From Desulfococcus multivorans (GTDB lineage: Bacteria; Desulfobacterota; Desulfobacteria; Desulfobacterales; Desulfococcaceae), in contig NZ_CP015381.1 in assembly GCF_001854245.1 (NCBI RefSeq), positions 2,453,001 through 2,517,000 of the forward strand: a DNA stretch of 64,000 nucleotides, read 5' to 3'. The translations under genes were made by a program, and so were the position numbers. This document shows, piece by piece, positions 1 to 64,000 of this stretch (within the stretch, counting starts at the first letter, position 1; every line of letters starts with the position of its first letter). The notes under the pieces are model-generated. The model was not told the origin of the DNA and ran no database searches. It saw nothing but the letters and a program-made list of their open reading frames with translations.

Positions 1-211
1 TCCATGTCAATTGATGCAGCCCGGTTGAGATGCTTGAGCTCCGTTTCAGTTCCTCGGGTTCAAAATCCATAGCGGTGTTGCCGTCTTCCACGCGTCCGAT
101 TCGATTGGTCACACCGGCGTCAAACAACATCACCTCGGCCAGGGATGTTTTGCCGGCACCGCCGTGCCCAACCAGGGCGATATTTCTCAACTTATCAACC
201 ATTTCAGCCAT
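1..211 (-). CDS. EF-G-like translation factor, N-terminal part only (gene runs off the window start)
   Basis: Only the first 70 codons are inside the window. The minus strand reads MAEMVDKLRNIALVGHGGAG and onward, with P-loop GHGGAGKT at residues 15-22 followed by SLAEVMLFDAG. A histidine-glycine-glycine P-loop in place of the usual AHIDAGKT is typical of the second bacterial EF-G type (EF-G II). It is therefore a ribosomal GTPase paralogue, probably distinct in role from the full-length EF-G at 13645-15729. The start is well supported: GAGAGGAG lies just upstream of the ATG at 211. The switch regions and domains II-V lie outside the window, so the exact subfamily is inferred from the P-loop alone. 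Confidence 0.8.
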   Translation of the reverse strand, partial: MAEMVDKLRNIALVGHGGAGKTSLAEVMLFDAGVTNRIGRVEDGNTAMDFEPEELKRSSSISTGLHQLTW

Positions 212-318
212 TTAAACTCCTCTCTGCATTATTTTTTGAATTTATGGAAAAATTCAAATTTACCCCCTAAATTGTTAATTCTTATATGTTTTATATCGAA
301 AAATCAAGACGAATTCCA

Positions 319-1065
319 TCAGGACTCAGGGAGCTTGAGTAAAATGATGAACTCCCGGTTGCCTTTGGGTCCAAGTACAGGGGAGGGGACCACCCCCCCG
401 GGGTGCAGTCCGATCTCCTCGAAGAAGACGGAAAGGGCCTCGATGACCTGGTCATGGAGCCCGGCATCCCGAACGACGCCGCCTTTTCCGACGTTTCCTT
501 TTCCCACTTCGAATTGCGGCTTGATCAACGCCAGAATCCCCCCCCCCGGTTTCATGAACGCGAGGACCGCCGGCACGACGATTTTGAGGGAAATGAAGGA
601 AGTGTCGATGGTCGCCAGATCGACGGGGGAGGGGAGGGCCGTCGGATCCATGAGGCGGATGTTGGTGCGCTCGATGACCGTCACCCGTGGATCTTCCCGC
701 AACTTCCAGGCCAGTTGGCCATACCCGACATCCACGGCATAAACATGGGCCGCGCCGTGCTGGAGAAGACAGTCGGTAAAACCGCCGGTGGAAGCCCCGA
801 CATCCAGGCACGCCTTGCCCCGGACCGAAACCTGGAAGGCCGCCAGACCGGCCGCCAGTTTCAGTCCTCCCCGGCTGACATAAGGGATGTCCTCCCCTTT
901 CATGCGGATCGGATCGGACGTGGAGACAAGCGCTCCTGGTTTGTCCACCGGCACGCCGTTGACCAGGATCTTTCCCGCCATGACAAGGGCCCGGGCCCGC
1001 TGACGGGTCTGGGCCATCCCCAGCTCGACGACGCGAAGATCCAGCCGCTTTTTGTCGGCCGCCAT
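319..1065 (-). CDS. tlyA: TlyA-type 16S/23S rRNA 2'-O-methyltransferase
   Basis: 248 residues, the usual family length. An N-terminal S4 RNA-binding domain (about residues 7-65, with RLDLRVVELGMAQTRQRARA) is followed by an FtsJ-like Rossmann methyltransferase fold. The SAM-binding motif is CLDVGASTGGFTDCLL near residue 85. The family methylates ribose 2'-hydroxyls in rRNA and has often been mislabelled hemolysin. The start codon overlaps the dxs stop by one base (TGATG), which implies translational coupling. It is the last gene of the xseA-xseB-dxs-tlyA operon. The rRNA target nucleotide cannot be read from the sequence. Confidence 0.92.
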   Translation of the reverse strand: MAADKKRLDLRVVELGMAQTRQRARALVMAGKILVNGVPVDKPGALVSTSDPIRMKGEDIPYVSRGGLKLAAGLAAFQVSVRGKACLDVGASTGGFTDCLLQHGAAHVYAVDVGYGQLAWKLREDPRVTVIERTNIRLMDPTALPSPVDLATIDTSFISLKIVVPAVLAFMKPGGGILALIKPQFEVGKGNVGKGGVVRDAGLHDQVIEALSVFFEEIGLHPGGVVPSPVLGPKGNREFIILLKLPES

Positions 1066-2963
1066 CAGGACGGACCCGACGGATGGCGGCCGCAGACCCG
1101 TCGGGCCGCTTCTACAATCCCGTCGGCATCGACACCGTGCTTTTTCCGGAGAATCTTCTGGGAGCCGTGCTCCACGAATTGATCCCCAATACCCACGCGC
1201 ACCATACGGAATCCCGATATGCCGGCATCGTTCAGGCCCTCGAGCACCGCGCTGCCGAAACCACCCTGACGGATATTTTCCTCCACCGTCACGATCCGCT
1301 GAACGTTTTGAACCAAAGCGCCGATGAGGGCCATGTCCACGGGCTTCACAAAACGGGCGTTGACGACGGCGGCGTCGATGCCTTCGGCGGCGAGCCGCCG
1401 GCGAGCCGCCAGGGCATCCAGGACAGGTCTCCCGATGGCCAGGAGCACAACGTCGCCGCCTTCCTCGATCAGCTCGGCCGCGCCGATGGGCAACGGTCGG
1501 ATCGGATCCTCCAGGACCGCCCCTGCACCGCTTCCCCGGGGATACCGGAGCGCGATGGGGCCGTTGTGGGACAGGGCCGTGACCAGCATACGCCGGAGCT
1601 CGTTTTCGTCCCTGGGCGCCATCAGCACCATGTTGGGCAGACTCCTCAGGAAAGACAGATCGAACAGACCGTGGTGGGTGGCGCCGTCCTCTCCCACGAT
1701 ACCCCCGCGATCGACGGCGAACACCACGGGAAGGCTCTCGAGGCAGACATCGTGGAGGATCTGGTCGTAGGCCCGCTGCAGAAAAGTGGAATAGATGGCC
1801 ACCACCGGTCGATATCCTTCAACGGCCATGCCGGCGGCAAAGGTGACGCCGTGCTGTTCGGCGATGCCCACATCGAAAAAGCGATCGGGGAACGCCTTTG
1901 CGAACGCGGCAAGCCCGGTACCCTCGGGCATGGCGGCTGTTACCGCCACGATCTTGTCGTCCTTTTCGCCGAGCGTCACCATCGTATCGCCGAAAACCTG
2001 CGTGTAGGTGGGGATCGTATGGCCCTTGGAAATGCAGTTGCCGGTTTTGATCTCGAAACAGCCGACACCGTGAAAGTAGACCGGGTTTTTTTCCGCCGGA
2101 CCGTACCCCTTGCCTTTCCGAGTGGTGACGTGCAACAGGACCGGTTCATTGAGCAACTTGATATTGTTCAGGATATCGATCAAGTGGCTCAAGCGGTGGC
2201 CGTTTATGGGACCGAAATAATCGAAATTGAAGGCCTCGAACAGCATTCCCGGTGTCACGAATGTTTTGAAGGATTCCTCGGATCGTTTGGCCAGCTGATA
2301 GATGTCATCGCCAATTTTAGGGACTGATCTCAAGAATTCCCCGAACTCCTTTCGAAATCCCTGCAGGTATCTGGCGGAGAATGTCCGGCTGAGGAAAGAG
2401 GAGAGGGCGCCCACGTTGCGGGAGATGGACATGTCGTTGTCATTGAGGACAACGATCATATTTTCGTCCTTGTGGAGGCCGCCCGCCTGGTTGAGCCCTT
2501 CATAGGCGAGACCCGCGGTCATGGATCCGTCTCCGATAACGCTGATGACCTTGGCGGGATCCTTTTTCAAGCGCTTGGCGCATGCCATGCCCAGACCCGC
2601 GGATATGGAGGTGCTGCTGTGCCCCGTGGTGAAGGCGTCATGAGGACTTTCGCTTCGTTTGGAGAAACCGCTGATGCCCTGGTATTGACGGAGGGTTTGG
2701 AAATTTTCCCGACGGCCGGTCAAAAGCTTGTGAGCGTATGACTGGTGACCCACGTCCCAGACGATCTTGTCTCGAGGGGTTTCGAAAACGTAATGGAGAG
2801 CGATGGTCAGCTCGACGGCGCCGAGACTCGAAGCCAGATGCCCCCCGTTTCGCGAGACGACGTCCACGATCACCTTACGGATCTCCTCGGCCAGAGTGGA
2901 GAGCTCGGATATCTTCAGCTGTTTTAGGTCCGCCGGAGAGTTGATGGTTTCAAGCACGCTCAA
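1065..2963 (-). CDS. dxs: 1-deoxy-D-xylulose-5-phosphate synthase
   Basis: 632 residues, full length. It condenses pyruvate and glyceraldehyde-3-phosphate in the first step of the MEP isoprenoid pathway, using thiamine diphosphate. The N-terminal TPP-binding motif is [18 protein letters not shown], followed by NDNDMSIS. The central pyrimidine-binding domain contains [17 protein letters not shown], and a C-terminal transketolase domain follows. The called start is a TTG at 2963 overlapping the xseB stop (TTGA). A GTG two codons in is an alternative. In related operons a polyprenyl synthase gene (ispA) usually sits between xseB and dxs; here the two genes touch and ispA is absent. Confidence 0.95.
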
Positions 2964-3193
2964 TCCGATCCTTCGTCAAGGGGTTTCTCCTGGATGTTGC
3001 CATCCTCATCGGTCATCAGCAGGGTGATCTTTTTTTCCGTCTCATCCAGCACCCGGGAGCAGTATCTGGAGAGCTTCATCCCTTCCTCGAACTTTTTCAT
3101 GGCGTTTTCAAGCGTCAGGTCTCCGGACTCCAGCTCCCGAACGATGTCCTCCAGCTGGGCCATGGCCTTTTCAAACGTCTGTTTCGTCGTCAA
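2960..3193 (-). CDS. xseB: Exodeoxyribonuclease VII small subunit
   Basis: 77 residues from a TTG start at 3193. I prefer this start because AGAGAGG lies seven bases upstream and the protein then begins at the conserved region ([20 protein letters not shown]). An open frame continues upstream to 3280, but those codons lie inside xseA and look unconserved. The short helical protein, with [19 protein letters not shown], matches XseB, which assembles around XseA to form the single-strand DNA exonuclease. It overlaps xseA by 23 bases and dxs by 4, so the three genes are likely co-translated. Confidence 0.9.
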
Positions 3194-4541
3194 TGTCAAA
3201 CCTCTCTTCCACGCGGCATCGAATGACGCCGACGGCAACCCGCACATCCAGCGCCTGGCCGACCGCGACCTGACCCGCATTCCGAACGATCTCGGCCTCC
3301 GGAACGGTCTGTGTGATACTATACCCCCGCTTCAGAACCACCATGGGACTCAAGGTCTCAAGGCGGCCCTGAAGCGCCTCTGTTCGCATCCGTTCCACCC
3401 CGGTCCGACGTCGGGCGACATCGAAAAGGGCGACTCGGCATCGTTCGAGTTTTGCAGCCAGCTGTCCGGCCAAATCCGTCGGTGCCTTTACCCGCAGGCG
3501 ATGGCGTTCCCAGTTCAGGCGCTCTTTCTGCCGCTCCAGCTTCTCACGGAAACGCGCGGCAAGCCGATCCGTCAGGTCTTCCAGGCGCATCCGGAAGTCC
3601 TCGACCCGCCGCTTCGGGTGGACAAGCCTTCGGGAGACCTCCGCCACGCGCTGCCGTTTTTGGGTGATGTATCGCTGGGTCCACCGGAACAGTTTAGCGG
3701 CAAGATCCATGTGTTTGCCGACGAGCTCCGATTTCAGGGGCACGGCCATCTCCGCCGCGGCCGAGGGGGTGGGGGCCCTGAGATCAGCGACAAAGTCGAC
3801 GATGGTAAAATCGGTTTCATGACCGACGCCGGAAATAACGGGGATGTCGGATGCGTATACGGCCCTTGCCGCGGCTTCGGAATTGAAGGCCTGAAAATCC
3901 TCGAGGGATCCGCCGCCCCGGGCCAGGATGATCGTATCGACATCGCTCTCTTTTCGGTTCAGCAGGGCGATGGCCCGAACGATTTCATCCTCGGCGCCGG
4001 CACCCTGGACCTTGACGGGAACGACACGGATGCCGACCCCCGGAAAACGACGATGGGCGACCTTGATGATGTCGTGAAGCACGGCGCCGGTGCCGGATGT
4101 CACAACCCCGATGTTCCGCGGCAGGAAGGGAATCGGTTTTTTGTGGGCCTCGTCGAAAAGCCCCTCCGCGGCAAGCCCGGATTTGAGCTGCTCAAAGGCG
4201 ATCTGCAGCTCGCCGATGCCGCGGGGTTCCAGATATTCGAAGATGATCTGGTAGCTCCCGCGGGGTTCATAGACGCTGATCCGCCCTAAACCGACGATGC
4301 TCATACCGTCCTCGGGCATGAACTTCAGGTTTCGGTTCTGACCCCGGAACATGATCCCGCTGATCTGGGATTTTTGATCCTTCAGCGTGAAGTAAAAATG
4401 CTTGGATGCCGGTACGTGGAAATTGGACACCTCGCCGGAGATCCAGACGAACGGATACCGCTCTTCGAGAAGATGTTTAATGTCGGCGGTCAGCTCCGAG
4501 ACCGTGTAGATTTTTCGTTGCAACTCAGCCTGCATCGTCAA
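3171..4541 (-). CDS. xseA: Exodeoxyribonuclease VII large subunit
   Basis: 456 residues. The N-terminal OB-fold (residues 8-105, with YTVSELTADIKHLLEERYP and VWISGEVSNF) binds single-stranded DNA. The catalytic exonuclease VII domain follows, with TSGTGAVLHDIIKVAHRR, LARGGGSLEDFQAFN and GVGHETDFTIVDFVADLRAP. A long charged coiled-coil C-terminus (residues 280-400) is where XseB subunits pack in known structures. It is the first gene of the operon. The 190 bases upstream are AT-rich, but no convincing promoter pair was found. Confidence 0.95.
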   Translation of the reverse strand: MTMQAELQRKIYTVSELTADIKHLLEERYPFVWISGEVSNFHVPASKHFYFTLKDQKSQISGIMFRGQNRNLKFMPEDGMSIVGLGRISVYEPRGSYQIIFEYLEPRGIGELQIAFEQLKSGLAAEGLFDEAHKKPIPFLPRNIGVVTSGTGAVLHDIIKVAHRRFPGVGIRVVPVKVQGAGAEDEIVRAIALLNRKESDVDTIILARGGGSLEDFQAFNSEAAARAVYASDIPVISGVGHETDFTIVDFVADLRAPTPSAAAEMAVPLKSELVGKHMDLAAKLFRWTQRYITQKRQRVAEVSRRLVHPKRRVEDFRMRLEDLTDRLAARFREKLERQKERLNWERHRLRVKAPTDLAGQLAAKLERCRVALFDVARRRTGVERMRTEALQGRLETLSPMVVLKRGYSITQTVPEAEIVRNAGQVAVGQALDVRVAVGVIRCRVEERFDIDDETDV

Positions 4542-4733
4542 TCTCGGATACGTCCGTGCCGCATCCTCCCTTCGATGTCAATCCCTCGGTTTCGATTTCA
4601 ATGAATAACACTAACACCCGGTTTCATCGCGGAGCGCCATCCTTAGCATACTTGGCGGCGCGATTCAATAACTTTGGCGGCATCCATAACGTCTGATAAT
4701 GGATATTATGTAAACTTTTTACCATAAACCGAT

Positions 4734-5012
4734 TTATCCGCCCCTTTTCAGTTCTTCGATGTATTCCCGCATGAACGGCATCAGGTAGACTTCCTCGTTG
4801 GGCAACTCGGCCAGGCACTCGCCCAGCAGCCGGATCTTTTCCCGCAGCGTCCGGTTCTTGTCGAGGATGAACATCTTTTTCCCTCTGACCGTACACAGAC
4901 CGCTCTCCACGGGAATCCCAACGTTTCGGAAACTCTTTTCGGCCACCAGAACTCCCAGCCGTTCCGCCGCCGTCTTCATGGCTTCAAACAACTGCTCCGA
5001 CGTCATCTCCAT
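4734..5012 (-). CDS. Conserved hypothetical small protein
   Basis: About 92 residues from ATG 5012. GTG codons at 5036 and 5024 and an ATG at 5006 are alternatives; none has a strong ribosome binding site. The protein is a mix of helix and a short beta hairpin (GLCTVRGKKMFILDKNR) ending in a lysine-rich helix, with no signal peptide or membrane segment. I do not recognise a domain. It is a single gene between xseA (same strand, 190 bases away) and the divergent Bax-inhibitor gene. Codon usage resembles neighbouring genes, so it is probably real, but no function can be assigned. Confidence 0.6.
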   Translation of the reverse strand: MEMTSEQLFEAMKTAAERLGVLVAEKSFRNVGIPVESGLCTVRGKKMFILDKNRTLREKIRLLGECLAELPNEEVYLMPFMREYIEELKRGG

Positions 5013-5102
5013 GCCAACGCTCACTCCCGGCGACACCCGGCGCCCATAACCTGAGACCGCATTACATCTTGGTCATCTTGCCGGAAATCGGTCGGATTTG
5101 TC

Positions 5103-5130
5103 TTGAAAAAAAGCGATTCCATGTTATATT
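5103..5130 (+). promoter_or_regulatory. Sigma-70-type promoter for the Bax-inhibitor-1 family gene
   Basis: TTGAAA at 5103-5108 and TATATT at 5125-5130 are separated by 16 bases. Transcription would begin near 5137, leaving a leader of about 43 bases that holds AGGAGG five bases before the ATG at 5180. Confidence 0.6.
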
Positions 5131-5179
5131 CCGGTTCAAAAAAGTGAGTGATCACGATTAACTTCAACAGGAGGAATCA

Positions 5180-5881
5180 ATGCAGTATACTCATGAAAGA
5201 GCCTTACCGCAAGTCAGGGTCAATTCGTTCATCCAGAGCGTTTACAACTGGATGGCGGTCGGACTGGGGCTTACCGGTATCACCGCCTTCATGGTGGCGA
5301 ACAGCCCGGCAATGATGCAACTTATTTTCGGAAACCGGCTGCTCTTTTTCGGCCTGATCATCGCGGAGCTCGTACTGGTCTTTTCCATCAGCGCGAGGGT
5401 CGGCAAGATGCAGGCATCCACGGCGACGGCGCTGTTCATCCTGTACGCGGTTCTGAACGGCCTGACGCTGTCGGTGATTTTTCTCGCCTACACGGCATCG
5501 TCCATTACATCGACCTTTTTTATCTGTGCCGGAACGTTTCTGGCGTGCAGCATTTACGGCATGATGACCAAGCGGGATCTCACGTCCATGGGCGGCTTCC
5601 TGATGATGGGGCTTATCGGCATCATCATCGCCTCGGTCGTGAACATGTTCGTGCAGAGCTCAGGGATGGCCATGGTCATCAGTTACATCGGCGTCCTGGT
5701 GTTTGTCGGTCTCACGGCGTACGACACCCAGAAGCTGAAACACATGGCCATGACCCAGCCCGACGGCCTTGACGGCGCCGTGCTGCGGAAAGGCGCCATC
5801 CTGGGCGCCCTCTCCCTCTATCTCGACTTCATCAATCTCTTCCTGATGCTGCTCAGGATTTTCGGCGGCAGCCGGGATTAA
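5180..5881 (+). CDS. Bax inhibitor-1 / YccA family membrane protein
   Basis: 233 residues with seven predicted transmembrane segments, starting after a short cytoplasmic N-terminus (residues 1-20). The family region GLTAYDTQKLKHMA near residue 178 holds the conserved aspartate of BI-1 proteins. The C-terminus ends in YLDFINLFLMLLRIFGGSRD, the classic YccA/YbhL ending. Bacterial members are inner membrane proteins that interact with FtsH or act as pH-sensitive calcium leak channels; the substrate here is unknown. AGGAGG and a good promoter precede it. It is monocistronic and convergent with glmM, from which it is separated by a terminator-like hairpin. Confidence 0.93.
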   Translation: MQYTHERALPQVRVNSFIQSVYNWMAVGLGLTGITAFMVANSPAMMQLIFGNRLLFFGLIIAELVLVFSISARVGKMQASTATALFILYAVLNGLTLSVIFLAYTASSITSTFFICAGTFLACSIYGMMTKRDLTSMGGFLMMGLIGIIIASVVNMFVQSSGMAMVISYIGVLVFVGLTAYDTQKLKHMAMTQPDGLDGAVLRKGAILGALSLYLDFINLFLMLLRIFGGSRD

Positions 5882-5936
5882 AGCGTCGCTTTCCGGGTCG
5901 GGGCATTCACCTTGACCCGATGACGGGAAATATCGC

Positions 5937-5965
5937 GATCCTCCGTGGCCCTGCCGCGGAGGATC
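5937..5965. terminator. Bidirectional terminator-like hairpin between the BI-1 gene and glmM
   Basis: The arms GATCCTCCGTGG and CCGCGGAGGATC pair over 12 positions (one G-U wobble) around a five-base loop. Reading plus, a TTTT run follows a few bases later. Its position between the stops of two convergent genes supports a shared terminator. Confidence 0.6.
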
Positions 5966-5973
5966 CGCTGTTT

Positions 5974-7329
5974 TCATTCCCCGATGGCCGACTTCACCGC
6001 TTCCGTGATCCGGCTGCAATAGCGGCGGATCTCCTCCGCCGTCGGCCCTTCGATCATCACCCGGCAAAGCGGCTGGGTACCCGAATACCGAACCAGCACC
6101 CGTCCCTGATCCCCCAGCAGATTTTCCACCTCGGCAACGGCCTCGGCAATGGCGGGGATCGTTTCGATGGGCGGTTTGGCGGATACCGCCACGTTCATCA
6201 GGATCTGGGGATATACCGTTATCACCTGGGTCAGCCGCGACAAGGGTTTTCCCGAGTCCCGGATCACCTCCAGCAGCCGAAGGGCGGTCAGGATGCCGTC
6301 GCCCGTGGTATGGCGGTCGAGAAAAATCATGTGACCCGAATCCTCCCCGCCCAACACGGCCCCCGATCGACGCATCTCCCGGACGACATGACGGTCCCCC
6401 ACATCGGTTTTCCGGTGGACGATCCCCATTTCCCTGAAGGCCATGGCCAACCCGATATTGCTCATCACCGTGCTGACAACGAGCCCATTGGCCAGTCTTC
6501 CCTTCTGTTTCAGATAAGCGCCGCACACGGCAAGCATCTGGTCGCCCGTGACCACCCCTCCCCTGTCGTCGACGGCGATCAGCCGGTCGCCGTCGCCGTC
6601 GAAGGCCAGGCCGACGTCCGCGCCCGTCGCGACAACGTGCTCGGCCAATCGCTCCGGATGCTGTGAGCCGCAGCCCTCGTTGATGTTCCGGCCGTCGGGA
6701 GCGATGAAAAGCGGCGTCACGTCCGCACCCAGCCTCCTGAAGACCGACGGCGCCACGCGAAACGTCGCGCCGTTCGAACAGTCCAGCACCAGCTTCATGC
6801 CCGCCAGTCCGAACCCGGCCGGGAGGGCTGACAGGAGGAACCGGGCGTACCGTTCCTCCGGATCGACCATGACGGCGTCGCCCCCCACGTCCTGAATGGA
6901 CGCGCACAAATCCCTGAGATGATCTTCCCGTCCCAGAAGCGCCTCGATGTCGGCCTCGGCCTCGTCCGAAAGCTTGAACGCGTCGTTTCCAAAAATCTTG
7001 ATCCCGTTGTCCTGAAAGGGGTTGTGGGAGGCTGAAATCATGACCCCGGCGTCGGCCTTGTCCAGGACCGTCAGGCACGCCACACCCGGCGTCGGCAGCA
7101 CGCCGACCCGTACGGCCTCTCCCCCTGCGGAACAAATGCCCGACACCAGGGCATACTCCAGCATGGCGCCGGAAAGGCGCGTGTCCTTCCCGACGATGAT
7201 TCTGGGACGACGTCCGCCGTTGGAAAAATAGGATGTCACCGCGCGACCGACGTTCAGCGCCGTTTCGCACGTCATCGGATACCGGTTGGCAACCCCGCGG
7301 ATGCCGTCGGTGCCAAAAAGTTGACCCAT
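5974..7329 (-). CDS. glmM: Phosphoglucosamine mutase
   Basis: 451 residues from ATG 7329, where the conserved start MGQLFGTDGIRGVANRYP lies. An open frame extends upstream to 7542, but that stretch is unconserved. GlmM converts glucosamine-6-phosphate to glucosamine-1-phosphate on the way to UDP-GlcNAc. The phosphoserine loop is SASHNPFQDNGIK, the metal loop is LAFDGDGDRLIAVD, and the sugar loop is GGEDSGHMIF. The C-terminal phosphate-binding segment is VRYSGTQPLCRVMIEG. The gene downstream of its start, at 7401-8672, encodes a hexapeptide-repeat protein that may act in the same pathway. Confidence 0.95.
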   Translation of the reverse strand: MGQLFGTDGIRGVANRYPMTCETALNVGRAVTSYFSNGGRRPRIIVGKDTRLSGAMLEYALVSGICSAGGEAVRVGVLPTPGVACLTVLDKADAGVMISASHNPFQDNGIKIFGNDAFKLSDEAEADIEALLGREDHLRDLCASIQDVGGDAVMVDPEERYARFLLSALPAGFGLAGMKLVLDCSNGATFRVAPSVFRRLGADVTPLFIAPDGRNINEGCGSQHPERLAEHVVATGADVGLAFDGDGDRLIAVDDRGGVVTGDQMLAVCGAYLKQKGRLANGLVVSTVMSNIGLAMAFREMGIVHRKTDVGDRHVVREMRRSGAVLGGEDSGHMIFLDRHTTGDGILTALRLLEVIRDSGKPLSRLTQVITVYPQILMNVAVSAKPPIETIPAIAEAVAEVENLLGDQGRVLVRYSGTQPLCRVMIEGPTAEEIRRYCSRITEAVKSAIGE

Positions 7330-7400
7330 ATCAACCGACCTCTTTCTGATTCTCGGTTTGTCTTGAGATACAAACGCCATGTCATCCATCCCGGGGTCCG

Positions 7401-8672
7401 CTAATCCGAGGGCCCCATCTCGGGAATCACGGCCAGGACGCGATCCATCACGGCCGATGTAATCCCGTCCAGCCAATGCGTTCCCGCCCCTGCGGCGGAT
7501 GGGCTCAGCGCCCGAATCGTGGCCACATAGTCCTTCCCCCAACGCGCCGCCGCTTCATCCAGACCCTCCAGGAACACGTTGCGAATCCGGTCGTCTCCGC
7601 CCCACTCCCGTGCTCTTTCGACGGTATCCGCCACCTCGGACCATCGTTCGAAAAACGCGCGCTTGTTCGCCACGAGCTGCGGGGAGGCCTTATCTCCGGC
7701 ACTGGTCAGGTAAGCATCGATGGCGGCGGGCATTTTTTCCGCCAGCGCCCGCATCCGGGCCAGGCGCTCGTCAATGCCTGCATTGAGAACGGCGATCAGC
7801 CCGTCCAGCAGGGCCTGGGGAAAGTCTTCCGAGAGGAAGCGACTGCGGGCGAATCGATACCACTGCATCAGGGCCGTTAGATTGGCGATGTAATTCATAT
7901 TGTTGACGAACACCCGCCGGATGCCGGGATAGGTTCCCGGTGCAAACGGAACGCTCATCCCCCGGGGCGCCCCGCCCACGAGGAGCCTGTCCGGACGCAA
8001 TTCATCCTTGCGGTAGACGCAGCCGGCGGCGATCACCGTCCCGAAGGCCAGTCGGCAGGGCCCCACCAGCCCACCCTGCCCGCCCAGAAATATGGGGCGC
8101 TCCCGCAACATCACGCCGCGGGGAACATCCCCCAGAAGCGATGCCGTCGCCTTGTCCTGGTTGGGAGTGTAATTGAAGTGGATGTAGGCGCTGCCCACCT
8201 CGCTGTGGTCCTTTTTCCCCGTCCCGCCGGCCATCAGGCAGTCACAAAAATTGATGAGGCTGCCCAGGGTGACGAACGGGAACAGGATCGTCTGCTTCAG
8301 ACCGACGGTGTGTGCGATGCTTGCCGATTCCTCGAGAATGGTTCCGCCGCGGACATGGGCGCCGGACCCGGCGGAAGCCCCTTTCAGAAATACCGCCCCG
8401 CTGTGATAACCGCCCTTGAGGCTGACCTCCGGACCAACGCGGCAGTTTTCCAGGGTTGTCGGCGCCTCGTAGCCGATCTCCGCACCCCGTAGAATCAAGG
8501 TCGACTCTCCGAATATTTTGGTGCCGCCCCAGAAGGTGACCCCTTCCCCCGATATCCTGTCGATATCGACCTCCGGCCCGATGATCACGCTGTCCGGATT
8601 GGGGATCTTCACACCCTTTTTCATCAACAGATCGACCTGTACGCGCTGTACGCGCTTTTCCTGAAGAGCCAT
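7401..8672 (-). CDS. Left-handed beta-helix (hexapeptide repeat) protein, GlmU-like without a nucleotidyltransferase domain
   Basis: 423 residues. Residues 22-240 show repeated hexapeptide-type turns (PDSVIIGPEVDIDRISGEGV, ESTLILRGAEIG, GGYHSGAVFLKG), as in the acetyltransferase half of GlmU and related sugar acyltransferases. The segment FNYTPNQDKATASLLGDV resembles the GlmU C-terminal active-site region. There is no N-terminal pyrophosphorylase domain (no LAAGxGTRM motif). The remaining 180 residues are mostly helical and of unknown role. It lies 71 bases upstream of glmM on the same strand, which suggests a part in amino-sugar nucleotide metabolism. Acetyltransferase activity is an inference. 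Confidence 0.75.
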   Translation of the reverse strand: MALQEKRVQRVQVDLLMKKGVKIPNPDSVIIGPEVDIDRISGEGVTFWGGTKIFGESTLILRGAEIGYEAPTTLENCRVGPEVSLKGGYHSGAVFLKGASAGSGAHVRGGTILEESASIAHTVGLKQTILFPFVTLGSLINFCDCLMAGGTGKKDHSEVGSAYIHFNYTPNQDKATASLLGDVPRGVMLRERPIFLGGQGGLVGPCRLAFGTVIAAGCVYRKDELRPDRLLVGGAPRGMSVPFAPGTYPGIRRVFVNNMNYIANLTALMQWYRFARSRFLSEDFPQALLDGLIAVLNAGIDERLARMRALAEKMPAAIDAYLTSAGDKASPQLVANKRAFFERWSEVADTVERAREWGGDDRIRNVFLEGLDEAAARWGKDYVATIRALSPSAAGAGTHWLDGITSAVMDRVLAVIPEMGPSD

Positions 8673-8716
8673 CGTCGTCTACCTTTCTATCCACCGTTCA
8701 GCCCGCATTTCTCTCA

Positions 8717-9682
8717 TCAGCAGGGCCCGGAGTTGGTGCTTCCGATATCAACACGCTGGTATTGCCGACACGGTGCTGCCCCCGGCGGCGGTTCGGCAAG
8801 GAGGGTTCCGGCCTCAACGCGCCGGATCGGGTGTTTCACCGCGGCTGTGAGCATCACGGCAAGAAAGCGCAAAAAGAGGAGTCCAAAGACCGGCGGTCCT
8901 GCAAAAAAAAGACGGGGAGGCAGATACTTATCGAAAAAACGGCAGACGCTCTTGTGAAACTCCCAAACGGACCGGACGGCACATTTTTCGCTGCTGCCGC
9001 CAATATAGTGATAGGCAACGGCTTTCGGACAATAGACGACCTTCCATCGGGCGGCCCACATTCGTCTGCACCAGTCTGCATCCTCCCAATACATGAAAAA
9101 GCGCTCATCCAGCATCCCCGTCTGCTCCACGGCTTTTTTTCGAACCACCATGCATGCCCCGGACACCCAGTCGACAGACATCGGGGTTTCGCCGTCGCAG
9201 CTCATGCTGAGAAGATTTCGCGAGGTGACGGGATTTTGCGGAAATCGTCTGGACAGATAGGATGAACGCCCAAAAAGAGCGGTGAGGGGGCTGGGGAACG
9301 CCCTTGCCGAATTCTGAAGCTTCCCGTCACGGTCCAGGATTTTCGGCCCCATTATGCCGACATCCCTGCGCCTGTCCATGAATTCGACGGCAGCATCCAG
9401 GAATCCTTCCTCGAGAACGGCATCCGGATTCAATAAAATCACATAATCGCCCTTACATCGGCAAAGCGCCTGATTCACCGCTCCGGCAAAACCGAGATTG
9501 ACGATATTTTTGTGAAGCCTGACCAGAGGATAGCGGTCCGACACCCGGTCCACACCGTCCGTCGACCCATTGTCCTGGACGTATACGGTCACGCCAAACC
9601 TTTGGATGTCCGTGTAGAATGATGCTATACAGTTGAGCAGATGGTCGGTGCTGTTATAGTTTACAATAATGACGTCGATCAT
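8717..9682 (-). CDS. Glycosyltransferase family 2 (rhamnosyltransferase-like)
   Basis: 321 residues. The GT-A fold begins directly with IDVIIVNYNSTDHLLNC. The donor-site motif is VILLNPDAVLEEGFLD, the acceptor region is VDWVSGACMVVRKKAVEQ, and ERFFMYWEDADWCRRM carries the ED motif typical of WbbL-type enzymes. One hydrophobic helix near residue 260 may anchor the protein to the membrane. It likely adds a sugar to a lipid-linked or cell-surface glycan. It sits upstream of the hexapeptide-repeat gene and glmM on the same strand. AGGCGG lies just before the ATG. Confidence 0.88.
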   Translation of the reverse strand: MIDVIIVNYNSTDHLLNCIASFYTDIQRFGVTVYVQDNGSTDGVDRVSDRYPLVRLHKNIVNLGFAGAVNQALCRCKGDYVILLNPDAVLEEGFLDAAVEFMDRRRDVGIMGPKILDRDGKLQNSARAFPSPLTALFGRSSYLSRRFPQNPVTSRNLLSMSCDGETPMSVDWVSGACMVVRKKAVEQTGMLDERFFMYWEDADWCRRMWAARWKVVYCPKAVAYHYIGGSSEKCAVRSVWEFHKSVCRFFDKYLPPRLFFAGPPVFGLLFLRFLAVMLTAAVKHPIRRVEAGTLLAEPPPGAAPCRQYQRVDIGSTNSGPC

Positions 9683-10055
9683 TGCCGCCTACTTTCAGGG
9701 TCCATCAACGCGCTTGACAAAACGGGAAATCGACCCCGACACAAGCGTTTGGAACCGGGTTGTTGCCGCCGTCCCAAAGACTCTTCAATATCATGCCATA
9801 TGCGCATTTCCTTCCGATGAAAAGCGCTCCGATCAACAGATAAACCGCCGCGAGTATACAAAAATGAATGCCGAGGGGTTTAACACGCCGCAGGCATGGA
9901 TCGCGGATATCGCTTTGCCGGATCGGTTACATCGTAAACCGATGCGGTCGGGCACATCGGATCTTATGGCGTTTGGACCGGATTTTTCGCGGAAAAAATA
10001 TACAACGATCAGATATTGACCACAAAACGGACATGGGGTCAACCGCTAAAATGGC
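9683..10055. other. Intergenic region without a recognisable gene
   Basis: Only short open frames occur here (up to about 69 codons, none with family resemblance or a ribosome binding site). The minus strand should contain the promoter of the GT2 gene, but no clear pair was found. A degraded gene cannot be excluded. Confidence 0.4.
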
Positions 10056-10086
10056 GCACCGGCCGCCCCGTCGGGTCGGCCGGTGC
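10056..10086 (-). terminator. Hairpin downstream of the comEA-like gene
   Basis: The arms GCACCGGCCG and CGGCCGGTGC are perfectly complementary over 10 bases around an 11-base loop, 22 bases past the comEA-like stop. A T-tract is lacking on the minus strand, so intrinsic termination would be weak. Confidence 0.45.
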
Positions 10087-10108
10087 CGGTGAGGGGGAAT
10101 GGATCCGA

Positions 10109-10459
10109 TTATCCTTTGCTGCCGCTCGACGCATCGCTTTGACTGATACCGTCGCCTGTCCTTTCCGGTGCGTCGTTGCCCTCCACAATGATTCGATCCC
10201 TATTCAGGTCGAATAGTTTTTCGCCGATTCCCTTGACGTTCATCAACTCCTCCGGAGCGTTGAATCTTCCGACGCTGTCCCGATATTCAATGATTCTGGC
10301 CGCCGTTTTCAATCCAATCCTGTTCAGGCCGGCGAGTTCCTCTGCGGAAGCGGTATTGATGTTCACCTTGCCGGATTCACCCGCCCAAAGACAGGTCGAA
10401 AAACAAAGAATACATCCCATCACCATGACTGCCGCCGTCAAGACCTTGAACCGTTTCAT
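10109..10459 (-). CDS. Secreted ComEA-like helix-hairpin-helix protein
   Basis: 116 residues. A cleavable signal peptide (residues 1-26, MKRFKV then a hydrophobic stretch ending in LWAGES) is followed by a ComEA-type tandem helix-hairpin-helix domain (KVNINTASAEELAGLNRIGL and FNAPEELMNVKGIGEKLFDL). The last 25 residues are a low-complexity tail rich in serine, aspartate and glycine. ComEA proteins bind double-stranded DNA in the periplasm during uptake. Here there is no adjacent ComEC, so the link to transformation is inferred only. AAGGAGG precedes the ATG. Confidence 0.88.
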   Translation of the reverse strand: MKRFKVLTAAVMVMGCILCFSTCLWAGESGKVNINTASAEELAGLNRIGLKTAARIIEYRDSVGRFNAPEELMNVKGIGEKLFDLNRDRIIVEGNDAPERTGDGISQSDASSGSKG

Positions 10460-10591
10460 ACTTCCTCCTTATTCGTCCGGGTTGATTTCTCATCCGGCGG
10501 TGTCCTCGTTCGGAAAGTCGCCTTTCACGGCCGACCGCAGGATCGAGAAGACCGCCGCCACGACAAAAAATGAGAAAAGTTATATGAAATT

Positions 10592-10620
10592 TTGATACAC
10601 CTATCCGGCATCCGTTTCAA
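10592..10620 (-). promoter_or_regulatory. Candidate promoter for the comEA-like gene
   Basis: On the minus strand TTGAAA (10620-10615) and TATCAA (10597-10592) are spaced by 17 bases, about 130 bases before the start codon. Inverted copies of CGGATGCCG occur at this promoter (10606-10614, as CGGCATCCG) and at 10682-10690, and could be an operator. Confidence 0.4.
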
Positions 10621-10730
10621 TCGGCAAAAATACCTATTTTCCGATAGGTAGTTCTGCCTATATAGCAGTCTGTTTTCTGACCGGATGCCGAAATCCGGAT
10701 CAAATTTTTCAGAAAACCCGTCGGCGGTTG

Positions 10731-10759
10731 TTGACCGTCTCTTTCCTTAATGCTATAAA
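10731..10759 (+). promoter_or_regulatory. Sigma-70-type promoter of the MglA/Roadblock operon
   Basis: TTGACC at 10731-10736 and TATAAA at 10754-10759 are separated by 17 bases, an excellent match. The predicted transcript starts near 10766, about 72 bases before the TTG start of the GTPase gene. Confidence 0.65.
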
Positions 10760-10837
10760 TAAAATTATTGGATTACGGTTGCGTCTTTTGATCGCGATGC
10801 CTGATCATCGACGCATCGAACCCGGGAGGGACCTGGC

Positions 10838-11443
10838 TTGGCATTCGTCAATCTGAAAAACAGGGAAGTGCAGGCAAAAATCATCTACTATGGTCCGGGT
10901 CGCGGGGGAAAAACGACCAATCTCGAATATGTCTTTTCCAAATTCCGCCAACGCATCCAATCGGAGATGGTCAGCATCAAAACCCACGGCGATCGAACGC
11001 TTTTTTTCGATTTCCTGCCCTTCGACATCGGAAAAATAATGGGATATGATGTAAGAATTCAGCTGTATACCGTTCCCGGCCAGATCAAATACAACGCCAC
11101 GAGGCGTCTCGTCCTCAAGGGCGTCGACGGCGTGGTTTTCGTGGCGGACTCCCGGGTGGAGCAGCGGCGGGACAACATGATCTCGCTCAAAAACCTGCAG
11201 GAAAACCTGGCTGTTTACAAAAAAAGCATATTCAAGATTCCCCTGGTGCTGCAATACAATAAAAGGGATTTGGAAAAAGAAGGGATCGCCGTCATGTCCT
11301 TCGAACAGATGGAAAAAGACCTGAACGGTCAACTGAAAGTCTCGTCGCTCGCTGCCAGCGCCCTTTCCGGAGAAAATGTGATCCCGACCCTCAAAAAGAT
11401 CATCTCACTAACCATGACGTCCCTGCAAAGGACCCTAAAATAG
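10838..11443 (+). CDS. MglA-like small GTPase
   Basis: 201 residues from a TTG start preceded by GGGAGGG. P-loop GPGRGGKTT is at residues 19-27. The switch-1 region has DRTLFFDFLPFDIG, the switch-2 motif is the MglA-specific TVPGQ in place of DxxG, and the base-specificity motif is NKRD. These features define the MglA/ADP-ribosylation-factor-like family that sets cell polarity and drives motility or pilus placement with a Roadblock partner. The next gene encodes such a partner. In Myxococcus MglA marks the leading pole; the role here is unknown, but pilin genes occur 15 kb away. The second P-loop residue pattern (GRGG) differs from classical MglA (GLCG). Confidence 0.9.
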   Translation: MAFVNLKNREVQAKIIYYGPGRGGKTTNLEYVFSKFRQRIQSEMVSIKTHGDRTLFFDFLPFDIGKIMGYDVRIQLYTVPGQIKYNATRRLVLKGVDGVVFVADSRVEQRRDNMISLKNLQENLAVYKKSIFKIPLVLQYNKRDLEKEGIAVMSFEQMEKDLNGQLKVSSLAASALSGENVIPTLKKIISLTMTSLQRTLK

Positions 11444-11456
11444 GAGGGCAGGTCAA

Positions 11457-11879
11457 TTGACACCCGATTTCAATGAGGATCTGGCTTTCAGTTCGTATGC
11501 CTTCAGTCAGGAACAGCTCGAAACCATAGAGAGCATCATTCTCAAAGACCTCGTCGAGAGCGGCGCCCACAGTATATTGCTGATCGACCTGGCGGGCAAT
11601 ATCATCGCCAAGGCGGACAACGGCGAATGCGATCATGATTTATATTCCCTCGCGGCATTGGCCTCGGCCAATTTCGCCGCTGTCGACACCATGGCCAGGC
11701 TGATTGGAGAAAGTGAGTTTTCCCTTCTGTTTCATAAAGGGGAAAAGGAAAGTATCCACTTCAGCAAGGTCAAGAAGGATTTCCTGCTCATCTCCATTTT
11801 TGGGACAAGGGTCTCTCTGGGGTTGCTGCGATTGAAGGTTGCCGAAGCGATCGACAAAATCTCCGCCATCTGGGATTAA
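11457..11879 (+). CDS. Roadblock/LC7 domain protein (MglB-like)
   Basis: 140 residues, TTG start with GGAGGG upstream, 13 bases after the GTPase gene. The Roadblock fold spans residues 15-125. The motif SILLIDLAGNIIAKADNG lies in the central beta region, and SLAALASANFAAVDTMARLIGE forms the dimer helix. The family provides GAP or scaffold functions for MglA-type GTPases, so this is the likely regulator of the upstream gene. No signal peptide or membrane segment is visible. The assignment as cognate partner rests on operon context. Confidence 0.85.
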   Translation: MTPDFNEDLAFSSYAFSQEQLETIESIILKDLVESGAHSILLIDLAGNIIAKADNGECDHDLYSLAALASANFAAVDTMARLIGESEFSLLFHKGEKESIHFSKVKKDFLLISIFGTRVSLGLLRLKVAEAIDKISAIWD

Positions 11880-11937
11880 CGGTCTGACCGCGATGGATCA
11901 CGCAGTATCCAACGCCGCTTGAACAGGAGGATTACCA

Positions 11938-12768
11938 TTGGCAATCGGTGATACGAGAAAAGTCGACGAAAACAGCATCACAGCCGAGGTCGACAGCCGT
12001 CTGGACGATCTGTTCGGAGAAGAAGAGAAGGACGTCACTGCCGGAGTTTCGCCGGATCGGATGGACTCGGATCGGAAGGAGAATGACGCCGAAGCCGTGA
12101 AACGACGTCCCGGAAAGGAATCGTTCGACAAAACGACGCCGTCCGCGGACGAGGTCGCGACGGTTGTCGAAAAATTCGACGCCGACCGAATCGAGCGATC
12201 CCCGATCAGAGACCTCAAGTCCATCATCATGTCCCTCGAATGGGAGATCACGGATTCGGTGATGGAAAAACTCGAAGCGGAGATCCTCAAGCTGGAATCC
12301 CTGTATCAGGGCGACAAGATCGTCCTGGCGTTCCTGCAACTTCTGGGGTCGTTGGGGAAATACATCCGGAAAAAGCTCGCCCGGGCCCATGTCGATGCCA
12401 TTACCTTGCTGCATTCGGCTTATGAAAGCCTTGAACGGACGATACTCTCGGAAAACATGAGTGACGGCGCCAGGAAGAAACTCCTGATCACCCACGTCAC
12501 CGGGTACAAAAAACTGAAGCGGGAGATTCAAGCCGCCGGAAAGCGCACTCACCATGTGCCCGCCGTTGCCGATGCAGCGGCGCCCCCGCCGCCCCGACCG
12601 ACGGATGACGCATCTTTCGAGGCATCTCAAACGACAATGGATTTCAGGGATATGAGCCACATGGCCCAGGAGATTATCCTTGCCGCGCGCGAGATCCAGC
12701 AGACCCTTCAGCGTGAATTTGCGATGTTGAGAAGAGATATCCGGCGTCTGGTGGAAGAAAAAGAATAA
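11938..12768 (+). CDS. Helical protein of unknown function, third gene of the MglA/Roadblock operon
   Basis: 276 residues, TTG start preceded by AGGAGG. Residues 1-85 are charged and probably disordered. Residues 90-205 form a run of helices (LEWEITDSVMEKLEAEILKL, LQLLGSLGKYIRKKLARAHV). A proline-rich linker (AAAPPPPRPTD) precedes a C-terminal amphipathic helix (EIQQTLQREFAMLRRDIRRL). I do not recognise a named family. Its location 58 bases after the Roadblock gene suggests an effector or adaptor for the GTPase module. This is inference from position; no catalytic motif is seen. Confidence 0.7.
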   Translation: MAIGDTRKVDENSITAEVDSRLDDLFGEEEKDVTAGVSPDRMDSDRKENDAEAVKRRPGKESFDKTTPSADEVATVVEKFDADRIERSPIRDLKSIIMSLEWEITDSVMEKLEAEILKLESLYQGDKIVLAFLQLLGSLGKYIRKKLARAHVDAITLLHSAYESLERTILSENMSDGARKKLLITHVTGYKKLKREIQAAGKRTHHVPAVADAAAPPPPRPTDDASFEASQTTMDFRDMSHMAQEIILAAREIQQTLQREFAMLRRDIRRLVEEKE

Positions 12769-12792
12769 AATCTTCTTTACCGCTTCCGGTCA

Positions 12793-12824
12793 CCGCGGCG
12801 CGCACCTTTCAGGGCACGCCGCGG
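12793..12824. terminator. GC-rich hairpin between convergent genes
   Basis: CCGCGGCGCGC and GCACGCCGCGG pair with one mismatch around a 10-base loop, between the end of the MglA operon and the end of the ATPase gene. No T-tract follows on either strand. Confidence 0.45.
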
Positions 12825-12848
12825 GATTCAGGGCTTCGAAGAGGCGTC

Positions 12849-13586
12849 TTATTGCGCTTTGCGGTCGGATTCGGAGACGAGTTCCCCGTCGGGGTTCCGG
12901 ATCATCATGGTCGAGGGGTCCAATGCGAGTTCCACGATCTCGGATGCCGGCGGTCCGCCCTTGAGGGCTTTCACATAGATCTCCTTTCCGTCCGGCTGAA
13001 GCTCGATAATCACATCGAAAAGGTCCTCGATGCCGGTCATCGGGATAGGAATCGCGCCGGGTCCGGACGGCTCATGGCGATGGGTCTTCACCGTAAACCA
13101 GACGCCGACCCCCAGATTCCGGGCAGCGGCCTTGAGATCCAGAAAGGTCTTCCGGCCCATCTCCTCGAAAGGAAGCCCGTCGATCAGAATCATCTGCGGC
13201 AGAAAGATTCCCTGCTCCGAGAGGTCGTTGATGCGCTCCTCCAGTTTCGGGACGCTGAAACCGTCCACCTTGAAGGTCATGATGAAGCGCCTGGGCAGGA
13301 TGACCTCCCAAAAGGGGTCCGCCTGTTTGATATGATTGCGTTGGGCGATATTCCGGAAAACCTGTTCATACCACAGGCAGACCTTTTCCACAGGTTCATC
13401 GATGCTGATGTGAAGAACGTTCTTGTCCCGCAGCAGCTTGTCAATGGCGATCTGGACCAGAAACGCGGTTTTGCCGACCCCGGCGTGGGCCGTCAATGCG
13501 CCGAATCCCCCATCGGAAAGAACATCTTCGGACGAATAACCCATCATTTTAAGTGGATTACGCCGGATGATTTCTTTTTTTTCCAT
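12849..13586 (-). CDS. RecA/KaiC-like P-loop ATPase of unknown role
   Basis: 245 residues from ATG 13586; a longer frame upstream (to 13838) runs into fusA and is rejected. The Walker A motif is AHAGVGKTA (residues 33-41), the Walker B strand is MILIDG near residue 137, and VLHISIDEPVEKV fits the RecA fold's second strand. The C-terminal part (TGIEDLFDVIIELQPDGKEI) resembles KaiC/RadA-like proteins. It may be a signalling or DNA-related ATPase. It lies 58 bases past fusA on the same strand and converges on the MglA operon. Confidence 0.72.
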   Translation of the reverse strand: MEKKEIIRRNPLKMMGYSSEDVLSDGGFGALTAHAGVGKTAFLVQIAIDKLLRDKNVLHISIDEPVEKVCLWYEQVFRNIAQRNHIKQADPFWEVILPRRFIMTFKVDGFSVPKLEERINDLSEQGIFLPQMILIDGLPFEEMGRKTFLDLKAAARNLGVGVWFTVKTHRHEPSGPGAIPIPMTGIEDLFDVIIELQPDGKEIYVKALKGGPPASEIVELALDPSTMMIRNPDGELVSESDRKAQ

Positions 13587-13644
13587 GTTGAAGTTCCTTT
13601 CCCTCAAATAAATGACCCTGGCCGACGATACCGTTCGGCGGATC

Positions 13645-15729
13645 TCAGGCAGCATTCTTTTTATCTTTGGCAAGCTTCTTGACCAACTCGTCCGCAACGC
13701 CCTTGGGAATTTGTTTGTAGGCGGAGAACTCCATTGTGAACTGGGCCTTTCCCTGGGTCGACGACCGAAGGACGGTCGAAAAACCGAACATTTCCGACAG
13801 CGGCACCTGGGCCTCGATAACGCACATGGGACCTTCATCCTGGGATCCGACGATAATGCCCCGCCGCTGGTTCAACAGCCCCATCACCGCCCCCTGGAAC
13901 TCGGTGGGGGTTTCGACGACCACTTTCATGACGGGCTCGTGAATGACGGGGGCCGCCTTGGCATAGGCCTCCAGAAAGGCGCCGCGTGCGGCAGCCTGGA
14001 AGGCCATATCGGAGGAGTCCACCGAATGGGATGCCCCGTCGTTGATGACGATCTTGACACCGGTCACCGGAAACTCCATCTTGGGCCCTTTCTCGAGACA
14101 GGCCCGAAAACCCTTTTCACAGGCAGGGATGAACTGGGTCGGAATCGATCCGCCGGTCACCTGGTTGTCGAACACGAATTCCTCGTCCACGGGCTCCATA
14201 TAGCCCGCCACCCGGCCGTACTGGCCGGACCCGCCGGTCTGCTTTTTGTGGATGTAGTTGAACTCGGCCGTCCGCGTGATGGTCTCCCGGTAGGCGACCC
14301 TCGGCTGCCCGGTCTCCACCTCGGCCTTGTATTCCCGACGCATCCGCTCGATGTAGACATCGAGATGCAGCTCACCCATGCCGGAGATGATGGTGTCCCC
14401 CGTCTCATCGTCCACGTAGGTCTTGAAGGTGGGATCTTCTTTGGTAAACCGGTTGAGGGCCTTGGACATGTTGATCTGGGATTTGTTGTCCCTGGGCACG
14501 ATAGCCAGCGAGATCACCGGCGCCGGGACAAACATGGAGGTCATCGTCAGGCTGAGTCCCGGGGATGTAAACGTGTCGCCCGAGGCGCAGTCGATCCCGA
14601 AAAGGGCACCGATGTATCCGGCCGGGATGGACTCGATATCCTCCATCTGATTGGCGTGCATCCTCACGACCCTGCCGACCTTGACCTTTTTGCCGGTCCG
14701 GACGTTGACGATGGTGTTCCCCTTGCCGAGGACACCCTGGTAAACGCGGATATAGGTCAGCTGGCCGTACTGCCCGTCCTCCAGCTTGAAGGCGAGCGCC
14801 ACGATGGGATCTTTGGGATTGTTGCTCAGGGCAACGATCGCCTCGTCCTTTTCCATGTCCAGGGCCTCGTTGACGACGTCGGCAGGGCACGGCAACAGCC
14901 GCGTGACGCCGTTCAACAGAGGCTGGACGCCTTTGTTCTTGTAGGCCGAGCCCATAAAAACGGGCGTCAGTTCCCGCTTGAGAACGCCCTGTCTGACGGC
15001 GTCCAGAAGCAGATCTTCAGGGATGTCCCGCTCCTCGAGAATGGCCTCGGTCAGTTCATCGGAGAACATGGACGCGGCGTCGACAAGAATCTCGCGTTTC
15101 TCCTCGGCCTCTTCCCGCAATGCCGTCGGCACCGCCTCGACCCGAACCGTTTCGCCGTTGTCGCCGTCAAAATAGACGGCCTTCATGGAGACCAGGTCCA
15201 CCACACCGTTGAATTTGGCCTCCATCCCGATGGGGATCTGCATCGCCACCGCGTTGTGTCCCAGCTTTTCCCGAAGCTGTTGAATAACGCGGAACGGATT
15301 TCCGCCGCTGCGATCGCACTTGTTCACGAAGGCGATGCAGGGGACCTTGTATCGCTTCATCTGCTGATCCACGGTGATGGACTGGGACTGAACTCCGCCG
15401 ACGGCGCAGAGCACCAGGACGGCCCCGTCCAGCACCCTGAGAGACCGCTCGACCTCGATGGTGAAGTCGACGTGCCCGGGGGTATCGATGATATTGATCT
15501 CATGGCCTTTCCATTCGCAGAACGTGGCGGCGGAGGCGATGGTGATGCCGCGCTCCTTTTCGAGCTCCATGGAGTCCATGGTGGCGCCGACGCCGTCCTT
15601 GCCCTTGACGTCGTGAATGGCGTGAATGCGCTGAGTATAAAAGAGTATCCGTTCGGTCAGCGTGGTCTTTCCCGAATCGATGTGGGCACTGATACCGATA
15701 TTCCGGACTTTTTGTATATCGCTATGCAT
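13645..15729 (-). CDS. fusA: Elongation factor G, mitochondrial-EFG1-like type
   Basis: 694 residues, all five domains. G1 is [10 protein letters not shown]3 is DTPGHVDFT and G4 is NKCD. The serine in AHIDSGKTT, together with [20 protein letters not shown], matches the spdEFG/mtEFG1 subfamily described in spirochaetes, planctomycetes and deltaproteobacteria rather than the canonical AHIDAGKTT EF-G. It catalyses ribosomal translocation. The ribosome binding site AAAGGGA lies 9 bases before the ATG. It is not in a str operon (no rpsL, rpsG or tuf adjacent). A second EF-G begins at 211 on the same strand. Confidence 0.93.
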
Positions 15730-16048
15730 GGTGATGGTCCCTTTACTGAGGTTTTAATGTGTCTTATTTTGAATGTATCTTATATTGAATATAACGGCAA
15801 AACGCCGAAAATCATCCGGCTGATCCCCCCGAAATAACCGTCAGGGGTCGCCGGGTCGGTATCGCCGCTCTCTGGATGCTGCCGGGTAGAAACTGTGGTT
15901 TGTGAAATTCCTCTGTCGCGGGGGGATCGCTGAGTCAACAAAGAGGCGTCTTCGCGAGCGTAAACAACTTAATTTCAAGTTGCGGCAATGTCAATACGAT
16001 GCATGGGAAACACTGCTGTCCATTCGTTTACGAACCAGAGACAACACA
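15730..16048. other. Intergenic region upstream of fusA
   Basis: Should hold the fusA promoter on the minus strand. No gene, tRNA or riboswitch fold was recognised. Confidence 0.35.
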
Positions 16049-16090
16049 ACAAAATAAAAGAGGCGCCACTCTTAAAGTGCGCCTTTTTTA
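16049..16090 (-). terminator. Intrinsic terminator of tRNA-Leu
   Basis: On the minus strand, seven bases past the encoded CCA, the arms GGCGCACTT and AGTGGCGCC form a strong stem (16062-16083) followed by TCTTTTATTTTG. Confidence 0.75.
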
Positions 16091-16096
16091 TCTTGC

Positions 16097-16183
16097 TGGT
16101 GCCGAAGGGGAGACTCGAACTCCCACTGCCGTACGGCAACTAGACCCTGAACCTAGCGCGTCTACCAGTTCCGCCACTTCGGC
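16097..16183 (-). tRNA. tRNA-Leu (anticodon CAG)
   Basis: 87 bases including the encoded CCA. The acceptor stem pairs GCCGAAG with CTTCGGC-type ends. The anticodon loop TTCAGGG carries CAG on a five-pair stem (CTAGG with TCTAG). A long variable arm (TTGCCGTACGGCA) and a TTCGAGT T-loop complete a class II leucine tRNA. A strong terminator follows. Confidence 0.96.
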
Positions 16184-16293
16184 TCGACGTTAACCAACCT
16201 TGAAAAGAAAGATTGATTTCGTTCGTGTTGTGCGGTATATATACGGTTTCGAATTTGATGTCAAGCCAATTTTTAAAGGAAACCGAAATTACG

Positions 16294-17229
16294 ATGAAGC
16301 TTATTGAAGGCATAGACAACATAGCGAATCCTTTTCCAAATGCAGTGATCACAATCGGAAATTTTGACGGGGTTCACCTTGGACATCAGGCCCTTTTCCA
16401 CGAGGTCATCGAAAAAGCCGTGGAAATCGACGGCACCTCTGTTGCCATGACCTTCGAACCGCATCCGATCCGGGTGCTGCACCAGAACAGCCATCCGCCG
16501 CTCATCACCCTGTATGAGCAGAAGGTCGAGCTCATCGAACGGACGGGCATCGACGTGCTCGTTTGTGTCCCCTTCACCCGGGAGTTCGCATCCATTCCCG
16601 CCGAAGCGTTCCTCGAGGACATCCTGATCCGCCGCATCGGCATGAAGGCCTTTATTGTGGGCGGCGACTACGCCTTTGGCCGGAACCGCGAAGGCAATCT
16701 CGAATTTTTGAAAGCCCGGGCCGCCACCCATCGCTTCGAACTGATCGTTGCCGACTGGATACAGACGCAATCCAACGGCAAGTCGAGAATCAGCAGCACC
16801 CGTATCCGGGAGTTGGTGACGGCGGGCGACGTGACGGGGGCGGAGAAGCTTCTGGGACGTCACTATCAGATCCGTGGAACGGTCGAGCACGGCCGCAATC
16901 GGGGAGGAAAGCTGCTGGGTTTTCCAACGGCCAACATCAAACTCTACGATGAACTCGCCCCCAGGACGGGCGTCTATGCCGTCACCGTGGCGTGTCGGGA
17001 CGGCCGGTACAAAGGGGTCGCCAACATCGGATACAGCCCCACCTTCGACGACCACGTCTTCACGGTGGAAGTCCATATCCTCGATTTCGACCGCGACATC
17101 TACGGCGAGAAAATACGCGTGAACTTCATCGAGCGCATTCGGGATGAAATCAAGTTTTCCGGGATAGAAGCGCTCTCCCGACAGATCCGTCGCGATGTCG
17201 AAACCGCCCGCAACATGATCTCGTTGTAA
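16294..17229 (+). CDS. ribF: Bifunctional riboflavin kinase / FAD synthetase
   Basis: 311 residues from ATG 16294; the open frame starts 27 codons earlier but that part is unconserved. The N-terminal FAD synthetase domain has the nucleotidyl motif IGNFDGVHLGHQAL and later KSRISSTRIREL. The C-terminal flavokinase domain shows GFPTANIK, GVYAV, VANIGYSPTF and HILDFDRDIYG. It converts riboflavin to FMN and then FAD. It is divergent from tRNA-Leu and sits 285 bases before def. No FMN riboswitch is seen in its leader. Confidence 0.95.
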   Translation: MKLIEGIDNIANPFPNAVITIGNFDGVHLGHQALFHEVIEKAVEIDGTSVAMTFEPHPIRVLHQNSHPPLITLYEQKVELIERTGIDVLVCVPFTREFASIPAEAFLEDILIRRIGMKAFIVGGDYAFGRNREGNLEFLKARAATHRFELIVADWIQTQSNGKSRISSTRIRELVTAGDVTGAEKLLGRHYQIRGTVEHGRNRGGKLLGFPTANIKLYDELAPRTGVYAVTVACRDGRYKGVANIGYSPTFDDHVFTVEVHILDFDRDIYGEKIRVNFIERIRDEIKFSGIEALSRQIRRDVETARNMISL

Positions 17230-17514
17230 CCACCGCATCCCCCGTCATGTTCCGCGCCGGTGGTGATCGATCCGCTTGTCGTTGATTTCATGGCGATTCA
17301 GCTTTTCCGGCCATGAAACCTTTCACATCCGAATTTAATGATTACAATAAAAATTTGGAGACACGCGCAACAGATCTGCCGTTACGGACGGCCGCCGGAT
17401 GCGGGTTGATCGACCCGCCCACGACGGTCATCCCCAACATGAACCCTTCACCGCGAGTATCCTGCAATGACACAAAAAGCGACACTATATATACCCACAA
17501 GGAAGACGGACGTC

Positions 17515-18027
17515 ATGGAACCTCTGGAAATTGTCACCTACCCCGACAAATTCCTCAAGCAGCCGACCAAACCGGTGGAGAACATCGACGGCGAGTTGCA
17601 GAACCTGATCGATCGAATGGCGCATACCATGTTCGCGGCGCCGGGGGTCGGCCTCGCCGCCATTCAGGTCGGACACGACAAGAGCCTGATCGTTTATGAC
17701 GGCAACCCCGGGGAGGACCGGCCGTCGCTTCAGGTGCTGATCAACCCGAGGATTGTCGAGGCACAGGGCACGATCATCTCGGAAAACGAGGGATGCCTGA
17801 GCGTCCCCGACTTCAGGGCCGACGTGAAACGCAACGCCGCCGTCGTGGTGGAAGGGGTGGACCGGGACGGCAAGCCCGTCCGGATCGAACGGAACGACTT
17901 TCTGGCGGTCGTTCTTCAGCACGAGATCGACCATCTCAACGGCGTCCTGTTCATCGACCGGATCAGCGCCCTGAAACGGCAGCTTTACCGGAAAAGAATC
18001 CTGAAACAGATCAGGCACAATGAATAA
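17515..18027 (+). CDS. def: Peptide deformylase
   Basis: 170 residues from ATG 17515, chosen because AAGGAAG lies nine bases upstream and the protein then begins MEPLEIVTYPDKFL, as in the family. An upstream in-frame ATG at 17467 would add 16 unconserved residues. The three metal-site motifs are present: GVGLAAIQVG, EGCLSVPDF and QHEIDHLNG. It removes the formyl group from nascent N-terminal methionine. It overlaps fmt by eight bases, the common def-fmt arrangement. Confidence 0.96.
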   Translation: MEPLEIVTYPDKFLKQPTKPVENIDGELQNLIDRMAHTMFAAPGVGLAAIQVGHDKSLIVYDGNPGEDRPSLQVLINPRIVEAQGTIISENEGCLSVPDFRADVKRNAAVVVEGVDRDGKPVRIERNDFLAVVLQHEIDHLNGVLFIDRISALKRQLYRKRILKQIRHNE

Positions 18028-18970
18028 ACCCATCGACATCGTCTTTATGGGCACCCCTGATTTCGCCGTGCCCGCTTTGAAAAAACTGGGCGGCAGCGGC
18101 CGGAGTGTCAGCCTGGTGGTGACCCAGCCGGACCGCCCGAAAGGGCGGGGCCGAAAGGTCCAGCCGCCGCCGGTGAAAAAGGCGGCGTTGACGCTGGGCT
18201 ATGACGTGAGTCAACCCGGATCGATGCGGGAACCGGCCTTTCTCGATCGCCTGGCCGGGATCCGGCCGGACATCATCGTGGTCATCGCCTACGGCCGGAT
18301 TCTTCCCAAGTCCCTCCTGGACCTGCCGCGGTTCGGCTGCATCAATATCCATGGCTCTCTCCTGCCCAGGTACCGGGGACCCGCGCCGATCCAATGGGCC
18401 GTCATCAACGGCGAAACGGAAACCGGCGTGACCGCCATGCAGATGAATGAGGGGTTGGACACGGGCGATATCCTGCTGACGGCCAAAACCCCGATCCTGC
18501 CCGACGACACCGCCGGCACCCTCCACGACCGGCTGGCTGAAATGGGGGCGACGCTGCTGCTGGAAACCATAGACAGGATCGAGACGGGCCGGATCCGCCC
18601 CGTACCCCAGGATCCGGATCTTGCCACCTATGCCCCCCTCCTCCGGAAGACGGACGGTCATATCGACTGGTCCCGGGACGCCGAGGCCATCGACCACCTT
18701 GTCCGGGGCATGGATCCCTGGCCCGGTACATTTACCTTTCTGGAGGATAAGCGCCTCAAGATCTTCAAGGTCCGGACGGTCCCGAACGATCCCTCCGATT
18801 CGGGAGCGGCCCCCGGCACCGTCATCAGAAGCTTTCCCGGAGAGCTGCGCGTGGCCGCCGGCAGCGGCGTCATTTCCGTTCTGGAATTGCAGGGTGCCTC
18901 CGGAAAACGTCTGACCGTCCAGGATTTCCTGAGGGGGTGCCCGATCCCCCCGGGAACCATACTGACCTGA
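18020..18970 (+). CDS. fmt: Methionyl-tRNA formyltransferase
   Basis: 316 residues. The formyltransferase N-domain starts IDIVFMGTPDFAVPALKKL. The conserved folate site and catalytic residues are seen in INIHGSLLPRYRGPAPIQWA and in AMQMNEGLDTGDILL. The C-terminal OB-like domain (residues 205-316) binds tRNA. It formylates the initiator Met-tRNA, complementing the deformylase encoded just upstream. The two genes overlap, and rsmB follows after 49 bases. Confidence 0.96.
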   Translation: MNKPIDIVFMGTPDFAVPALKKLGGSGRSVSLVVTQPDRPKGRGRKVQPPPVKKAALTLGYDVSQPGSMREPAFLDRLAGIRPDIIVVIAYGRILPKSLLDLPRFGCINIHGSLLPRYRGPAPIQWAVINGETETGVTAMQMNEGLDTGDILLTAKTPILPDDTAGTLHDRLAEMGATLLLETIDRIETGRIRPVPQDPDLATYAPLLRKTDGHIDWSRDAEAIDHLVRGMDPWPGTFTFLEDKRLKIFKVRTVPNDPSDSGAAPGTVIRSFPGELRVAAGSGVISVLELQGASGKRLTVQDFLRGCPIPPGTILT

Positions 18971-19019
18971 CCGCATTTCAGATTCAACCCCATATCCCCA
19001 TCACTTTCAAGGATCCGAC

Positions 19020-20477
19020 ATGTCCCATGAAACCGGCCGGAAAATTCCGAACCGCCGCCCGAAACCCCGGCATCCCGCACCGGTTCCCCCTCGAAAACGC
19101 GCAACCGCCGCCGTCAATGCCCTGGGCACGCCCAGGGGTGCGGCATGGACGATTCTTAAGCGTCTCGATGCGGAGCGGCGACCTCTGGATGCGGTGCTGG
19201 ACGCCTTTTTCGAAACGGCTCCCCCCATGGACCGGCGCGACCGCAACCTGATCCACGCCCTTGTCTTCGGGGTGCAGCGGCATCGGGCCGCCCTGGATCA
19301 CGTCATCGATCATCTCTCCAGGACGCCCTTGGCGAAACTGGATCCGGACGTACTCAATCTCCTCAGAATCGGTCTGTTCCAGATTCTCCACATGGACCGC
19401 ATCCCGGATTCCGCCGCCGTAAACACCGCCGTCGACATCGCCAAGGCCTTCGCTCCGCCGTGGATCGCCGGTTTCGTGAACGGCCTGCTCCGCTCGGCGA
19501 TCCGGTCCCGCGGAAAGATCCCCTTTCCGGACATGGAGACCGACCCGGTCCGGGCTCTGGCAAAGAGAAAGTCTTTTCCCCCTTGGCTCATCCGGCGATG
19601 GCTGAAGCGTTGGGGCACGGCGGATGCCGCCAGTCTCTGCGACGCCTTCAACCGGATCCCGCCCCTCACCCTCCGGGTCAACACCCTCCGGACGACCCGG
19701 GAAGGGCTTCTCTCGGCCCTGGCCCCGGAGGTCGACACCGCCCGACCGACGGCCGTATCTCCTGACGGGGTGGTCATCCAGGGCCTTGGCACCACACTCT
19801 CCGACCTGTCGGCATTCCGCTCGGGCCTGTTTCAGGTGCAGGACGAGGCGGCCCAGCTGGTCTCCCGGTTCCTGGGCCCCCGTCCCGGAGAGACGGTGCT
19901 GGACGCCTGTGCCGGCCTCGGCGGCAAAACCGGCCACCTGGCCGGACTGATGGAGAACCGGGGTCAAATCCTTGCCGTGGATGTCGACGCCCGGAAGCTG
20001 GAGGGCCTTGCCGCGGAGTGCGTCCGCCTGGGCATTACCATTACGACCCCTGTCCACAGCGATCTCGATGCGGACCTGCCGCCGGACTGGAGGGACCGCT
20101 TCGACCGGATTCTCGTCGACGCGCCCTGCTCCGGGCTGGGGGTGCTCGGCCGAAACCCGGATGCACGATGGTCCGCCGCCAAGGAAAACCTCGACGGCTA
20201 TCGCAAGCGGCAGCTCCGGTTTCTGAGCCGTCTCGCGCCCCTGGTGAAGCCCCTGGGGATTCTGGGCTATACGGTCTGCTCCATGGAACCCGAGGAGACC
20301 GACGCTGTGGCGGAGGCCTTCCTCGAAAAGCATCCCCTCTTCAGGGTCCGTATGGATGCCGAGCATCTGACCGCCGGCATGCGCGCCCTGATCACGCCGG
20401 AGGGCTGTCTCAGGACCTTTCCCCATCGGGACGGCATGGACGGTTTTTTTTCGGTTTGCTTCGTTCGGAAAATGTGA
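19020..20477 (+). CDS. rsmB: 16S rRNA m5C967 methyltransferase
   Basis: 485 residues, longer than the usual 430 because of a basic N-terminal extension of about 30 residues. AAGGA lies six bases before the ATG at 19020. The NusB-like RNA-binding domain (about 40-170) is followed by the RsmB/NOP methyltransferase domain. SAM motif VLDACAGLGGKTGHLA, motif IV DAPCSGLGVLGRNPD (with the PC cysteine) and motif VI GYTVCSMEPEETDAV (second catalytic cysteine) are intact. It is part of the def-fmt-rsmB-rpe series typical of this locus. Confidence 0.94.
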   Translation: MSHETGRKIPNRRPKPRHPAPVPPRKRATAAVNALGTPRGAAWTILKRLDAERRPLDAVLDAFFETAPPMDRRDRNLIHALVFGVQRHRAALDHVIDHLSRTPLAKLDPDVLNLLRIGLFQILHMDRIPDSAAVNTAVDIAKAFAPPWIAGFVNGLLRSAIRSRGKIPFPDMETDPVRALAKRKSFPPWLIRRWLKRWGTADAASLCDAFNRIPPLTLRVNTLRTTREGLLSALAPEVDTARPTAVSPDGVVIQGLGTTLSDLSAFRSGLFQVQDEAAQLVSRFLGPRPGETVLDACAGLGGKTGHLAGLMENRGQILAVDVDARKLEGLAAECVRLGITITTPVHSDLDADLPPDWRDRFDRILVDAPCSGLGVLGRNPDARWSAAKENLDGYRKRQLRFLSRLAPLVKPLGILGYTVCSMEPEETDAVAEAFLEKHPLFRVRMDAEHLTAGMRALITPEGCLRTFPHRDGMDGFFSVCFVRKM

Positions 20478-20502
20478 TAGCGGAAACGCCGCAAAGATTG
20501 AT

Positions 20503-20579
20503 CACGCAAAGGCGCAAAGAAAGACGTAGAAAAATAAAAATCTGCGGCTTATGTCCTGGCGGCTTTGCGGCTTGGCGTG
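20503..20579 (+). repeat. Small inverted-repeat element (CACGCAAAG type), copy 1
   Basis: 77 bases bounded by CACGCAAAGGCGCAAAG on the left and CTTTGCGGCTTGGCGTG on the right, which are inverted repeats matching at 15 of 17 positions. The interior is AT-rich. A partial third end (20602-20626, CACGCAAAGGCGCAAAGAC) abuts the rpe ribosome binding site. An inverted full copy lies at 25768-25857. Confidence 0.75.
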
Positions 20580-20643
20580 GGACCTCGATGCAGCAGTTGC
20601 TCACGCAAAGGCGCAAAGACGCAAAGGAAAAGGAGATACCTTT

Positions 20644-21315
20644 ATGAAGTTGATTGCACCATCGATTCTGTCGGCGGACTTTACCCGGCTGGGCGAGGAG
20701 ATAAAGGCTGTCGAGACGGCCGGCGCAGACTGGATTCATATCGATGTCATGGACGGCCACTTCGTTCCCAATATCACCATGGGGCCCATCGTCGTGGAAG
20801 CGGCCCGGAAGTCGACCCGGCTGCCCTTGGACGTCCATCTGATGATCGAAAATCCGGACGCCTATATTCAGGATTTCGCCAGGGCCGGCGCGGACTGGAT
20901 CTCCGTCCAGGTGGAGACCTGCGTCCATCTCAACCGTACGATTCAGCTCATCAGGGAGACCGGCGCAAAGGCGGGCGTGGTGCTCAATCCCGCGACCCCC
21001 CTCTCCGCGGTGGAGTGGGTGTTGGCGGATGTGGACTACATCCTGGTCATGAGCGTCAACCCCGGCTTCGGGGGTCAGAAATTCATCGAGAACAGCCTGG
21101 AGCGGATCCGCCGCATCCGCGGCATGATCGATGCGGCCGTGCCCGAGACCCAGACCCGCCCCCTCATCCAGATCGACGGCGGGGTCAACCGCGCCACCAT
21201 CGCCCGGATCGCGGCCGCGGGCGTGGATGTCTTCGTGGCCGGCTCGGCTGTTTTCGGCAGCCCCGACTACAAAAAGACCATCGACGACTTCCGAGCGAAA
21301 ATCGACGCCGCCTGA
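20644..21315 (+). CDS. rpe: Ribulose-phosphate 3-epimerase
   Basis: 223 residues from ATG 20644, with AAGGAG eight bases upstream. An open frame continues upstream to 20551, but it lies in the repeat element. The TIM barrel begins KLIAPSILSADFTRLGEEI. Metal and catalytic residues appear in WIHIDVMDGHFVPNITMG, LDVHLMIENPD, VMSVNPGFGGQKFIE and IQIDGGVN. It interconverts ribulose-5-phosphate and xylulose-5-phosphate. It follows rsmB, as in many deltaproteobacteria, although a repeat cluster separates them. Confidence 0.96.
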   Translation: MKLIAPSILSADFTRLGEEIKAVETAGADWIHIDVMDGHFVPNITMGPIVVEAARKSTRLPLDVHLMIENPDAYIQDFARAGADWISVQVETCVHLNRTIQLIRETGAKAGVVLNPATPLSAVEWVLADVDYILVMSVNPGFGGQKFIENSLERIRRIRGMIDAAVPETQTRPLIQIDGGVNRATIARIAAAGVDVFVAGSAVFGSPDYKKTIDDFRAKIDAA

Positions 21316-21316
21316 C

Positions 21317-21462
21317 AGCGGACGCACGTCCCAGGAAATTTCCGCTGTTCCCGCCGCCGCCTTTCGGCGGTTGACCCCCGGGGCCTGTTAGCGGACGCAC
21401 GTCCCAGGAAATTTCCGCTGTTCCCGCCGCCGCCTTTCGGCGGTTGACCCCCGGGGCCTGTT
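21317..21462. repeat. Exact 73-bp tandem duplication containing a hairpin
   Basis: Two identical 73-base units (21317-21389 and 21390-21462) lie between the convergent rpe and GT39 genes. Each carries the stem CCGCCG / CGGCGG with a CCTTT loop and an outer AGCGGA / TCCGCT pair. They may form duplicated terminators, but no T-tract follows. Confidence 0.85.
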
Positions 21463-21481
21463 TTCCCGTCAGCGTCAGCCG

Positions 21482-23245
21482 CTAGGGTGCGGCCAGGGCC
21501 AACAGGCCGTAGCGGTGGTGGGAATGGACCAGTGTGGTGCGGGATCTTAAAAACCCCTCCAGAAGAAGCCTTTTCTCCTTTGGCCAATCCTCGATCACCC
21601 AGCGGTTGAAGATGTCGGACTGAAGCATGATGTGGGTGATGCCCATGGCCCGGAGCCGCTCGAGCATGGCCCCGGGGGTCTCCGATTCCCCCGCGACTTT
21701 CATGAGAAGACTCGCGGCGCCTTCGCCGTCCAGCTGGTAAGGCCGGTCGAGATAGTAGCCCCGTTTGCCCATGAAGACGAAAAGGATCCGGGCATCGGCC
21801 GGCAAGTGATGGTTGGCGTATTGCATCACGGGGTACTCCGGCCGGTATCGGGTGATATAGGCGTCCCGATCGACCTCCCCGCTCAGGTAGGAGAGGGGAT
21901 CCACCACCCGGAACTGGGTCAGGACGTACTGGGCGTTCAATCCGAAACAGACCGTCAGGGCCGCGCCGGCGATGACGGGGACCAACCGACGGCTTTCGAC
22001 AAAAGTCCTCTCCAGAAAATCCATGCTGTTTTTCATCCCGAAGACCGACAGAATCACCAGGGGCGGAACCATGGGAACGAGATACCGGATCCGCAGCACC
22101 GTGCTGAAGACCGCCGCCAGGAAATAGAGCACTGAAAAGGCCAGGAGGATTTTTTTCTGTCCGGATATCCACGTTTCCTTCTCCCCTCCCCTCGAATCCG
22201 ACGAACCCATGGCCTCCGAAGAATCCGACCGTCCGGAAGGACGCCCTTTCCCGCTCATGCCGACAAAGGCCAACACCGTGAACATCAGCAGAAACGGATT
22301 GAGCCGGCCGTCAAAATATTGGCCGCTGCCGTCCTTCCCCTGGAAAAAGATCCTCACGGGCAACAGCAGGACCTGCCCTTCACTCTCCTGGTACATGGCG
22401 CTGCGATGGGTAAAGATTCGCCTGAACGCTCCGGGCTTCCGTTTCGGCCCGGGATTGGCGGCAACCGTTTCCGGCGGGTTGAAGACGCTGTTGTAAAGGG
22501 GATAGACAGGGTTGCCCTTCCAGATCCAGTTCCGGATCATCCATGGGGAGAAGACCGACGCCGCCACGGCGAGGTAGAGCACCCCGAAGCCGACGGATTT
22601 CCAAAGGCGATGCCGCCGATTCCGTCGATCCTGTCCGTGGACCGCGTAAATCCAGGGCACAATCAACGTCAGCAGGCAGCAGACCACCAGGCCGTTGTAT
22701 TTGGTGCCCATGGCCAGGCCGCAACATACGGCCGAACCCGTCAGGCTCCCGAACCCGAAGCCGGTCTCCATCCACCGGAAGAGAAGCAGTAGGGCTGCCG
22801 TGGAAAAGAAGACCAGGCCGAGATCCACGTAGACGGTGATGGAAAGCTTGACGATGATGGGGAGGGACAGAAAGAAGAGCGCGCCGATCAGCGCATAGGA
22901 CTTCCCGACCCGTGGTTTCAGGTAGCCGTGGATGAGTCCTGCAGTGGCGAGGGCGAAAGCGAAGTGAATGAATTTGGGGGCGATGTCGTTCCCGAACCCA
23001 AGCGGAATAATGTAGAGCAGGTCGAGATTCATGGGGAAATAGGAGAAGGAGAGCCCCGGCATCTCATATATTCCCCCATGTTCGAGGTAGCGTTTGGGAA
23101 GGTTGAGGTGATGGACCAGGGCGTCCCGGCTCACCGGCGGCACCAGGCAGAGGAGCACGACGGCGCCGATCAGGGCGAAAAGGGCGATCCACAACATGAA
23201 CAGCCGGCCTGGAGCCCCCTTTTCTCGGGTTACACACGGGATCAT
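21482..23245 (-). CDS. Multi-pass membrane glycosyltransferase, GT39/PMT-like
   Basis: 587 residues with about 11 predicted membrane helices in residues 15-420 and a soluble C-terminal tail of about 130 residues. The first external loop contains PPVSRDALVHHLNLPKRYLE, where the conserved acidic residue of dolichyl- or undecaprenyl-phosphate-sugar glycosyltransferases is expected. AMGTKYNGLVV matches the later KY motif of this superfamily. It probably transfers a lipid-phosphate-linked sugar to a glycan or protein outside the membrane. It is the last gene of a four-gene minus-strand cluster, 13 bases after the ABC permease. Confidence 0.75.
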   Translation of the reverse strand: MIPCVTREKGAPGRLFMLWIALFALIGAVVLLCLVPPVSRDALVHHLNLPKRYLEHGGIYEMPGLSFSYFPMNLDLLYIIPLGFGNDIAPKFIHFAFALATAGLIHGYLKPRVGKSYALIGALFFLSLPIIVKLSITVYVDLGLVFFSTAALLLLFRWMETGFGFGSLTGSAVCCGLAMGTKYNGLVVCCLLTLIVPWIYAVHGQDRRNRRHRLWKSVGFGVLYLAVAASVFSPWMIRNWIWKGNPVYPLYNSVFNPPETVAANPGPKRKPGAFRRIFTHRSAMYQESEGQVLLLPVRIFFQGKDGSGQYFDGRLNPFLLMFTVLAFVGMSGKGRPSGRSDSSEAMGSSDSRGGEKETWISGQKKILLAFSVLYFLAAVFSTVLRIRYLVPMVPPLVILSVFGMKNSMDFLERTFVESRRLVPVIAGAALTVCFGLNAQYVLTQFRVVDPLSYLSGEVDRDAYITRYRPEYPVMQYANHHLPADARILFVFMGKRGYYLDRPYQLDGEGAASLLMKVAGESETPGAMLERLRAMGITHIMLQSDIFNRWVIEDWPKEKRLLLEGFLRSRTTLVHSHHRYGLLALAAP

Positions 23246-23258
23246 GGCGTTTTGCTGA

Positions 23259-24041
23259 TCAGAGAAGGCGGCGCTGCATGAAAACGATGTTGGCGGCGAT
23301 CAGGGCCGTGGCGGTCCAGCCCAGGAGCACCAGGGCCCCCTGCCCCATCACCGCGCTGCTGATCACGTCGTTGTAGAGCGCTGCCTCCCGGAAATTGAGG
23401 GCCTCCAGGTTGGGGAGCAGATAGTAAAGGGTGTTCAACACCATCTTCAGGGCATCGGCTCTGGCGTTGTCCGCGAAGATCTTGAGCTCGTTGCTCCAGT
23501 GCCCCAGGAAGGCAACCGACACCAGGAAAAAATTGTGCAGCAGGGGTGAGGTGAAAGCGGCAAAAAAGAGGCTCACGGCCGCCAGGAGCACCCACTCGCC
23601 GAATAGAAAGGCCAGGGCCCAGAAGTGCATGGGGGTGAGGGAGACCCCCCTGGACAGAGCGATCACCAGCCACGCAATCGCCAAAAGGCCGAAGACGGAT
23701 GCCAGCACCAGCACCATCCCGAAGAATTTGCCCAGCATGAAGGTGGGCCGGTCCACCGGACGGGAGAGCACGAGATAGACGGTCTTGCGCTGCAGCTCCC
23801 GCTTGATGATGCCGGAACCCAGGTAGACCACCGCCGCAAGCCCCCACATCCCCATGATCCAGAAGCCCATGTCCTGGAAAATCCGGTCCCGACCCCCCAC
23901 GGCCATCTGTCCGAAGATCAGGGAAAAAGCCATCATCAACACCCCGGAACCCACCAGCATCAGGATGGAACGGTCCCGGGTCGCCTCGCGCCAGACATTG
24001 ACGGCAAGGGCCTTGATTTGGGGGATGAAGATCCGGTTCAT
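23259..24041 (-). CDS. ABC-2 type transporter permease
   Basis: 260 residues with six predicted transmembrane helices. The N-terminal cytoplasmic helix (NRIFIPQIKALAVNVWREATRD) and the conserved AVVYLGSGIIKRELQRKTVYLVLSR segment (read in two parts around residue 80) are characteristic of ABC-2 export permeases of the NatB/CcmB-like group. The start overlaps the ATPase stop by four bases (ATGA), so they form one transporter. The substrate is unknown. The adjacent glycosyltransferase hints at an envelope component. Confidence 0.85.
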   Translation of the reverse strand: MNRIFIPQIKALAVNVWREATRDRSILMLVGSGVLMMAFSLIFGQMAVGGRDRIFQDMGFWIMGMWGLAAVVYLGSGIIKRELQRKTVYLVLSRPVDRPTFMLGKFFGMVLVLASVFGLLAIAWLVIALSRGVSLTPMHFWALAFLFGEWVLLAAVSLFFAAFTSPLLHNFFLVSVAFLGHWSNELKIFADNARADALKMVLNTLYYLLPNLEALNFREAALYNDVISSAVMGQGALVLLGWTATALIAANIVFMQRRLL

Positions 24042-25030
24042 GGGGTCTGTTCCTCTTGTTTGGCCGGTTTTGGGTCCATTTTTTTATCCAATTTTCTGTC
24101 AGGGGCCGGGCCGCTCCCCGCGAATTTGAACAGGACCGCTTCGATCTCCTCCCGCATGGGCCGGAGAGACTCGAGAATGATCCGCTTCTGGGCCGAGAGA
24201 TCCAGCAGCACCGACTTCTTGTCGATGGGAACGGCGATCCGCCATTCCCCCTGGGGCAGTCGTTCGGGACGGTTGCCGTTGGTGAGGGCCTTGAGGGCCT
24301 CGGGGCTGTCGGTCCGGCAGACGGCCTCGTACCCGACAACCTGCCGCGGCATTTCGGAGAGCGCCCCGATCCACCGCACGCGGCCCCCGTCAAGGAGCGC
24401 CACCCGGTCGGAAAGCCGCTCCACGTCCGCCAGGATATGGGAGCTGAACAGCAGTGTCCCGCCGGACGCCTTGAACTCCTTCAGGATATTGTTGAGCCGA
24501 TACCGCCAGTAAGGGTCCAGCCCGCTCATGGGCTCGTCCAGCAAAAGGATCTCGGGCTCGTGCACCAGGGCCTGGGCCAGTCCGGCCCGCTGCAGCTGCC
24601 CCTTGGAGAGGGTGTTCATCATCATGCCGGCCTTTTCGGTCAGGGCCATGAGTTCGAGAACGGCGTCAACCCGCTCCTTCAGGCGGGATCCCTTCAGACC
24701 CGAAAACCCGGCCAGCATGCCCAGCCATTCCCGGACCCGGAGATGGGGATAGATGTACTGGGTTTCCGTGAGCAGGCCCAACCGCCGCCGGGCCTCGGAT
24801 GACGCCGCCGGCATCCCGTGAACGCGGACGCTCCCGGCCGCCGGCGTGATCAGCCCTGCGGCGAGCTTGATGGCGGTGGTCTTTCCCGCGCCGTTGGGGC
24901 CCACCAGCCCCAGGGCCGTGCCCTGAGCCACGTCCATGTCCAGCTCGTGGAGGATGGTTTTCCATCTCATCCAGAAGCCGTGCCGCACGGCATACCCCGC
25001 TCTATTCCATTGCAGTGCCGGTGTCGTCAT
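24038..25030 (-). CDS. ABC transporter ATP-binding protein
   Basis: 330 residues. Walker A is GPNGAGKTT (about residues 43-51), the Q-loop falls in LLTETQYIYPHLRV, the signature is LSKGQLQRAGLAQA and Walker B with D-loop is ILLLDEPMSGLDP. The C-terminal 110 residues follow the pattern of DUF4162-type extensions in ABC-2 ATPases. A charged tail (residues 300-330) is unconserved in appearance. It overlaps the upstream TPR gene by 29 bases and the downstream permease by 4, so the three are a unit. Confidence 0.93.
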   Translation of the reverse strand: MTTPALQWNRAGYAVRHGFWMRWKTILHELDMDVAQGTALGLVGPNGAGKTTAIKLAAGLITPAAGSVRVHGMPAASSEARRRLGLLTETQYIYPHLRVREWLGMLAGFSGLKGSRLKERVDAVLELMALTEKAGMMMNTLSKGQLQRAGLAQALVHEPEILLLDEPMSGLDPYWRYRLNNILKEFKASGGTLLFSSHILADVERLSDRVALLDGGRVRWIGALSEMPRQVVGYEAVCRTDSPEALKALTNGNRPERLPQGEWRIAVPIDKKSVLLDLSAQKRIILESLRPMREEIEAVLFKFAGSGPAPDRKLDKKMDPKPAKQEEQTP

Positions 25031-25718
25031 ATTGTCCCTTCACCTTTTGCATCTTTTGGATGATGAACTCCCGCTGCCGGGGATCCGCGATCATCTCGAG
25101 GGACGCCTCCAGAAACCGCAGGGCCATGTCCCGCTTTCCCTCGCGGGTCAGCAGCGTTGCCGACAGCTCCGCCAGATAGACCGGCGCCCCGGGCAGCACC
25201 GCGGCCTTCTGCAGGGCCTCGGCAGCTTCCAGGTTGTTCCCGTCCTTCATCAGATAATATCCCTTGAAGAACCAGAGCTGCCAGTCTTCGGGATGATGGG
25301 TCAAGCCTTTTTCCACCATGTAGAGGGCGTCCTCGGTGCTTTCCCCAATATCGGACATGATGATTGCGCCATGAATATAAGGATATCCCCATCGTGGCGA
25401 CAGATCCGTGATCATGTCCAGAAGATTCAATAGAAACGGATATTGCTGGTCGGTGAGGGCATGCTGGCCAAAATAGTAGAGCGCCCGCATCCAGAGCATG
25501 TCCGCCAGAAAATCCGGGTCGGCGGGTGAAATCAACCGCATGGCCGACGTGTCCATTGGCAGATAAACCACATCCCCTTTAGCGTTCGCATCGCACCAGG
25601 GGCATTCCGGAAGAATGACCCGACCCACATATCTTTTGTCAAGATAATTCCCCTGAAAAAAGATGATAGCCGCCAAAAGGAATATCGGCAGAATATAGTG
25701 ATATTTTTTTACCGTCAT
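25002..25718 (-). CDS. Membrane-anchored TPR-like protein
   Basis: 238 residues. An N-terminal signal anchor (residues 7-22, ILPIFLLAAIIFFQ) precedes a CxxC motif (PECPWCDANAKG). The rest consists of helical pairs resembling tetratricopeptide repeats (DALYMVEKGLTHHPEDWQLW, NLEAAEALQKAAVLPGAPVY). It probably faces the periplasm and scaffolds other proteins. It is the first gene of the TPR-ATPase-permease-glycosyltransferase cluster. I know no precise family. The CxxC may bind a metal or form a disulfide. Confidence 0.7.
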   Translation of the reverse strand: MTVKKYHYILPIFLLAAIIFFQGNYLDKRYVGRVILPECPWCDANAKGDVVYLPMDTSAMRLISPADPDFLADMLWMRALYYFGQHALTDQQYPFLLNLLDMITDLSPRWGYPYIHGAIIMSDIGESTEDALYMVEKGLTHHPEDWQLWFFKGYYLMKDGNNLEAAEALQKAAVLPGAPVYLAELSATLLTREGKRDMALRFLEASLEMIADPRQREFIIQKMQKVKGQYDDTGTAME

Positions 25719-25767
25719 GCTGATGAAATGGGATTCAAGATTGTTTTGTCCGGCATCCTTGAAGCCT

Positions 25768-25857
25768 CACGCCAAGCCGCAAAGCCGCCGGAAATTATCC
25801 GCTGTTTTTTGTTATTTTTTTCAGCGCCTGTCTTTGTGTCTTTGCGCCGTTGCGCGA
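25768..25857 (-). repeat. Small inverted-repeat element (CACGCAAAG type), copy 2
   Basis: 90 bases in the opposite orientation to the copy at 20503. It begins CACGCCAAGCCGCAAAGCCG and ends TCTTTGCGCCGTTGCGCG. The GGCGGCTTTGCGGCTTGGCGTG end is nearly identical between copies; the AT-rich middle has diverged. It lies between the TPR gene and the upstream pilin gene. Confidence 0.7.
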
Positions 25858-25883
25858 CCAAGATTCGATTCAACGTTGCCGCC

Positions 25884-26273
25884 TTACCTTTTACAGGCGT
25901 TCGGTTCGTTTTTCAGCACGTAACCGCTGTCAATCTCCCATTTATCCTCCCGGTCATCATAGCTTGCTTTCGCTGTCGCCGTGAAGTCGACCGCATCGGC
26001 CGAAACGATTTCATAGTTGTATTTGGGCGTGCCCGTCATCTTAAAACCAATATGCTCCTTATCCAAGCTGTAGGTCTCATGTTCGATAAAATAGGCTTCC
26101 TGGCATTTTGCCAGCAACGCCAGGGAACTCCTCGCCTCACTCTGCCTGGCCCTGCATCTGAAATCATGAAACACGGGTATTGATATCGATGCCAGTATCG
26201 AAATGATGAGCACCACGATCATCAATTCAATCAGGGTAAATCCCCGCCGCTCTGCAATTATTACCGCGATCAT
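25884..26273 (-). CDS. Type IV pilin-like protein (PilA paralogue)
   Basis: 129 residues, with AGGAGG four bases before the ATG. The leader MIAVIIAERRG is followed by the processed N-terminus [20 protein letters not shown], with glycine -1 and glutamate +5 required by prepilin peptidase PilD. After the hydrophobic spine the soluble part (RARQSEARSSLALLAKCQEA) aligns by eye with PilA encoded at 26958-27389, including paired late cysteines (NEPNACKR here, NNPNACD there). It is likely a second major or a minor pilin. A pilus role is inferred from its family. Confidence 0.88.
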   Translation of the reverse strand: MIAVIIAERRGFTLIELMIVVLIISILASISIPVFHDFRCRARQSEARSSLALLAKCQEAYFIEHETYSLDKEHIGFKMTGTPKYNYEIVSADAVDFTATAKASYDDREDKWEIDSGYVLKNEPNACKR

Positions 26274-26383
26274 TGCGCCTCCTCGAGCCGTCGTATTTCT
26301 CAGCTTTCAGCTCAAGATAAGCAAATTTTATACCACGATCAATTGGAGGTCCAACAGGCCGTGATGATTCGGCAACAATGAGG

Positions 26384-26868
26384 TTATCGCGTTTCGGAAC
26401 AGTGCGCCTCTACCAATTTTTGACACAACAAGCGCGTTTTTGAGTCGCCGACCGCCTCTCGAACCGCTTCCGTCAGCAATCGACAGGCACGAACAGGCTC
26501 ACCTGAATGAATCAGAGATTTTCCATACCAGTAAATGATATTGACGTCCCTGGAATCCCGATTCCATGTCATGCAACTTTCAATATTTTGGGGATAATCG
26601 GTCCGTTCCAGACATGCGCCAGGGAATTCCAGGAAAAATCTTCTATCTCAATGGTGGGATTGTCGACGATGTTGCTGTAGTCATCGAGCAGAAACGGGCT
26701 TTTCAGTGTATTGACGTAAACAAGGGCTATAGCGGCCATAAGCCCCAACACAAAAGCGATATAAAATCTCGTTGAAGCACCTTTTCTGTCGGGCTGTTTT
26801 GCATACTCAATATGGAAAACAGCCCATACTTGACCATTGGAGCAGACAGATAAAACCTCTCTTTCTGA
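26384..26868 (-). pseudogene. Remnant of a large TMTC-like TPR membrane protein (N- and C-terminal scraps only)
   Basis: The minus strand reads an N-terminal piece (about 26868 to 26610) with a membrane helix and SPFLLDDYSNIVDNP. This double-aspartate loop is typical of TMTC/PMT-like membrane proteins with C-terminal tetratricopeptide repeats. From about 26610 the C-terminal TPR-like end continues in another frame (DVNIIYWYGKSLIHSGEPV and RACRLLTEAV) to a stop at 26384. Intact relatives are several hundred residues long. The middle is deleted, and the two scraps are out of frame with no good start codon. It lies directly downstream of pilA. Confidence 0.65.
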
Positions 26869-26889
26869 TTATGATGGAAAGAGAGGTTT
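26853..26889 (-). terminator. Intrinsic terminator of pilA
   Basis: A perfect 13-base-pair stem (AAACCTCTCTTTC / GAAAGAGAGGTTT) with an 11-base loop lies 68 bases past the pilA stop. On the minus strand it ends GGTTTTATC. Confidence 0.75.
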
Positions 26890-26957
26890 CGATTTTCCTA
26901 CGTATCCTATTGTTTTTTTAATCGATATATAGCTATTTAAAATTTCAAGAACTTGAA

Positions 26958-27389
26958 TTAGTCACAAGCATTGGGATTATTTGTGAGAATCAAATCGCCA
27001 GTCATCGTCCATTTATCTTCCTCTGCACCGTTGATTTCTGTTGATGTCGCCGTTGCAGTAAAACTAGCGTCAGCACCATCAGTAGCAGCCACAAGAGTAA
27101 CTGCATAATCATAACGCGGATTTCCCTTGATTTCGAGACCAAGTGTATCTTTAATAGTATCTGTATCCTCCGTCTTCTCAGCGGCCTTATATGTGTTATA
27201 TTCAGCAAAATAAGCCTCTTCCACCTTGGCTATTGCGCCGAGGTTCTGCTTCGCTTCCGCCTGTTTGGACTTGCACTGATAGTTCATGAAATTCGGGATG
27301 GCGATGGCGGCCAGGATGCCGATGATGGCGACGACGATCATCAGTTCGATGAGGGTGAAACCTTCGTTTTTTCGCAGTTTGTTGATCAT
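26958..27389 (-). CDS. pilA: Type IV pilin PilA
   Basis: 143 residues from ATG 27389, with AAAGGAG just upstream. A short basic leader ([10 protein letters not shown]) precedes the mature N-terminus [20 protein letters not shown] with glutamate 5. [20 protein letters not shown] is the deltaproteobacterial PilA hallmark. The soluble domain ends in a beta-rich region with a C-terminal cysteine (NNPNACD). At 133 mature residues it is longer than the short Geobacter-type conductive pilin. A strong terminator follows, and pilR lies upstream on the same strand with a candidate sigma-54 promoter between them. Confidence 0.93.
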
Positions 27390-27543
27390 TTTCTTCTCCT
27401 TTGAGTTTTTATCGGGTTGATTTTTCCGATGATATACGCACTTCACTTAAAAATGACGTCATCCGTTTCAAACGCCCTCTGTTGCAGATGTTTCACCCTC
27501 CTTTTTCAAGCTGAGATTGGCAGTGTCGTGTTGTTCATGTTTA

Positions 27544-27559
27544 TAGCAAAAGGATGCCA
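27544..27559 (-). promoter_or_regulatory. Candidate sigma-54 promoter of pilA, with one-base-short spacing
   Basis: The minus strand reads TGGCATCCTTTTGCTA, very close to TGGCAC-N5-TTGCT, but GG and GC are separated by nine bases rather than the required ten. A second weaker GG-N10-GC match (GGTGAAACATCTGC) lies at 27497-27484. PilR, an activator of sigma-54 RNA polymerase, is encoded next door. Confidence 0.4.
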
Positions 27560-27759
27560 TTATGGAAGAATAAAATAAATTTGGTTATATATGCACAACA
27601 AGTTATCGGATTCTATTGGGATACAGGCTCATTATTATGAAAGGAGAGATGTGGACGAACAATCCGGATTTCAAATTTTGACTTGGATCATACAAAATTT
27701 GTCAGTAACGGTCCTGATGCAGGGGGCTTTCGTTTATTTCATTCATCGGTCTTCAGGCG

Positions 27760-29163
27760 CTAGTCATAAGCGATGCCGAGCTTTTTCAACCGATACCGGA
27801 GGGATCTCAGGTTGATCCCCAGCAGTTCGGTGGCCTTCTGCTTGTTGCCGCCGCTGATCTTCAGAGCCTCTTCGATGTAGATCTTCTCCACCTTGTCGAG
27901 CTCCTCGTCAAGGGATATGCCGTGGGATACGGCGGCGATGTCGACGAGGCCGCCCTTGTCGCCGTCGGTGCATTTCCGTTTGTGGATGGATAGGGCGAGG
28001 CTGTCGGGGAGTAGGATGTTGGTGCTGGTGAGTGCCACGCTCCGCTCCAGGAGGTTTTCCAGTTCCCGGATATTGCCCGGGAAATCGTATTTATGCAGCA
28101 AGTCCACGGCATAGGAGGAGACCTTGCTGATATCCTTGCCCATCTCCTTTGAATATTTTTCGAGGAAATGCTGGGCCAGGAGCTTGAGGTCTTCCTTTCT
28201 TTCCCTGAGGGGCGGCACCTTGATCTCGATGACGTTGAGCCGGTAAAACAGGTCCTCCCGGAACCGCCCGGCAATCACCTCCTCCTCCAGGTTTCGGTTG
28301 GTGGCGGAGATGATCCTCGTATCGACATGGAGGTCTTCGTTTCCGCCGACCGGCCTCACGGTTTTGGTCTGAACAGCCCTCAGCAGTTTCACCTGGATGG
28401 GGATGCTGATCTCCCCGATCTCGTCGAGAAAGAGCGTGCCTTTCCGGGCCGCCTCGAAGAGCCCTTTTTTGTCGGCGGAAGCGCCGGTGAAGGCTCCTTT
28501 ACGGTGTCCGAAGAGCTCGCTTTCCATGAGGGTTTCGGGGATGCCGCCGCAATTGACCGCGATGAAAGGCTGGTCGCTTCGGCTGCTTTCCTGATGAATC
28601 GCCCTGGCGATCAACTCCTTGCCCGTGCCGCTCTCCCCCGTAATGAGGATGTTGGTGACGGTCTGGGAGACCTGGCGGATCATGTCGTAGATGCGGAGCA
28701 TTTTGGGACTGTTGCCCATGATGAGGCCGAAGTGGAGGTTTCGCCGCAGGTCGTCCCCCACCGCCTTTTTCTCCTGCTCCAGGGTCCGCATCTCCAGGGC
28801 CCTGGCCACGGCCTTCTTCAGCTCGCTGGTGTCGAAGGGTTTGGGGAGATAGTCATAAGCGCCGTCGTTCATGGCCTGCACCGCGGTTTCAGCCGAGGCG
28901 TAGGCGGAGATCATGATTACCACCGTCTGGGGATTTTGGGCCTTGGCGGCCCTGAGGACATCGATGCCCGTCATGTCGCCGAGCCGGATATCGCAGAGCA
29001 GGAGATCGAAATCCGTTTTCCCGATCATCGCGACGGCCTCCCTGCCGCTCCCGGCGGTCGAAACCGCATATCCTTCCTTTTCCAACATGATGTCCAGCAG
29101 TTCACGCATGCTGACCTCGTCGTCGACGACCAATATCCGCGCTTTCTTTTCCGACATCCGCAT
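27760..29163 (-). CDS. pilR: Sigma-54-dependent response regulator, PilR-like
   Basis: 467 residues. The receiver domain (residues 8-122) has acidic pocket VDDE, the phospho-acceptor aspartate in LLLCDIRLGDMTG and lysine in YLPKPFD. The AAA+ domain (about 145-385) has Walker A GESGTGKE, sigma-54-contacting GAFTGA and the arginine-finger region FREDLFYRLNVIEI. A Fis-type helix-turn-helix (NKQKATELLGINLRSLRYRL) ends it. It probably activates pilA, encoded 370 bases downstream. No PilS sensor kinase gene is adjacent. Confidence 0.92.
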   Translation of the reverse strand: MRMSEKKARILVVDDEVSMRELLDIMLEKEGYAVSTAGSGREAVAMIGKTDFDLLLCDIRLGDMTGIDVLRAAKAQNPQTVVIMISAYASAETAVQAMNDGAYDYLPKPFDTSELKKAVARALEMRTLEQEKKAVGDDLRRNLHFGLIMGNSPKMLRIYDMIRQVSQTVTNILITGESGTGKELIARAIHQESSRSDQPFIAVNCGGIPETLMESELFGHRKGAFTGASADKKGLFEAARKGTLFLDEIGEISIPIQVKLLRAVQTKTVRPVGGNEDLHVDTRIISATNRNLEEEVIAGRFREDLFYRLNVIEIKVPPLRERKEDLKLLAQHFLEKYSKEMGKDISKVSSYAVDLLHKYDFPGNIRELENLLERSVALTSTNILLPDSLALSIHKRKCTDGDKGGLVDIAAVSHGISLDEELDKVEKIYIEEALKISGGNKQKATELLGINLRSLRYRLKKLGIAYD

Positions 29164-29195
29164 CTCACTCCAGCAGTAGATTCACAAATCCGGCC

Positions 29196-29222
29196 TCAGT
29201 CTTCAGCCTTCAGCCTTCACAG
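29196..29222 (-). repeat. Heptanucleotide CTTCAGY repeat, site 1
   Basis: About three to four units of CTTCAGT/CTTCAGC lie between the pilR start and the pyrC stop. Related arrays occur at 58750-58788 and, inverted, at 59437-59453. Confidence 0.7.
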
Positions 29223-29225
29223 CCT

Positions 29226-30521
29226 CTATTCCTCAAACACCACCTCCCCCCCCACCATGGTCAGCACGGCCCGGCCCTTCACCGCCCATCCGTCAAAGGG
29301 CGTGTTGCGGGCCTTGGACCGGAATTTCGCCGCATCGATCCGAAAGGCCGCATGAAGGTCGATCAGGGTAAGGTCCGCGGGATTCCCTTTTGTCAGGCGA
29401 TTGTCGATGCCCAGAATGCGGGCGGGGTTGACGGACATCCTTTCGATCAGTTGGGAAAGGCTCAGCACCTGATCCCAAACCAGCCCAAGGCTGACCGGCA
29501 GGGAAGTTTCCAGGCCGATGACGCCGTTGGGCGCCGCCGCGAAATCGCGGTCTTTTTCATCCCGGGAATGGGGCGCGTGGTCCGTCGCGACGGCGTCGAT
29601 GGTGCCGTCGGCGAGCCCAAGGCGAACGGCTTCCCGGTCCTGCGCCGTGCGCAACGGGGGGTTCATCTTGGCATGTGTGCCGTATTTCAGGACATCCTTT
29701 TCCGTGAGGGTCAGATAGTGGGGTGCGGTCTCGGCGGTGACGGAGATTCCCCGCTCCTTGGCCTCCCGGACGGCCCGGACGGCGCCTTCGGTGCTGACGT
29801 GGGCGATGTGGAGGCGGGCGCCGGTCAGTTCGGCAAGGGCGATGTCCCGCATGACGCCGATGGTCTCGGCGGCGGCCGGGATCCCTTTCATCCCCATGAT
29901 TCGCGAGGTCTCCCCCTCGTTCATGGCGCCCCCCGCAGCCAGGTTGAGGTCTTCGGAATGGGAGAACACCGGAAGATCCAGGGCCATGGCCCGCTCCATG
30001 GCCTGCCGCATCACCCGGCTGTTCATCACCGGCATGCCGTCGTCGGAGACGGCCACGGCACCGGCGGCCTTGAGCCCGGCGAAATCGCACAACCCCTCCC
30101 CTTCCAGCCCCCGGGTGATAGCGCCCACCGGAAAGATCTTCACGCCCCCCTTCTCACGGGCTTTGTTCACGATATACCCGACGGTCTCGCTGCTGTCGGC
30201 GGGGGGTTGAGTGTTGGGCATGGTGCAGACCGCGGTGAAGCCGCCCCGGGCCGCCGCCGCCATCCCGGTCTCGAGGGTCTCCTTGTGTTCCTGCCCGGGA
30301 TCCCGGAAATGGACGTGGAGATCGATCAGGCCGGGGACGATAATGAGACCGGCAGCGTCGATGATCCTCTCCGACCCGTTGCCCGGCAGTCCGCCCGGTT
30401 CCGGGGAAGACGACTGTTCGGGAAGGATGTCGACGATCTTTCCTTGGTCTACGAGGATGTCGAAGATGCCGTCCAGGCGTCCCGGGTCGATGACCCTTCC
30501 GCCGCGGATCCGTATTCTCAT
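29226..30521 (-). CDS. pyrC: Dihydroorotase
   Basis: 431 residues, the class I (zinc amidohydrolase) type. Metal ligands are in DLHVHFRDPGQEHKET, followed by TAVCTMPNTQPPADS, HSEDL, AHVSTEGAVRAV and the final aspartate in ATDHAPHSRDEKD. It closes carbamoyl aspartate to dihydroorotate in pyrimidine synthesis. AAGGAAAG precedes the ATG. lepB lies 100 bases upstream on the same strand, separated by a 15-base tandem repeat. No pyrB is adjacent, although pyrB-pyrC pairs are frequent elsewhere. Confidence 0.95.
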   Translation of the reverse strand: MRIRIRGGRVIDPGRLDGIFDILVDQGKIVDILPEQSSSPEPGGLPGNGSERIIDAAGLIIVPGLIDLHVHFRDPGQEHKETLETGMAAAARGGFTAVCTMPNTQPPADSSETVGYIVNKAREKGGVKIFPVGAITRGLEGEGLCDFAGLKAAGAVAVSDDGMPVMNSRVMRQAMERAMALDLPVFSHSEDLNLAAGGAMNEGETSRIMGMKGIPAAAETIGVMRDIALAELTGARLHIAHVSTEGAVRAVREAKERGISVTAETAPHYLTLTEKDVLKYGTHAKMNPPLRTAQDREAVRLGLADGTIDAVATDHAPHSRDEKDRDFAAAPNGVIGLETSLPVSLGLVWDQVLSLSQLIERMSVNPARILGIDNRLTKGNPADLTLIDLHAAFRIDAAKFRSKARNTPFDGWAVKGRAVLTMVGGEVVFEE

Positions 30522-30575
30522 GGGCTTTCCTTGCTCGACGTCCTGGCAAAACGTCCTGTTATGGCGTCATTGGCA

Positions 30576-30630
30576 GTTATTTCAGGGGCGGTTATTTCAG
30601 AGGCGGTCATTTCAGGGGCGGTCATTTCAG
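30576..30630 (-). repeat. 15-bp tandem repeat covering the lepB stop codon
   Basis: Three full units and a ten-base partial of GTYATTTCAGRGGCG. The last unit overlaps the final codons of lepB, so the TGA stop lies inside the array. Confidence 0.8.
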
Positions 30631-31251
30631 AAAATCGCCGAGCCTGGACCAGCGGACCCCGAAATTCTCTTTATCCCAGGACCAGTAGATCATGAAGGCC
30701 TTTCCCTTGACGGCCTTCAGGTCGACAAACCCCCAGAAGCGGCTGTCGTAGCTGTGATCGCGGTTGTCCCCCATGACGAACAGCGCGCCCTCGGGCACGG
30801 TCACAGGACCGAAATAATCCCTCGGCTGAACGCCTTCCGGAATCGATCGGGGGTCGGTGTATATGGCCTGGGGATATTCGGCCGGCGCGCCGTTGACCCG
30901 GAGACGCTTGTTCCGGATTTCAATGGTGTCCCCTTCGACGCCCACCACCCGTTTGATGAAATCCTTGTCCGGGTCCTCCGGGAACTCGAACACGATGATA
31001 TCCCCCCGCTCAGGATCGGTGACGGGGACCAGTGTCAAGTCGGTAAAGGGCACTTTGATGCCGTAAATGAACTTGTTCACCAGGATGTGATCGCCGATCT
31101 TCAGGGTTTCTTTCATGGATCCCGAAGGGATCTTGAATGCCTGGACGACGAAGGTTCGGATGAACATCGCCAGAACGACGGCAATGAGAATGGCCTCGAT
31201 GTTTTCCCTGAGGCTGCTCTTCTTGACGGTGTTTTCTTTTTCGGAAGTCAT
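30622..31251 (-). CDS. lepB: Signal peptidase I
   Basis: 209 residues from ATG 31251; a TTG at 31272 would add seven residues, and neither start has a clear ribosome binding site. One N-terminal transmembrane helix (about residues 15-37) is followed by the catalytic serine in IPSGSMKETL, the general-base lysine in KRVVGVEGDTIEI and the GDNRDHSYDSRFWG box. It cleaves signal peptides of secreted proteins at the outer face of the inner membrane. Its last codons lie in a tandem repeat, so the C-terminus may be variable between strains. Confidence 0.94.
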   Translation of the reverse strand: MTSEKENTVKKSSLRENIEAILIAVVLAMFIRTFVVQAFKIPSGSMKETLKIGDHILVNKFIYGIKVPFTDLTLVPVTDPERGDIIVFEFPEDPDKDFIKRVVGVEGDTIEIRNKRLRVNGAPAEYPQAIYTDPRSIPEGVQPRDYFGPVTVPEGALFVMGDNRDHSYDSRFWGFVDLKAVKGKAFMIYWSWDKENFGVRWSRLGDFLK

Positions 31252-31372
31252 GGGTGCGATTTTGAGACTCAATTGGGTTCAGGATCCTTTCCGGCAAAGC
31301 CCCTGTTGGGGATGGATTTTCCATGAGGACGGATCAACGGGAGATGCGTTTATAGCAATCCGGATTCACGTA

Positions 31373-32533
31373 TTATTCCCCCGAGGCTCTGTCAAGGTGA
31401 TCTTCGGTGTGAAGCCTCAGGATCTCCAACATCAACTCGGTCATGCGGACCATGTCATCAAGGGCTATGGACTCCCGGACCGTGTGCATGTTCTTCATCC
31501 CGGTGCCCAGCACGCCGGTGACGATGCCCTTGTCGAAAAAGATATTGGCGTCGGCACCGCCCCCCGTGGACTGGGGCGTAATGGTTCGGCCCAGATTCGC
31601 GGCGGCCCGCTGGGCCAGGGTGACGACGGGATGGTCGGCGTCGATATGGGTGGCCGGAAAATCGGGGTGAATATCCCAATCGACCGCAGGCGATGCCCCG
31701 CCGTCCGGAGATGCCGCCGCGGCGATCACCTGATCGAAGGTGGACAGAATGGTGTCGGTAACGCGGTTCAGCTTCCCGGTGTCGTGGCTCCGCACCTCGC
31801 CCTGGAGCGTGACCCGGTCGGGGACGATATTGGTGGCGGTACCGCCTTCGATGGTGCCGATGTTGCAGGTCGTCTCCGCGTCGATGCGCCCCAGGGTCAG
31901 GGCCGCGACGGCCCGGCTCGCCAGAAGGATGGCGTTGACCCCGTCCTCGGGCGCCGCACCGGCATGGGCGGCCTTGCCGTGGACCCGGATCTCGAAGCGG
32001 TTGGCCGCCGGGGCCCGCGTCACGATGCCCTCGGTGTTCGAGGCGTCCAGCGCATAGCCGTATCGGGCGCTGATAAGGCTGAAATCGAGGTGCTTCGCCC
32101 CCATCAGCCCGATCTCTTCGCACACGGTGAGCACCACCTCCACGGGACCGCAGGGGATCCCCCGCTCCTGGATGATCCGCATCGTCTCGATGATGACGGC
32201 AATGGCGCTCTTGTCGTCGGCCCCCAGAATGGTGCTGCCGTCGCTTCGGAACACGCCGTCTTCGAAAATCGCCCTGACGCCCCGCCCCGGCTCCACCGTA
32301 TCCATGTGGGCGTTCAGCATCAAAGGGGGCACGGCGGAATTCCCGTCGAAGCGGGCAACGACGTTTCCCGCATTCCCGCCGATGCGCGAGGCGGCATCGT
32401 CAACCCGGATCTTCGCGCCCATCCCGGCCAGAACGCTTTGAATCGCCTGTGAGATCTCGGATTCCTCCCGCGACACGCTGTCGATGCCGACGAGCCATTT
32501 AAAGGTATTCGCCAATCTTTCCCGGTTGATCAC
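31373..32533 (-). CDS. M20-family metallopeptidase, PepT-like
   Basis: 386 residues from GTG 32533, with AAGGAG seven bases upstream; the longer frame from a TTG at 32566 lacks that support. Dinuclear zinc ligands appear in LNAHMDTVEPG, GADDKSAIAV and the EE pair of TVCEEIGLMGAK, with a later GTGMKNMHTVRE histidine. The central dimerisation domain spans about residues 180-290. It is of the tripeptidase-T-like branch (PepT2) rather than ArgE or DapE. It likely trims small peptides in the cytoplasm. It is divergent from tRNA-Sec. Confidence 0.88.
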   Translation of the reverse strand: MINRERLANTFKWLVGIDSVSREESEISQAIQSVLAGMGAKIRVDDAASRIGGNAGNVVARFDGNSAVPPLMLNAHMDTVEPGRGVRAIFEDGVFRSDGSTILGADDKSAIAVIIETMRIIQERGIPCGPVEVVLTVCEEIGLMGAKHLDFSLISARYGYALDASNTEGIVTRAPAANRFEIRVHGKAAHAGAAPEDGVNAILLASRAVAALTLGRIDAETTCNIGTIEGGTATNIVPDRVTLQGEVRSHDTGKLNRVTDTILSTFDQVIAAAASPDGGASPAVDWDIHPDFPATHIDADHPVVTLAQRAAANLGRTITPQSTGGGADANIFFDKGIVTGVLGTGMKNMHTVRESIALDDMVRMTELMLEILRLHTEDHLDRASGE

Positions 32534-32559
32534 GAAACCGCTCCTTTTTGATAAATCTG

Positions 32560-32587
32560 TTGACAAACACGAAAGTCCGGTTAAAAT
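32560..32587 (+). promoter_or_regulatory. Promoter of the tRNA-Sec gene
   Basis: A perfect TTGACA at 32560-32565 and TAAAAT at 32582-32587 are spaced by 16 bases. Transcription would start about 20 bases before the tRNA. Confidence 0.65.
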
Positions 32588-32613
32588 ATCAGTCTTTCAT
32601 GTGTGTTCGATTC

Positions 32614-32711
32614 GGAAGTGCACAGCTCACTGGTGGGGCTCCCGGACTTCAAATCCGGTGTGGGGCGCTAAAACCGTCCCGGGTGGGTTCGATTCCCATG
32701 CACTTCCGCCA
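32614..32711 (+). tRNA. selC: tRNA-Sec (anticodon TCA)
   Basis: 98 bases including the encoded CCA. It has a long acceptor stem (GGAAGTGC with GCACTTCC), anticodon stem CCGGA/TCCGG with loop CTTCAAA carrying TCA, and an extended variable arm (GTGGGGCGCTAAAACCGTCC). The T-arm is GGGTTCGATTCCC. The unusually long acceptor branch and extra arm identify the selenocysteine tRNA, so the organism decodes UGA as selenocysteine. No selA, selB or selD is adjacent. Confidence 0.96.
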
Positions 32712-32788
32712 TTTTCGCCTCGTCCGCAGCCCATTGCCGTGAATTCGTTCAACCCGATCCGTCGCGCTGAATGCCGCCCCATGTTCGA

Positions 32789-32995
32789 CTATGGGTTGAT
32801 CCTGATGATCAGCCAATACACAATCGGCAACAGCACGGCCAGGATGACCAGCACCCCGGGAAGCGTGAGATAGGGCTTGTAGCGCGGCTCGTTTCTGGCG
32901 CGCGATTTACGAACCTCGGTCATGAACCAGTTGCCCAGCAGGGCCGCAGCTGCCAGAACAGCGGCGAATCTTAGAATTTCAAATAGCTTGTCCAT
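32789..32995 (-). CDS. Small two-helix membrane protein
   Basis: 68 residues with two predicted transmembrane helices (about 8-25 and 45-63) joined by a basic loop (TEVRKSRARNEPRYKPY). No domain recognised. It lies between tRNA-Sec and the 139-residue protein gene, on the opposite strand. The composition is convincing for a real membrane protein, but no strong ribosome binding site was found. Confidence 0.55.
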   Translation of the reverse strand: MDKLFEILRFAAVLAAAALLGNWFMTEVRKSRARNEPRYKPYLTLPGVLVILAVLLPIVYWLIIRINP

Positions 32996-33165
32996 CCGGT
33001 ACCGTCATCTTTCCACTGCTTCCCTTGGGTTGATGTTTATGGGTGCGGCGCTTGCCCGAATTTTTTTACTTATCAAAAAAGCGTCTTTTTTTAAACCTTT
33101 TTAAAAGGCGTTCCCGGGAAAATTCCAGCCTGCCACCGGCGTGACGTTACGGGTTGACCGACATC

Positions 33166-33194
33166 TTGAACAAATTCGGGTCAGATGCTATAGA
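33166..33194 (+). promoter_or_regulatory. Promoter candidate for the 139-residue protein gene
   Basis: TTGAAC (33166-33171) and TATAGA (33189-33194) are spaced by 17 bases, which would give a leader of about 160 bases. No other gene was recognised between 32996 and 33363. Confidence 0.45.
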
Positions 33195-33363
33195 CGTCCG
33201 GACAGAAGTTTGGGACGCCGTCGTCTTTCTCCAAAATCCGGGCTCCAAAGTCCGGGGCACGCACCAGCCTCGAGCGGCCGTCCCAGATCATTGTTTCAGG
33301 GTGCACTTCGAAGGAGACCGGCCTGTCGGCCGCTAGTCGTCAGCATTGCACAGGGGGAATATT

Positions 33364-33783
33364 ATGTCAGACATCGATTTTGCTCAGATTTTTTCACCGG
33401 ATCAATTGGCGGCGATATTTCCGGACACGCGCACGGACGATTTTTTCGAGGCGCTTTTCGGAGATCGGGAAGACGGTGCCTACGATATTTCGCTCAAGTT
33501 CAACAACGGGACCGCCGACAGACTGGAGTTGGCATTCCACCTGGCACGACGTCCGGGGAAATGCCTCGCGTGCAACCTCACCTATGGTCTGCCCCAGGTC
33601 TTCTCCCGCCACCCCATCATTGACGTGAACGGCATCGTGGCCAGGCTGGACGAACTCCTGGACGGCCGGGCAAGGTGCGGGGAGTGGCGCCTGGGATCGA
33701 CCCGGGAGATGTCGAGGGACCTCCACGTGATCCCCCTGTTCATCTCCCTGCGGCAGAACGGCCATACCCCGGCGTCCGCCTGA
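33364..33783 (+). CDS. Conserved Desulfobacterales-type protein of unknown function
   Basis: 139 residues from ATG 33364, with AGGGGG upstream. It starts SDIDFAQIFSPDQLAAIFPD. The central RPGKCLACNLTYGLPQVFSR has a CxxC-type pair (CLAC) in a conserved-looking block, followed by HPIIDVNGIVARLDELL and a C-terminal segment with a third cysteine (ARCGEWRLGS). From memory, homologues are widespread in Desulfobacterales and have carried misleading automatic names; no function is established. The CxxC could bind a metal. It is convergent with the DEAD-box helicase. Confidence 0.7.
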   Translation: MSDIDFAQIFSPDQLAAIFPDTRTDDFFEALFGDREDGAYDISLKFNNGTADRLELAFHLARRPGKCLACNLTYGLPQVFSRHPIIDVNGIVARLDELLDGRARCGEWRLGSTREMSRDLHVIPLFISLRQNGHTPASA

Positions 33784-33890
33784 AGGTCGGATCGCCCCCG
33801 ACAACATCCCAATCGAATCCGGCGCGCCCGTTCCGGGCGTCGACTGCCGGCAAAAACCGGTCGAGAACGATACCGCGCCCACGCCTGGCG

Positions 33891-35507
33891 TCAGGAGGGC
33901 TTTCGGGTCCGGGGTCGCGACGTCCGTCGACGGGATCGCCGTTTGGGGCCCTGGCTCCGCCGCTCGGGATTCCCTTTTCCCGGGGCCGGATCCGGCAACT
34001 TCAGCCATGCGTCATCCGGCTGGGTGCAATGAAGCTCGTGCCCGATGAACGTCTCGATGTCGGGGATGTAAAAGGAGTCGTCCTCGCAGGCGAAACTGAC
34101 GGAGGTGCCCGTCGCGCCGGCCCGGCCTGTCCGGCCGATACGATGGACATAGTTCTCCGGCTCGTGGGGCATGGCGAAGTTGATGACATGGCTGATGCCG
34201 TCGATGTGAAGCCCCCGACCCGCCACGTCGGTGGCCACGAGGACGCGGATATGCCCCGACCGGAACTTTTCCAGGGTAGCGAGACGCCGTTTCTGGGGCA
34301 CCTCGCCCGATATCACCGCGCAATTGATGTCGTAGCGGTTGAGAAAATCGGCCACCCGGTGGGTCTCGTCCCGACGGTTGCAGAAGATGATGACCCGCTT
34401 CAGGTTCTGACGCTGGATGATATTGTAAAGCAGCGCCGGTTTCTGTCGGGTGGTCACCAGATATACCAGTTGTTCGACGGAGGCCACCTCCACCTGTTCG
34501 GGTTCCACCTCGACGATGAGCGGCTCCCGGGTCCACTCCGACGACAGGCGCTCCACCTCTCCGGTCATGGTCGCGGAAAACAGCAGGGTCTGGCGTTTTT
34601 CCTTGTAGGGCGTCTTTCGAACGATCCGACGGACCTGGGGCATGAATCCCATGTCGAGCATCCGGTCGGCTTCGTCGATCACCAGAATCTCGAGCTTGTT
34701 CAGTTGAACATCCTCATACTGGCAGTAGTCGATCAGCCGGCCGGGGGTGGCGACAATGATATCCACCACATGCTCCGTCAGCTCCCGCCGCTGCTTCTGA
34801 TAATCCATCCCGCCGAAAACGGAGACGATATTGCAGGGGTAGTACTTGGAGAGCAGCCTGGCCTCCTCCGCGATCTGGATCACGAGTTCCCGGGTGGGGG
34901 CCAGAACCAGGGCCCTTGGCGTGCCCAGGGCCCGCTTTCCCTGAATGGGATTCCGGATAAAGGTGGCGAGCATGGTGATCAGAAACGCCGCGGTCTTGCC
35001 GGTGCCTGTCTGGGCCTGACCCGAGGCGTCCTTTCCCATGAGGGTGGCCGGCAGAATCTCGGCCTGAATCGGGGAACAGTACTGAAACCCCAGATCCGCC
35101 ACGGCATGCAGGATTTCTCCGGGAAGGTCGAGATCGTGAAAGCGGGTTTTCCCCTCGGCGACGGGAACCTCGAAACTCGAAAGGTCCCATCCGTCGTGCC
35201 GGGCAGGCGCCGCCTTCTCGTCATCAACGGCCGGCTCGGGTTTCGCTTTTCCTTTTTTCCGCGGTCGACGCCGTTTCGGTCGGGGCCTTTCGGCCTCCGG
35301 ACGATCGCTGTCGTCACCTTCGGCTGCTGCGCCTTTTCGGGTACCCGCATCCCCGGATGCGACGGGCTTTCCCCGAAGGATTTTGTCGCGGCTTTCAACA
35401 TCCTGTTCAGGATCTGATGTCGCCTCTGGTTTCTGATCGGGTTTCGTATTCGAGTTTCGAAATCGCTTCAGTTTGTTCCGGATATTGTTGAATAGGGATT
35501 TAACCAT
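33891..35507 (-). CDS. DEAD-box RNA helicase, RhlB/RhlE-like
   Basis: 538 residues from ATG 35507 (a TTG one codon earlier is possible). A basic, low-complexity N-terminus (1-115) precedes the Q motif FCSPIQAEILP-type region, Walker A AQTGTGKT, DEAD as VIDEADRM, SAT and the C-terminal helicase motifs (VLVATDVAGRGLHID and HRIGRTGRAG). The C-terminal tail is arginine-rich (KRRSRRRTSRPRTRKPS). It probably unwinds RNA in ribosome assembly or mRNA turnover. Both basic tails likely add RNA affinity. Confidence 0.93.
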   Translation of the reverse strand: MVKSLFNNIRNKLKRFRNSNTKPDQKPEATSDPEQDVESRDKILRGKPVASGDAGTRKGAAAEGDDSDRPEAERPRPKRRRPRKKGKAKPEPAVDDEKAAPARHDGWDLSSFEVPVAEGKTRFHDLDLPGEILHAVADLGFQYCSPIQAEILPATLMGKDASGQAQTGTGKTAAFLITMLATFIRNPIQGKRALGTPRALVLAPTRELVIQIAEEARLLSKYYPCNIVSVFGGMDYQKQRRELTEHVVDIIVATPGRLIDYCQYEDVQLNKLEILVIDEADRMLDMGFMPQVRRIVRKTPYKEKRQTLLFSATMTGEVERLSSEWTREPLIVEVEPEQVEVASVEQLVYLVTTRQKPALLYNIIQRQNLKRVIIFCNRRDETHRVADFLNRYDINCAVISGEVPQKRRLATLEKFRSGHIRVLVATDVAGRGLHIDGISHVINFAMPHEPENYVHRIGRTGRAGATGTSVSFACEDDSFYIPDIETFIGHELHCTQPDDAWLKLPDPAPGKGNPERRSQGPKRRSRRRTSRPRTRKPS

Positions 35508-35616
35508 CAAATGTTGTATATTCTCCTTCTGATATGTGTCGCAACGTCAATTGCGGTCGTCTGTTTCCGGCAAACGGAACAACAGGGAGGACTTCAAGCC
35601 TTCGGCTTCGGCTTTC

Positions 35617-36432
35617 TCACCCGGCCGACCCGCTGATGCCTTTGATAAATGTCTGCACGGCGTCCATGTAATCGGCATAACCGACATAGAGCAGGTCGTT
35701 GTGATCGGCTCCCGGTATCATCAGCAGGCGCTTTCGCGCCGCGCCGCAGGCTTCGTAAAGGGCCCGGCCGTCGCCCGAGGGGATGATATGGTCCCTCTCC
35801 GCATGGATGATCAGGCAGTCCCGGGTCACCGAGCGGATCTTGTCGATGTTCCGGAAGCCCTTTTTTTCCTCGAATCCAACAGCGGCGACATCGACCCCCA
35901 GAAGCGCCAGCAGCGGACCGGCCCAGGCGAACCCGCTCTCGATGATGACCCCGTGGATCCCGTCTTCATAACAGGCGGCCAGCTCCAGAGCCGACGCACT
36001 GCCCAGGGATCGCCCCATGACCGCCAGGGGTCCCGTGCAGCCGTTGTCGGAGAGCCATTTCAGGGTGAAGCCCAGGATGATGTGACAGTCCCGCATCATG
36101 GCCGTCACGGTGGGGCTTCCGGTGGAGCGGCCATACCCCCGATAATCCACCGGCAGGAAATTGATCCCCATCCGGTTGTAGACCGGACCCAGGTCGTCGT
36201 AGTCGGAGACGATTTCACCGTTGCCGTGGAAAAAAAGGATATTGGGCGCCGTCTTGCCCGCGATGTGAAAACGCCCGCCGATCTCGACCCCTTCTTCGAC
36301 GGGAATGCTCACCGTGATCTCCGGCGCGTCGTCCCCGCCGCCCAAAGGCCCTTCAGCACGCGGATGGAACAGCACCGCCGTGATCTCCGGGCGATCCAGG
36401 GGTCCGTAGTCGATTGTCGTCATGTCTGTCAT
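35617..36432 (-). CDS. Alpha/beta hydrolase
   Basis: 271 residues; AGGAG lies nine bases before the ATG. The fold starts at NILFFHGNGEIVSDYDDLG (oxyanion HGN), continues with DYRGYGRSTGSPT, and the nucleophile elbow is GRSLGSASALELA. The catalytic acid is probably in LIIHAERDHIIPSGDG, and the histidine in GADHNDLLYVG. It resembles the FrsA/BEM46-like serine hydrolases. The substrate is unknown. It lies 29 bases after ettA on the same strand. Confidence 0.88.
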   Translation of the reverse strand: MTDMTTIDYGPLDRPEITAVLFHPRAEGPLGGGDDAPEITVSIPVEEGVEIGGRFHIAGKTAPNILFFHGNGEIVSDYDDLGPVYNRMGINFLPVDYRGYGRSTGSPTVTAMMRDCHIILGFTLKWLSDNGCTGPLAVMGRSLGSASALELAACYEDGIHGVIIESGFAWAGPLLALLGVDVAAVGFEEKKGFRNIDKIRSVTRDCLIIHAERDHIIPSGDGRALYEACGAARKRLLMIPGADHNDLLYVGYADYMDAVQTFIKGISGSAG

Positions 36433-36461
36433 GCCTGGAAACTCCTCCTCGCCGTGCCGGT

Positions 36462-38139
<1,678 letters not shown>

Positions 38140-38147
<8 letters not shown>

Positions 38148-38562
38148 CGCAAACTCCCTTTTGATCCGCCTCGAATTTCAAGAACAGATGCCCCTCTCGG
38201 CCGTCGATTTCCGGCCTGTTGTCGTTCCAGTCGATAATCCGGCACCCGTCCGTCTCCTCGGAGGGATATGAGCAGCCGATGTACGGCATCAACGGGTCTC
38301 CGGCCACGGATTTGTAGTTGGTCAACAGCGCTTTACCTTTTGAGATGCCGTCCAGTTCAAGTAATCGAGACAGGAATATCCGGCACTCGCCCTCAAAGAG
38401 GTCGGTGGTGTCCCGAAATTGGCGGATGCGATCCCGAAACAGGTGGAGTGCGGCGTCCTTGCTCGCGGCATCGACGAGAAGGTTGAACTCGCCATGCCTT
38501 CTGTCTTCCTCGGATTCTTCCTGCTGGTTGGTTGTATGAAGAAAGCTTCCGATATAAATCAT
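38140..38562 (-). CDS. Hypothetical protein overlapping ettA
   Basis: 140 residues from ATG 38562, with AGGAAGG upstream; the open frame extends further, but the early part is unconserved in appearance. It starts IYIGSFLHTTNQQEESEEDR and contains a helical middle (ASKDAALHLFRDRIRQFRDT) and an acidic end. No family recognised. The stop overlaps the ettA start by eight bases, so the two are translationally coupled and probably co-regulated. Confidence 0.7.
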
Positions 38563-38702
38563 GATCCTTCCTTTCCATAGTGAAGCACAGCGCAATCCGT
38601 CAAATAGGCTCTTCAGGCTAAACCTATATATATAGCCATCGATGGATGATGCGTCAATTTTTTCCGGAATAATACCACAACCGTCTTTGTTCAATCGATC
38701 CC

Positions 38703-39599
38703 TTATCCCCGGGGATGATATTTCTCGTGGATCTCCTGCAGCCGCTTCCGGGCCACATGGGTGTAGATCTGGGTGGAAGAGATATCGGCATGACCGAGCA
38801 TCATCTGGATCGATCTCAGATCCGCACCGTTCTCGAGAAGATGGCTGGCAAAGGCGTGCCGAAAACTGTGGGGGGTGATGCGTTTTCGGATGCCGGACCG
38901 GTCGGCATATTGTTTCAGGATCTTCCAGAACCCCTGCCGCGTCATCGGCTTTCCGGCCCTGGCAACGAACAGAACGGGGCTGTCGCATCCCTTGAGAAGC
39001 AGGGGTCTTGCGGTTTCGAGGTAGAAGATCAGTTTTTCCCTGGCGTGAAGCCCGATGGGGACGAGCCTTTCCACAGCCCCCTTCCCTTTCACCTTCAGGC
39101 AGCAGACCTCCAGGTTGACGTCGTGCCGTTTCAGGTTCACGAGCTCCGACACCCGCAACCCCGCGGCATAGAGCAGCTCCAGCATGGCCGCGTTTCTCGC
39201 GCCTGAAGGACGGGTCGTGTCCGGTGCGGTCAGAAGCCGCTCCACCTCCCCGACGGAGAGGATCTCCGGCAGTTTCATGCCGATTCTGGGAAGGTCGACC
39301 CGCCTGGCGGGGTCCTCGCTCAAAATTTCCTCCCGGACCAGAAAGCGGTAAAACCCCCTCAGGGCCACCAGATGCCGGGCCCGTGACCTGGCCGTGAGAT
39401 GCGTCTTCGCCAGCTCGGCCATGTGATCGGCGATCAGGGGCAGGTCATCGGCGGAGACCCGCTCCACCCCCTTTGACCGCAGATAGTCAAAATACCGGGA
39501 CAAGTCGTTGCCGTAGGCGGCAAGGGTCTTCCCGGAAAGACCCTTTTCAACGAGGAGATAGTTCAGGAATTGATCGGCGAGGGTATTGAAATAGGGCAT
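38703..39599 (-). CDS. xerD: Tyrosine recombinase XerD
   Basis: 298 residues from ATG 39599, with GGAGG seven bases upstream. The N-terminal core-binding domain (residues 1-95) precedes a catalytic domain with arginine I in AAGLRVSELVNL, the HSFRHAFASHLLENGAD box, LGHADISSTQIYTHV with the final histidine and the tyrosine nucleophile. It resolves chromosome dimers at dif together with XerC. It is not linked to an integron or phage here, and the sequence looks like the housekeeping XerD. Confidence 0.92.
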   Translation of the reverse strand: MPYFNTLADQFLNYLLVEKGLSGKTLAAYGNDLSRYFDYLRSKGVERVSADDLPLIADHMAELAKTHLTARSRARHLVALRGFYRFLVREEILSEDPARRVDLPRIGMKLPEILSVGEVERLLTAPDTTRPSGARNAAMLELLYAAGLRVSELVNLKRHDVNLEVCCLKVKGKGAVERLVPIGLHAREKLIFYLETARPLLLKGCDSPVLFVARAGKPMTRQGFWKILKQYADRSGIRKRITPHSFRHAFASHLLENGADLRSIQMMLGHADISSTQIYTHVARKRLQEIHEKYHPRG

Positions 39600-39612
39600 A
39601 CGCCGACCTCCG

Positions 39613-41139
39613 TCATACCGCTTCATATTCGGTGATCAGGGGGCGGTTGAGCATGTTCTCGTACAGGTCGATGTATTGCCTGGCGGTGACGTCGTAGTTG
39701 AAGGTGGCGGCGGCGTCCGTCATGATCCGCCGGATCTGCCGCTCCCGGATCTCGGGGGCCAGTGCATAAAACTGCATGGCCTCGCGAATGGCCCAGAACA
39801 GTCCGTCGGCATCGTAGGTCTCGAAGAGGAACCCGTTGCCCTTGTCTTCGGCCACGTTCAAATGGGTCACCGTATCGTGGATGCCGCCGGTGTCGTGGGC
39901 CACCGGGAGGCTGCCGTATATGGGGGCGATCATCTGGGGCAGCCCGCACGGCTCGAAGCGGGAGGGCATGAGAATGAAATCCGACGCGCCATAGGCCATG
40001 TGCTCGAGGTGTTCGTCAAAATGGCAGACGGCGATTCGGTTCTCGAACCCGTGAAACCGGGCGATATCCCTGAAATGGCGGTGATACGGACCATCCGCCA
40101 CAAAGATGACCTGAAGCTTTTTTTCCCAATACTCCGATATCACGTGAAATAAAATGTCTGCCAGCAGCTGGCACCCTTTCTGAACGGGATCCAGCCGGGA
40201 CGGCCAGAAAAAAAGCGGCGCGTTTTCATCCTCGATCAGCCCCAGGGATGCCTGGAGGAACCGCTTGTTCTCCTGTTTGGCCGAAGCATGGTCGTCGGGG
40301 CCGTAGGATTGGTGGATCATCCGGTCATCCCGGGGATTGAAGGAGGGGTCCGGTGAATTCAGAATTCCGGCGGCGCAACCGGCATGGTATTTTTGGGCCA
40401 GTTCGCTTCGGATCGAAGGCTCGACAAAATCATGACGCCCCTCGACGATCTCCCGGAGAAAAGTGTCGCTCACCGTGTTGACGAAATGTGCCGCGAAGAT
40501 GCCGCTGGTCAGCAGGTCGATGAGGTTGGTGCCCCACGACTCGCCGTAATCCTGCGGCGGGCGTTCGTAATAAAGATGCCGCCAGAAGGAGGCGACGTCG
40601 ATGCCCCGGTCTTCGATATGGGCGAGATAACATTTGACCGTGTGGATATTGTGGATGGTGAAAAGACAGGGGATGCCCCGCTCCCGGGCCATGGCCGGGA
40701 TCAGGGCCGTCATCCAGTCGTTGCAGTGGATCAGGTCTGGCTTGACCCGGGGGACGATATAGTTGAGGACGTCCCGTTGAAAGGTCAGGGCCAGCTTTGT
40801 GTTCTCGAGGCCGTCCCCCGAATAGATTCGATTCAGGTAAAAAAAGGAGCTGTCTTCCACGAGATGAATCCGCTCCTCCGGAATGACCTCGAGGATCGTC
40901 CGCTGCTCCTTCTTGAGAAAGGGCGCCAGACGGTCGCTGAAGATGGCCCGGTAATCCGGCAGTGCGACATGAACATCCGCTCCCTGCTCGAACAGAGCGC
41001 TCACCAATGCCGCCGACACGTCGGCCAGACCCCCGGCCTTTGCAGTCAGCGTGTTGGCCAGACTCCCCATTCGATCCGGCAGATAAGTGACCTCCGGCGT
41101 CACGATCAAAATTCTCGGATTCCGCAGTGTTGCCGCCAT
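39613..41139 (-). CDS. glgA: Glycogen synthase (ADP-glucose type)
   Basis: 508 residues, GT5 family. The N-terminal ADP-binding region has AKAGGLADVSAALV (KxGGL). The acceptor side is LIHCNDWMTALIP, and the C-terminal donor motif is MPSRFEPCGLPQMIAPIYGS with THDTGGI-type HDTGGIHDTV. It elongates storage alpha-glucan from ADP-glucose. AAAGGAT precedes the ATG. It lies 14 bases upstream of xerD and 111 bases after glgP on the same strand. No glgC or glgB occurs in the window. Confidence 0.93.
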   Translation of the reverse strand: MAATLRNPRILIVTPEVTYLPDRMGSLANTLTAKAGGLADVSAALVSALFEQGADVHVALPDYRAIFSDRLAPFLKKEQRTILEVIPEERIHLVEDSSFFYLNRIYSGDGLENTKLALTFQRDVLNYIVPRVKPDLIHCNDWMTALIPAMARERGIPCLFTIHNIHTVKCYLAHIEDRGIDVASFWRHLYYERPPQDYGESWGTNLIDLLTSGIFAAHFVNTVSDTFLREIVEGRHDFVEPSIRSELAQKYHAGCAAGILNSPDPSFNPRDDRMIHQSYGPDDHASAKQENKRFLQASLGLIEDENAPLFFWPSRLDPVQKGCQLLADILFHVISEYWEKKLQVIFVADGPYHRHFRDIARFHGFENRIAVCHFDEHLEHMAYGASDFILMPSRFEPCGLPQMIAPIYGSLPVAHDTGGIHDTVTHLNVAEDKGNGFLFETYDADGLFWAIREAMQFYALAPEIRERQIRRIMTDAAATFNYDVTARQYIDLYENMLNRPLITEYEAV

Positions 41140-41250
41140 GGTTATCCTTTCCGCAGGAATGAAGTTTCCATCCCCGCTTCCGCGACGTTATCGATCAACA
41201 GGCCCCCGTGCCGACAGCGCGGTTATCGTTACATTCATGTCGAATCCCTG

Positions 41251-43800
41251 TCAGGCCCAAAGGAGCAGGCCCGGCTGGAACCTCGCCCACGCGTCCCCGG
41301 CCGGAAGCACCCGGGCCGTGAAGCCGTACCGACCCGAAACCCGGCAGGTAATGTCACAGGCATAGAGATATCGGCCGCCGCCGTGGGCTTCGAGCATTTC
41401 CATCTTCTTGGCCTTTCCCGACATCACGCGATCCGCCGACTGCACCAGGCCGTAAAAAAGCTCTACGGTCACGTCTTCCGGCGCCAGGTCCCCCAGGTCG
41501 ACCAGCGTGGTCATGTGAAGTTTCTCCCCCACCCGAAAAGGCCCTTCGGTCTCCTGAATCGGCGGTTGAATTCGAATGTCTCCCCACAGGGCGTTGACTT
41601 TTTTCCTCTGGGCCGCCAGTTTCCGGGCGCGGCTCGCCCCCTCCGACAGAAGTTCGAACAGGTGTTCCCGGGCCGGGTCGTAAAAACGGCCGTTGTACTC
41701 GGCGACCATCCGGTGGCTGCAGAAGATCCCCATGCCCATTTTCATCGAGTTCTTCATCATCTTGACCCATCGGACGGGGATATCCCCATTCTTTCGATCA
41801 TAAAAACAGGGCACCACCTCTTCCTCGAGGACGTTGAAAAGGGCCTGGGATTCCACGGCGTCCTGGTAGGCGGGGTCGACGTACTCCTCCCCGCTGCCGA
41901 TCTTCCATCCCCGGTTCTCGGCATACCCCTCGCACCACCACCCGTCCAGAATGCTGCAATTCAAAACACCGTTGATGGCCGCCTTCATGCCCGAGGTGCC
42001 GCAGGCTTCCAGCGGGCGCCTGGGGGTATTGAGCCAGACGTCCGCGCCTTGAACCAGAAACCGGGCCACATGGATGTCGTAGTCCTCGATGAAAACGATG
42101 CGGTTCCGGATCTCGGACTTGCGGGCGAACTGCACCAGACGTTTGATCAGTTCCTTGCCTTCGTGGTCCCTCGGGTGAGCCTTCCCGGCGAAAATGAACT
42201 GGACCGGTCGGTTCTTGTCCGTCAAAAGGGCCTCGAAGCGCTCCGGGTCCTGCAGGAGCAGGTTGGCGCGCTTGTAAGTGGCAAAACGCCGGGCAAAGGC
42301 GATGGTCATGATGTCCTGATCCAGGACCAGCTCGGCATCCCGCAACATCTCCTTGGGGGCGTTCCGCCGTTTGTACTGGCGCATCATGAGTTTGCGGCAG
42401 GTTCGGATCAGACGGGCCCGGCACATCACATGGGCCCGCCACACCTCTTCTTCGTAGATGTCGTCCACCCGCCTGATGTTGCCGGGATTGGAGGGGTGAT
42501 GGTGCCACTCCGGCCCGATATAGCGCTCGAATAGCAACGCGAGCTCCCGGGAGAGAAAGGAGGGGATGTGCACGCCGTTGGTCACGTGGCTGATGGGAAT
42601 CTCGTACTCCGGAACCTCCGGCCACACATGGGTCCACATGCGGCGGGCCACCTGGCCGTGGAGTTCGCTGACGCCGTTGCAGTAGCGCGCCATATGGGCG
42701 CCCAGGACAAACATGGAGATGGGTGAATCCGGCGGGGCCCCCTGGGCCTGCCCCCATGACAGGATTTCGTCCGCCGTGGCGCCGATGCGTTCCTCCAGGG
42801 GAACGAGATAGGGCCGGATCAGCTCCACGGGAAATTCCTCGTTTCCCGCGGACACGGGGGTATGGGTCGTGAAAACGGTGGTTCGGGGGATGATTTCGAG
42901 GGCGGTTTTCAGGTCCACATGATGGTTCTCCCGAATCTGGGCGATACGCTCGAGGCTGGAGAAAGCCGAATGCCCTTCGTTCATGTGGCAGACGGCCGGA
43001 TGGATATCGAGAGCGGCCAGCGCCCGCATGCCGCCGATGCCCAGGAGCATCTCCTGGGCGATGCGCATCTTTTCCTCCCCGATATAGAGCTTTGAGGTGA
43101 TGTCCCGAATCTCCCTTGGATTGACGGAGACATTGCTGTCGAGAAGGTAGAGCGGAACGCATCCGACATTCAGACGCCAGACCGCGGCGGTGATGTCGCC
43201 GTCCGGACCGGCGACGGAGACATAGAGGTCGTCTCCCCTGGCGTCTTTTGCCTTTTCGATGGGAAGCTGGTAGATGTCGGTCTCGGGATACTCCTCCTGC
43301 TGCCACCCGTCCTGGTCGAGAAACTGCCGGAAATAGCCCTGGCGGTATAACAACCCGACACCCACCAGGGGCAGATCCATGTCAGAAGCGGCCTTCAGGT
43401 GATCCCCCGCCAGGATGCCCAACCCGCCGGCAAAGAGCGGAATGCTCTCGTGGATCCCGAATTCCATGGAAAAATAAGCGACGGCGTACCGACGGGCCGG
43501 CAACGAACCATTGTCGCCCCGGCCGGCGCAGGCAAGCTTCTGGAACTGGGACCGGACCCGTTCCTGGTGACTCAGAAAGCTCTTGTCCGCGGCCAGCTCC
43601 TCCAGCCGTTTCTGGGGAATATAGGTCAGAAAAAGAATAGGGTTTCGCCCACACCCGTCCCACAGCCGGGGGTCGATGCGGCGAAACAGCTCGACGGCGT
43701 CATACTGCCAGCACCACCAGATATTTCGGGAAAGGACCTCCAGAAAGGAGAGGGCCTCGGGGATGTCGGGCAAAACGCGAAAGGTTTGCAGATGGCTCAT
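41251..43800 (-). CDS. glgP: Alpha-glucan phosphorylase (GT35, short DUF3417 type)
   Basis: 849 residues from ATG 43800, chosen because MSHLQTFRVLPDIPEALSFL begins like the family; a TTG at 43860 would add 20 residues, and neither start has a strong ribosome binding site. An N-terminal DUF3417 segment (RNIWWCWQYDAVELFRRIDP) precedes the phosphorylase core. AYFSMEFGIHESIPLFAGGL and the pyridoxal-phosphate region EACGTSGMKAAINGVL with its lysine are intact. The C-terminal domain is the prokaryotic short type. It releases glucose-1-phosphate from storage glucan. Confidence 0.92.
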   Translation of the reverse strand: MSHLQTFRVLPDIPEALSFLEVLSRNIWWCWQYDAVELFRRIDPRLWDGCGRNPILFLTYIPQKRLEELAADKSFLSHQERVRSQFQKLACAGRGDNGSLPARRYAVAYFSMEFGIHESIPLFAGGLGILAGDHLKAASDMDLPLVGVGLLYRQGYFRQFLDQDGWQQEEYPETDIYQLPIEKAKDARGDDLYVSVAGPDGDITAAVWRLNVGCVPLYLLDSNVSVNPREIRDITSKLYIGEEKMRIAQEMLLGIGGMRALAALDIHPAVCHMNEGHSAFSSLERIAQIRENHHVDLKTALEIIPRTTVFTTHTPVSAGNEEFPVELIRPYLVPLEERIGATADEILSWGQAQGAPPDSPISMFVLGAHMARYCNGVSELHGQVARRMWTHVWPEVPEYEIPISHVTNGVHIPSFLSRELALLFERYIGPEWHHHPSNPGNIRRVDDIYEEEVWRAHVMCRARLIRTCRKLMMRQYKRRNAPKEMLRDAELVLDQDIMTIAFARRFATYKRANLLLQDPERFEALLTDKNRPVQFIFAGKAHPRDHEGKELIKRLVQFARKSEIRNRIVFIEDYDIHVARFLVQGADVWLNTPRRPLEACGTSGMKAAINGVLNCSILDGWWCEGYAENRGWKIGSGEEYVDPAYQDAVESQALFNVLEEEVVPCFYDRKNGDIPVRWVKMMKNSMKMGMGIFCSHRMVAEYNGRFYDPAREHLFELLSEGASRARKLAAQRKKVNALWGDIRIQPPIQETEGPFRVGEKLHMTTLVDLGDLAPEDVTVELFYGLVQSADRVMSGKAKKMEMLEAHGGGRYLYACDITCRVSGRYGFTARVLPAGDAWARFQPGLLLWA

Positions 43801-44033
43801 AAACTCAACTTGTAATTTCGATTTCAGGTTATCGCCCCCGATTTCGGGGACGGCGATCAACTCATGAAAGTGTTATTACCCAATCGAGCCGTATAAATCA
43901 AGGGGATAACCGTGCGTCCCACGTCGCTCAGAAATCGACACCCCCCGAAAGAGAGCGGCTTCGGACATCTTGATGGACCGAGGCGGGTGTGGTAGATGAG
44001 AAAGCCGGATGGGCTTCAATCTCAACTTTCGAT
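43801..44033. other. Intergenic region between glgP and the repeat elements
   Basis: No coding or RNA gene recognised. The glgP promoter should lie here on the minus strand. Confidence 0.3.
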
Positions 44034-44074
44034 TTTCATAGGCCGGTGCCGGACTTTCATAGGCCGGTGCCGGG
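44034..44074 (+). repeat. 21-bp direct repeat leading into the fold-back element
   Basis: TTTCATAGGCCGGTGCCGG occurs at 44034 and again 21 bases later, the second copy running into the left arm of the fold-back element. Confidence 0.75.
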
Positions 44075-44219
44075 AGGATACGGCCCTCGCCCAGCGCGGT
44101 TTCGTTCAAGTGCCGCTAAAGCTTGCTCCGGGCGGCCCGGAAACTCGCTTCGCTCAAACAGTCCGGGCCGCTGATCCTCCGCGGCGCTTAAGCGGCACGG
44201 GCCGTATCCTCCCGGCACC
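44066..44219. repeat. 154-bp three-tier fold-back (MITE-like) element
   Basis: A perfect 21-base outer inverted repeat (44066-44086 and 44199-44219, GGTGCCGGGAGGATACGGCC and its complement) encloses a middle pair (44110-44122 and 44186-44198, 12 of 13 matching) and a perfect inner 10-base pair (44132-44141 and 44162-44171, GCGGCCCGGA). The three stems are nested and would fold into one long hairpin. There is no coding frame of interest inside. It lies 60 bases before the GT4 gene at 44280. Confidence 0.8.
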
Positions 44220-44279
44220 TCTATCCGGTCACCATCATGCTTATTGACGGCTTGGATGAGCAGACGAAACGAGGCGTGA

Positions 44280-45440
44280 ATGACGACAGTAAACACCATC
44301 GCCATGCTGGGCTCTTTCCCGCCTCTCCGGGGCGTGAGCGGCTACTGCCTTGAACTGGCCGCCGCCATGGCCGAGCGCGGCCGGGTCGACTTCATCTCCT
44401 TCAGGGAGATGTATCCCCGCGCCCTCTATCCCGGCGGCGACCTGGCGGACGATACCACCTTTCCGGAGGTTTTTCATCCCCGGTTGACGGTACGCCGCCG
44501 CCTGACCTGGTACGACCCCGCCGGCTGGATTAAGGCGGGGCTCGGGACCCGGGCCGAACTCCTTCACGCCCAGTGGTGGAGCCTGCCGCTTGCGCCGGTC
44601 TACATGACGATCTGCGCCGGGTTCAAGGCCCGGAAAAAGCCCGTGGTCTTCACCGTTCACAACGTGCTTCCCCACGAAACCGCTCCGGCTTATATCGCGG
44701 CGTCCCGCGCCCTTTTCACCCTGGGGGACCGTTTCATCGTCCATACCGAGAAAAACCGTCGTCAGCTCGCAGCCCACTACGGCATCCCTGAATCCCGGAT
44801 CAGCAGGATCCCCCACGGCACCCTCGATTTCCAGGCCCGGTCCGGCAAAAGCGACGGCACCTTTCGAACAGATATGGGCATTGGCCCCGAGGAGAAGATC
44901 GTCCTCCTGTTCGGAGCCGTCCGACCTTATAAAGGTGTCGATACGGCCCTGAAGGCCCTTGCCGAAATCCTGAAAATCAGAGCCGACGTGCGCCTGGTGA
45001 TCGCCGGAAAATTGTGGGAAAGCTGGGCGCCATACGAATGCCTCATCCGGAAGTTGGGGCTTTACGACCACGTCCTGCCGATTCTCGACTACATTCCGTC
45101 GGCCGGGGTCCATCGGCTCTTCACCGCAGCGGATCTGGTCATCCTGCCTTATCACCATTTCGACAGCCAGTCGGGGGTCGCGGGCACGGCCCTGGCTTTC
45201 CGAAAACCCATGATCGTCTCGGCTGTGGGCGGCCTCCCGGACCTGGTGAAGAACCCGGCCTGCGTGGTCCCCCCACAGAACCCCGCGGCCCTTGCCCGGG
45301 CGGTCGTCCGCTGCCTCCAAGACCCGAACCGACTCCGATCTCTGGCAGCGGACGCCCATGCCCTCAGCCGGGATTTTTCCTGGAAGGCCATTGCCAAAGC
45401 CACCTTCCTGGTGTATAAGGATGCCTGTAAAAAGTTATAG
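44280..45440 (+). CDS. Glycosyltransferase family 4
   Basis: 386 residues, GT-B fold. The N-terminal half opens NTIAMLGSFPPLRGVSGYCL, with LLHAQWWSLPLAPVYMT and VFTVHNVLPHE. The C-terminal half has the sugar-nucleotide motif VLLFGAVRPYKGVDTALKAL and HRLFTAADLVILPYHHFDSQ followed by the glycine-rich loop. It transfers an activated hexose to a lipid-linked oligosaccharide in related systems. It begins the plus-strand surface polysaccharide run and is followed after 30 bases by the radical SAM gene. GAGGCG precedes the ATG. Confidence 0.88.
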   Translation: MTTVNTIAMLGSFPPLRGVSGYCLELAAAMAERGRVDFISFREMYPRALYPGGDLADDTTFPEVFHPRLTVRRRLTWYDPAGWIKAGLGTRAELLHAQWWSLPLAPVYMTICAGFKARKKPVVFTVHNVLPHETAPAYIAASRALFTLGDRFIVHTEKNRRQLAAHYGIPESRISRIPHGTLDFQARSGKSDGTFRTDMGIGPEEKIVLLFGAVRPYKGVDTALKALAEILKIRADVRLVIAGKLWESWAPYECLIRKLGLYDHVLPILDYIPSAGVHRLFTAADLVILPYHHFDSQSGVAGTALAFRKPMIVSAVGGLPDLVKNPACVVPPQNPAALARAVVRCLQDPNRLRSLAADAHALSRDFSWKAIAKATFLVYKDACKKL

Positions 45441-45470
45441 GGGTTTAATCCCACCGCTAAGGAACCGACA

Positions 45471-46604
45471 GTGAGCTATCTCAGGGAAGTGTTGCCCAAA
45501 ATACCGCGATACGCCGCGGCCTACAGGGGATGGGCTACGCCGGGGACGCCCCTCAACCTGACCTTCTCCGTCACCAACCAGTGCCAGTCACGCTGCAAAA
45601 CCTGCGGCATCTGGCGGATCTACCGAGACGATCCCGCAAAGCGGCAGACGGAGCTGACCTTGGAGGAGATCGAAAAGATCTTCCGATCCCTGGGGCACGT
45701 CTACGTGTTCAATGTCAGCGGCGGCGAGCCGTTCCTGCGCAAAGACCTTCTGGAGATCATCCGGCTCGCCTGCATCCACCTGAGCCCCGGCATCATCCAC
45801 ATCCCCACGAACGGGCTTGCGGTGGACCGTATTGTGGCACAGACGCAGGAAATTCTCTCATACCTGAAGCGCCGTTGTCCCCATGTCCGCCTCACGATCA
45901 AGCCCAGCCTCGATCATCTCGGCGAAAAGCACGACGAGATCCGGGGCGTTCCCGGCAATTTCGAGAAGGTCATGGCGCTGTTCCACCGTCTCAAGGCCCT
46001 GCAGGCGGACCATCCCCGATTCCATCCGGAGCTCGGCACGGTGATCTCCCGATGGAACGTCAACGACATCCAGAGGATCGCCGCCTTCGTCACCCGGCTC
46101 GGCACCGACAGCTACCGGAACGAGATTGCGGAGCAGCGCTCGGAGATGCTCAACCAGGCCGATCCCATCACCCCGGATCCGGATCAGTATGAAACGGCCA
46201 TCGATTTTTTCGTGAAGCAGATCAAAACCCACATGGAGCGAAAGGTGCTGTTCCAGCGAATCACCCATGCGTTTCGTCTGGTCTACTATACGCTGGCCGT
46301 CGGCATCCTCCGGGAAAACCGCCAGATCATCCCCTGCTACGCCGGCATCACCAATGCCCACCTGACCCCGTACGGCGACGTCTGGGCATGCTGCACCCTG
46401 GGTTACGACAAGCCCATGGGCAGCCTCCGGGATTATGGATATGACTTCAAGGCCCTCTGGAACAGCCCCCGGGCCGACACCGTGCGACGGTTCATCCGGG
46501 AAGGCCGCTGCGCCTGCCCCATGGCCAACCAGGCCTATTCCAACATCCTGATGCACCCGCCGTCCCTGACCCGGGTCGTCCGAGAGATCGTCGGTGTTGG
46601 ATGA
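45471..46604 (+). CDS. Radical SAM protein with C-terminal cysteine cluster
   Basis: 377 residues from GTG 45471, preceded by AAGGAA. The iron-sulfur motif is CQSRCKTC (CxxxCxxC), followed by the GGEPFLRKD motif. The C-terminal part has six cysteines (IPCYAGITNAHLTPYGDVWA, CC, then RCACPM), resembling a SPASM-type auxiliary cluster region. Such enzymes modify peptides or sugars or methylate by radical chemistry. The substrate cannot be read here. Position between glycosyltransferase and epimerase genes suggests a role in glycan or lipid modification. Confidence 0.85.
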   Translation: MSYLREVLPKIPRYAAAYRGWATPGTPLNLTFSVTNQCQSRCKTCGIWRIYRDDPAKRQTELTLEEIEKIFRSLGHVYVFNVSGGEPFLRKDLLEIIRLACIHLSPGIIHIPTNGLAVDRIVAQTQEILSYLKRRCPHVRLTIKPSLDHLGEKHDEIRGVPGNFEKVMALFHRLKALQADHPRFHPELGTVISRWNVNDIQRIAAFVTRLGTDSYRNEIAEQRSEMLNQADPITPDPDQYETAIDFFVKQIKTHMERKVLFQRITHAFRLVYYTLAVGILRENRQIIPCYAGITNAHLTPYGDVWACCTLGYDKPMGSLRDYGYDFKALWNSPRADTVRRFIREGRCACPMANQAYSNILMHPPSLTRVVREIVGVG

Positions 46605-46692
46605 TTCCGGTCAACTGCCGGAAAACCCGAATTCACCAATATGGGAAACGGGGTTCAAAGGATAATGTTCATCTACACCGAAAGGTTGTAAC

Positions 46693-47676
46693 TTGAAGAT
46701 TCTTGTCACCGGAGGAACGGGGTTCATTGGTATGCATTTCCTGAAGATTCTGGCGGCGAAATCCCATAAAGTCTACTGTGTGGTTCGAAACCCATCTGCA
46801 TTGGATTCAGCCTGTTTTGTCGGCCAAGGCTTCAATGTAATCATGGGTGATCTGACCGACACAGGTACATATCCCCGACTGCCCAAGGATATCGACATTG
46901 TCGTTCATATGGCAGCGGTCCTTGGGGCATGGGGCATTGCAGAATCTCACGTCCTGGCCAACAATGTCACCGCAACCGAGCTTCTGTTAGATTGGTTTGG
47001 TAGAAGCAAGGGGATGCAGTTTGTATTCGTCAGCACCCCCGGGGTCCAGGGTTTAGGGCATCAATGCGCCCCGGAAACAGCAGCGTATCACCCAAGGGCG
47101 CTGTATGAAATCAGCAAGGTCATCGCCGAAAAAAGAGTGATTAATCATCATTATCGTCCCAAGCAGTTCTGGACGATTCTTCGACCGGATTTTGTTTATG
47201 GCCCGGGGGACAGGCGCAGGATAAGGCTTTACAGTAAAATCAAGAACCGTCTCTGGATCAGGTTCGGTAGCGGCGGCAACGTGCTTCGGCCCACCTTCGT
47301 GGAGGACGCCGCCCGAGCGATTTATGCCTGCATCGGACATCCGGGCGCCCGGCGCCGGGTTTTCAATGTCGGCGGACCGGAGCTGATCACGGTTCAGGCC
47401 TATACGGACACCATCGCAAAGCTTCTCGACGTAAAAATTCCAGAGCTGAGGGTTCCCGTGCCGGTACTGAAACTCGCGGGGGCCTTCTTCGAGGCATGGG
47501 CGGAACCCACCGGAACCCAGCCTTTCATGACGCGGAGTCAGGTCGATTTTCTGACCCGAGATCACGGGACGGACATCGACAGCATCAGACGACATATCGG
47601 TTTTTCGCCTAACGTCGAGTTCGAGGAGGGTATGCGACGAACATTGGAATGGGCTTCGAAAACTCATCTGCTATGA
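46693..47676 (+). CDS. NAD-dependent sugar epimerase/dehydratase
   Basis: 327 residues, TTG start preceded by AAAGG. An extended SDR fold begins KILVTGGTGFIGMHFLKIL with the GxxGxxG NAD motif. The catalytic pair is in YEISKVIAEKRV (YxxxK). The middle includes VVHMAAVLGAWGIAES. The closest types by eye are 3-beta-HSD-like and GalE-like sugar epimerases; the precise substrate is unclear. The stop overlaps the next gene's start (ATGA). Confidence 0.85.
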   Translation: MKILVTGGTGFIGMHFLKILAAKSHKVYCVVRNPSALDSACFVGQGFNVIMGDLTDTGTYPRLPKDIDIVVHMAAVLGAWGIAESHVLANNVTATELLLDWFGRSKGMQFVFVSTPGVQGLGHQCAPETAAYHPRALYEISKVIAEKRVINHHYRPKQFWTILRPDFVYGPGDRRRIRLYSKIKNRLWIRFGSGGNVLRPTFVEDAARAIYACIGHPGARRRVFNVGGPELITVQAYTDTIAKLLDVKIPELRVPVPVLKLAGAFFEAWAEPTGTQPFMTRSQVDFLTRDHGTDIDSIRRHIGFSPNVEFEEGMRRTLEWASKTHLL

Positions 47677-48878
47677 AGAAAATAAATGTATTTACCGCCA
47701 GCTGGGGACAGCTTCACGGTCGACATTCGAATATGGGTGATATCATAATTTTCGAAGCTTTGGTGGATATTCTTAAATCTATAAAGTCGGTTGGGAGAAT
47801 ATATTGTTACAGCTCAGACCCATCTTACACCGACGAACGATACGACGTTCAGTCTACCAATCCGTTTACACTGAAGGGATTGCTCAGAACGATACGAAAT
47901 TTGCACAGATCCGAGCTGGTGCTATTGGGCGGGGGAGAACTGGTTCAGACTCAGTCCAGCTTTCTTTACTTAGTCGCAAATCTCGCCCCCGGTCTGCTGT
48001 CATGGATTTTTGGAAGCCGTTGTCTGGCCGTTGGGGTAGGTATTGCAAATGAAGGCGAAATTTCTCGAATTGGTAGAATAATTGCTCGCTTCGTACTCAA
48101 CAGAATCGACCGTATCTGCGTCAGAGAGCGCACATCATTTAGGAACGCTCTTGACATCGGCATAAAGCACAAAAAGCTGATGTTGACCGCAGACCTTGCG
48201 TTCCACTTTGCGAACCTAAAAATGCTCTTCCCTCCTTCTCGGATCAGGCCTCAAACTATTCTGCTGTGTCCCCGTTATACCAAAAAACGACATGGCGATT
48301 TCCTGCCTTCATGGATCAAACGGAAGCTGAATCGAAAAATTATAGATCAGGACTTTCACGCGTCCGCTACATGCTTTGCCGACCTTCTGAATCAGCTCTG
48401 CAACTCTTATAAAGTGATCATCTTGCCTGTTTACCAAAGCCGGAATAGCTCAAGTGAAGACACCTTATTTGCCCACAAGATTGTTGAAACAGCCGGCTTC
48501 CCCGATAATGCTGAAATTTACGAAGGAGCGATAACGACGGATGCAATCATGCGTTTGATGAGCAAAATTGATGTCGTAGTAGCGGTGCCGTTGCATGGTC
48601 TGATAATGGCAGCGGTGAACCGAAAACCAATGATAGCTTTGGTATATGCATCAAAATGTGAGAACTTTATGGTTGAATTAGAATTAAAACCTAATTTAAT
48701 TATTCAATATGATCAGGAGAAAATTTTAAACATCGATTTGAGAAATCATGCCATTCAGAATTGTATAAACCGCAACAGAGAATTTGGATGTCGATTTGAG
48801 AAATCAGTTTCGATATTAATACATAGACACAATCAAACGATCCAAAACATAAAGACGGAAATTTTAGAAATACTATAA
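47673..48878 (+). CDS. Polysaccharide pyruvyl transferase family protein
   Basis: 401 residues from ATG 47673, coupled to the epimerase stop. GxGGExV-type LLGGGELVQTQSS near residue 85, then LGVGIANEG-like AVGVGIANEGEISRIGRIIA and the late VAVPLHGLIMAAVNRKPMIA segment match the CsaB/PssM-type pyruvyl transferase family. It probably adds pyruvate ketals to a polysaccharide. From here the DNA becomes clearly AT-richer than its neighbours, a sign of acquisition. The next gene is on the other strand, six bases away. Confidence 0.8.
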   Translation: MKKINVFTASWGQLHGRHSNMGDIIIFEALVDILKSIKSVGRIYCYSSDPSYTDERYDVQSTNPFTLKGLLRTIRNLHRSELVLLGGGELVQTQSSFLYLVANLAPGLLSWIFGSRCLAVGVGIANEGEISRIGRIIARFVLNRIDRICVRERTSFRNALDIGIKHKKLMLTADLAFHFANLKMLFPPSRIRPQTILLCPRYTKKRHGDFLPSWIKRKLNRKIIDQDFHASATCFADLLNQLCNSYKVIILPVYQSRNSSSEDTLFAHKIVETAGFPDNAEIYEGAITTDAIMRLMSKIDVVVAVPLHGLIMAAVNRKPMIALVYASKCENFMVELELKPNLIIQYDQEKILNIDLRNHAIQNCINRNREFGCRFEKSVSILIHRHNQTIQNIKTEILEIL

Positions 48879-49384
48879 CCAATATCAACTATTGTTTGCC
48901 ATTTGCATTGATCTTTCCCAAGATTCAATCGTATGTTGAAAACAAAGTTCATAGCTATCGACCATCTGCTCTATGCTAAATTTTTCCTTGAAGTAAAGGT
49001 ATGCCTGCTCTGCCATTTCCTGACGCCTGCGATCATCTGAAAGCATAAGATCTATCGCCATTGCAAAAGAATTCGGATTTCGAGGCTTGCATAGCAAGCC
49101 GGTTTGATTGTGTACAATCATTTCACGAATTCCACCGACATCAGTAGCAATGATTGGAACTTTACAAGCCATAGCTTCAATAATTGTCAAGGGGCTGTTA
49201 TCCGCTAATGTTGGCAACAAAAATAAATCAGATTGATTATAGTACTTGCTCATATCATTGCGTGATATTCTTCCAACAAATTTAATAGGAACAGGATAAT
49301 CTGGTCGTGTCTCAACGGGATCTCCGACATAAAGAAGACGAATATCGTTCCGCCAATTAGATAGAATTATCAAGGCTGAGGATA

Positions 49385-49392
49385 GAATTTTC
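49385..49392. repeat. Target-site duplication, left copy
   Basis: GAATTTTC immediately outside the left end of the IS66-family element; the identical copy is at 50882-50889. Eight bases is the normal IS66 duplication. Confidence 0.95.
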
Positions 49393-50881
49393 GTAAGCGA
49401 TCAGAGGGTACTTGAAAAATATTAGGAAATCCAGGCCATGTCTGGATTCAGCTCTTTGAAGAAACACTGCACGGCATCGACGAGTACAGGAAAAAGTTTC
49501 CTGGACCTGAGTCTGCAGGTATGGCGAAGTGTCAGAATGCGCTCTACCCAGCGCTGCCCTTTTGTACTCTCAGTCCCCTGGCTTCGCTTTCGCCAGATGA
49601 CGGCATAACGCAGCATTCTTTCGGCATGGTTATTGGTGGGATCAACGCCCTCCTCGTCAAGGAATACAAACAGGGATTCAATCTCCTTGTCAAGGCGGCG
49701 CGCCATTCGTCCGGCATCGTTTTTCTCATCACGATAAAGCCCGATCAACCGGCAGAGCCTTGCATAAAAGGCGTTCCATTCTCCCTGGGCAGGCGGCTTT
49801 TTCGCCATGTTGCACAATCGTTGAAGTTCACTCGTGCACCAGACCCCAAATTTGGCAATGCCGGGGTCCCTTCTTTCTCTCAATCCTTTGGCCCTGCGGA
49901 TCAGATGTGCCAGGCAGGTCTGTCGCCCGGCGGCCCATTTCTGATAAACGCCATAGTCGTCGCTGATCAGGATGCCGTTCCATTTTTCAATCAGCGCCTC
50001 GAAGGCCTCTTTTGAGCGGTTTGGATGGATTTTAAAGAAGGCTTCATCATCGTTGGCCATGACCCAGAGCCACTCGAGGTCGCCGCTCCTGGGAAAAGAT
50101 GTTTCGTCGATATGAGCCTTGAGGGCTCGTCTGATCTTTGTTCCGATGGTTTCATAGTGAGGCTCAATTGCCTGCGACACCCGATCGATGACATTCTGGA
50201 CCGCGCCAAGGCTGATGTGAAAGTTCAGGGCAGAATTGCAGAATTCCTGGATGCTGGTCCGGCTGTTTCCGTGATTTCCAGCCAGATCACCGATCAGGGC
50301 AGTCAGCCTGGGGCCAAAGCCGGTCCTGTTTTCGGGTTGAAGTTCCGCCCTGTTTTCGACGCCGCATTTCGGACAGCCGGCTGAATGGAGAATGAAGTGC
50401 GTCACGTCCATCTTGATTTCAGGCAGCTCGATGACCTGATGCACGTAAAACGGCTTCGTTTTTGGAAAATGCCGATTGCCGCAGGGGCAACGTTCCGGCT
50501 TGAGGATGACAATTTCAGTGGGCATCATACGTTTCTGGATATGCCCTTTGTGCCCTTTTTTGGCGCCGGCTCGCTTCTGGACGGCTTTGCGCTTTGGTTT
50601 CTTCTTGTAGGGATTGTCTGAAGACGGCGGCTTGTTTGAATTCCCGGAGTTCTTGTTGATTCGATTTTCCAGTTCATCGAGGCGCCGGGTCAGGATTTCA
50701 ACCTGCTGTTCCAAAAATTCAAATGCTTTTCTTACAGGTTCAGGGGTTGCCTGCCAGTCTTCTTCTGTGAATGGACGGTACTTCATCATGGAAATTAAAG
50801 TAACAGATAGTGCATAAAAAATCTTGTGAGAAATATCATATTTTGTAGAAGGGGAAGTTAAATACCCCTGTGATCGCTTAC
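49393..50881 (-). mobile_element. Complete 1489-bp IS66-family insertion sequence, single-gene type
   Basis: Both ends read GTAAGCGATCA inward, the IS66 signature, and continue with similarity for about 24 bases (GAGGGTACTTGA versus CAGGGGTATTTAA). Perfect 8-base target duplications flank it. It carries only the large transposase and lacks the accessory tnpA and tnpB genes, as in the ISBst12-like subgroup. Intact ends, intact transposase and perfect duplications indicate a recent and possibly still active copy. Confidence 0.95.
49422..50789 (-). CDS. tnpC: IS66-family transposase (TnpC)
   Basis: 455 residues from ATG 50789 (a second ATG follows directly). A leucine-zipper-like N-terminus (FEFLEQQVEILTRRLDELEN) is followed by the basic PSSDNPYKKKPKRK linker and a zinc-finger region (CPCGN and CPKCG). 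The DDE core shows AHIDETSF, LISDDYGVY and TNNHAERMLRYAVIWRK, and a C-terminal segment with RHTCRLR. The open frame continues upstream into the interrupted glycosyltransferase by chance of frame, giving an artificial 735-codon ORF. It ends 29 bases from the left end of the element. Confidence 0.94.
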   Translation of the reverse strand: MMKYRPFTEEDWQATPEPVRKAFEFLEQQVEILTRRLDELENRINKNSGNSNKPPSSDNPYKKKPKRKAVQKRAGAKKGHKGHIQKRMMPTEIVILKPERCPCGNRHFPKTKPFYVHQVIELPEIKMDVTHFILHSAGCPKCGVENRAELQPENRTGFGPRLTALIGDLAGNHGNSRTSIQEFCNSALNFHISLGAVQNVIDRVSQAIEPHYETIGTKIRRALKAHIDETSFPRSGDLEWLWVMANDDEAFFKIHPNRSKEAFEALIEKWNGILISDDYGVYQKWAAGRQTCLAHLIRRAKGLRERRDPGIAKFGVWCTSELQRLCNMAKKPPAQGEWNAFYARLCRLIGLYRDEKNDAGRMARRLDKEIESLFVFLDEEGVDPTNNHAERMLRYAVIWRKRSQGTESTKGQRWVERILTLRHTCRLRSRKLFPVLVDAVQCFFKELNPDMAWIS

Positions 50882-50889
50882 GAATTTTC
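50882..50889. repeat. Target-site duplication, right copy
   Basis: GAATTTTC immediately outside the right end of the element, matching 49385-49392. Confidence 0.95.
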
Positions 50890-51780
50890 CAACCTTTTCT
50901 TACTGCCGGTGATCGTTTATCGACCTTTTTTCCACCACAAAAAAGAAGTGTTTTATAATTTGATTTCATTGACTGGAATGACTTATCACCTTTAAGTGGA
51001 TAAAAAAGCGTATTACTGATACCATTATTTATAACACTCAGAGAATGTTGACCTAAGTGGCTTTCTCGCAATAAGTTTTTAAGCCACTGGCTGGGACATA
51101 TCACGCTAAAGCACGAATGTTTGTAAACCCATTCTTTAAGATACCTGTTAATCTTTACCATCCAAGTTGGCCAAATAGTGCAACTCTCACATTTTTTTGC
51201 ATCTAAATCGCATTTATCAGTTGCAGGCCATCCTACCATACAGATAGCCCAAACATCATGCAGGGTCCAAACTAACGGATAACGCCATGAAAAAAGCAAT
51301 GTGCCCAAAGAAAATGTCTGTAAATTAATGTTGTGGACATTGATTATATCGGGTTTGAAATGCTTACATATGTAATATAGCTTTTTTAAAAGAAGCAGGT
51401 TAAAATAATGATAAATTTTAAATTCGTTCGCGTTTGAAAGGATTTGCGTGTGATATTTTTCTGACTGTGTTGTTGATGAACTCTCACCAGTGCAGACAAA
51501 AAGCACATTATGGCCTTTTTTCGCTAATCCCCGAGCCACATCCTCAGCGATGACAGATGCGCCTCCATGATCTTTTTTTGATGTAACAACTAAAATTTTC
51601 ATATTTATCGGGTGTGCACAATTGATCAATTACATACTATAATCTAAAAAAAATATTTTTATGATATATTGTTCTACTTGGGTTTGGGATTTGCAGACAA
51701 AAAACAGTCAAAACTTGGCGGTGGTTTTGATTAAATAAAATAAATCCATATTAGTTGACTTTAACTTTAATTTAAAGTAG

Positions 51781-53289
51781 TTATATCGTCAAATTGCGTC
51801 GCAGGATTAATTTTATCCAATTTGACCCTTTGGCCCATAACCAAACTATTTCATGTTTCATAATCTCGAAACGAAAAATCCAAACCAAAGATATAAATGT
51901 TAGGACAAAAAGTATCCCGTTGATGAGAAGTAAGGTAAATGGCGCCATTTCAAGCCCTGATGCTACCATCATGCCAACAGGCAAACATGCCAATACTGCC
52001 AACCCCGTCAGTTGAGCAATTATTTTTAAAGGTAACACATTCCACCATGAACAATTGGCGATACGGCTTATTGAAATAAAATTCCACAAGGTCTCTACAA
52101 AACATAGGCTCAGAATTGTTCCTATGATTGCACCCAGATAGCCCATGCTATGCACAAAGAGGATACTCATGACTGCGTTAGCCACTAAACCAACTGCAGA
52201 ACGGTTTAAAATTGTTCTGGTTTTTCCAAAAGCCATTAGAAAAGTATCAAATGTTACAATACGCATTGGAATAGTTAACAAATATATTTGAAATGGTAGA
52301 ACGCTGTTGATGTATTTGAAGGAAAAAAGAGTTAAAATAAATGGTTTTGCACTCGCGAGCAAAAACATCATTACCGGCATCATGACCATTGCTGATCTGC
52401 CTGCGAATTGTCGAAACAATACTAAAGCTCCCCGACCATCATTTACTGAAGCCAGGCGTCTGAGATCGGGCAGGATGACGGCCATAATCAATCCTGTAAG
52501 AATTCCGATCGAAGGAATTTCAATCGCTCCATTGGAATAGATCGCGAATTCCTCCGGTGTGCACATGGAGGATACGATGATTTTGTCAAGTTGGAAAGAT
52601 ATGGTGCCAAGCACGGACGCGGTTACCAGCGGAATGCTGTAGGAAAGCATTTTTTTCATGTTACGCCAGTGCGGCCGCCAGTCGTCTTTCGGCAGAGCCT
52701 TGAGCATGAGGCGGATGCCCAGCAGCCCCATTACAACACCGGTTCCGACCTTGGCAATGACCATGGCTTCGGGTGTTTGCCAGTAAAGGCAAGCTGCAAT
52801 GACCCCCAAAACCAGCACCATATTGGTGGAGACATTGTAGATGGCCAGTTTATTCACCTGATCTTGAACGACCAGAACCGAAGACAGCAGACCTGCAGGC
52901 AGCATAACCAGAGGCAACGGCACCAAATAAGCCAACGTGTTAACGATAGTGGGGTTTGAAAATCGTTTGGCCAGAAGATGATTCCCGCCCAGCGCGATGA
53001 ATACGGCATAGAGGAGCCCCATGGCCACCATCATGAAAAGAGCGTCCATCACGATTCCCCGCACCCGGGTTTTTTCGGTGGGCAGAAAGTAATAGATTCC
53101 GTGTGTCAGCCCTAAAGAAAGCAGGGGAATGGCAATCTGATAGGCCAACATCGTTTGTCTATAGGTTGCCAACTCCGCCTGACTCAAGACCCGTGCCATC
53201 ACCATCCCCGAAACTAAGTTGACAACGCCGGTCAAGCCCTGACCGAGCGAAAGCGCAAAAATCTTTTTGGCTCGAGAGGTTGTTGTCAT
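51781..53289 (-). CDS. Wzx-type polysaccharide flippase (MOP superfamily)
   Basis: 502 residues with about 12 to 14 predicted transmembrane helices. It begins with a short basic N-terminus (MTTTSRAKKIFALSLGQGLT) and the family's early pattern GVVNLVSGMVMARVLSQAEL. The internal region SVLGTISFQLDKIIVSSMCT has the aspartate typical of RfbX/Wzx-like proteins. It probably flips a lipid-linked glycan across the inner membrane. It lies 180 bases upstream of the interrupted GT4 gene, in the same AT-rich block. Confidence 0.88.
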   Translation of the reverse strand: MTTTSRAKKIFALSLGQGLTGVVNLVSGMVMARVLSQAELATYRQTMLAYQIAIPLLSLGLTHGIYYFLPTEKTRVRGIVMDALFMMVAMGLLYAVFIALGGNHLLAKRFSNPTIVNTLAYLVPLPLVMLPAGLLSSVLVVQDQVNKLAIYNVSTNMVLVLGVIAACLYWQTPEAMVIAKVGTGVVMGLLGIRLMLKALPKDDWRPHWRNMKKMLSYSIPLVTASVLGTISFQLDKIIVSSMCTPEEFAIYSNGAIEIPSIGILTGLIMAVILPDLRRLASVNDGRGALVLFRQFAGRSAMVMMPVMMFLLASAKPFILTLFSFKYINSVLPFQIYLLTIPMRIVTFDTFLMAFGKTRTILNRSAVGLVANAVMSILFVHSMGYLGAIIGTILSLCFVETLWNFISISRIANCSWWNVLPLKIIAQLTGLAVLACLPVGMMVASGLEMAPFTLLLINGILFVLTFISLVWIFRFEIMKHEIVWLWAKGSNWIKLILRRNLTI

Positions 53290-53329
53290 TCAGGGATAAT
53301 TTTTCGTTTTACCGGTATGTTTGTGTGTC

Positions 53330-53415
53330 TAGGAACGGCTGTCGGGGTTCAGGAAAAACCGCACAAGCAGCTTGATCCGTGTTTTGGAGGAGATGAGGCC
53401 GGACAGGATATTCAA
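53330..53415 (-). pseudogene. Truncated winged-helix regulator fragment
   Basis: From a TTG at about 53415 the minus strand reads NILSGLISSKTRIKLLVRFF and then LNPD before the frame ends. This closely resembles the first helices of ArsR-like winged-helix proteins (SLITSKTRIKLLLKFFLN type) found in polysaccharide loci of related bacteria. The rest of the domain is absent, so it is a remnant or a tiny peptide. The exact end is uncertain by a few bases. Confidence 0.45.
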
Positions 53416-53444
53416 GCAGACAGCTCCTTGATTGAGTAGTTTTT

Positions 53445-54398
53445 CTACTCATAGTCGGGCGCGCGGGGGTTGTCAATAATTATATTTATATGTTTTTGCC
53501 TATCCTGCGGTTTGGGGGAGAACTTCTTAACGGGGCGTTCGCTGCTGCGGCGTTCGAAGCGCATCTGGCAGATCTGCTCCGATACCAGCCCCATCATGAA
53601 GATGACCAGGGCGTTCATGAAGAGGAGCGCGGTCATGTTGGTGAACCGCCCCGAGGTAACGAAGGCATAGCCGTAATGGGCGAGGCCCGCCATGAACATC
53701 GCGAAGCTGACGGGGAGGAAGACCCGCATGGGGGAGTAGAGGGTGCAGATCTTGGTGATGATCATGAAAAACCGGACGCCGTCCCGAAACACGCTGATCC
53801 GGCTCTTTCCGGCGGTTCGCTTTCCGATGTCGATGGGCACGTACCGGACGCTGTTGCCGTCCCGGAGCACGCCCAGGGTCATGGTGGTGGGATATGAATA
53901 GGTGTTGGGAAGGAGATAGAGGTAGCTCCTGGCGATCTCGGCTTTCACGGCGCGGAATCCCGAGGTCAGGTCCTTCACCCGGAATTTGGTCACGTAGGAG
54001 GCGAGCCAGTTGTAGGCCTTGTTGCCCACGGCCCGCTCAAAGGAGGCCTGCCCGCCCGAACCCCGCGCACCCACCACCATGTCGTAGTCGGGAAAGTACT
54101 CGAGAAGCCTTGCGATATCCTCGGGATTGTGCTGACCGTCACCGTCCATGAACACGAACACATCCCCCACCCCCATCCGGATGCCGCTCTTGATCGCGGC
54201 GCCGTTGCCGATATTGTAGGGGTGGCGATAGACCTGGGCCCCGGCCTCATGGGCCTTTTGGGCGGTGTCGTCCGTCGACCCGTCGTCGATGACGATGATC
54301 TCGAATTCCGGATGCAACGATCGAATCCGACCGACAATGCCCCCTATCGTCTCCCCTTCGTTTCGCGCCGGAATGATCACGGAGATGTTTTGATTCAT
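53445..54398 (-). CDS. Glycosyltransferase family 2, DPM1-like, with two C-terminal membrane helices
   Basis: 317 residues. The GT-A domain opens ISVIIPARNEGETIGGIVGR, with DDGSTDDTA, DADG-type FVFMDGDGQHNPEDIARLL and the conserved DLTSGFRAVKAEIARSYLYL. Two hydrophobic segments follow near residues 230-275. Such enzymes charge a polyprenyl phosphate with a sugar for use outside the membrane by GT39-type transferases. The ribosome binding site AGGAAATC overlaps the stop of the upstream debranching enzyme gene, so they are coupled. Confidence 0.9.
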   Translation of the reverse strand: MNQNISVIIPARNEGETIGGIVGRIRSLHPEFEIIVIDDGSTDDTAQKAHEAGAQVYRHPYNIGNGAAIKSGIRMGVGDVFVFMDGDGQHNPEDIARLLEYFPDYDMVVGARGSGGQASFERAVGNKAYNWLASYVTKFRVKDLTSGFRAVKAEIARSYLYLLPNTYSYPTTMTLGVLRDGNSVRYVPIDIGKRTAGKSRISVFRDGVRFFMIITKICTLYSPMRVFLPVSFAMFMAGLAHYGYAFVTSGRFTNMTALLFMNALVIFMMGLVSEQICQMRFERRSSERPVKKFSPKPQDRQKHINIIIDNPRAPDYE

Positions 54399-54404
54399 GA
54401 TTTC

Positions 54405-57400
54405 CTATTTCAACTTCAGCCAGACCCTTAGCAGTTCCGTGTCTCCCCAGGCTTGTGCATCGCAGCCCTTTTGCCGGTGGGGCGTGTCGCCGTCGAGGAT
54501 CTCCGGCATGTGGCCGGCGCAGTGGCTGTTGATGATGGTGGTGCTGGATGCCAGCCATGCCCGGGCCGTCGCCTTTCCGGCCTCGCCGTAGTGGGCCGCC
54601 CAGGCCTCGCAGAAGGACGGAAAGACCCAGGTCCAGGCCGTGCCGTTGTGGTAGGCGGGTTTGCGGGCCGTGTCCTCGTCCCCGGCATAGATGCCCCGAT
54701 AAGGCTTGTGGGGGTCGCCGAGTCGCCGGCCATGGTGGATGATCTGGAGGGGATGCCTTGTGGGTTTGTCCGCCAGGCTTCGGATGGCGCCGGGCACCAG
54801 AAGCCCGAGGCAGGCGTCCAGAACCCGGCGGCATATCACCGGATCGGTCACCGCCCCCAGGGTGAGGGCAAAAATCTGGTTGGGCCTGAGGGCGTCGTCA
54901 GGTTCGGCCTGGAGCGCCGATCGACCCGGAAGGGTGTGCAGGCAGTCGGCCAGGTACCCCTCCTCTTCAAGAAAGAACCGTTGAACAACGGCGTTCCGGA
55001 CCTTTTCGGCCAGCTCCCGCCACCACCCCGCCGATCCATCCCCGCCGATCCGCGCCAGGAAAGAGAGGGCATGGTGCCACAGGGCCTGGATCTCGACAGG
55101 ATACCCCTCCCGTGGGGTGCCGGCGGGGTGGTTGGTGTCCATCCATGTGAAATGGGATGGGCTGAAGACGAGACCGGATAACGGGTCCATCCGGATGCCG
55201 TTGGGGGTCCCTTGAATGATGGAACCCGCCATATCGGTGAGGATGCCGCGAACCGTCCGCCCCTCCAGCGCCGTATCCAGGAAGGCATCGTCTCCCTCGG
55301 CAGCCGCCAGCTCGGCACACGCCGTGAAAAACCAGAGGGGCGCGTCGGAGGTGTCCCGGTTCCGGGCATCGTCCCCCCGGATCATGTTGGGAAGGGTGCC
55401 GTCCTTCTCGAACTTCGCGAACTGGAGCAGGATCTCCCGCGTCTCCCGGAGCTTGCCGGCGGCGATCAGGCCGCGGGCCGCGATAAGGGTGTCCCTGCCC
55501 CAGTCCAGGAACCAGGGGTATCCCGCGATGACGGTGGAAAAATCCCCCCGCCGGACGACATGGCTCTCCACTGCCGCTCGAAGCCCGGCCGTGAGATCCT
55601 GAAACCGGGACGGAAGCTGCGAGGTCTTCTCGAACGGCATGGGGTCGGACGGCATGGAGAGGCGTGCGCCTCCGAGGATCTGGGCCAGCAGATCGAGGGT
55701 CTCGCCGGCCGCAAGCGACGCCCTGAAATAGCCGGGGCTGAAGAGATCCGAGTCGGGGTCCAGGCCGCGCTCCGCCTCCAGCGGCCGGTGAACCATATAC
55801 TGCCACTCCGGCGCCGCCGCGAAAACCCCTTTGGAGATCTCGACCATCAGCCGCCTGTCCGGGGCCGGGGCGAAGGTAAACCCCCGCTCTCCCGCCGTTA
55901 CGGCTTCAGGCCACCGCTGTTCCGGCCCGGTGAAGGCCTTGGTGGTCTCGTGAAAATTACGGTCCTCGATGTCGGGCCTGAGCACGATGTCCACCAAACG
56001 ATCGTCCGGAAGCCGCCCCCGGATCCCTGCGCTCGGATGCCGGAAAAGAGAGAGGTGAACGGCATTCTCCCCCGGGATCATCCGGAGCGCAATGGAAAGG
56101 GCGATATCCTCCCCCTGGCCGGTGGGAATGTGGTAGCGCCAGCAGGCGGCTTCGCCCGGCGCCGCCACAACCGCGTCGAGGCAGTCGAGCCCGATCTCGT
56201 AGGAAAACCCCTGGTAGAGGACCCAGGCCCGGCACCGGGTGAACATGACCCATCGGTCCTCGGGATAGAGCGGATTGAGGTTCCCGGCTAGGAGGGCGTC
56301 GTATCGGCTCGCAAGCTTCCCCCAGGCGGCGTGGGCCCGAAGCATGGCGCCGCGGCCGTTGGTCCCCAGAAACAGCAAGGGCCGGGCCAGGAGTTCCCTG
56401 CGCCGGAACACCCGCTGAACCCCGGCAGACCCGGGCCTGGCGAGAACCAGCAGCGGCGCGTCCCGGTGGACGGCTCCGGAGGGCTCGTATATGGCCATCC
56501 GCAACACCACCGGCCGATGACGTTCCGGGAGTCCCGGGTGAGAAAACAGGGCAAACCAGGTTTTGCGGCCTTCAGCGAAAAACGATCCGCAGGGCATCCC
56601 CTCCTCCTGGGAGAGGACCCGCTCCTCTCCGGTCCGTTCCCGATCGATCAGGGCGCCCCGGAAGGGGACATCCGCCGTCACCAGGAGAAAATGACCCGGC
56701 GGCAGCATGACGGTCCGGCGGAGATCCTCGGGCCAGTGCCACGGGATCACCCGGGCCTCTTCGCCGTCGGGATTCATGGAACGGCAGAATTCGACCGGAT
56801 CGGCCTCGAGCTGTTTTGCGGCCGCGGCAAGGTCCATATCGCCCATGTCTCCGATGCCGTGGTAAAACCGGTGGACGTCCAGGGCCTTGGCACGAAGTCG
56901 CTGCTCCCAGACCCGGTCCGGGATGAGGGGGATGTCCTCCATCCACATACCCGAAGCGCCGTCGCTCAGGCACAGGACCTGCCCCGGCGCCAGGGTCAGC
57001 GCCTGGGTGGCACCTTCGGTCCTCACGTCGATCCGTCGGCCGGACAAGAGATCCCGGAGATCGTCCCCCATCTCGGTTTGCCGTTCCCAGGCCAGATCGG
57101 CGGATTGTCCGTCATCCAGGTTGACCAACACGATCAGGCGCCGGTCCGTGGGCGGATGATGCCGCAGCAGCGCCAGGGCGTTGGCCGCCCCTTTCTGGAT
57201 CATCCGAACCGCCACCTGGTCGTGGAACGCCGGATGGTTCTTCAAAAGCGCGGTGAGCCGCCGGATGTGCCGAACCTGGTTTTCCGCGGCGCCCCAGTTG
57301 AGAGACGGGGCTTCGTGGACCATGATTTTCTCGCGGGCGAACCACTCCACCCCGTTGGCAAAGGCGAAGCCTCCGTTCTGGGAAAAGAGGGCGCAAAGTG

Positions 57401-58706
57401 CCGTCCGCATCATGGCCCAGGTGGTGGAGCGGGCCGCCAGCCGGTTGTTGTCGTGGGTTTCAGCGAAATGGATCAGCAGACCGTCCTGTTGCTGAATCTC
57501 CCAGGCCTGACTGAGATACCATTCGATCTGCCCCCGGTCGTAGTTTTGAAACAGCTCGGAATAGGCCCAATCGAGGTTGGCGCGATTCAAAAGGTCCCGC
57601 GTCACCGTGATCTTGCCGCCGAGTCCCTCCAGGAAAAAGATGGTATCCGGGTATTCCTCCCGGACACGCGCCGTCATGAATCGCCATGCCGATACGGGGA
57701 TCATGTAGCCCGCGTCGCAGCGGAACCCGTCAACACCCCGGCGGCACCAGGTGAGAAACACGTCGGCCATGTAGACCCAGAGATCCCGGTGGCTGTAGTC
57801 CAGCTTCGTGAGATCCGCCCAGGTCACCCCCCAGGCCCCGGGCATCTCGATCCGGCCGTGCTCGTCGCGGCAAAGCCACTGGGGATGGGTTTCATGCAGG
57901 GCGGCGGCCCACCCGGTGTGATTGATGGCGATGTCCATGAGGAGCCGGCCGCCCCGGGCGTGGACGGCATCCACCAGTTCGGCGAACTGCTCCAGTGGCG
58001 TGGCCCGGGGGTCGAACTCCGCCAGGGCCGGATCGACCTCCGTGAAGCTGAGGGCCGCATAGGGACTCCCGAACCGGCCCATGCGGGCATAGGTTGTGGG
58101 GGTGGGGTGAATGGGAAGCAGTTGGATGTAGCGGCAGCCCAGCTCGCCCATGATGAAATCGAGCTCCCGGATCAGGTCCCTGAAGGTGCCGGATTTGGGG
58201 ATCACGGTGTAGCCGTCCCCGTCCAACCGTTGGACGCAGTCGGCTGTTTCAGGGTCCATTTCAAGACGCTTGACCTTGTTGGGACCGAACTGGCGGACAA
58301 AGGCATTGTAAATGATGTTCCCGCAGCAGCAGTCGGCAGGCGCCACATTGAAGACCGTGTTGTCCCCCTCGGGCCAGACGGGGTCGGGTTCCCCCTCCGG
58401 GAGATAATAGGCCTTGGCCTGGAAATGCCCGACCTCGGCCAGGGGAATCCGCACCTCGAACCGGGAGGCCGTTGTTTTTCGCATGGGGATGTCGAACCAG
58501 TCACGATTCAGAGGCGACTCGTCACGAACCACCTCCCGGATAATTTCCCGGCGGGCGACCGCAACCCGGCCGATATTGGTCCGCAGCCAGGCGCCGCCAC
58601 GCCACGCCGGGGGCGCCTCCAGGGCAATGGTGACGGTATCTCCGCGAAACCGGACCATCCGCAATCCAGGGGCCGGCGTCTGTATCAATTGAGGACTGGT
58701 TTTCAT
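54405..58706 (-). CDS. Glycogen debranching fusion enzyme (GH13 alpha-amylase-like plus GH133 amylo-alpha-1,6-glucosidase)
   Basis: 1433 residues. After an N-terminal beta domain (1-130), the GH13 barrel spans about 135-600: INHTGW, nucleophile in VDGFRCDAGYMIP, acid in TIFFLEGLGG and the third carboxylate in FAETHDNNRL. A beta-rich bridge (600-1000) leads to a GH133 glucosidase domain (about 1000-1433) with YPWFLDWGRDTLIAARGL, LPNMIRGDD and HFTWMDTNHP. This order matches the eukaryotic debranching enzyme AGL, in one chain. It probably removes branches from storage glucan with transferase and glucosidase activities. GGAGGGG lies nine bases before the ATG. Confidence 0.85.
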   Translation of the reverse strand: MKTSPQLIQTPAPGLRMVRFRGDTVTIALEAPPAWRGGAWLRTNIGRVAVARREIIREVVRDESPLNRDWFDIPMRKTTASRFEVRIPLAEVGHFQAKAYYLPEGEPDPVWPEGDNTVFNVAPADCCCGNIIYNAFVRQFGPNKVKRLEMDPETADCVQRLDGDGYTVIPKSGTFRDLIRELDFIMGELGCRYIQLLPIHPTPTTYARMGRFGSPYAALSFTEVDPALAEFDPRATPLEQFAELVDAVHARGGRLLMDIAINHTGWAAALHETHPQWLCRDEHGRIEMPGAWGVTWADLTKLDYSHRDLWVYMADVFLTWCRRGVDGFRCDAGYMIPVSAWRFMTARVREEYPDTIFFLEGLGGKITVTRDLLNRANLDWAYSELFQNYDRGQIEWYLSQAWEIQQQDGLLIHFAETHDNNRLAARSTTWAMMRTALCALFSQNGGFAFANGVEWFAREKIMVHEAPSLNWGAAENQVRHIRRLTALLKNHPAFHDQVAVRMIQKGAANALALLRHHPPTDRRLIVLVNLDDGQSADLAWERQTEMGDDLRDLLSGRRIDVRTEGATQALTLAPGQVLCLSDGASGMWMEDIPLIPDRVWEQRLRAKALDVHRFYHGIGDMGDMDLAAAAKQLEADPVEFCRSMNPDGEEARVIPWHWPEDLRRTVMLPPGHFLLVTADVPFRGALIDRERTGEERVLSQEEGMPCGSFFAEGRKTWFALFSHPGLPERHRPVVLRMAIYEPSGAVHRDAPLLVLARPGSAGVQRVFRRRELLARPLLFLGTNGRGAMLRAHAAWGKLASRYDALLAGNLNPLYPEDRWVMFTRCRAWVLYQGFSYEIGLDCLDAVVAAPGEAACWRYHIPTGQGEDIALSIALRMIPGENAVHLSLFRHPSAGIRGRLPDDRLVDIVLRPDIEDRNFHETTKAFTGPEQRWPEAVTAGERGFTFAPAPDRRLMVEISKGVFAAAPEWQYMVHRPLEAERGLDPDSDLFSPGYFRASLAAGETLDLLAQILGGARLSMPSDPMPFEKTSQLPSRFQDLTAGLRAAVESHVVRRGDFSTVIAGYPWFLDWGRDTLIAARGLIAAGKLRETREILLQFAKFEKDGTLPNMIRGDDARNRDTSDAPLWFFTACAELAAAEGDDAFLDTALEGRTVRGILTDMAGSIIQGTPNGIRMDPLSGLVFSPSHFTWMDTNHPAGTPREGYPVEIQALWHHALSFLARIGGDGSAGWWRELAEKVRNAVVQRFFLEEEGYLADCLHTLPGRSALQAEPDDALRPNQIFALTLGAVTDPVICRRVLDACLGLLVPGAIRSLADKPTRHPLQIIHHGRRLGDPHKPYRGIYAGDEDTARKPAYHNGTAWTWVFPSFCEAWAAHYGEAGKATARAWLASSTTIINSHCAGHMPEILDGDTPHRQKGCDAQAWGDTELLRVWLKLK

Positions 58707-58749
58707 TTTTTTCTTCCCCTCCCATCAACGATCATAACCCCAACCTATC

Positions 58750-58788
58750 CCTTCAGTCTTCAGTCTTCAGCCTTCAGTCTTCAGCCTT
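58750..58788 (-). repeat. Heptanucleotide CTTCAGY array, site 2
   Basis: Five consecutive units of CTTCAGT/CTTCAGC. The array overlaps the end of the cyclophilin gene and supplies its last codons (GCT GAA GAC TGA). Confidence 0.8.
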
Positions 58789-59400
58789 TTCTATTTTCAC
58801 CGTCATCTCAATGGGCTTCAGAGGATTGTCCCGGGAGTCCCGCTCCTCCGAGACAATGGCGTCCACTACGGCCATCCCCTCCGCCACCTCTCCGAAAACC
58901 GTGTATTGGCCGTCAAGGGAGGGGGCTTCCGCCACGCAGATGAAAAACTGGGATCCGGCACTGTCGGGATGCCGGGACCTGGCCATGGAGAGGGTTCCCC
59001 GCTTGTGGGGCCGGCTGTTGAACTCGGCCTTGAGCTGGTGGCCTGGGCCTCCGGTGCCGTGCCGCATCCGGTCCGCGTCCCGGGAATTGGGATCTCCTCC
59101 CTGAATCATGAAGCCCGGGATGACCCGGTGGAAGGTTGTGCCGTCATAAAAGCCTTTCCGGGCCAGCTCGATGAAATTGTGGACATGATTGGGCGCGACA
59201 TCGGGAAAGAACTTCAGGACGATGTTGCCGAAGCGGGTCTGGATGATCGCCTTTTGCACTTTCATGGCCGAAATCTCCTCGTCCGTGAAGGTCCTGGATC
59301 GAATATCCGCGGCACACGCCCCGGCCGGCCAAAAACTCCCAACCCCAAACAGCACGGCAATTACCGCACCCAGAACAAACCCTGTCATCGTCTTCTTCAT
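58774..59400 (-). CDS. Secreted cyclophilin-type peptidyl-prolyl isomerase
   Basis: 208 residues from ATG 59400 (two GTG codons upstream are alternatives). A signal peptide (residues 1-30, ending PAGACAADIRS) precedes the cyclophilin barrel: FHRVIPGFMIQGGDP with the catalytic arginine, SMARSRHPDSAGSQFFICVA with the GSQFFI motif and YTVFGEVAEGMAVVDAI. It assists folding of periplasmic proteins. The last residues AED and the stop are encoded by a repeat array, so the C-terminus is not functionally constrained. Confidence 0.92.
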   Translation of the reverse strand: MKKTMTGFVLGAVIAVLFGVGSFWPAGACAADIRSRTFTDEEISAMKVQKAIIQTRFGNIVLKFFPDVAPNHVHNFIELARKGFYDGTTFHRVIPGFMIQGGDPNSRDADRMRHGTGGPGHQLKAEFNSRPHKRGTLSMARSRHPDSAGSQFFICVAEAPSLDGQYTVFGEVAEGMAVVDAIVSEERDSRDNPLKPIEMTVKIEKAED

Positions 59401-59436
59401 CACCACCTACCCATCATAAACCGTTTCAGTCAAGAG

Positions 59437-59453
59437 AAGGCTGAAGACTGAAG
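59437..59453 (+). repeat. Heptanucleotide repeat, site 3 (inverted)
   Basis: AGGCTGAAGACTGAAGG is two units in the opposite orientation to site 2, placing inverted copies on either side of the cyclophilin gene. Confidence 0.7.
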
Positions 59454-59561
59454 GGGTGCGTCAAGGACGAACGGAGCCTTTATCCCCTTTCAGCGCTCAG
59501 CCGCTACCCAGTCATCATAACTACAGCCGAAAGTCAAATTATCCCTAAACTCCCTAACCCC

Positions 59562-59641
59562 TAACCACATAACCACGTAACCACGTAATCACGTAATCAC
59601 GTAATCACGTAATCACTTAATCACTTAATCACTTAATCACT
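59562..59641. repeat. Ten-unit 8-bp tandem array with graded variants
   Basis: In order: TAACCACA once, TAACCACG twice, TAATCACG three times and TAATCACT four times, then a T-run. Like units sit together. The surrounding 59454-59841 stretch has no gene and is pyrimidine-rich on the plus strand. Confidence 0.9.
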
Positions 59642-59871
59642 TTTTTCCTATAACATCTCAACTCCCCTCCCGTATACCCCTATCTTTCCTACCCCACCCC
59701 CCAACCCCATATCACCAATGATTCCAATGAAAACCCGGGGTGCTTCTTTGCTTGCAGGTCCATGGAAAAGATGATATACACCATATCTTCAAAATTCAGA
59801 AATCTTTAGAAAATAAATAGTTAAGACAATCAACGGAAGGGTTCGTTGCGCGAACAGCCATGAGGATCGTC

Positions 59872-61074
59872 ATGTACAGATCAGACGGAAAGGTTCCGGA
59901 AGCCGAAATCAAACAGCGCATCGACCGCCTGCAATCCCAACTCGGGGATGCCGGCGCGGACGCCGCCTTGATCGTCCAGAAGGCGGATCTCTATTATTTT
60001 TCCGGAACCGTTCAGGATGCCCATCTCTATATCCCCCGAGAGGGAAAACCGCTGTTGATGGCCCGAAAAGCACTGGAGCGGGCGGCGGCGGAATCATCCG
60101 TCGGCGACATCGTTCCCCTCAAAAGCGCCCGGCAGATCCCCGAGATCCTGAAACGAAACGCATATCCCACCCCGAAGACGTTGGGGATGGAGCTGGATGT
60201 GCTGTCGGCGAACCTCTATCTGGACTATCAGCGTATTTTTGACGGATCCGTGATCCTGGATGTCTCCCGTTTCATCCGATTGACCCGAATGATCAAATCG
60301 CCTTACGAGATCGGGATTCTCCGCGAAGCCGGCAGAAAAGCCGACGAACTCTATGCGGGGATTCCAAGCATGATCCGGGAGGGGATCCCGGAGGTGGAAC
60401 TGGCCGGGCTTGTCGAGGCCCGGGCACGGAAGCTGGGCCACCAGGGAACGGTGCGCATGCGACTGTGGGGGAGCGAGATGTTTTTCGGGCATCTCATGGC
60501 AGGCCCCTCCGCGGCCGTGCCCAGCTTTCTCGCTTCTCCCACCGGCGGTGAGGGCACCGGACCGGCCGTGGGCCAGAGCGCGGGATTCCGGCCCGTCGGC
60601 CGCAATGAGCCGATTATGGTGGACTACCCCTTTGTCTATCAAGGCTATATATCGGACCAGACACGAATTTTCGCCGTCGGCGCGATTTCCGACGAGTGGC
60701 TCAGGGCCCAGGAAGCCATGATCGAGATTCAATCCCTCATCCAGAAAGCCGCCAGGCCAGGCGCAAGCGTCGGCGAACTCTACGACATGGCCGTGGCGCG
60801 GGCGGCGGAATTGGGATATGCCGATCATTTCATGGGCGCAGGCCCGGGGCGCGTCCGTTTTATCGGTCACGGCACGGGCCTGGAACTGGATGAATATCCC
60901 TTCATCGCCAAAGGCCGGAAAACCCCCATAGCGGAGGGGATGTGCATCGCACTGGAGCCCAAGCTCATCTTTCCCGGCAAGGGCGTGGTGGGCACAGAGA
61001 ACACCCACATCGTCACCCCGGACGGTTTGATGCCGCTGACGACATTCAATGAAGGCATCGTGCGGGTCGATTGA
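59872..61074 (+). CDS. M24-family metallopeptidase (Xaa-Pro aminopeptidase-like)
   Basis: 400 residues from ATG 59872, chosen because GAGG lies six bases upstream; an ATG four codons earlier lacks such a site. The N-terminal creatinase-like domain (1-135) is followed by the pita-bread fold. The metal ligands are all present: IMVDYPFVY, ISDQTRIFAVG, FIGHGTGLELDEYP, CIALEPKLIFPG and GTENTHIV. It probably removes N-terminal residues next to proline from peptides. A small hairpin (GTTCG / CGAAC) lies 15-30 bases upstream of the start. Confidence 0.9.
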   Translation: MYRSDGKVPEAEIKQRIDRLQSQLGDAGADAALIVQKADLYYFSGTVQDAHLYIPREGKPLLMARKALERAAAESSVGDIVPLKSARQIPEILKRNAYPTPKTLGMELDVLSANLYLDYQRIFDGSVILDVSRFIRLTRMIKSPYEIGILREAGRKADELYAGIPSMIREGIPEVELAGLVEARARKLGHQGTVRMRLWGSEMFFGHLMAGPSAAVPSFLASPTGGEGTGPAVGQSAGFRPVGRNEPIMVDYPFVYQGYISDQTRIFAVGAISDEWLRAQEAMIEIQSLIQKAARPGASVGELYDMAVARAAELGYADHFMGAGPGRVRFIGHGTGLELDEYPFIAKGRKTPIAEGMCIALEPKLIFPGKGVVGTENTHIVTPDGLMPLTTFNEGIVRVD

Positions 61075-61167
61075 TCCGGGCAGGATCGTCAAGCGCACTT
61101 TCCTTCATCAAGACCCTGTATTATCATTGACATCGTGTTGGTTTCATCAAAACACGAGGAGGTTGCC

Positions 61168-61590
61168 ATGTCCGTTGATCTGCCTGAAGATTACATCCCC
61201 ACCGACGACGAACCGTACATGAATCCGCGACAGATTGAGTATTTCCGAAGGCAGCTGATTGCCTGGCGGGAAAACCTGTTGGCCGAATCGGAAAAAACGC
61301 TGAACAAGCTGAAGGAAGACAAGGAGCGGGACATCGAAGCCGTCGACCAGGGCACCAACGAATCCGCCACGGCCTTCGAGCTGAGAACCCGCGACCGGTA
61401 CCGGAAGCTCATCAAGAAGATCGAAAGGGCCCTCGAGCGCATCAGCAACGGGACCTATGGATACTGCGAGGAAACCGAAGAGGAGATCGGTATTCGTCGT
61501 CTGTTGGCCCGACCCATCGCCACCCTTTCCCTGGAGGCCCAGGAGCGCCACGAGCGCGAAAAGAAAAAACGGGAGGCGAGAAGCGGTTGA
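61168..61590 (+). CDS. dksA: DksA/TraR-family protein, single-cysteine type
   Basis: 140 residues from ATG 61168, with AGGAGG five bases upstream. The coiled-coil (residues 20-105) includes the tip aspartate-bearing DIEAVDQGTNESATAFELRT. The C-terminal finger region YGYCEETEEEIGIRRLLARP keeps one cysteine where classical DksA has four, then ATLSLEAQERHEREKKKRE. Single-cysteine DksA proteins are normal in alphaproteobacteria. It probably binds RNA polymerase with ppGpp to control rRNA and amino acid promoters, without a zinc site. Confidence 0.9.
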   Translation: MSVDLPEDYIPTDDEPYMNPRQIEYFRRQLIAWRENLLAESEKTLNKLKEDKERDIEAVDQGTNESATAFELRTRDRYRKLIKKIERALERISNGTYGYCEETEEEIGIRRLLARPIATLSLEAQERHEREKKKREARSG

Positions 61591-61662
61591 CCGCTTGTCG
61601 CATCGGACGGAAAAACACAGCGGTGGTTCCCGAGGATTACCGCTGTCCTTTTCCCGTCTGCG

Positions 61663-63069
61663 TCACTTCGGAAACACCTTCATGCCGTCCTTTCCATCCT
61701 GAACCACATAGCCCAGGGCCTGGATTTCGTCGCGCAGCTGGTCGGACAGAGCCCAGTTCCTTTCCCGCCGCGCCGCTTCCCTGGCGGCCGCCTTTTCCCG
61801 AATATCCGCAGGCAGGGGCTGTGCCTCCCCCACCCGATCGAGACCGAACCCCAGAACGGCATCCAGTTCAAGGACCAGGGCGAGCTTCCATGTCGGCGGC
61901 ATGTCGGATTTCAGGATCTCCTGTACCACCGCCATGGCCCTGGGCATGTTGAGATCGTCGTTCAGCGCCGCCAGGAACCGTGTCCTGGCCTCATCCGCTG
62001 CATGGGCGGGGATATCGGCGGGCGATCCGGCGCAGGCATCCTTGATGTGCCGGACCTGGTTCCGAAGATGATCGAGACCGTTCACGGCGGCCTGGACCGT
62101 TTCGTCGCTGTACTCCATGGGATTCCGATAATGGGTCTGGAATGCGGCATACCGGTAGGCCAGAGGGTCGATGCCCCGGTCGATAAAGGTGTGCTGGAGG
62201 GTCAGGAAATTGCCGGCGCTCTTGGCCATCTTCTTCCCGCCGGCAATGTTGAGGAACGCCCCGTGCACCCAGAACCGAAAAAACGGCTTTCCCGTGGCCG
62301 CCTCCGACTGGGCGATTTCGTTGGTGTGGTGGACGTCGATGTGATCGGTGCCGCCGCAGTGAATGTCGAGGTGGTCCCCTAAAAATTTCATGCTCATGGC
62401 TGAACACTCGATGTGCCATCCCGGAAACCCGACGCCCCACGGCGACGGCCATTCCATCTGCCGCTGCTCATCCCTGGGAGAGAATTTCCACAGGGCGAAA
62501 TCGGTGGGATTTCGCTTTTCGGGGTTCCGCTCCACCCGTGCGCCTTCCTGGAGCGCCTCCAGGTTCTGGTGGGAAAGTTTGGTGTAATCCTTGAATCGCG
62601 AGGTGTCGAAATAAATCCCGTCGCTGGTGGTATAGGTATATCCTTTGGCCGCCAGGGTCTCGATGAGGGCGATCTGTTCGGGGATCGTTTCCGTCGCCTT
62701 GCACCAGATGTCCGGCGGCAGAAGATTGAGCCGCGCCATGTCTTCCTTGAACGCCCGGGTATACATCTCCGCGATGTCCCAGGCGCTCCGGCCTTCCCGT
62801 GCGGCCCCTCTTTCCAGTTTGTCCTCCCCCATGTCCCGATCGCCGGTAAGATGTCCCACATCCGTGATGTTCATGACGTGCCGCACCGTAAAGCCGTTGA
62901 ACCTGAGGGTTCGCTTGAGCACGTCCTCGAATATATAGGTCCGCAGATTGCCGATATGAGCATGATTGTAGACCGTCGGGCCACAGGTATACAGACCGAC
63001 GTAGTCGGGAAAGAGGGGTTGGAATTCTTCCTTCTTCCGCGTCAGCGTATTGTACAGATAGAGTTTCAT
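61663..63069 (-). CDS. cysS: Cysteinyl-tRNA synthetase
   Basis: 468 residues. The class I HIGH motif is in CGPTVYNHAHIGNLRTYIFE, the zinc ligands include the cysteine of this region and a later GWHIECSAMS, and KMSKS appears as GGKKMAKSAGNFLTL. It charges tRNA-Cys. The C-terminal anticodon-binding domain ends at EIQALGYVVQDGKDGMKVFP. It lies three bases after lgt on the same strand. Confidence 0.96.
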   Translation of the reverse strand: MKLYLYNTLTRKKEEFQPLFPDYVGLYTCGPTVYNHAHIGNLRTYIFEDVLKRTLRFNGFTVRHVMNITDVGHLTGDRDMGEDKLERGAAREGRSAWDIAEMYTRAFKEDMARLNLLPPDIWCKATETIPEQIALIETLAAKGYTYTTSDGIYFDTSRFKDYTKLSHQNLEALQEGARVERNPEKRNPTDFALWKFSPRDEQRQMEWPSPWGVGFPGWHIECSAMSMKFLGDHLDIHCGGTDHIDVHHTNEIAQSEAATGKPFFRFWVHGAFLNIAGGKKMAKSAGNFLTLQHTFIDRGIDPLAYRYAAFQTHYRNPMEYSDETVQAAVNGLDHLRNQVRHIKDACAGSPADIPAHAADEARTRFLAALNDDLNMPRAMAVVQEILKSDMPPTWKLALVLELDAVLGFGLDRVGEAQPLPADIREKAAAREAARRERNWALSDQLRDEIQALGYVVQDGKDGMKVFPK

Positions 63070-63072
63070 AGA

Positions 63073-63936
63073 TTACCCCGAAAAATTTGATGCATTCTTG
63101 AACATGGAACGCCTGAACAGGTAAAATCCGATCCCGAAAAGCACCATCAGGCCGCAGAGGAGTTGGCCTGTTGAAAACCGGAACAGCACAAAGCCCAGAT
63201 GCGCGTCCGGTTCCCGGAAAAACTCGATGAAAAACCGAACCGTGCCGTAGCTGATCAGATAGAGGGCCAGCATGGCCCCCCGGGTTCGGACGCGCCGACG
63301 AAGGAACCACAGCAGCATGAAGCAGAAGATCCCTTCGAAAAACGCCTCGTAGAGCTGGGACGGATGACGGCGTTCGGGCGTCGGGGCCGATGGGAAATAC
63401 ATGCCGACGGGCAGCTCCGTTGCCCGGCCGTAAAGCTCGCCGTTGATGAAATTGCCGATGCGGCCGAAGGTGTATCCGAGGGGGACGGCCGGGGCGTAGA
63501 GGTCGGCGATCTCCGTAAAGGCGATCCGGTTTCGGCGTCCGTAGAGCATTGTCGCGGCGATCACGCCGATGAGCCCTCCATGGTAGGACATACCGGAGAT
63601 GCCGGTAAAACGGATCCCGCCCTCGAAGCTGAAGGGAAGGAAAATCTCGAGGGGGTGTTGCGCGTAATAGGGCAGATTGTAAAAGAACACATACCCGAGG
63701 CGCCCCCCCAGAATCACGCCGACAATCATGGCCGTGGTGAGAGACTCCACCTGGGCCTCGGTCAAGTTGAAGCCCTTCTCGTGCCGGATCCGATAGCGGA
63801 CCAGGAAATAGGTCAGGCCGAAGGCCACCAGATACATCATGCCGTAATATTGGAGCTTGAAGACCCCGATCTCGATCATGACGGGATCCAGCCGTTCGGG
63901 GATGTGCTGCCACCAGCGCCAGAATTCGTTTGTCAT
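63073..63936 (-). CDS. lgt: Prolipoprotein diacylglyceryl transferase
   Basis: 287 residues from ATG 63936; the frame stays open to the window end, so an upstream start cannot be excluded. Seven predicted membrane helices. The Lgt signature GRIGNFINGELYGR and the earlier YHGGLIGVIAATMLYGRRNR are intact. It attaches diacylglycerol to the lipobox cysteine of prolipoproteins. It precedes cysS in an apparent operon. Confidence 0.94.
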   Translation of the reverse strand: MTNEFWRWWQHIPERLDPVMIEIGVFKLQYYGMMYLVAFGLTYFLVRYRIRHEKGFNLTEAQVESLTTAMIVGVILGGRLGYVFFYNLPYYAQHPLEIFLPFSFEGGIRFTGISGMSYHGGLIGVIAATMLYGRRNRIAFTEIADLYAPAVPLGYTFGRIGNFINGELYGRATELPVGMYFPSAPTPERRHPSQLYEAFFEGIFCFMLLWFLRRRVRTRGAMLALYLISYGTVRFFIEFFREPDAHLGFVLFRFSTGQLLCGLMVLFGIGFYLFRRSMFKNASNFSG

Positions 63937-64000
63937 CGTCCTTGCCGTTCCATGACCCGACGGACGGCTCCGCCCGTCGCGGCCCTTAGGTTCATCCACG

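Follow-up and report, generated by a model that had tools for sequence, protein, structure and literature searches.

The fold-back element ahead of a glycosyltransferase gene in Desulfococcus multivorans was almost certainly a degenerate copy of a MITE, a non-autonomous transposable element that, with these terminal inverted repeats (TIRs), was seen in Desulfococcus. The element lay in the window, a stretch of 64,000 bp. An earlier note had described it as a three-tier element of 154 bp. The arms of this description were retained, but its limits were too narrow, since the remnant extended over 44021-44239 and its anatomy was that of a damaged copy. The remnant was located between a glycogen phosphorylase gene on the minus strand and the divergent glycosyltransferase gene on the plus strand. 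The features of the region were as follows.

41251-43815, minus strand: glycogen phosphorylase family gene (PF00343 and DUF3417), reading away from the element
44021-44239, plus strand: MITE remnant, one full-length copy in 'A' orientation (loop AACTCGCTTCGCTCAAACA on the plus strand), delimited by alignment with other genomic copies
44021-44039, plus strand: left TIR, C-TCAACTTTCGATTTTCAT, with one mismatch to the consensus
44031-44051, plus strand: first copy of a 21-bp tandem duplication (TIR end and start of the outer arm)
44052-44072, plus strand: second copy of the 21-bp duplication, reaching into the left outer arm
44066-44086, plus strand: left outer arm, 21 of 21 positions paired with 44199-44219
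44110-44122, plus strand: left middle arm GTGCCGCTAAAGC, 12 of 13 positions paired with 44186-44198
44132-44141, plus strand: left inner arm GCGGCCCGGA, 10 of 10 positions paired with 44162-44171
44142-44161, plus strand: apical loop AACTCGCTTCGCTCAAACAG, from a 26-copy alignment whose copies from outside Desulfococcus were retrieved by this same loop motif
44162-44171, plus strand: right inner arm TCCGGGCCGC
44186-44198, plus strand: right middle arm GCTTAAGCGGCAC
44198-44199, no strand: site at which 24 bp present in intact copies are deleted (spacer TAAAACTCACCGCTGAAGGGGCGC in copy L013)
44199-44219, plus strand: right outer arm
44220-44239, plus strand: right subterminal segment, in which homology to the aligned intact copies ends past ATCATG
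44280-45440, plus strand: glycosyltransferase gene (PF13439, PF00534), start codon 40 bp past the remnant

The three nested inverted repeats were reproduced by script with the pairings given above. As the earlier note had stated, no gap separates the right middle arm from the right outer arm (44198|44199), because 24 bp are deleted in the window copy. The 21-bp direct repeat running into the left arm was likewise found, with 20 of 21 positions identical between 44031-44051 and 44052-44072, and another genomic copy (L116) held a similar duplication. The left TIR was the sole match in the window at up to three mismatches, against a chance expectation of 0.06. Compared with intact copies, the right TIR (AAAGTCGAAAGTTGA) was absent past 44239. 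The window copy is therefore probably immobile, and its target duplication cannot be scored because the right end was lost. Folded as RNA, the stretch reached z = -8.1 on the plus strand and z = -9.2 on the minus strand, and none of 200 shuffles was equally stable in either case. A covariance model built from five other D. multivorans copies and four copies of the sister species, with the window copy excluded, matched 44059-44230 at 125 bits.

A BLAST search with 44040-44240 against the own genome, a single contig of 4,455,399 bp, returned at least 40 strong places, the one in the window among them (E about 6e-40 or better). Scoring covered 40 of the 244 first-look candidates, which makes this number a minimum. 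Intact copies comprised about 238 bp without coding capacity, and their flanks were mutually unrelated. In the aligned copies the repeat exceeded the limits first proposed, with TCAACTTTCGACTTTCAT at the left end and its complement at the right. The TIR was 19 bp long and had the form Y-TCAACTTTCGASTTTCAT. At up to three mismatches, 427 TIR sites (209 + 218) were present genome-wide versus five for the reversed pattern. The ends were analysed in a non-random sample of 65 TIR pairs, taken from 29 BLAST loci and from 20 stretches picked for TIR density, and were best described as Y-TCAAC...GTTGA-R with a 7-bp target duplication. With the 19-bp TIR, the mean identity of the 7-bp duplication over the 65 pairs was 0.70, and other lengths at the same offset showed 0.29-0.46. 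A 7-bp duplication with at most one mismatch flanked 36 of the 65 pairs, whereas 1000 shuffles of the right flanks among elements gave 1.1 such pairs on average and never more than 6; the remaining 29 pairs lacked a clean duplication, which counts against the MITE explanation. The repeat is a MITE family, as its TIRs, target duplication, dispersed copies with unrelated flanks and short, non-coding body show. The earlier note had proposed a non-autonomous mobile element and a search for further copies and target duplications; both were found in the own genome, and the proposal held for the family with its core matches and TIR sites, the window copy itself being probably immobile.

Size classes among the 65 pairs were 235-237 bp (26 pairs, 25 of them at 236-237 bp), 74 bp (eight), 61 bp (six), 57 bp (six) and others. 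The sizes spanned 51-237 bp in a count that covered pairs up to about 318 bp. Short forms of 51-94 bp accounted for 32 pairs, and the length classes repeated at independent sites. Identical short lengths at many sites, each with its own duplication, suggest movement as short elements. The fold is dispensable for mobility, given that short forms lacking it multiplied. In two further copies (L044:7758-7993 and L045:1875-2110) the MITE core was inverted relative to the terminal repeats. At L038:4200-6480 (own genome, about 889.2-891.5 kb) the 5' part of a gene was tandemly repeated, alternating with the MITE right half and the same flank, with four MITE right ends within 1.4 kb; this array looks like a duplication through repeats.

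MITEs of this family favoured gaps between genes. In 20 own-genome stretches, 26 of 33 elements were free of ORFs, though the intergenic share was 12% with the same simple ORF caller. Of these 26, twelve were in divergent and six in convergent gaps; the co-directional gaps held four elements in the same and four in the opposite orientation. The family thus has no fixed relation to genes.

Mobilisation of the copies would have relied on a DDE-type transposase acting in trans, which would bind to the 19-bp TIR and cleave with a stagger of 7 bp; this enzyme may be gone from the genome. The window copy inserted into the gap separating two divergent genes; loss of the right TIR and of 24 bp of its interior followed, which probably made it immobile. 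No TIR pair enclosing the transposase gene was detected at 11 DDE_Tnp_1 (PF01609) loci with 1.5 kb flanks; near one of them (L080) a short TIR pair was located, 67 bp apart. A TIR search that excluded known MITE continuations returned 20 sites, 17 of which lay within TIR pairs of 57-236 bp. The other three (L099, L105 and L109) were outside TIR pairs, and the long ORFs there, judged by eye, were read as ordinary genes. Adjacent TIR pairs less than 6 kb apart in 400 kb of own sequence yielded no autonomous element. Across the PF01609 loci, the TIR-continuation search and the adjacent pairs, no autonomous partner with these TIRs was found. Two TIR-bounded elements of 1,925 bp, at first taken as autonomous, were MITEs with an inserted IS110/IS1111-type element. 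In the sister species, no clean empty orthologous site was seen. The genes that flank the window copy were on different contigs there, and orthologous intergenic regions of the two species (L059 and L112) held different elements.

Relatives of the element were identified in a limited number of genomes. At 1e-4, BLAST matched five of 96 genomes (own included): the own genome and the sister species (G001) gave strong matches; those in G070, G059 and G013 were confined to short stretches. The sister species showed the same design with TIR TCAACTTTCGAGTTTCAT; in the 20 loci read, three pairs measured 236 bp and eight measured 40-85 bp. The fold was present in the sister species and three further genera of the order. 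With up to two mismatches allowed, 12 of the 194 genomes searched (relatives and the own genome) contained the loop motif, several of them in multiple copies; the places read were 20 of 21 in G128, 11 of 11 in G153 and parts of those in other genomes. G128 and G153, which belong to one genus, had the same tiers around the loop and different stems. Elements of G128 carried TIR TCTGGTTATCCACTTCG, with pairs in 11 of 20 loci (up to five mismatches) and a best duplication of about 8 bp, five of the 11 pairs having at most one mismatch. A second other-TIR type, CAGCAATTCTCGSTGAAC, showed pairs in 8 of 13 loci (up to eight mismatches). Of these, L208 and L214 alone were clear, and the duplication that fitted best was about 9 bp long (three of eight). 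Three TIR types, TCAACTTTCGACTTTCAT, TCTGGTTATCCACTTCG and CAGCAATTCTCGSTGAAC, carried the fold; their duplications measured 7 bp, about 8 bp and about 9 bp, respectively.

The apical hairpin was also present in other repeat contexts in Gammaproteobacteria and Bacteroidota, with different stems in Salinisphaera, Endozoicomonas and Marinilabilia. A second repeat context comprised loci of G165, G143, G144, G181 and G059 (L189, L190 and L231-L255) as well as Salinisphaera L082-L084 and Endozoicomonas L094. There the apical hairpin was often behind a hairpin of type TTTTCTTnnnnAAGAAAAcgAACCAAAAGAAA, and the hairpins tested from this context had no Rfam match at the hairpin. The loop AACTCGCTTCGCTCAAACA alone was rejected as a family marker. 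The string is not diagnostic because a stem of at least 8 bp accompanied it in only five of 54 viral contigs (L128, L135, L136, L149 and L158). In the genome-contig collection, all 14 loop matches had stems of 10 bp or longer (one mismatch, G.T allowed), the search pattern fixing a 5' CCGG. Plasmid and phage collections returned no BLASTN match to the element at 1e-3, and TIR matches in three viral contigs were without MITE continuation. TIR-like matches on several contigs of G011 were mainly runs of the heptamer TTTCAAC; they represent low complexity and no elements, because the reversed control was higher (53 versus 22).

The fold was conserved beyond the sequence of its stems. In 28 full-length copies (23 own, five from the sister species) it formed a rod of 62 pairs with 97.1% pairing, and 24 of the 62 pairs were changed on both sides, a value reached by none of 500 shuffles. 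Alignment A3 comprised 26 copies of five lineages and 47 pairs, with 93.7% of cells paired. It drew on 30 sequences, L203, L207, L210 and L219 being omitted; these four matched the covariance model with 159, 190, 178 and 128 bits, respectively. The inverted-core copies L044 and L045 had been dropped between alignments A1 and A2. Two-sided changes were present in 28 of the 47 pairs of A3, amounting to 207 cells; shuffles gave 62.5 +/- 6.1 (none of 500 reached the observed value), and sliding yielded no more than 66. The compensatory changes expected in the earlier note from a covariation analysis across copies were thus found in abundance. They leave its suggestion of a structured RNA standing, but RNA, single-stranded DNA (ssDNA) and homogenisation of the arms are not separated by them.

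The model was searched on 58 sources chosen by the author and the 20 own-genome stretches. Full-length matches were obtained in two genera outside it, L256 (G070) with 74.9 bits and L228 (G191) with 63.3 bits; in other contexts mostly the apical part alone was matched. Loop constancy outside Desulfococcus and G070 is partly built in, because these copies had been retrieved with the loop motif itself (up to two mismatches). The stems past the first pairs and the junctions TAA and TCC were outside the search motif, and these junction positions were constant or nearly so while the stems were rewritten. In L256, which was found by BLAST, the middle of the loop differed. The shape was kept while letters changed in related bacteria, so the shape itself may matter. 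The types of mismatch, A.C versus G.U, gave no consistent strand signal across sets. A strand preference of the fold, indicated by a ratio of 16:5 in D. multivorans (one-sided p 0.013), was rejected with 3:4 in the sister species and 22:15 in A3.

Stems may also remain complementary without selection. In quasi-palindrome correction, the template switches between arms during replication. Such arm-to-arm switching copies changes across the arms, and the chances that it keeps the stems paired here appear evenly balanced, as they do for homogenisation being the main cause of the covariation. Within D. multivorans, the outer arm of L014, L015 and L024 had already changed on both sides, even though these copies differed by few bases. 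Recombination or switching of arms is suggested by L044 and L045 with their inverted cores. Both observations favour switching as one driver, and arm homogenisation could explain part of the two-sided stem changes. It leaves two features unaccounted for, the constancy of the junction positions and a tier layout that stays the same under different TIRs; the constant junctions call for a cause besides switching.

The second reading is a functional structured RNA or protein-bound ssDNA carried as cargo by several MITE lineages, with selection keeping stems, loop and junctions. This reading is possible, though we consider it rather doubtful. The covariation in A3, far above shuffles, speaks for it, as do the near-constant junctions amid rewritten stems, the full-length matches in two genera outside the model and the three TIR types that carry the fold. 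Against this, loop constancy outside Desulfococcus comes partly from motif-based retrieval, short forms without the fold multiplied and the orientation to genes is not fixed. In addition, Rfam 15 gave no match overlapping an element in the window and 14 loci, and the strand signal was inconsistent. That an undescribed structured nucleic acid, RNA or folded ssDNA, was the conserved unit and rode at least three MITE lineages through one order is a tentative suggestion and on the whole unlikely.

That the element acts in cis on the downstream glycosyltransferase gene, as a terminator or leader, is very improbable: the hairpin is strong and its right arm ends 60 bp ahead of the start codon, but a scan gave no promoter-like or terminator-like site in the element, and the family occupies divergent, convergent and co-directional gaps in both orientations. 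Origin as a REP/BIME-type palindrome spread by RAYT (HUH tyrosine transposase), suggested by the high-copy, extragenic and palindromic nature of the element, was rejected as extremely improbable, since the unit of about 238 bp with TIRs and target duplications is not one of 20-40 bp, Y1_Tnp matches numbered one in the own genome and six in the seven genomes searched, and none of these six loci (flanks of about 1.5 kb) contained the loop motif or the TIR, so no Y1 transposase gene was flanked by the hairpin.

Bacterial MITEs such as Correia/NEMIS, RUP, ERIC, QMITE2 and MITEAba12 are likewise small and non-coding with TIRs and target duplications, and share the intergenic preference and strong predicted stem-loops. 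For QMITE2, direct repeats of 7-9 bp, TIRs of 23-29 bp and a core of 113-145 bp are given in the part of the source consulted (PMC10969869). MITEs have been described as AT-rich, whereas the interior here was GC-rich, with a G+C of 0.64-0.68 in the 11 best own-genome matches. Further differences are the multi-tier hairpin, whose pairing persists while stems are rewritten between species and genera, and related interiors under three TIR types. MITEAba12 has a known parent IS, its TIR being common to ISAba12 according to the passages used (PMC6382973), whereas none was found for the element here in the PF01609, TIR-continuation and adjacent-pair searches.

REP/BIME sequences with RAYT (GTAG and CGTC families) are palindromic, extragenic and in high copy, as here. 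REPs are given as 20-40 bp long in the section cited (PMC3733652) and, in an excerpt of another source (PMC2817692), have a terminal tag and IS200/IS605-like transposases. The element here differs in its length of about 238 bp with TIR and duplication, and no linked Y1 transposase was found at the six loci in seven genomes. Structured RNA candidates from comparative genomics, as far as the descriptions consulted go, combine covariation with conserved unpaired positions, as does the fold here. It differs in being multicopy inside transposable elements and without Rfam 15 match. MITEs are usually regarded as IS leftovers with an unimportant interior. The interior here keeps a complex shape across genera and different terminal repeats despite sequence drift, and fold-less short relatives spread too. 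This poses the question of whether the fold is selected, as RNA or ssDNA, or whether inverted arms correct one another. Among the papers listed by literature searches, none appeared to deal with this element, which is not proof of its being unpublished. The genome paper of D. multivorans DSM 2059 (PMC5109826) counts 45 mobile-element genes, and no repeat family was noticed in the portions of it that were consulted.

The MITE hairpin is itself a probable hairpin-specific target of an IS110/IS1111-type element. Two MITE copies, L037:781-2705 (own genome 401780) and L038:2501-4425 (own genome 887500), each contained a 1,689-bp element with a PF01548/PF02371 transposase, inserted at exactly the same point (GCTTTA / GCGGCAC), and the two inserts differed at one base. 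In IS1111 and IS110 elements a guide RNA picks the insertion site, and some IS1111-family targets are potentially folded sites, attC for ISKpn4 and REP for ISPa11, as stated in the part of PMC11187229 consulted. Like these, the MITE hairpin offers a defined insertion place in a potentially folded site; attC is a cassette site, whereas the folded target here is a dispersed MITE. REP and attC are thereby joined by a further folded site, dispersed in the genome, that an IS1111-type element uses.

Two further observations were made in the window. At 49422-51629 on the minus strand, one frame fused a glycosyltransferase start (PF13439) to an IS66-family transposase (PF03050), apparently a sugar-transfer gene disrupted by an IS66 element. 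A tRNA-Sec gene was located at 32614-32707 on the plus strand, consistent with the selenocysteine genes of D. multivorans reported in the sections consulted of PMC5109826.
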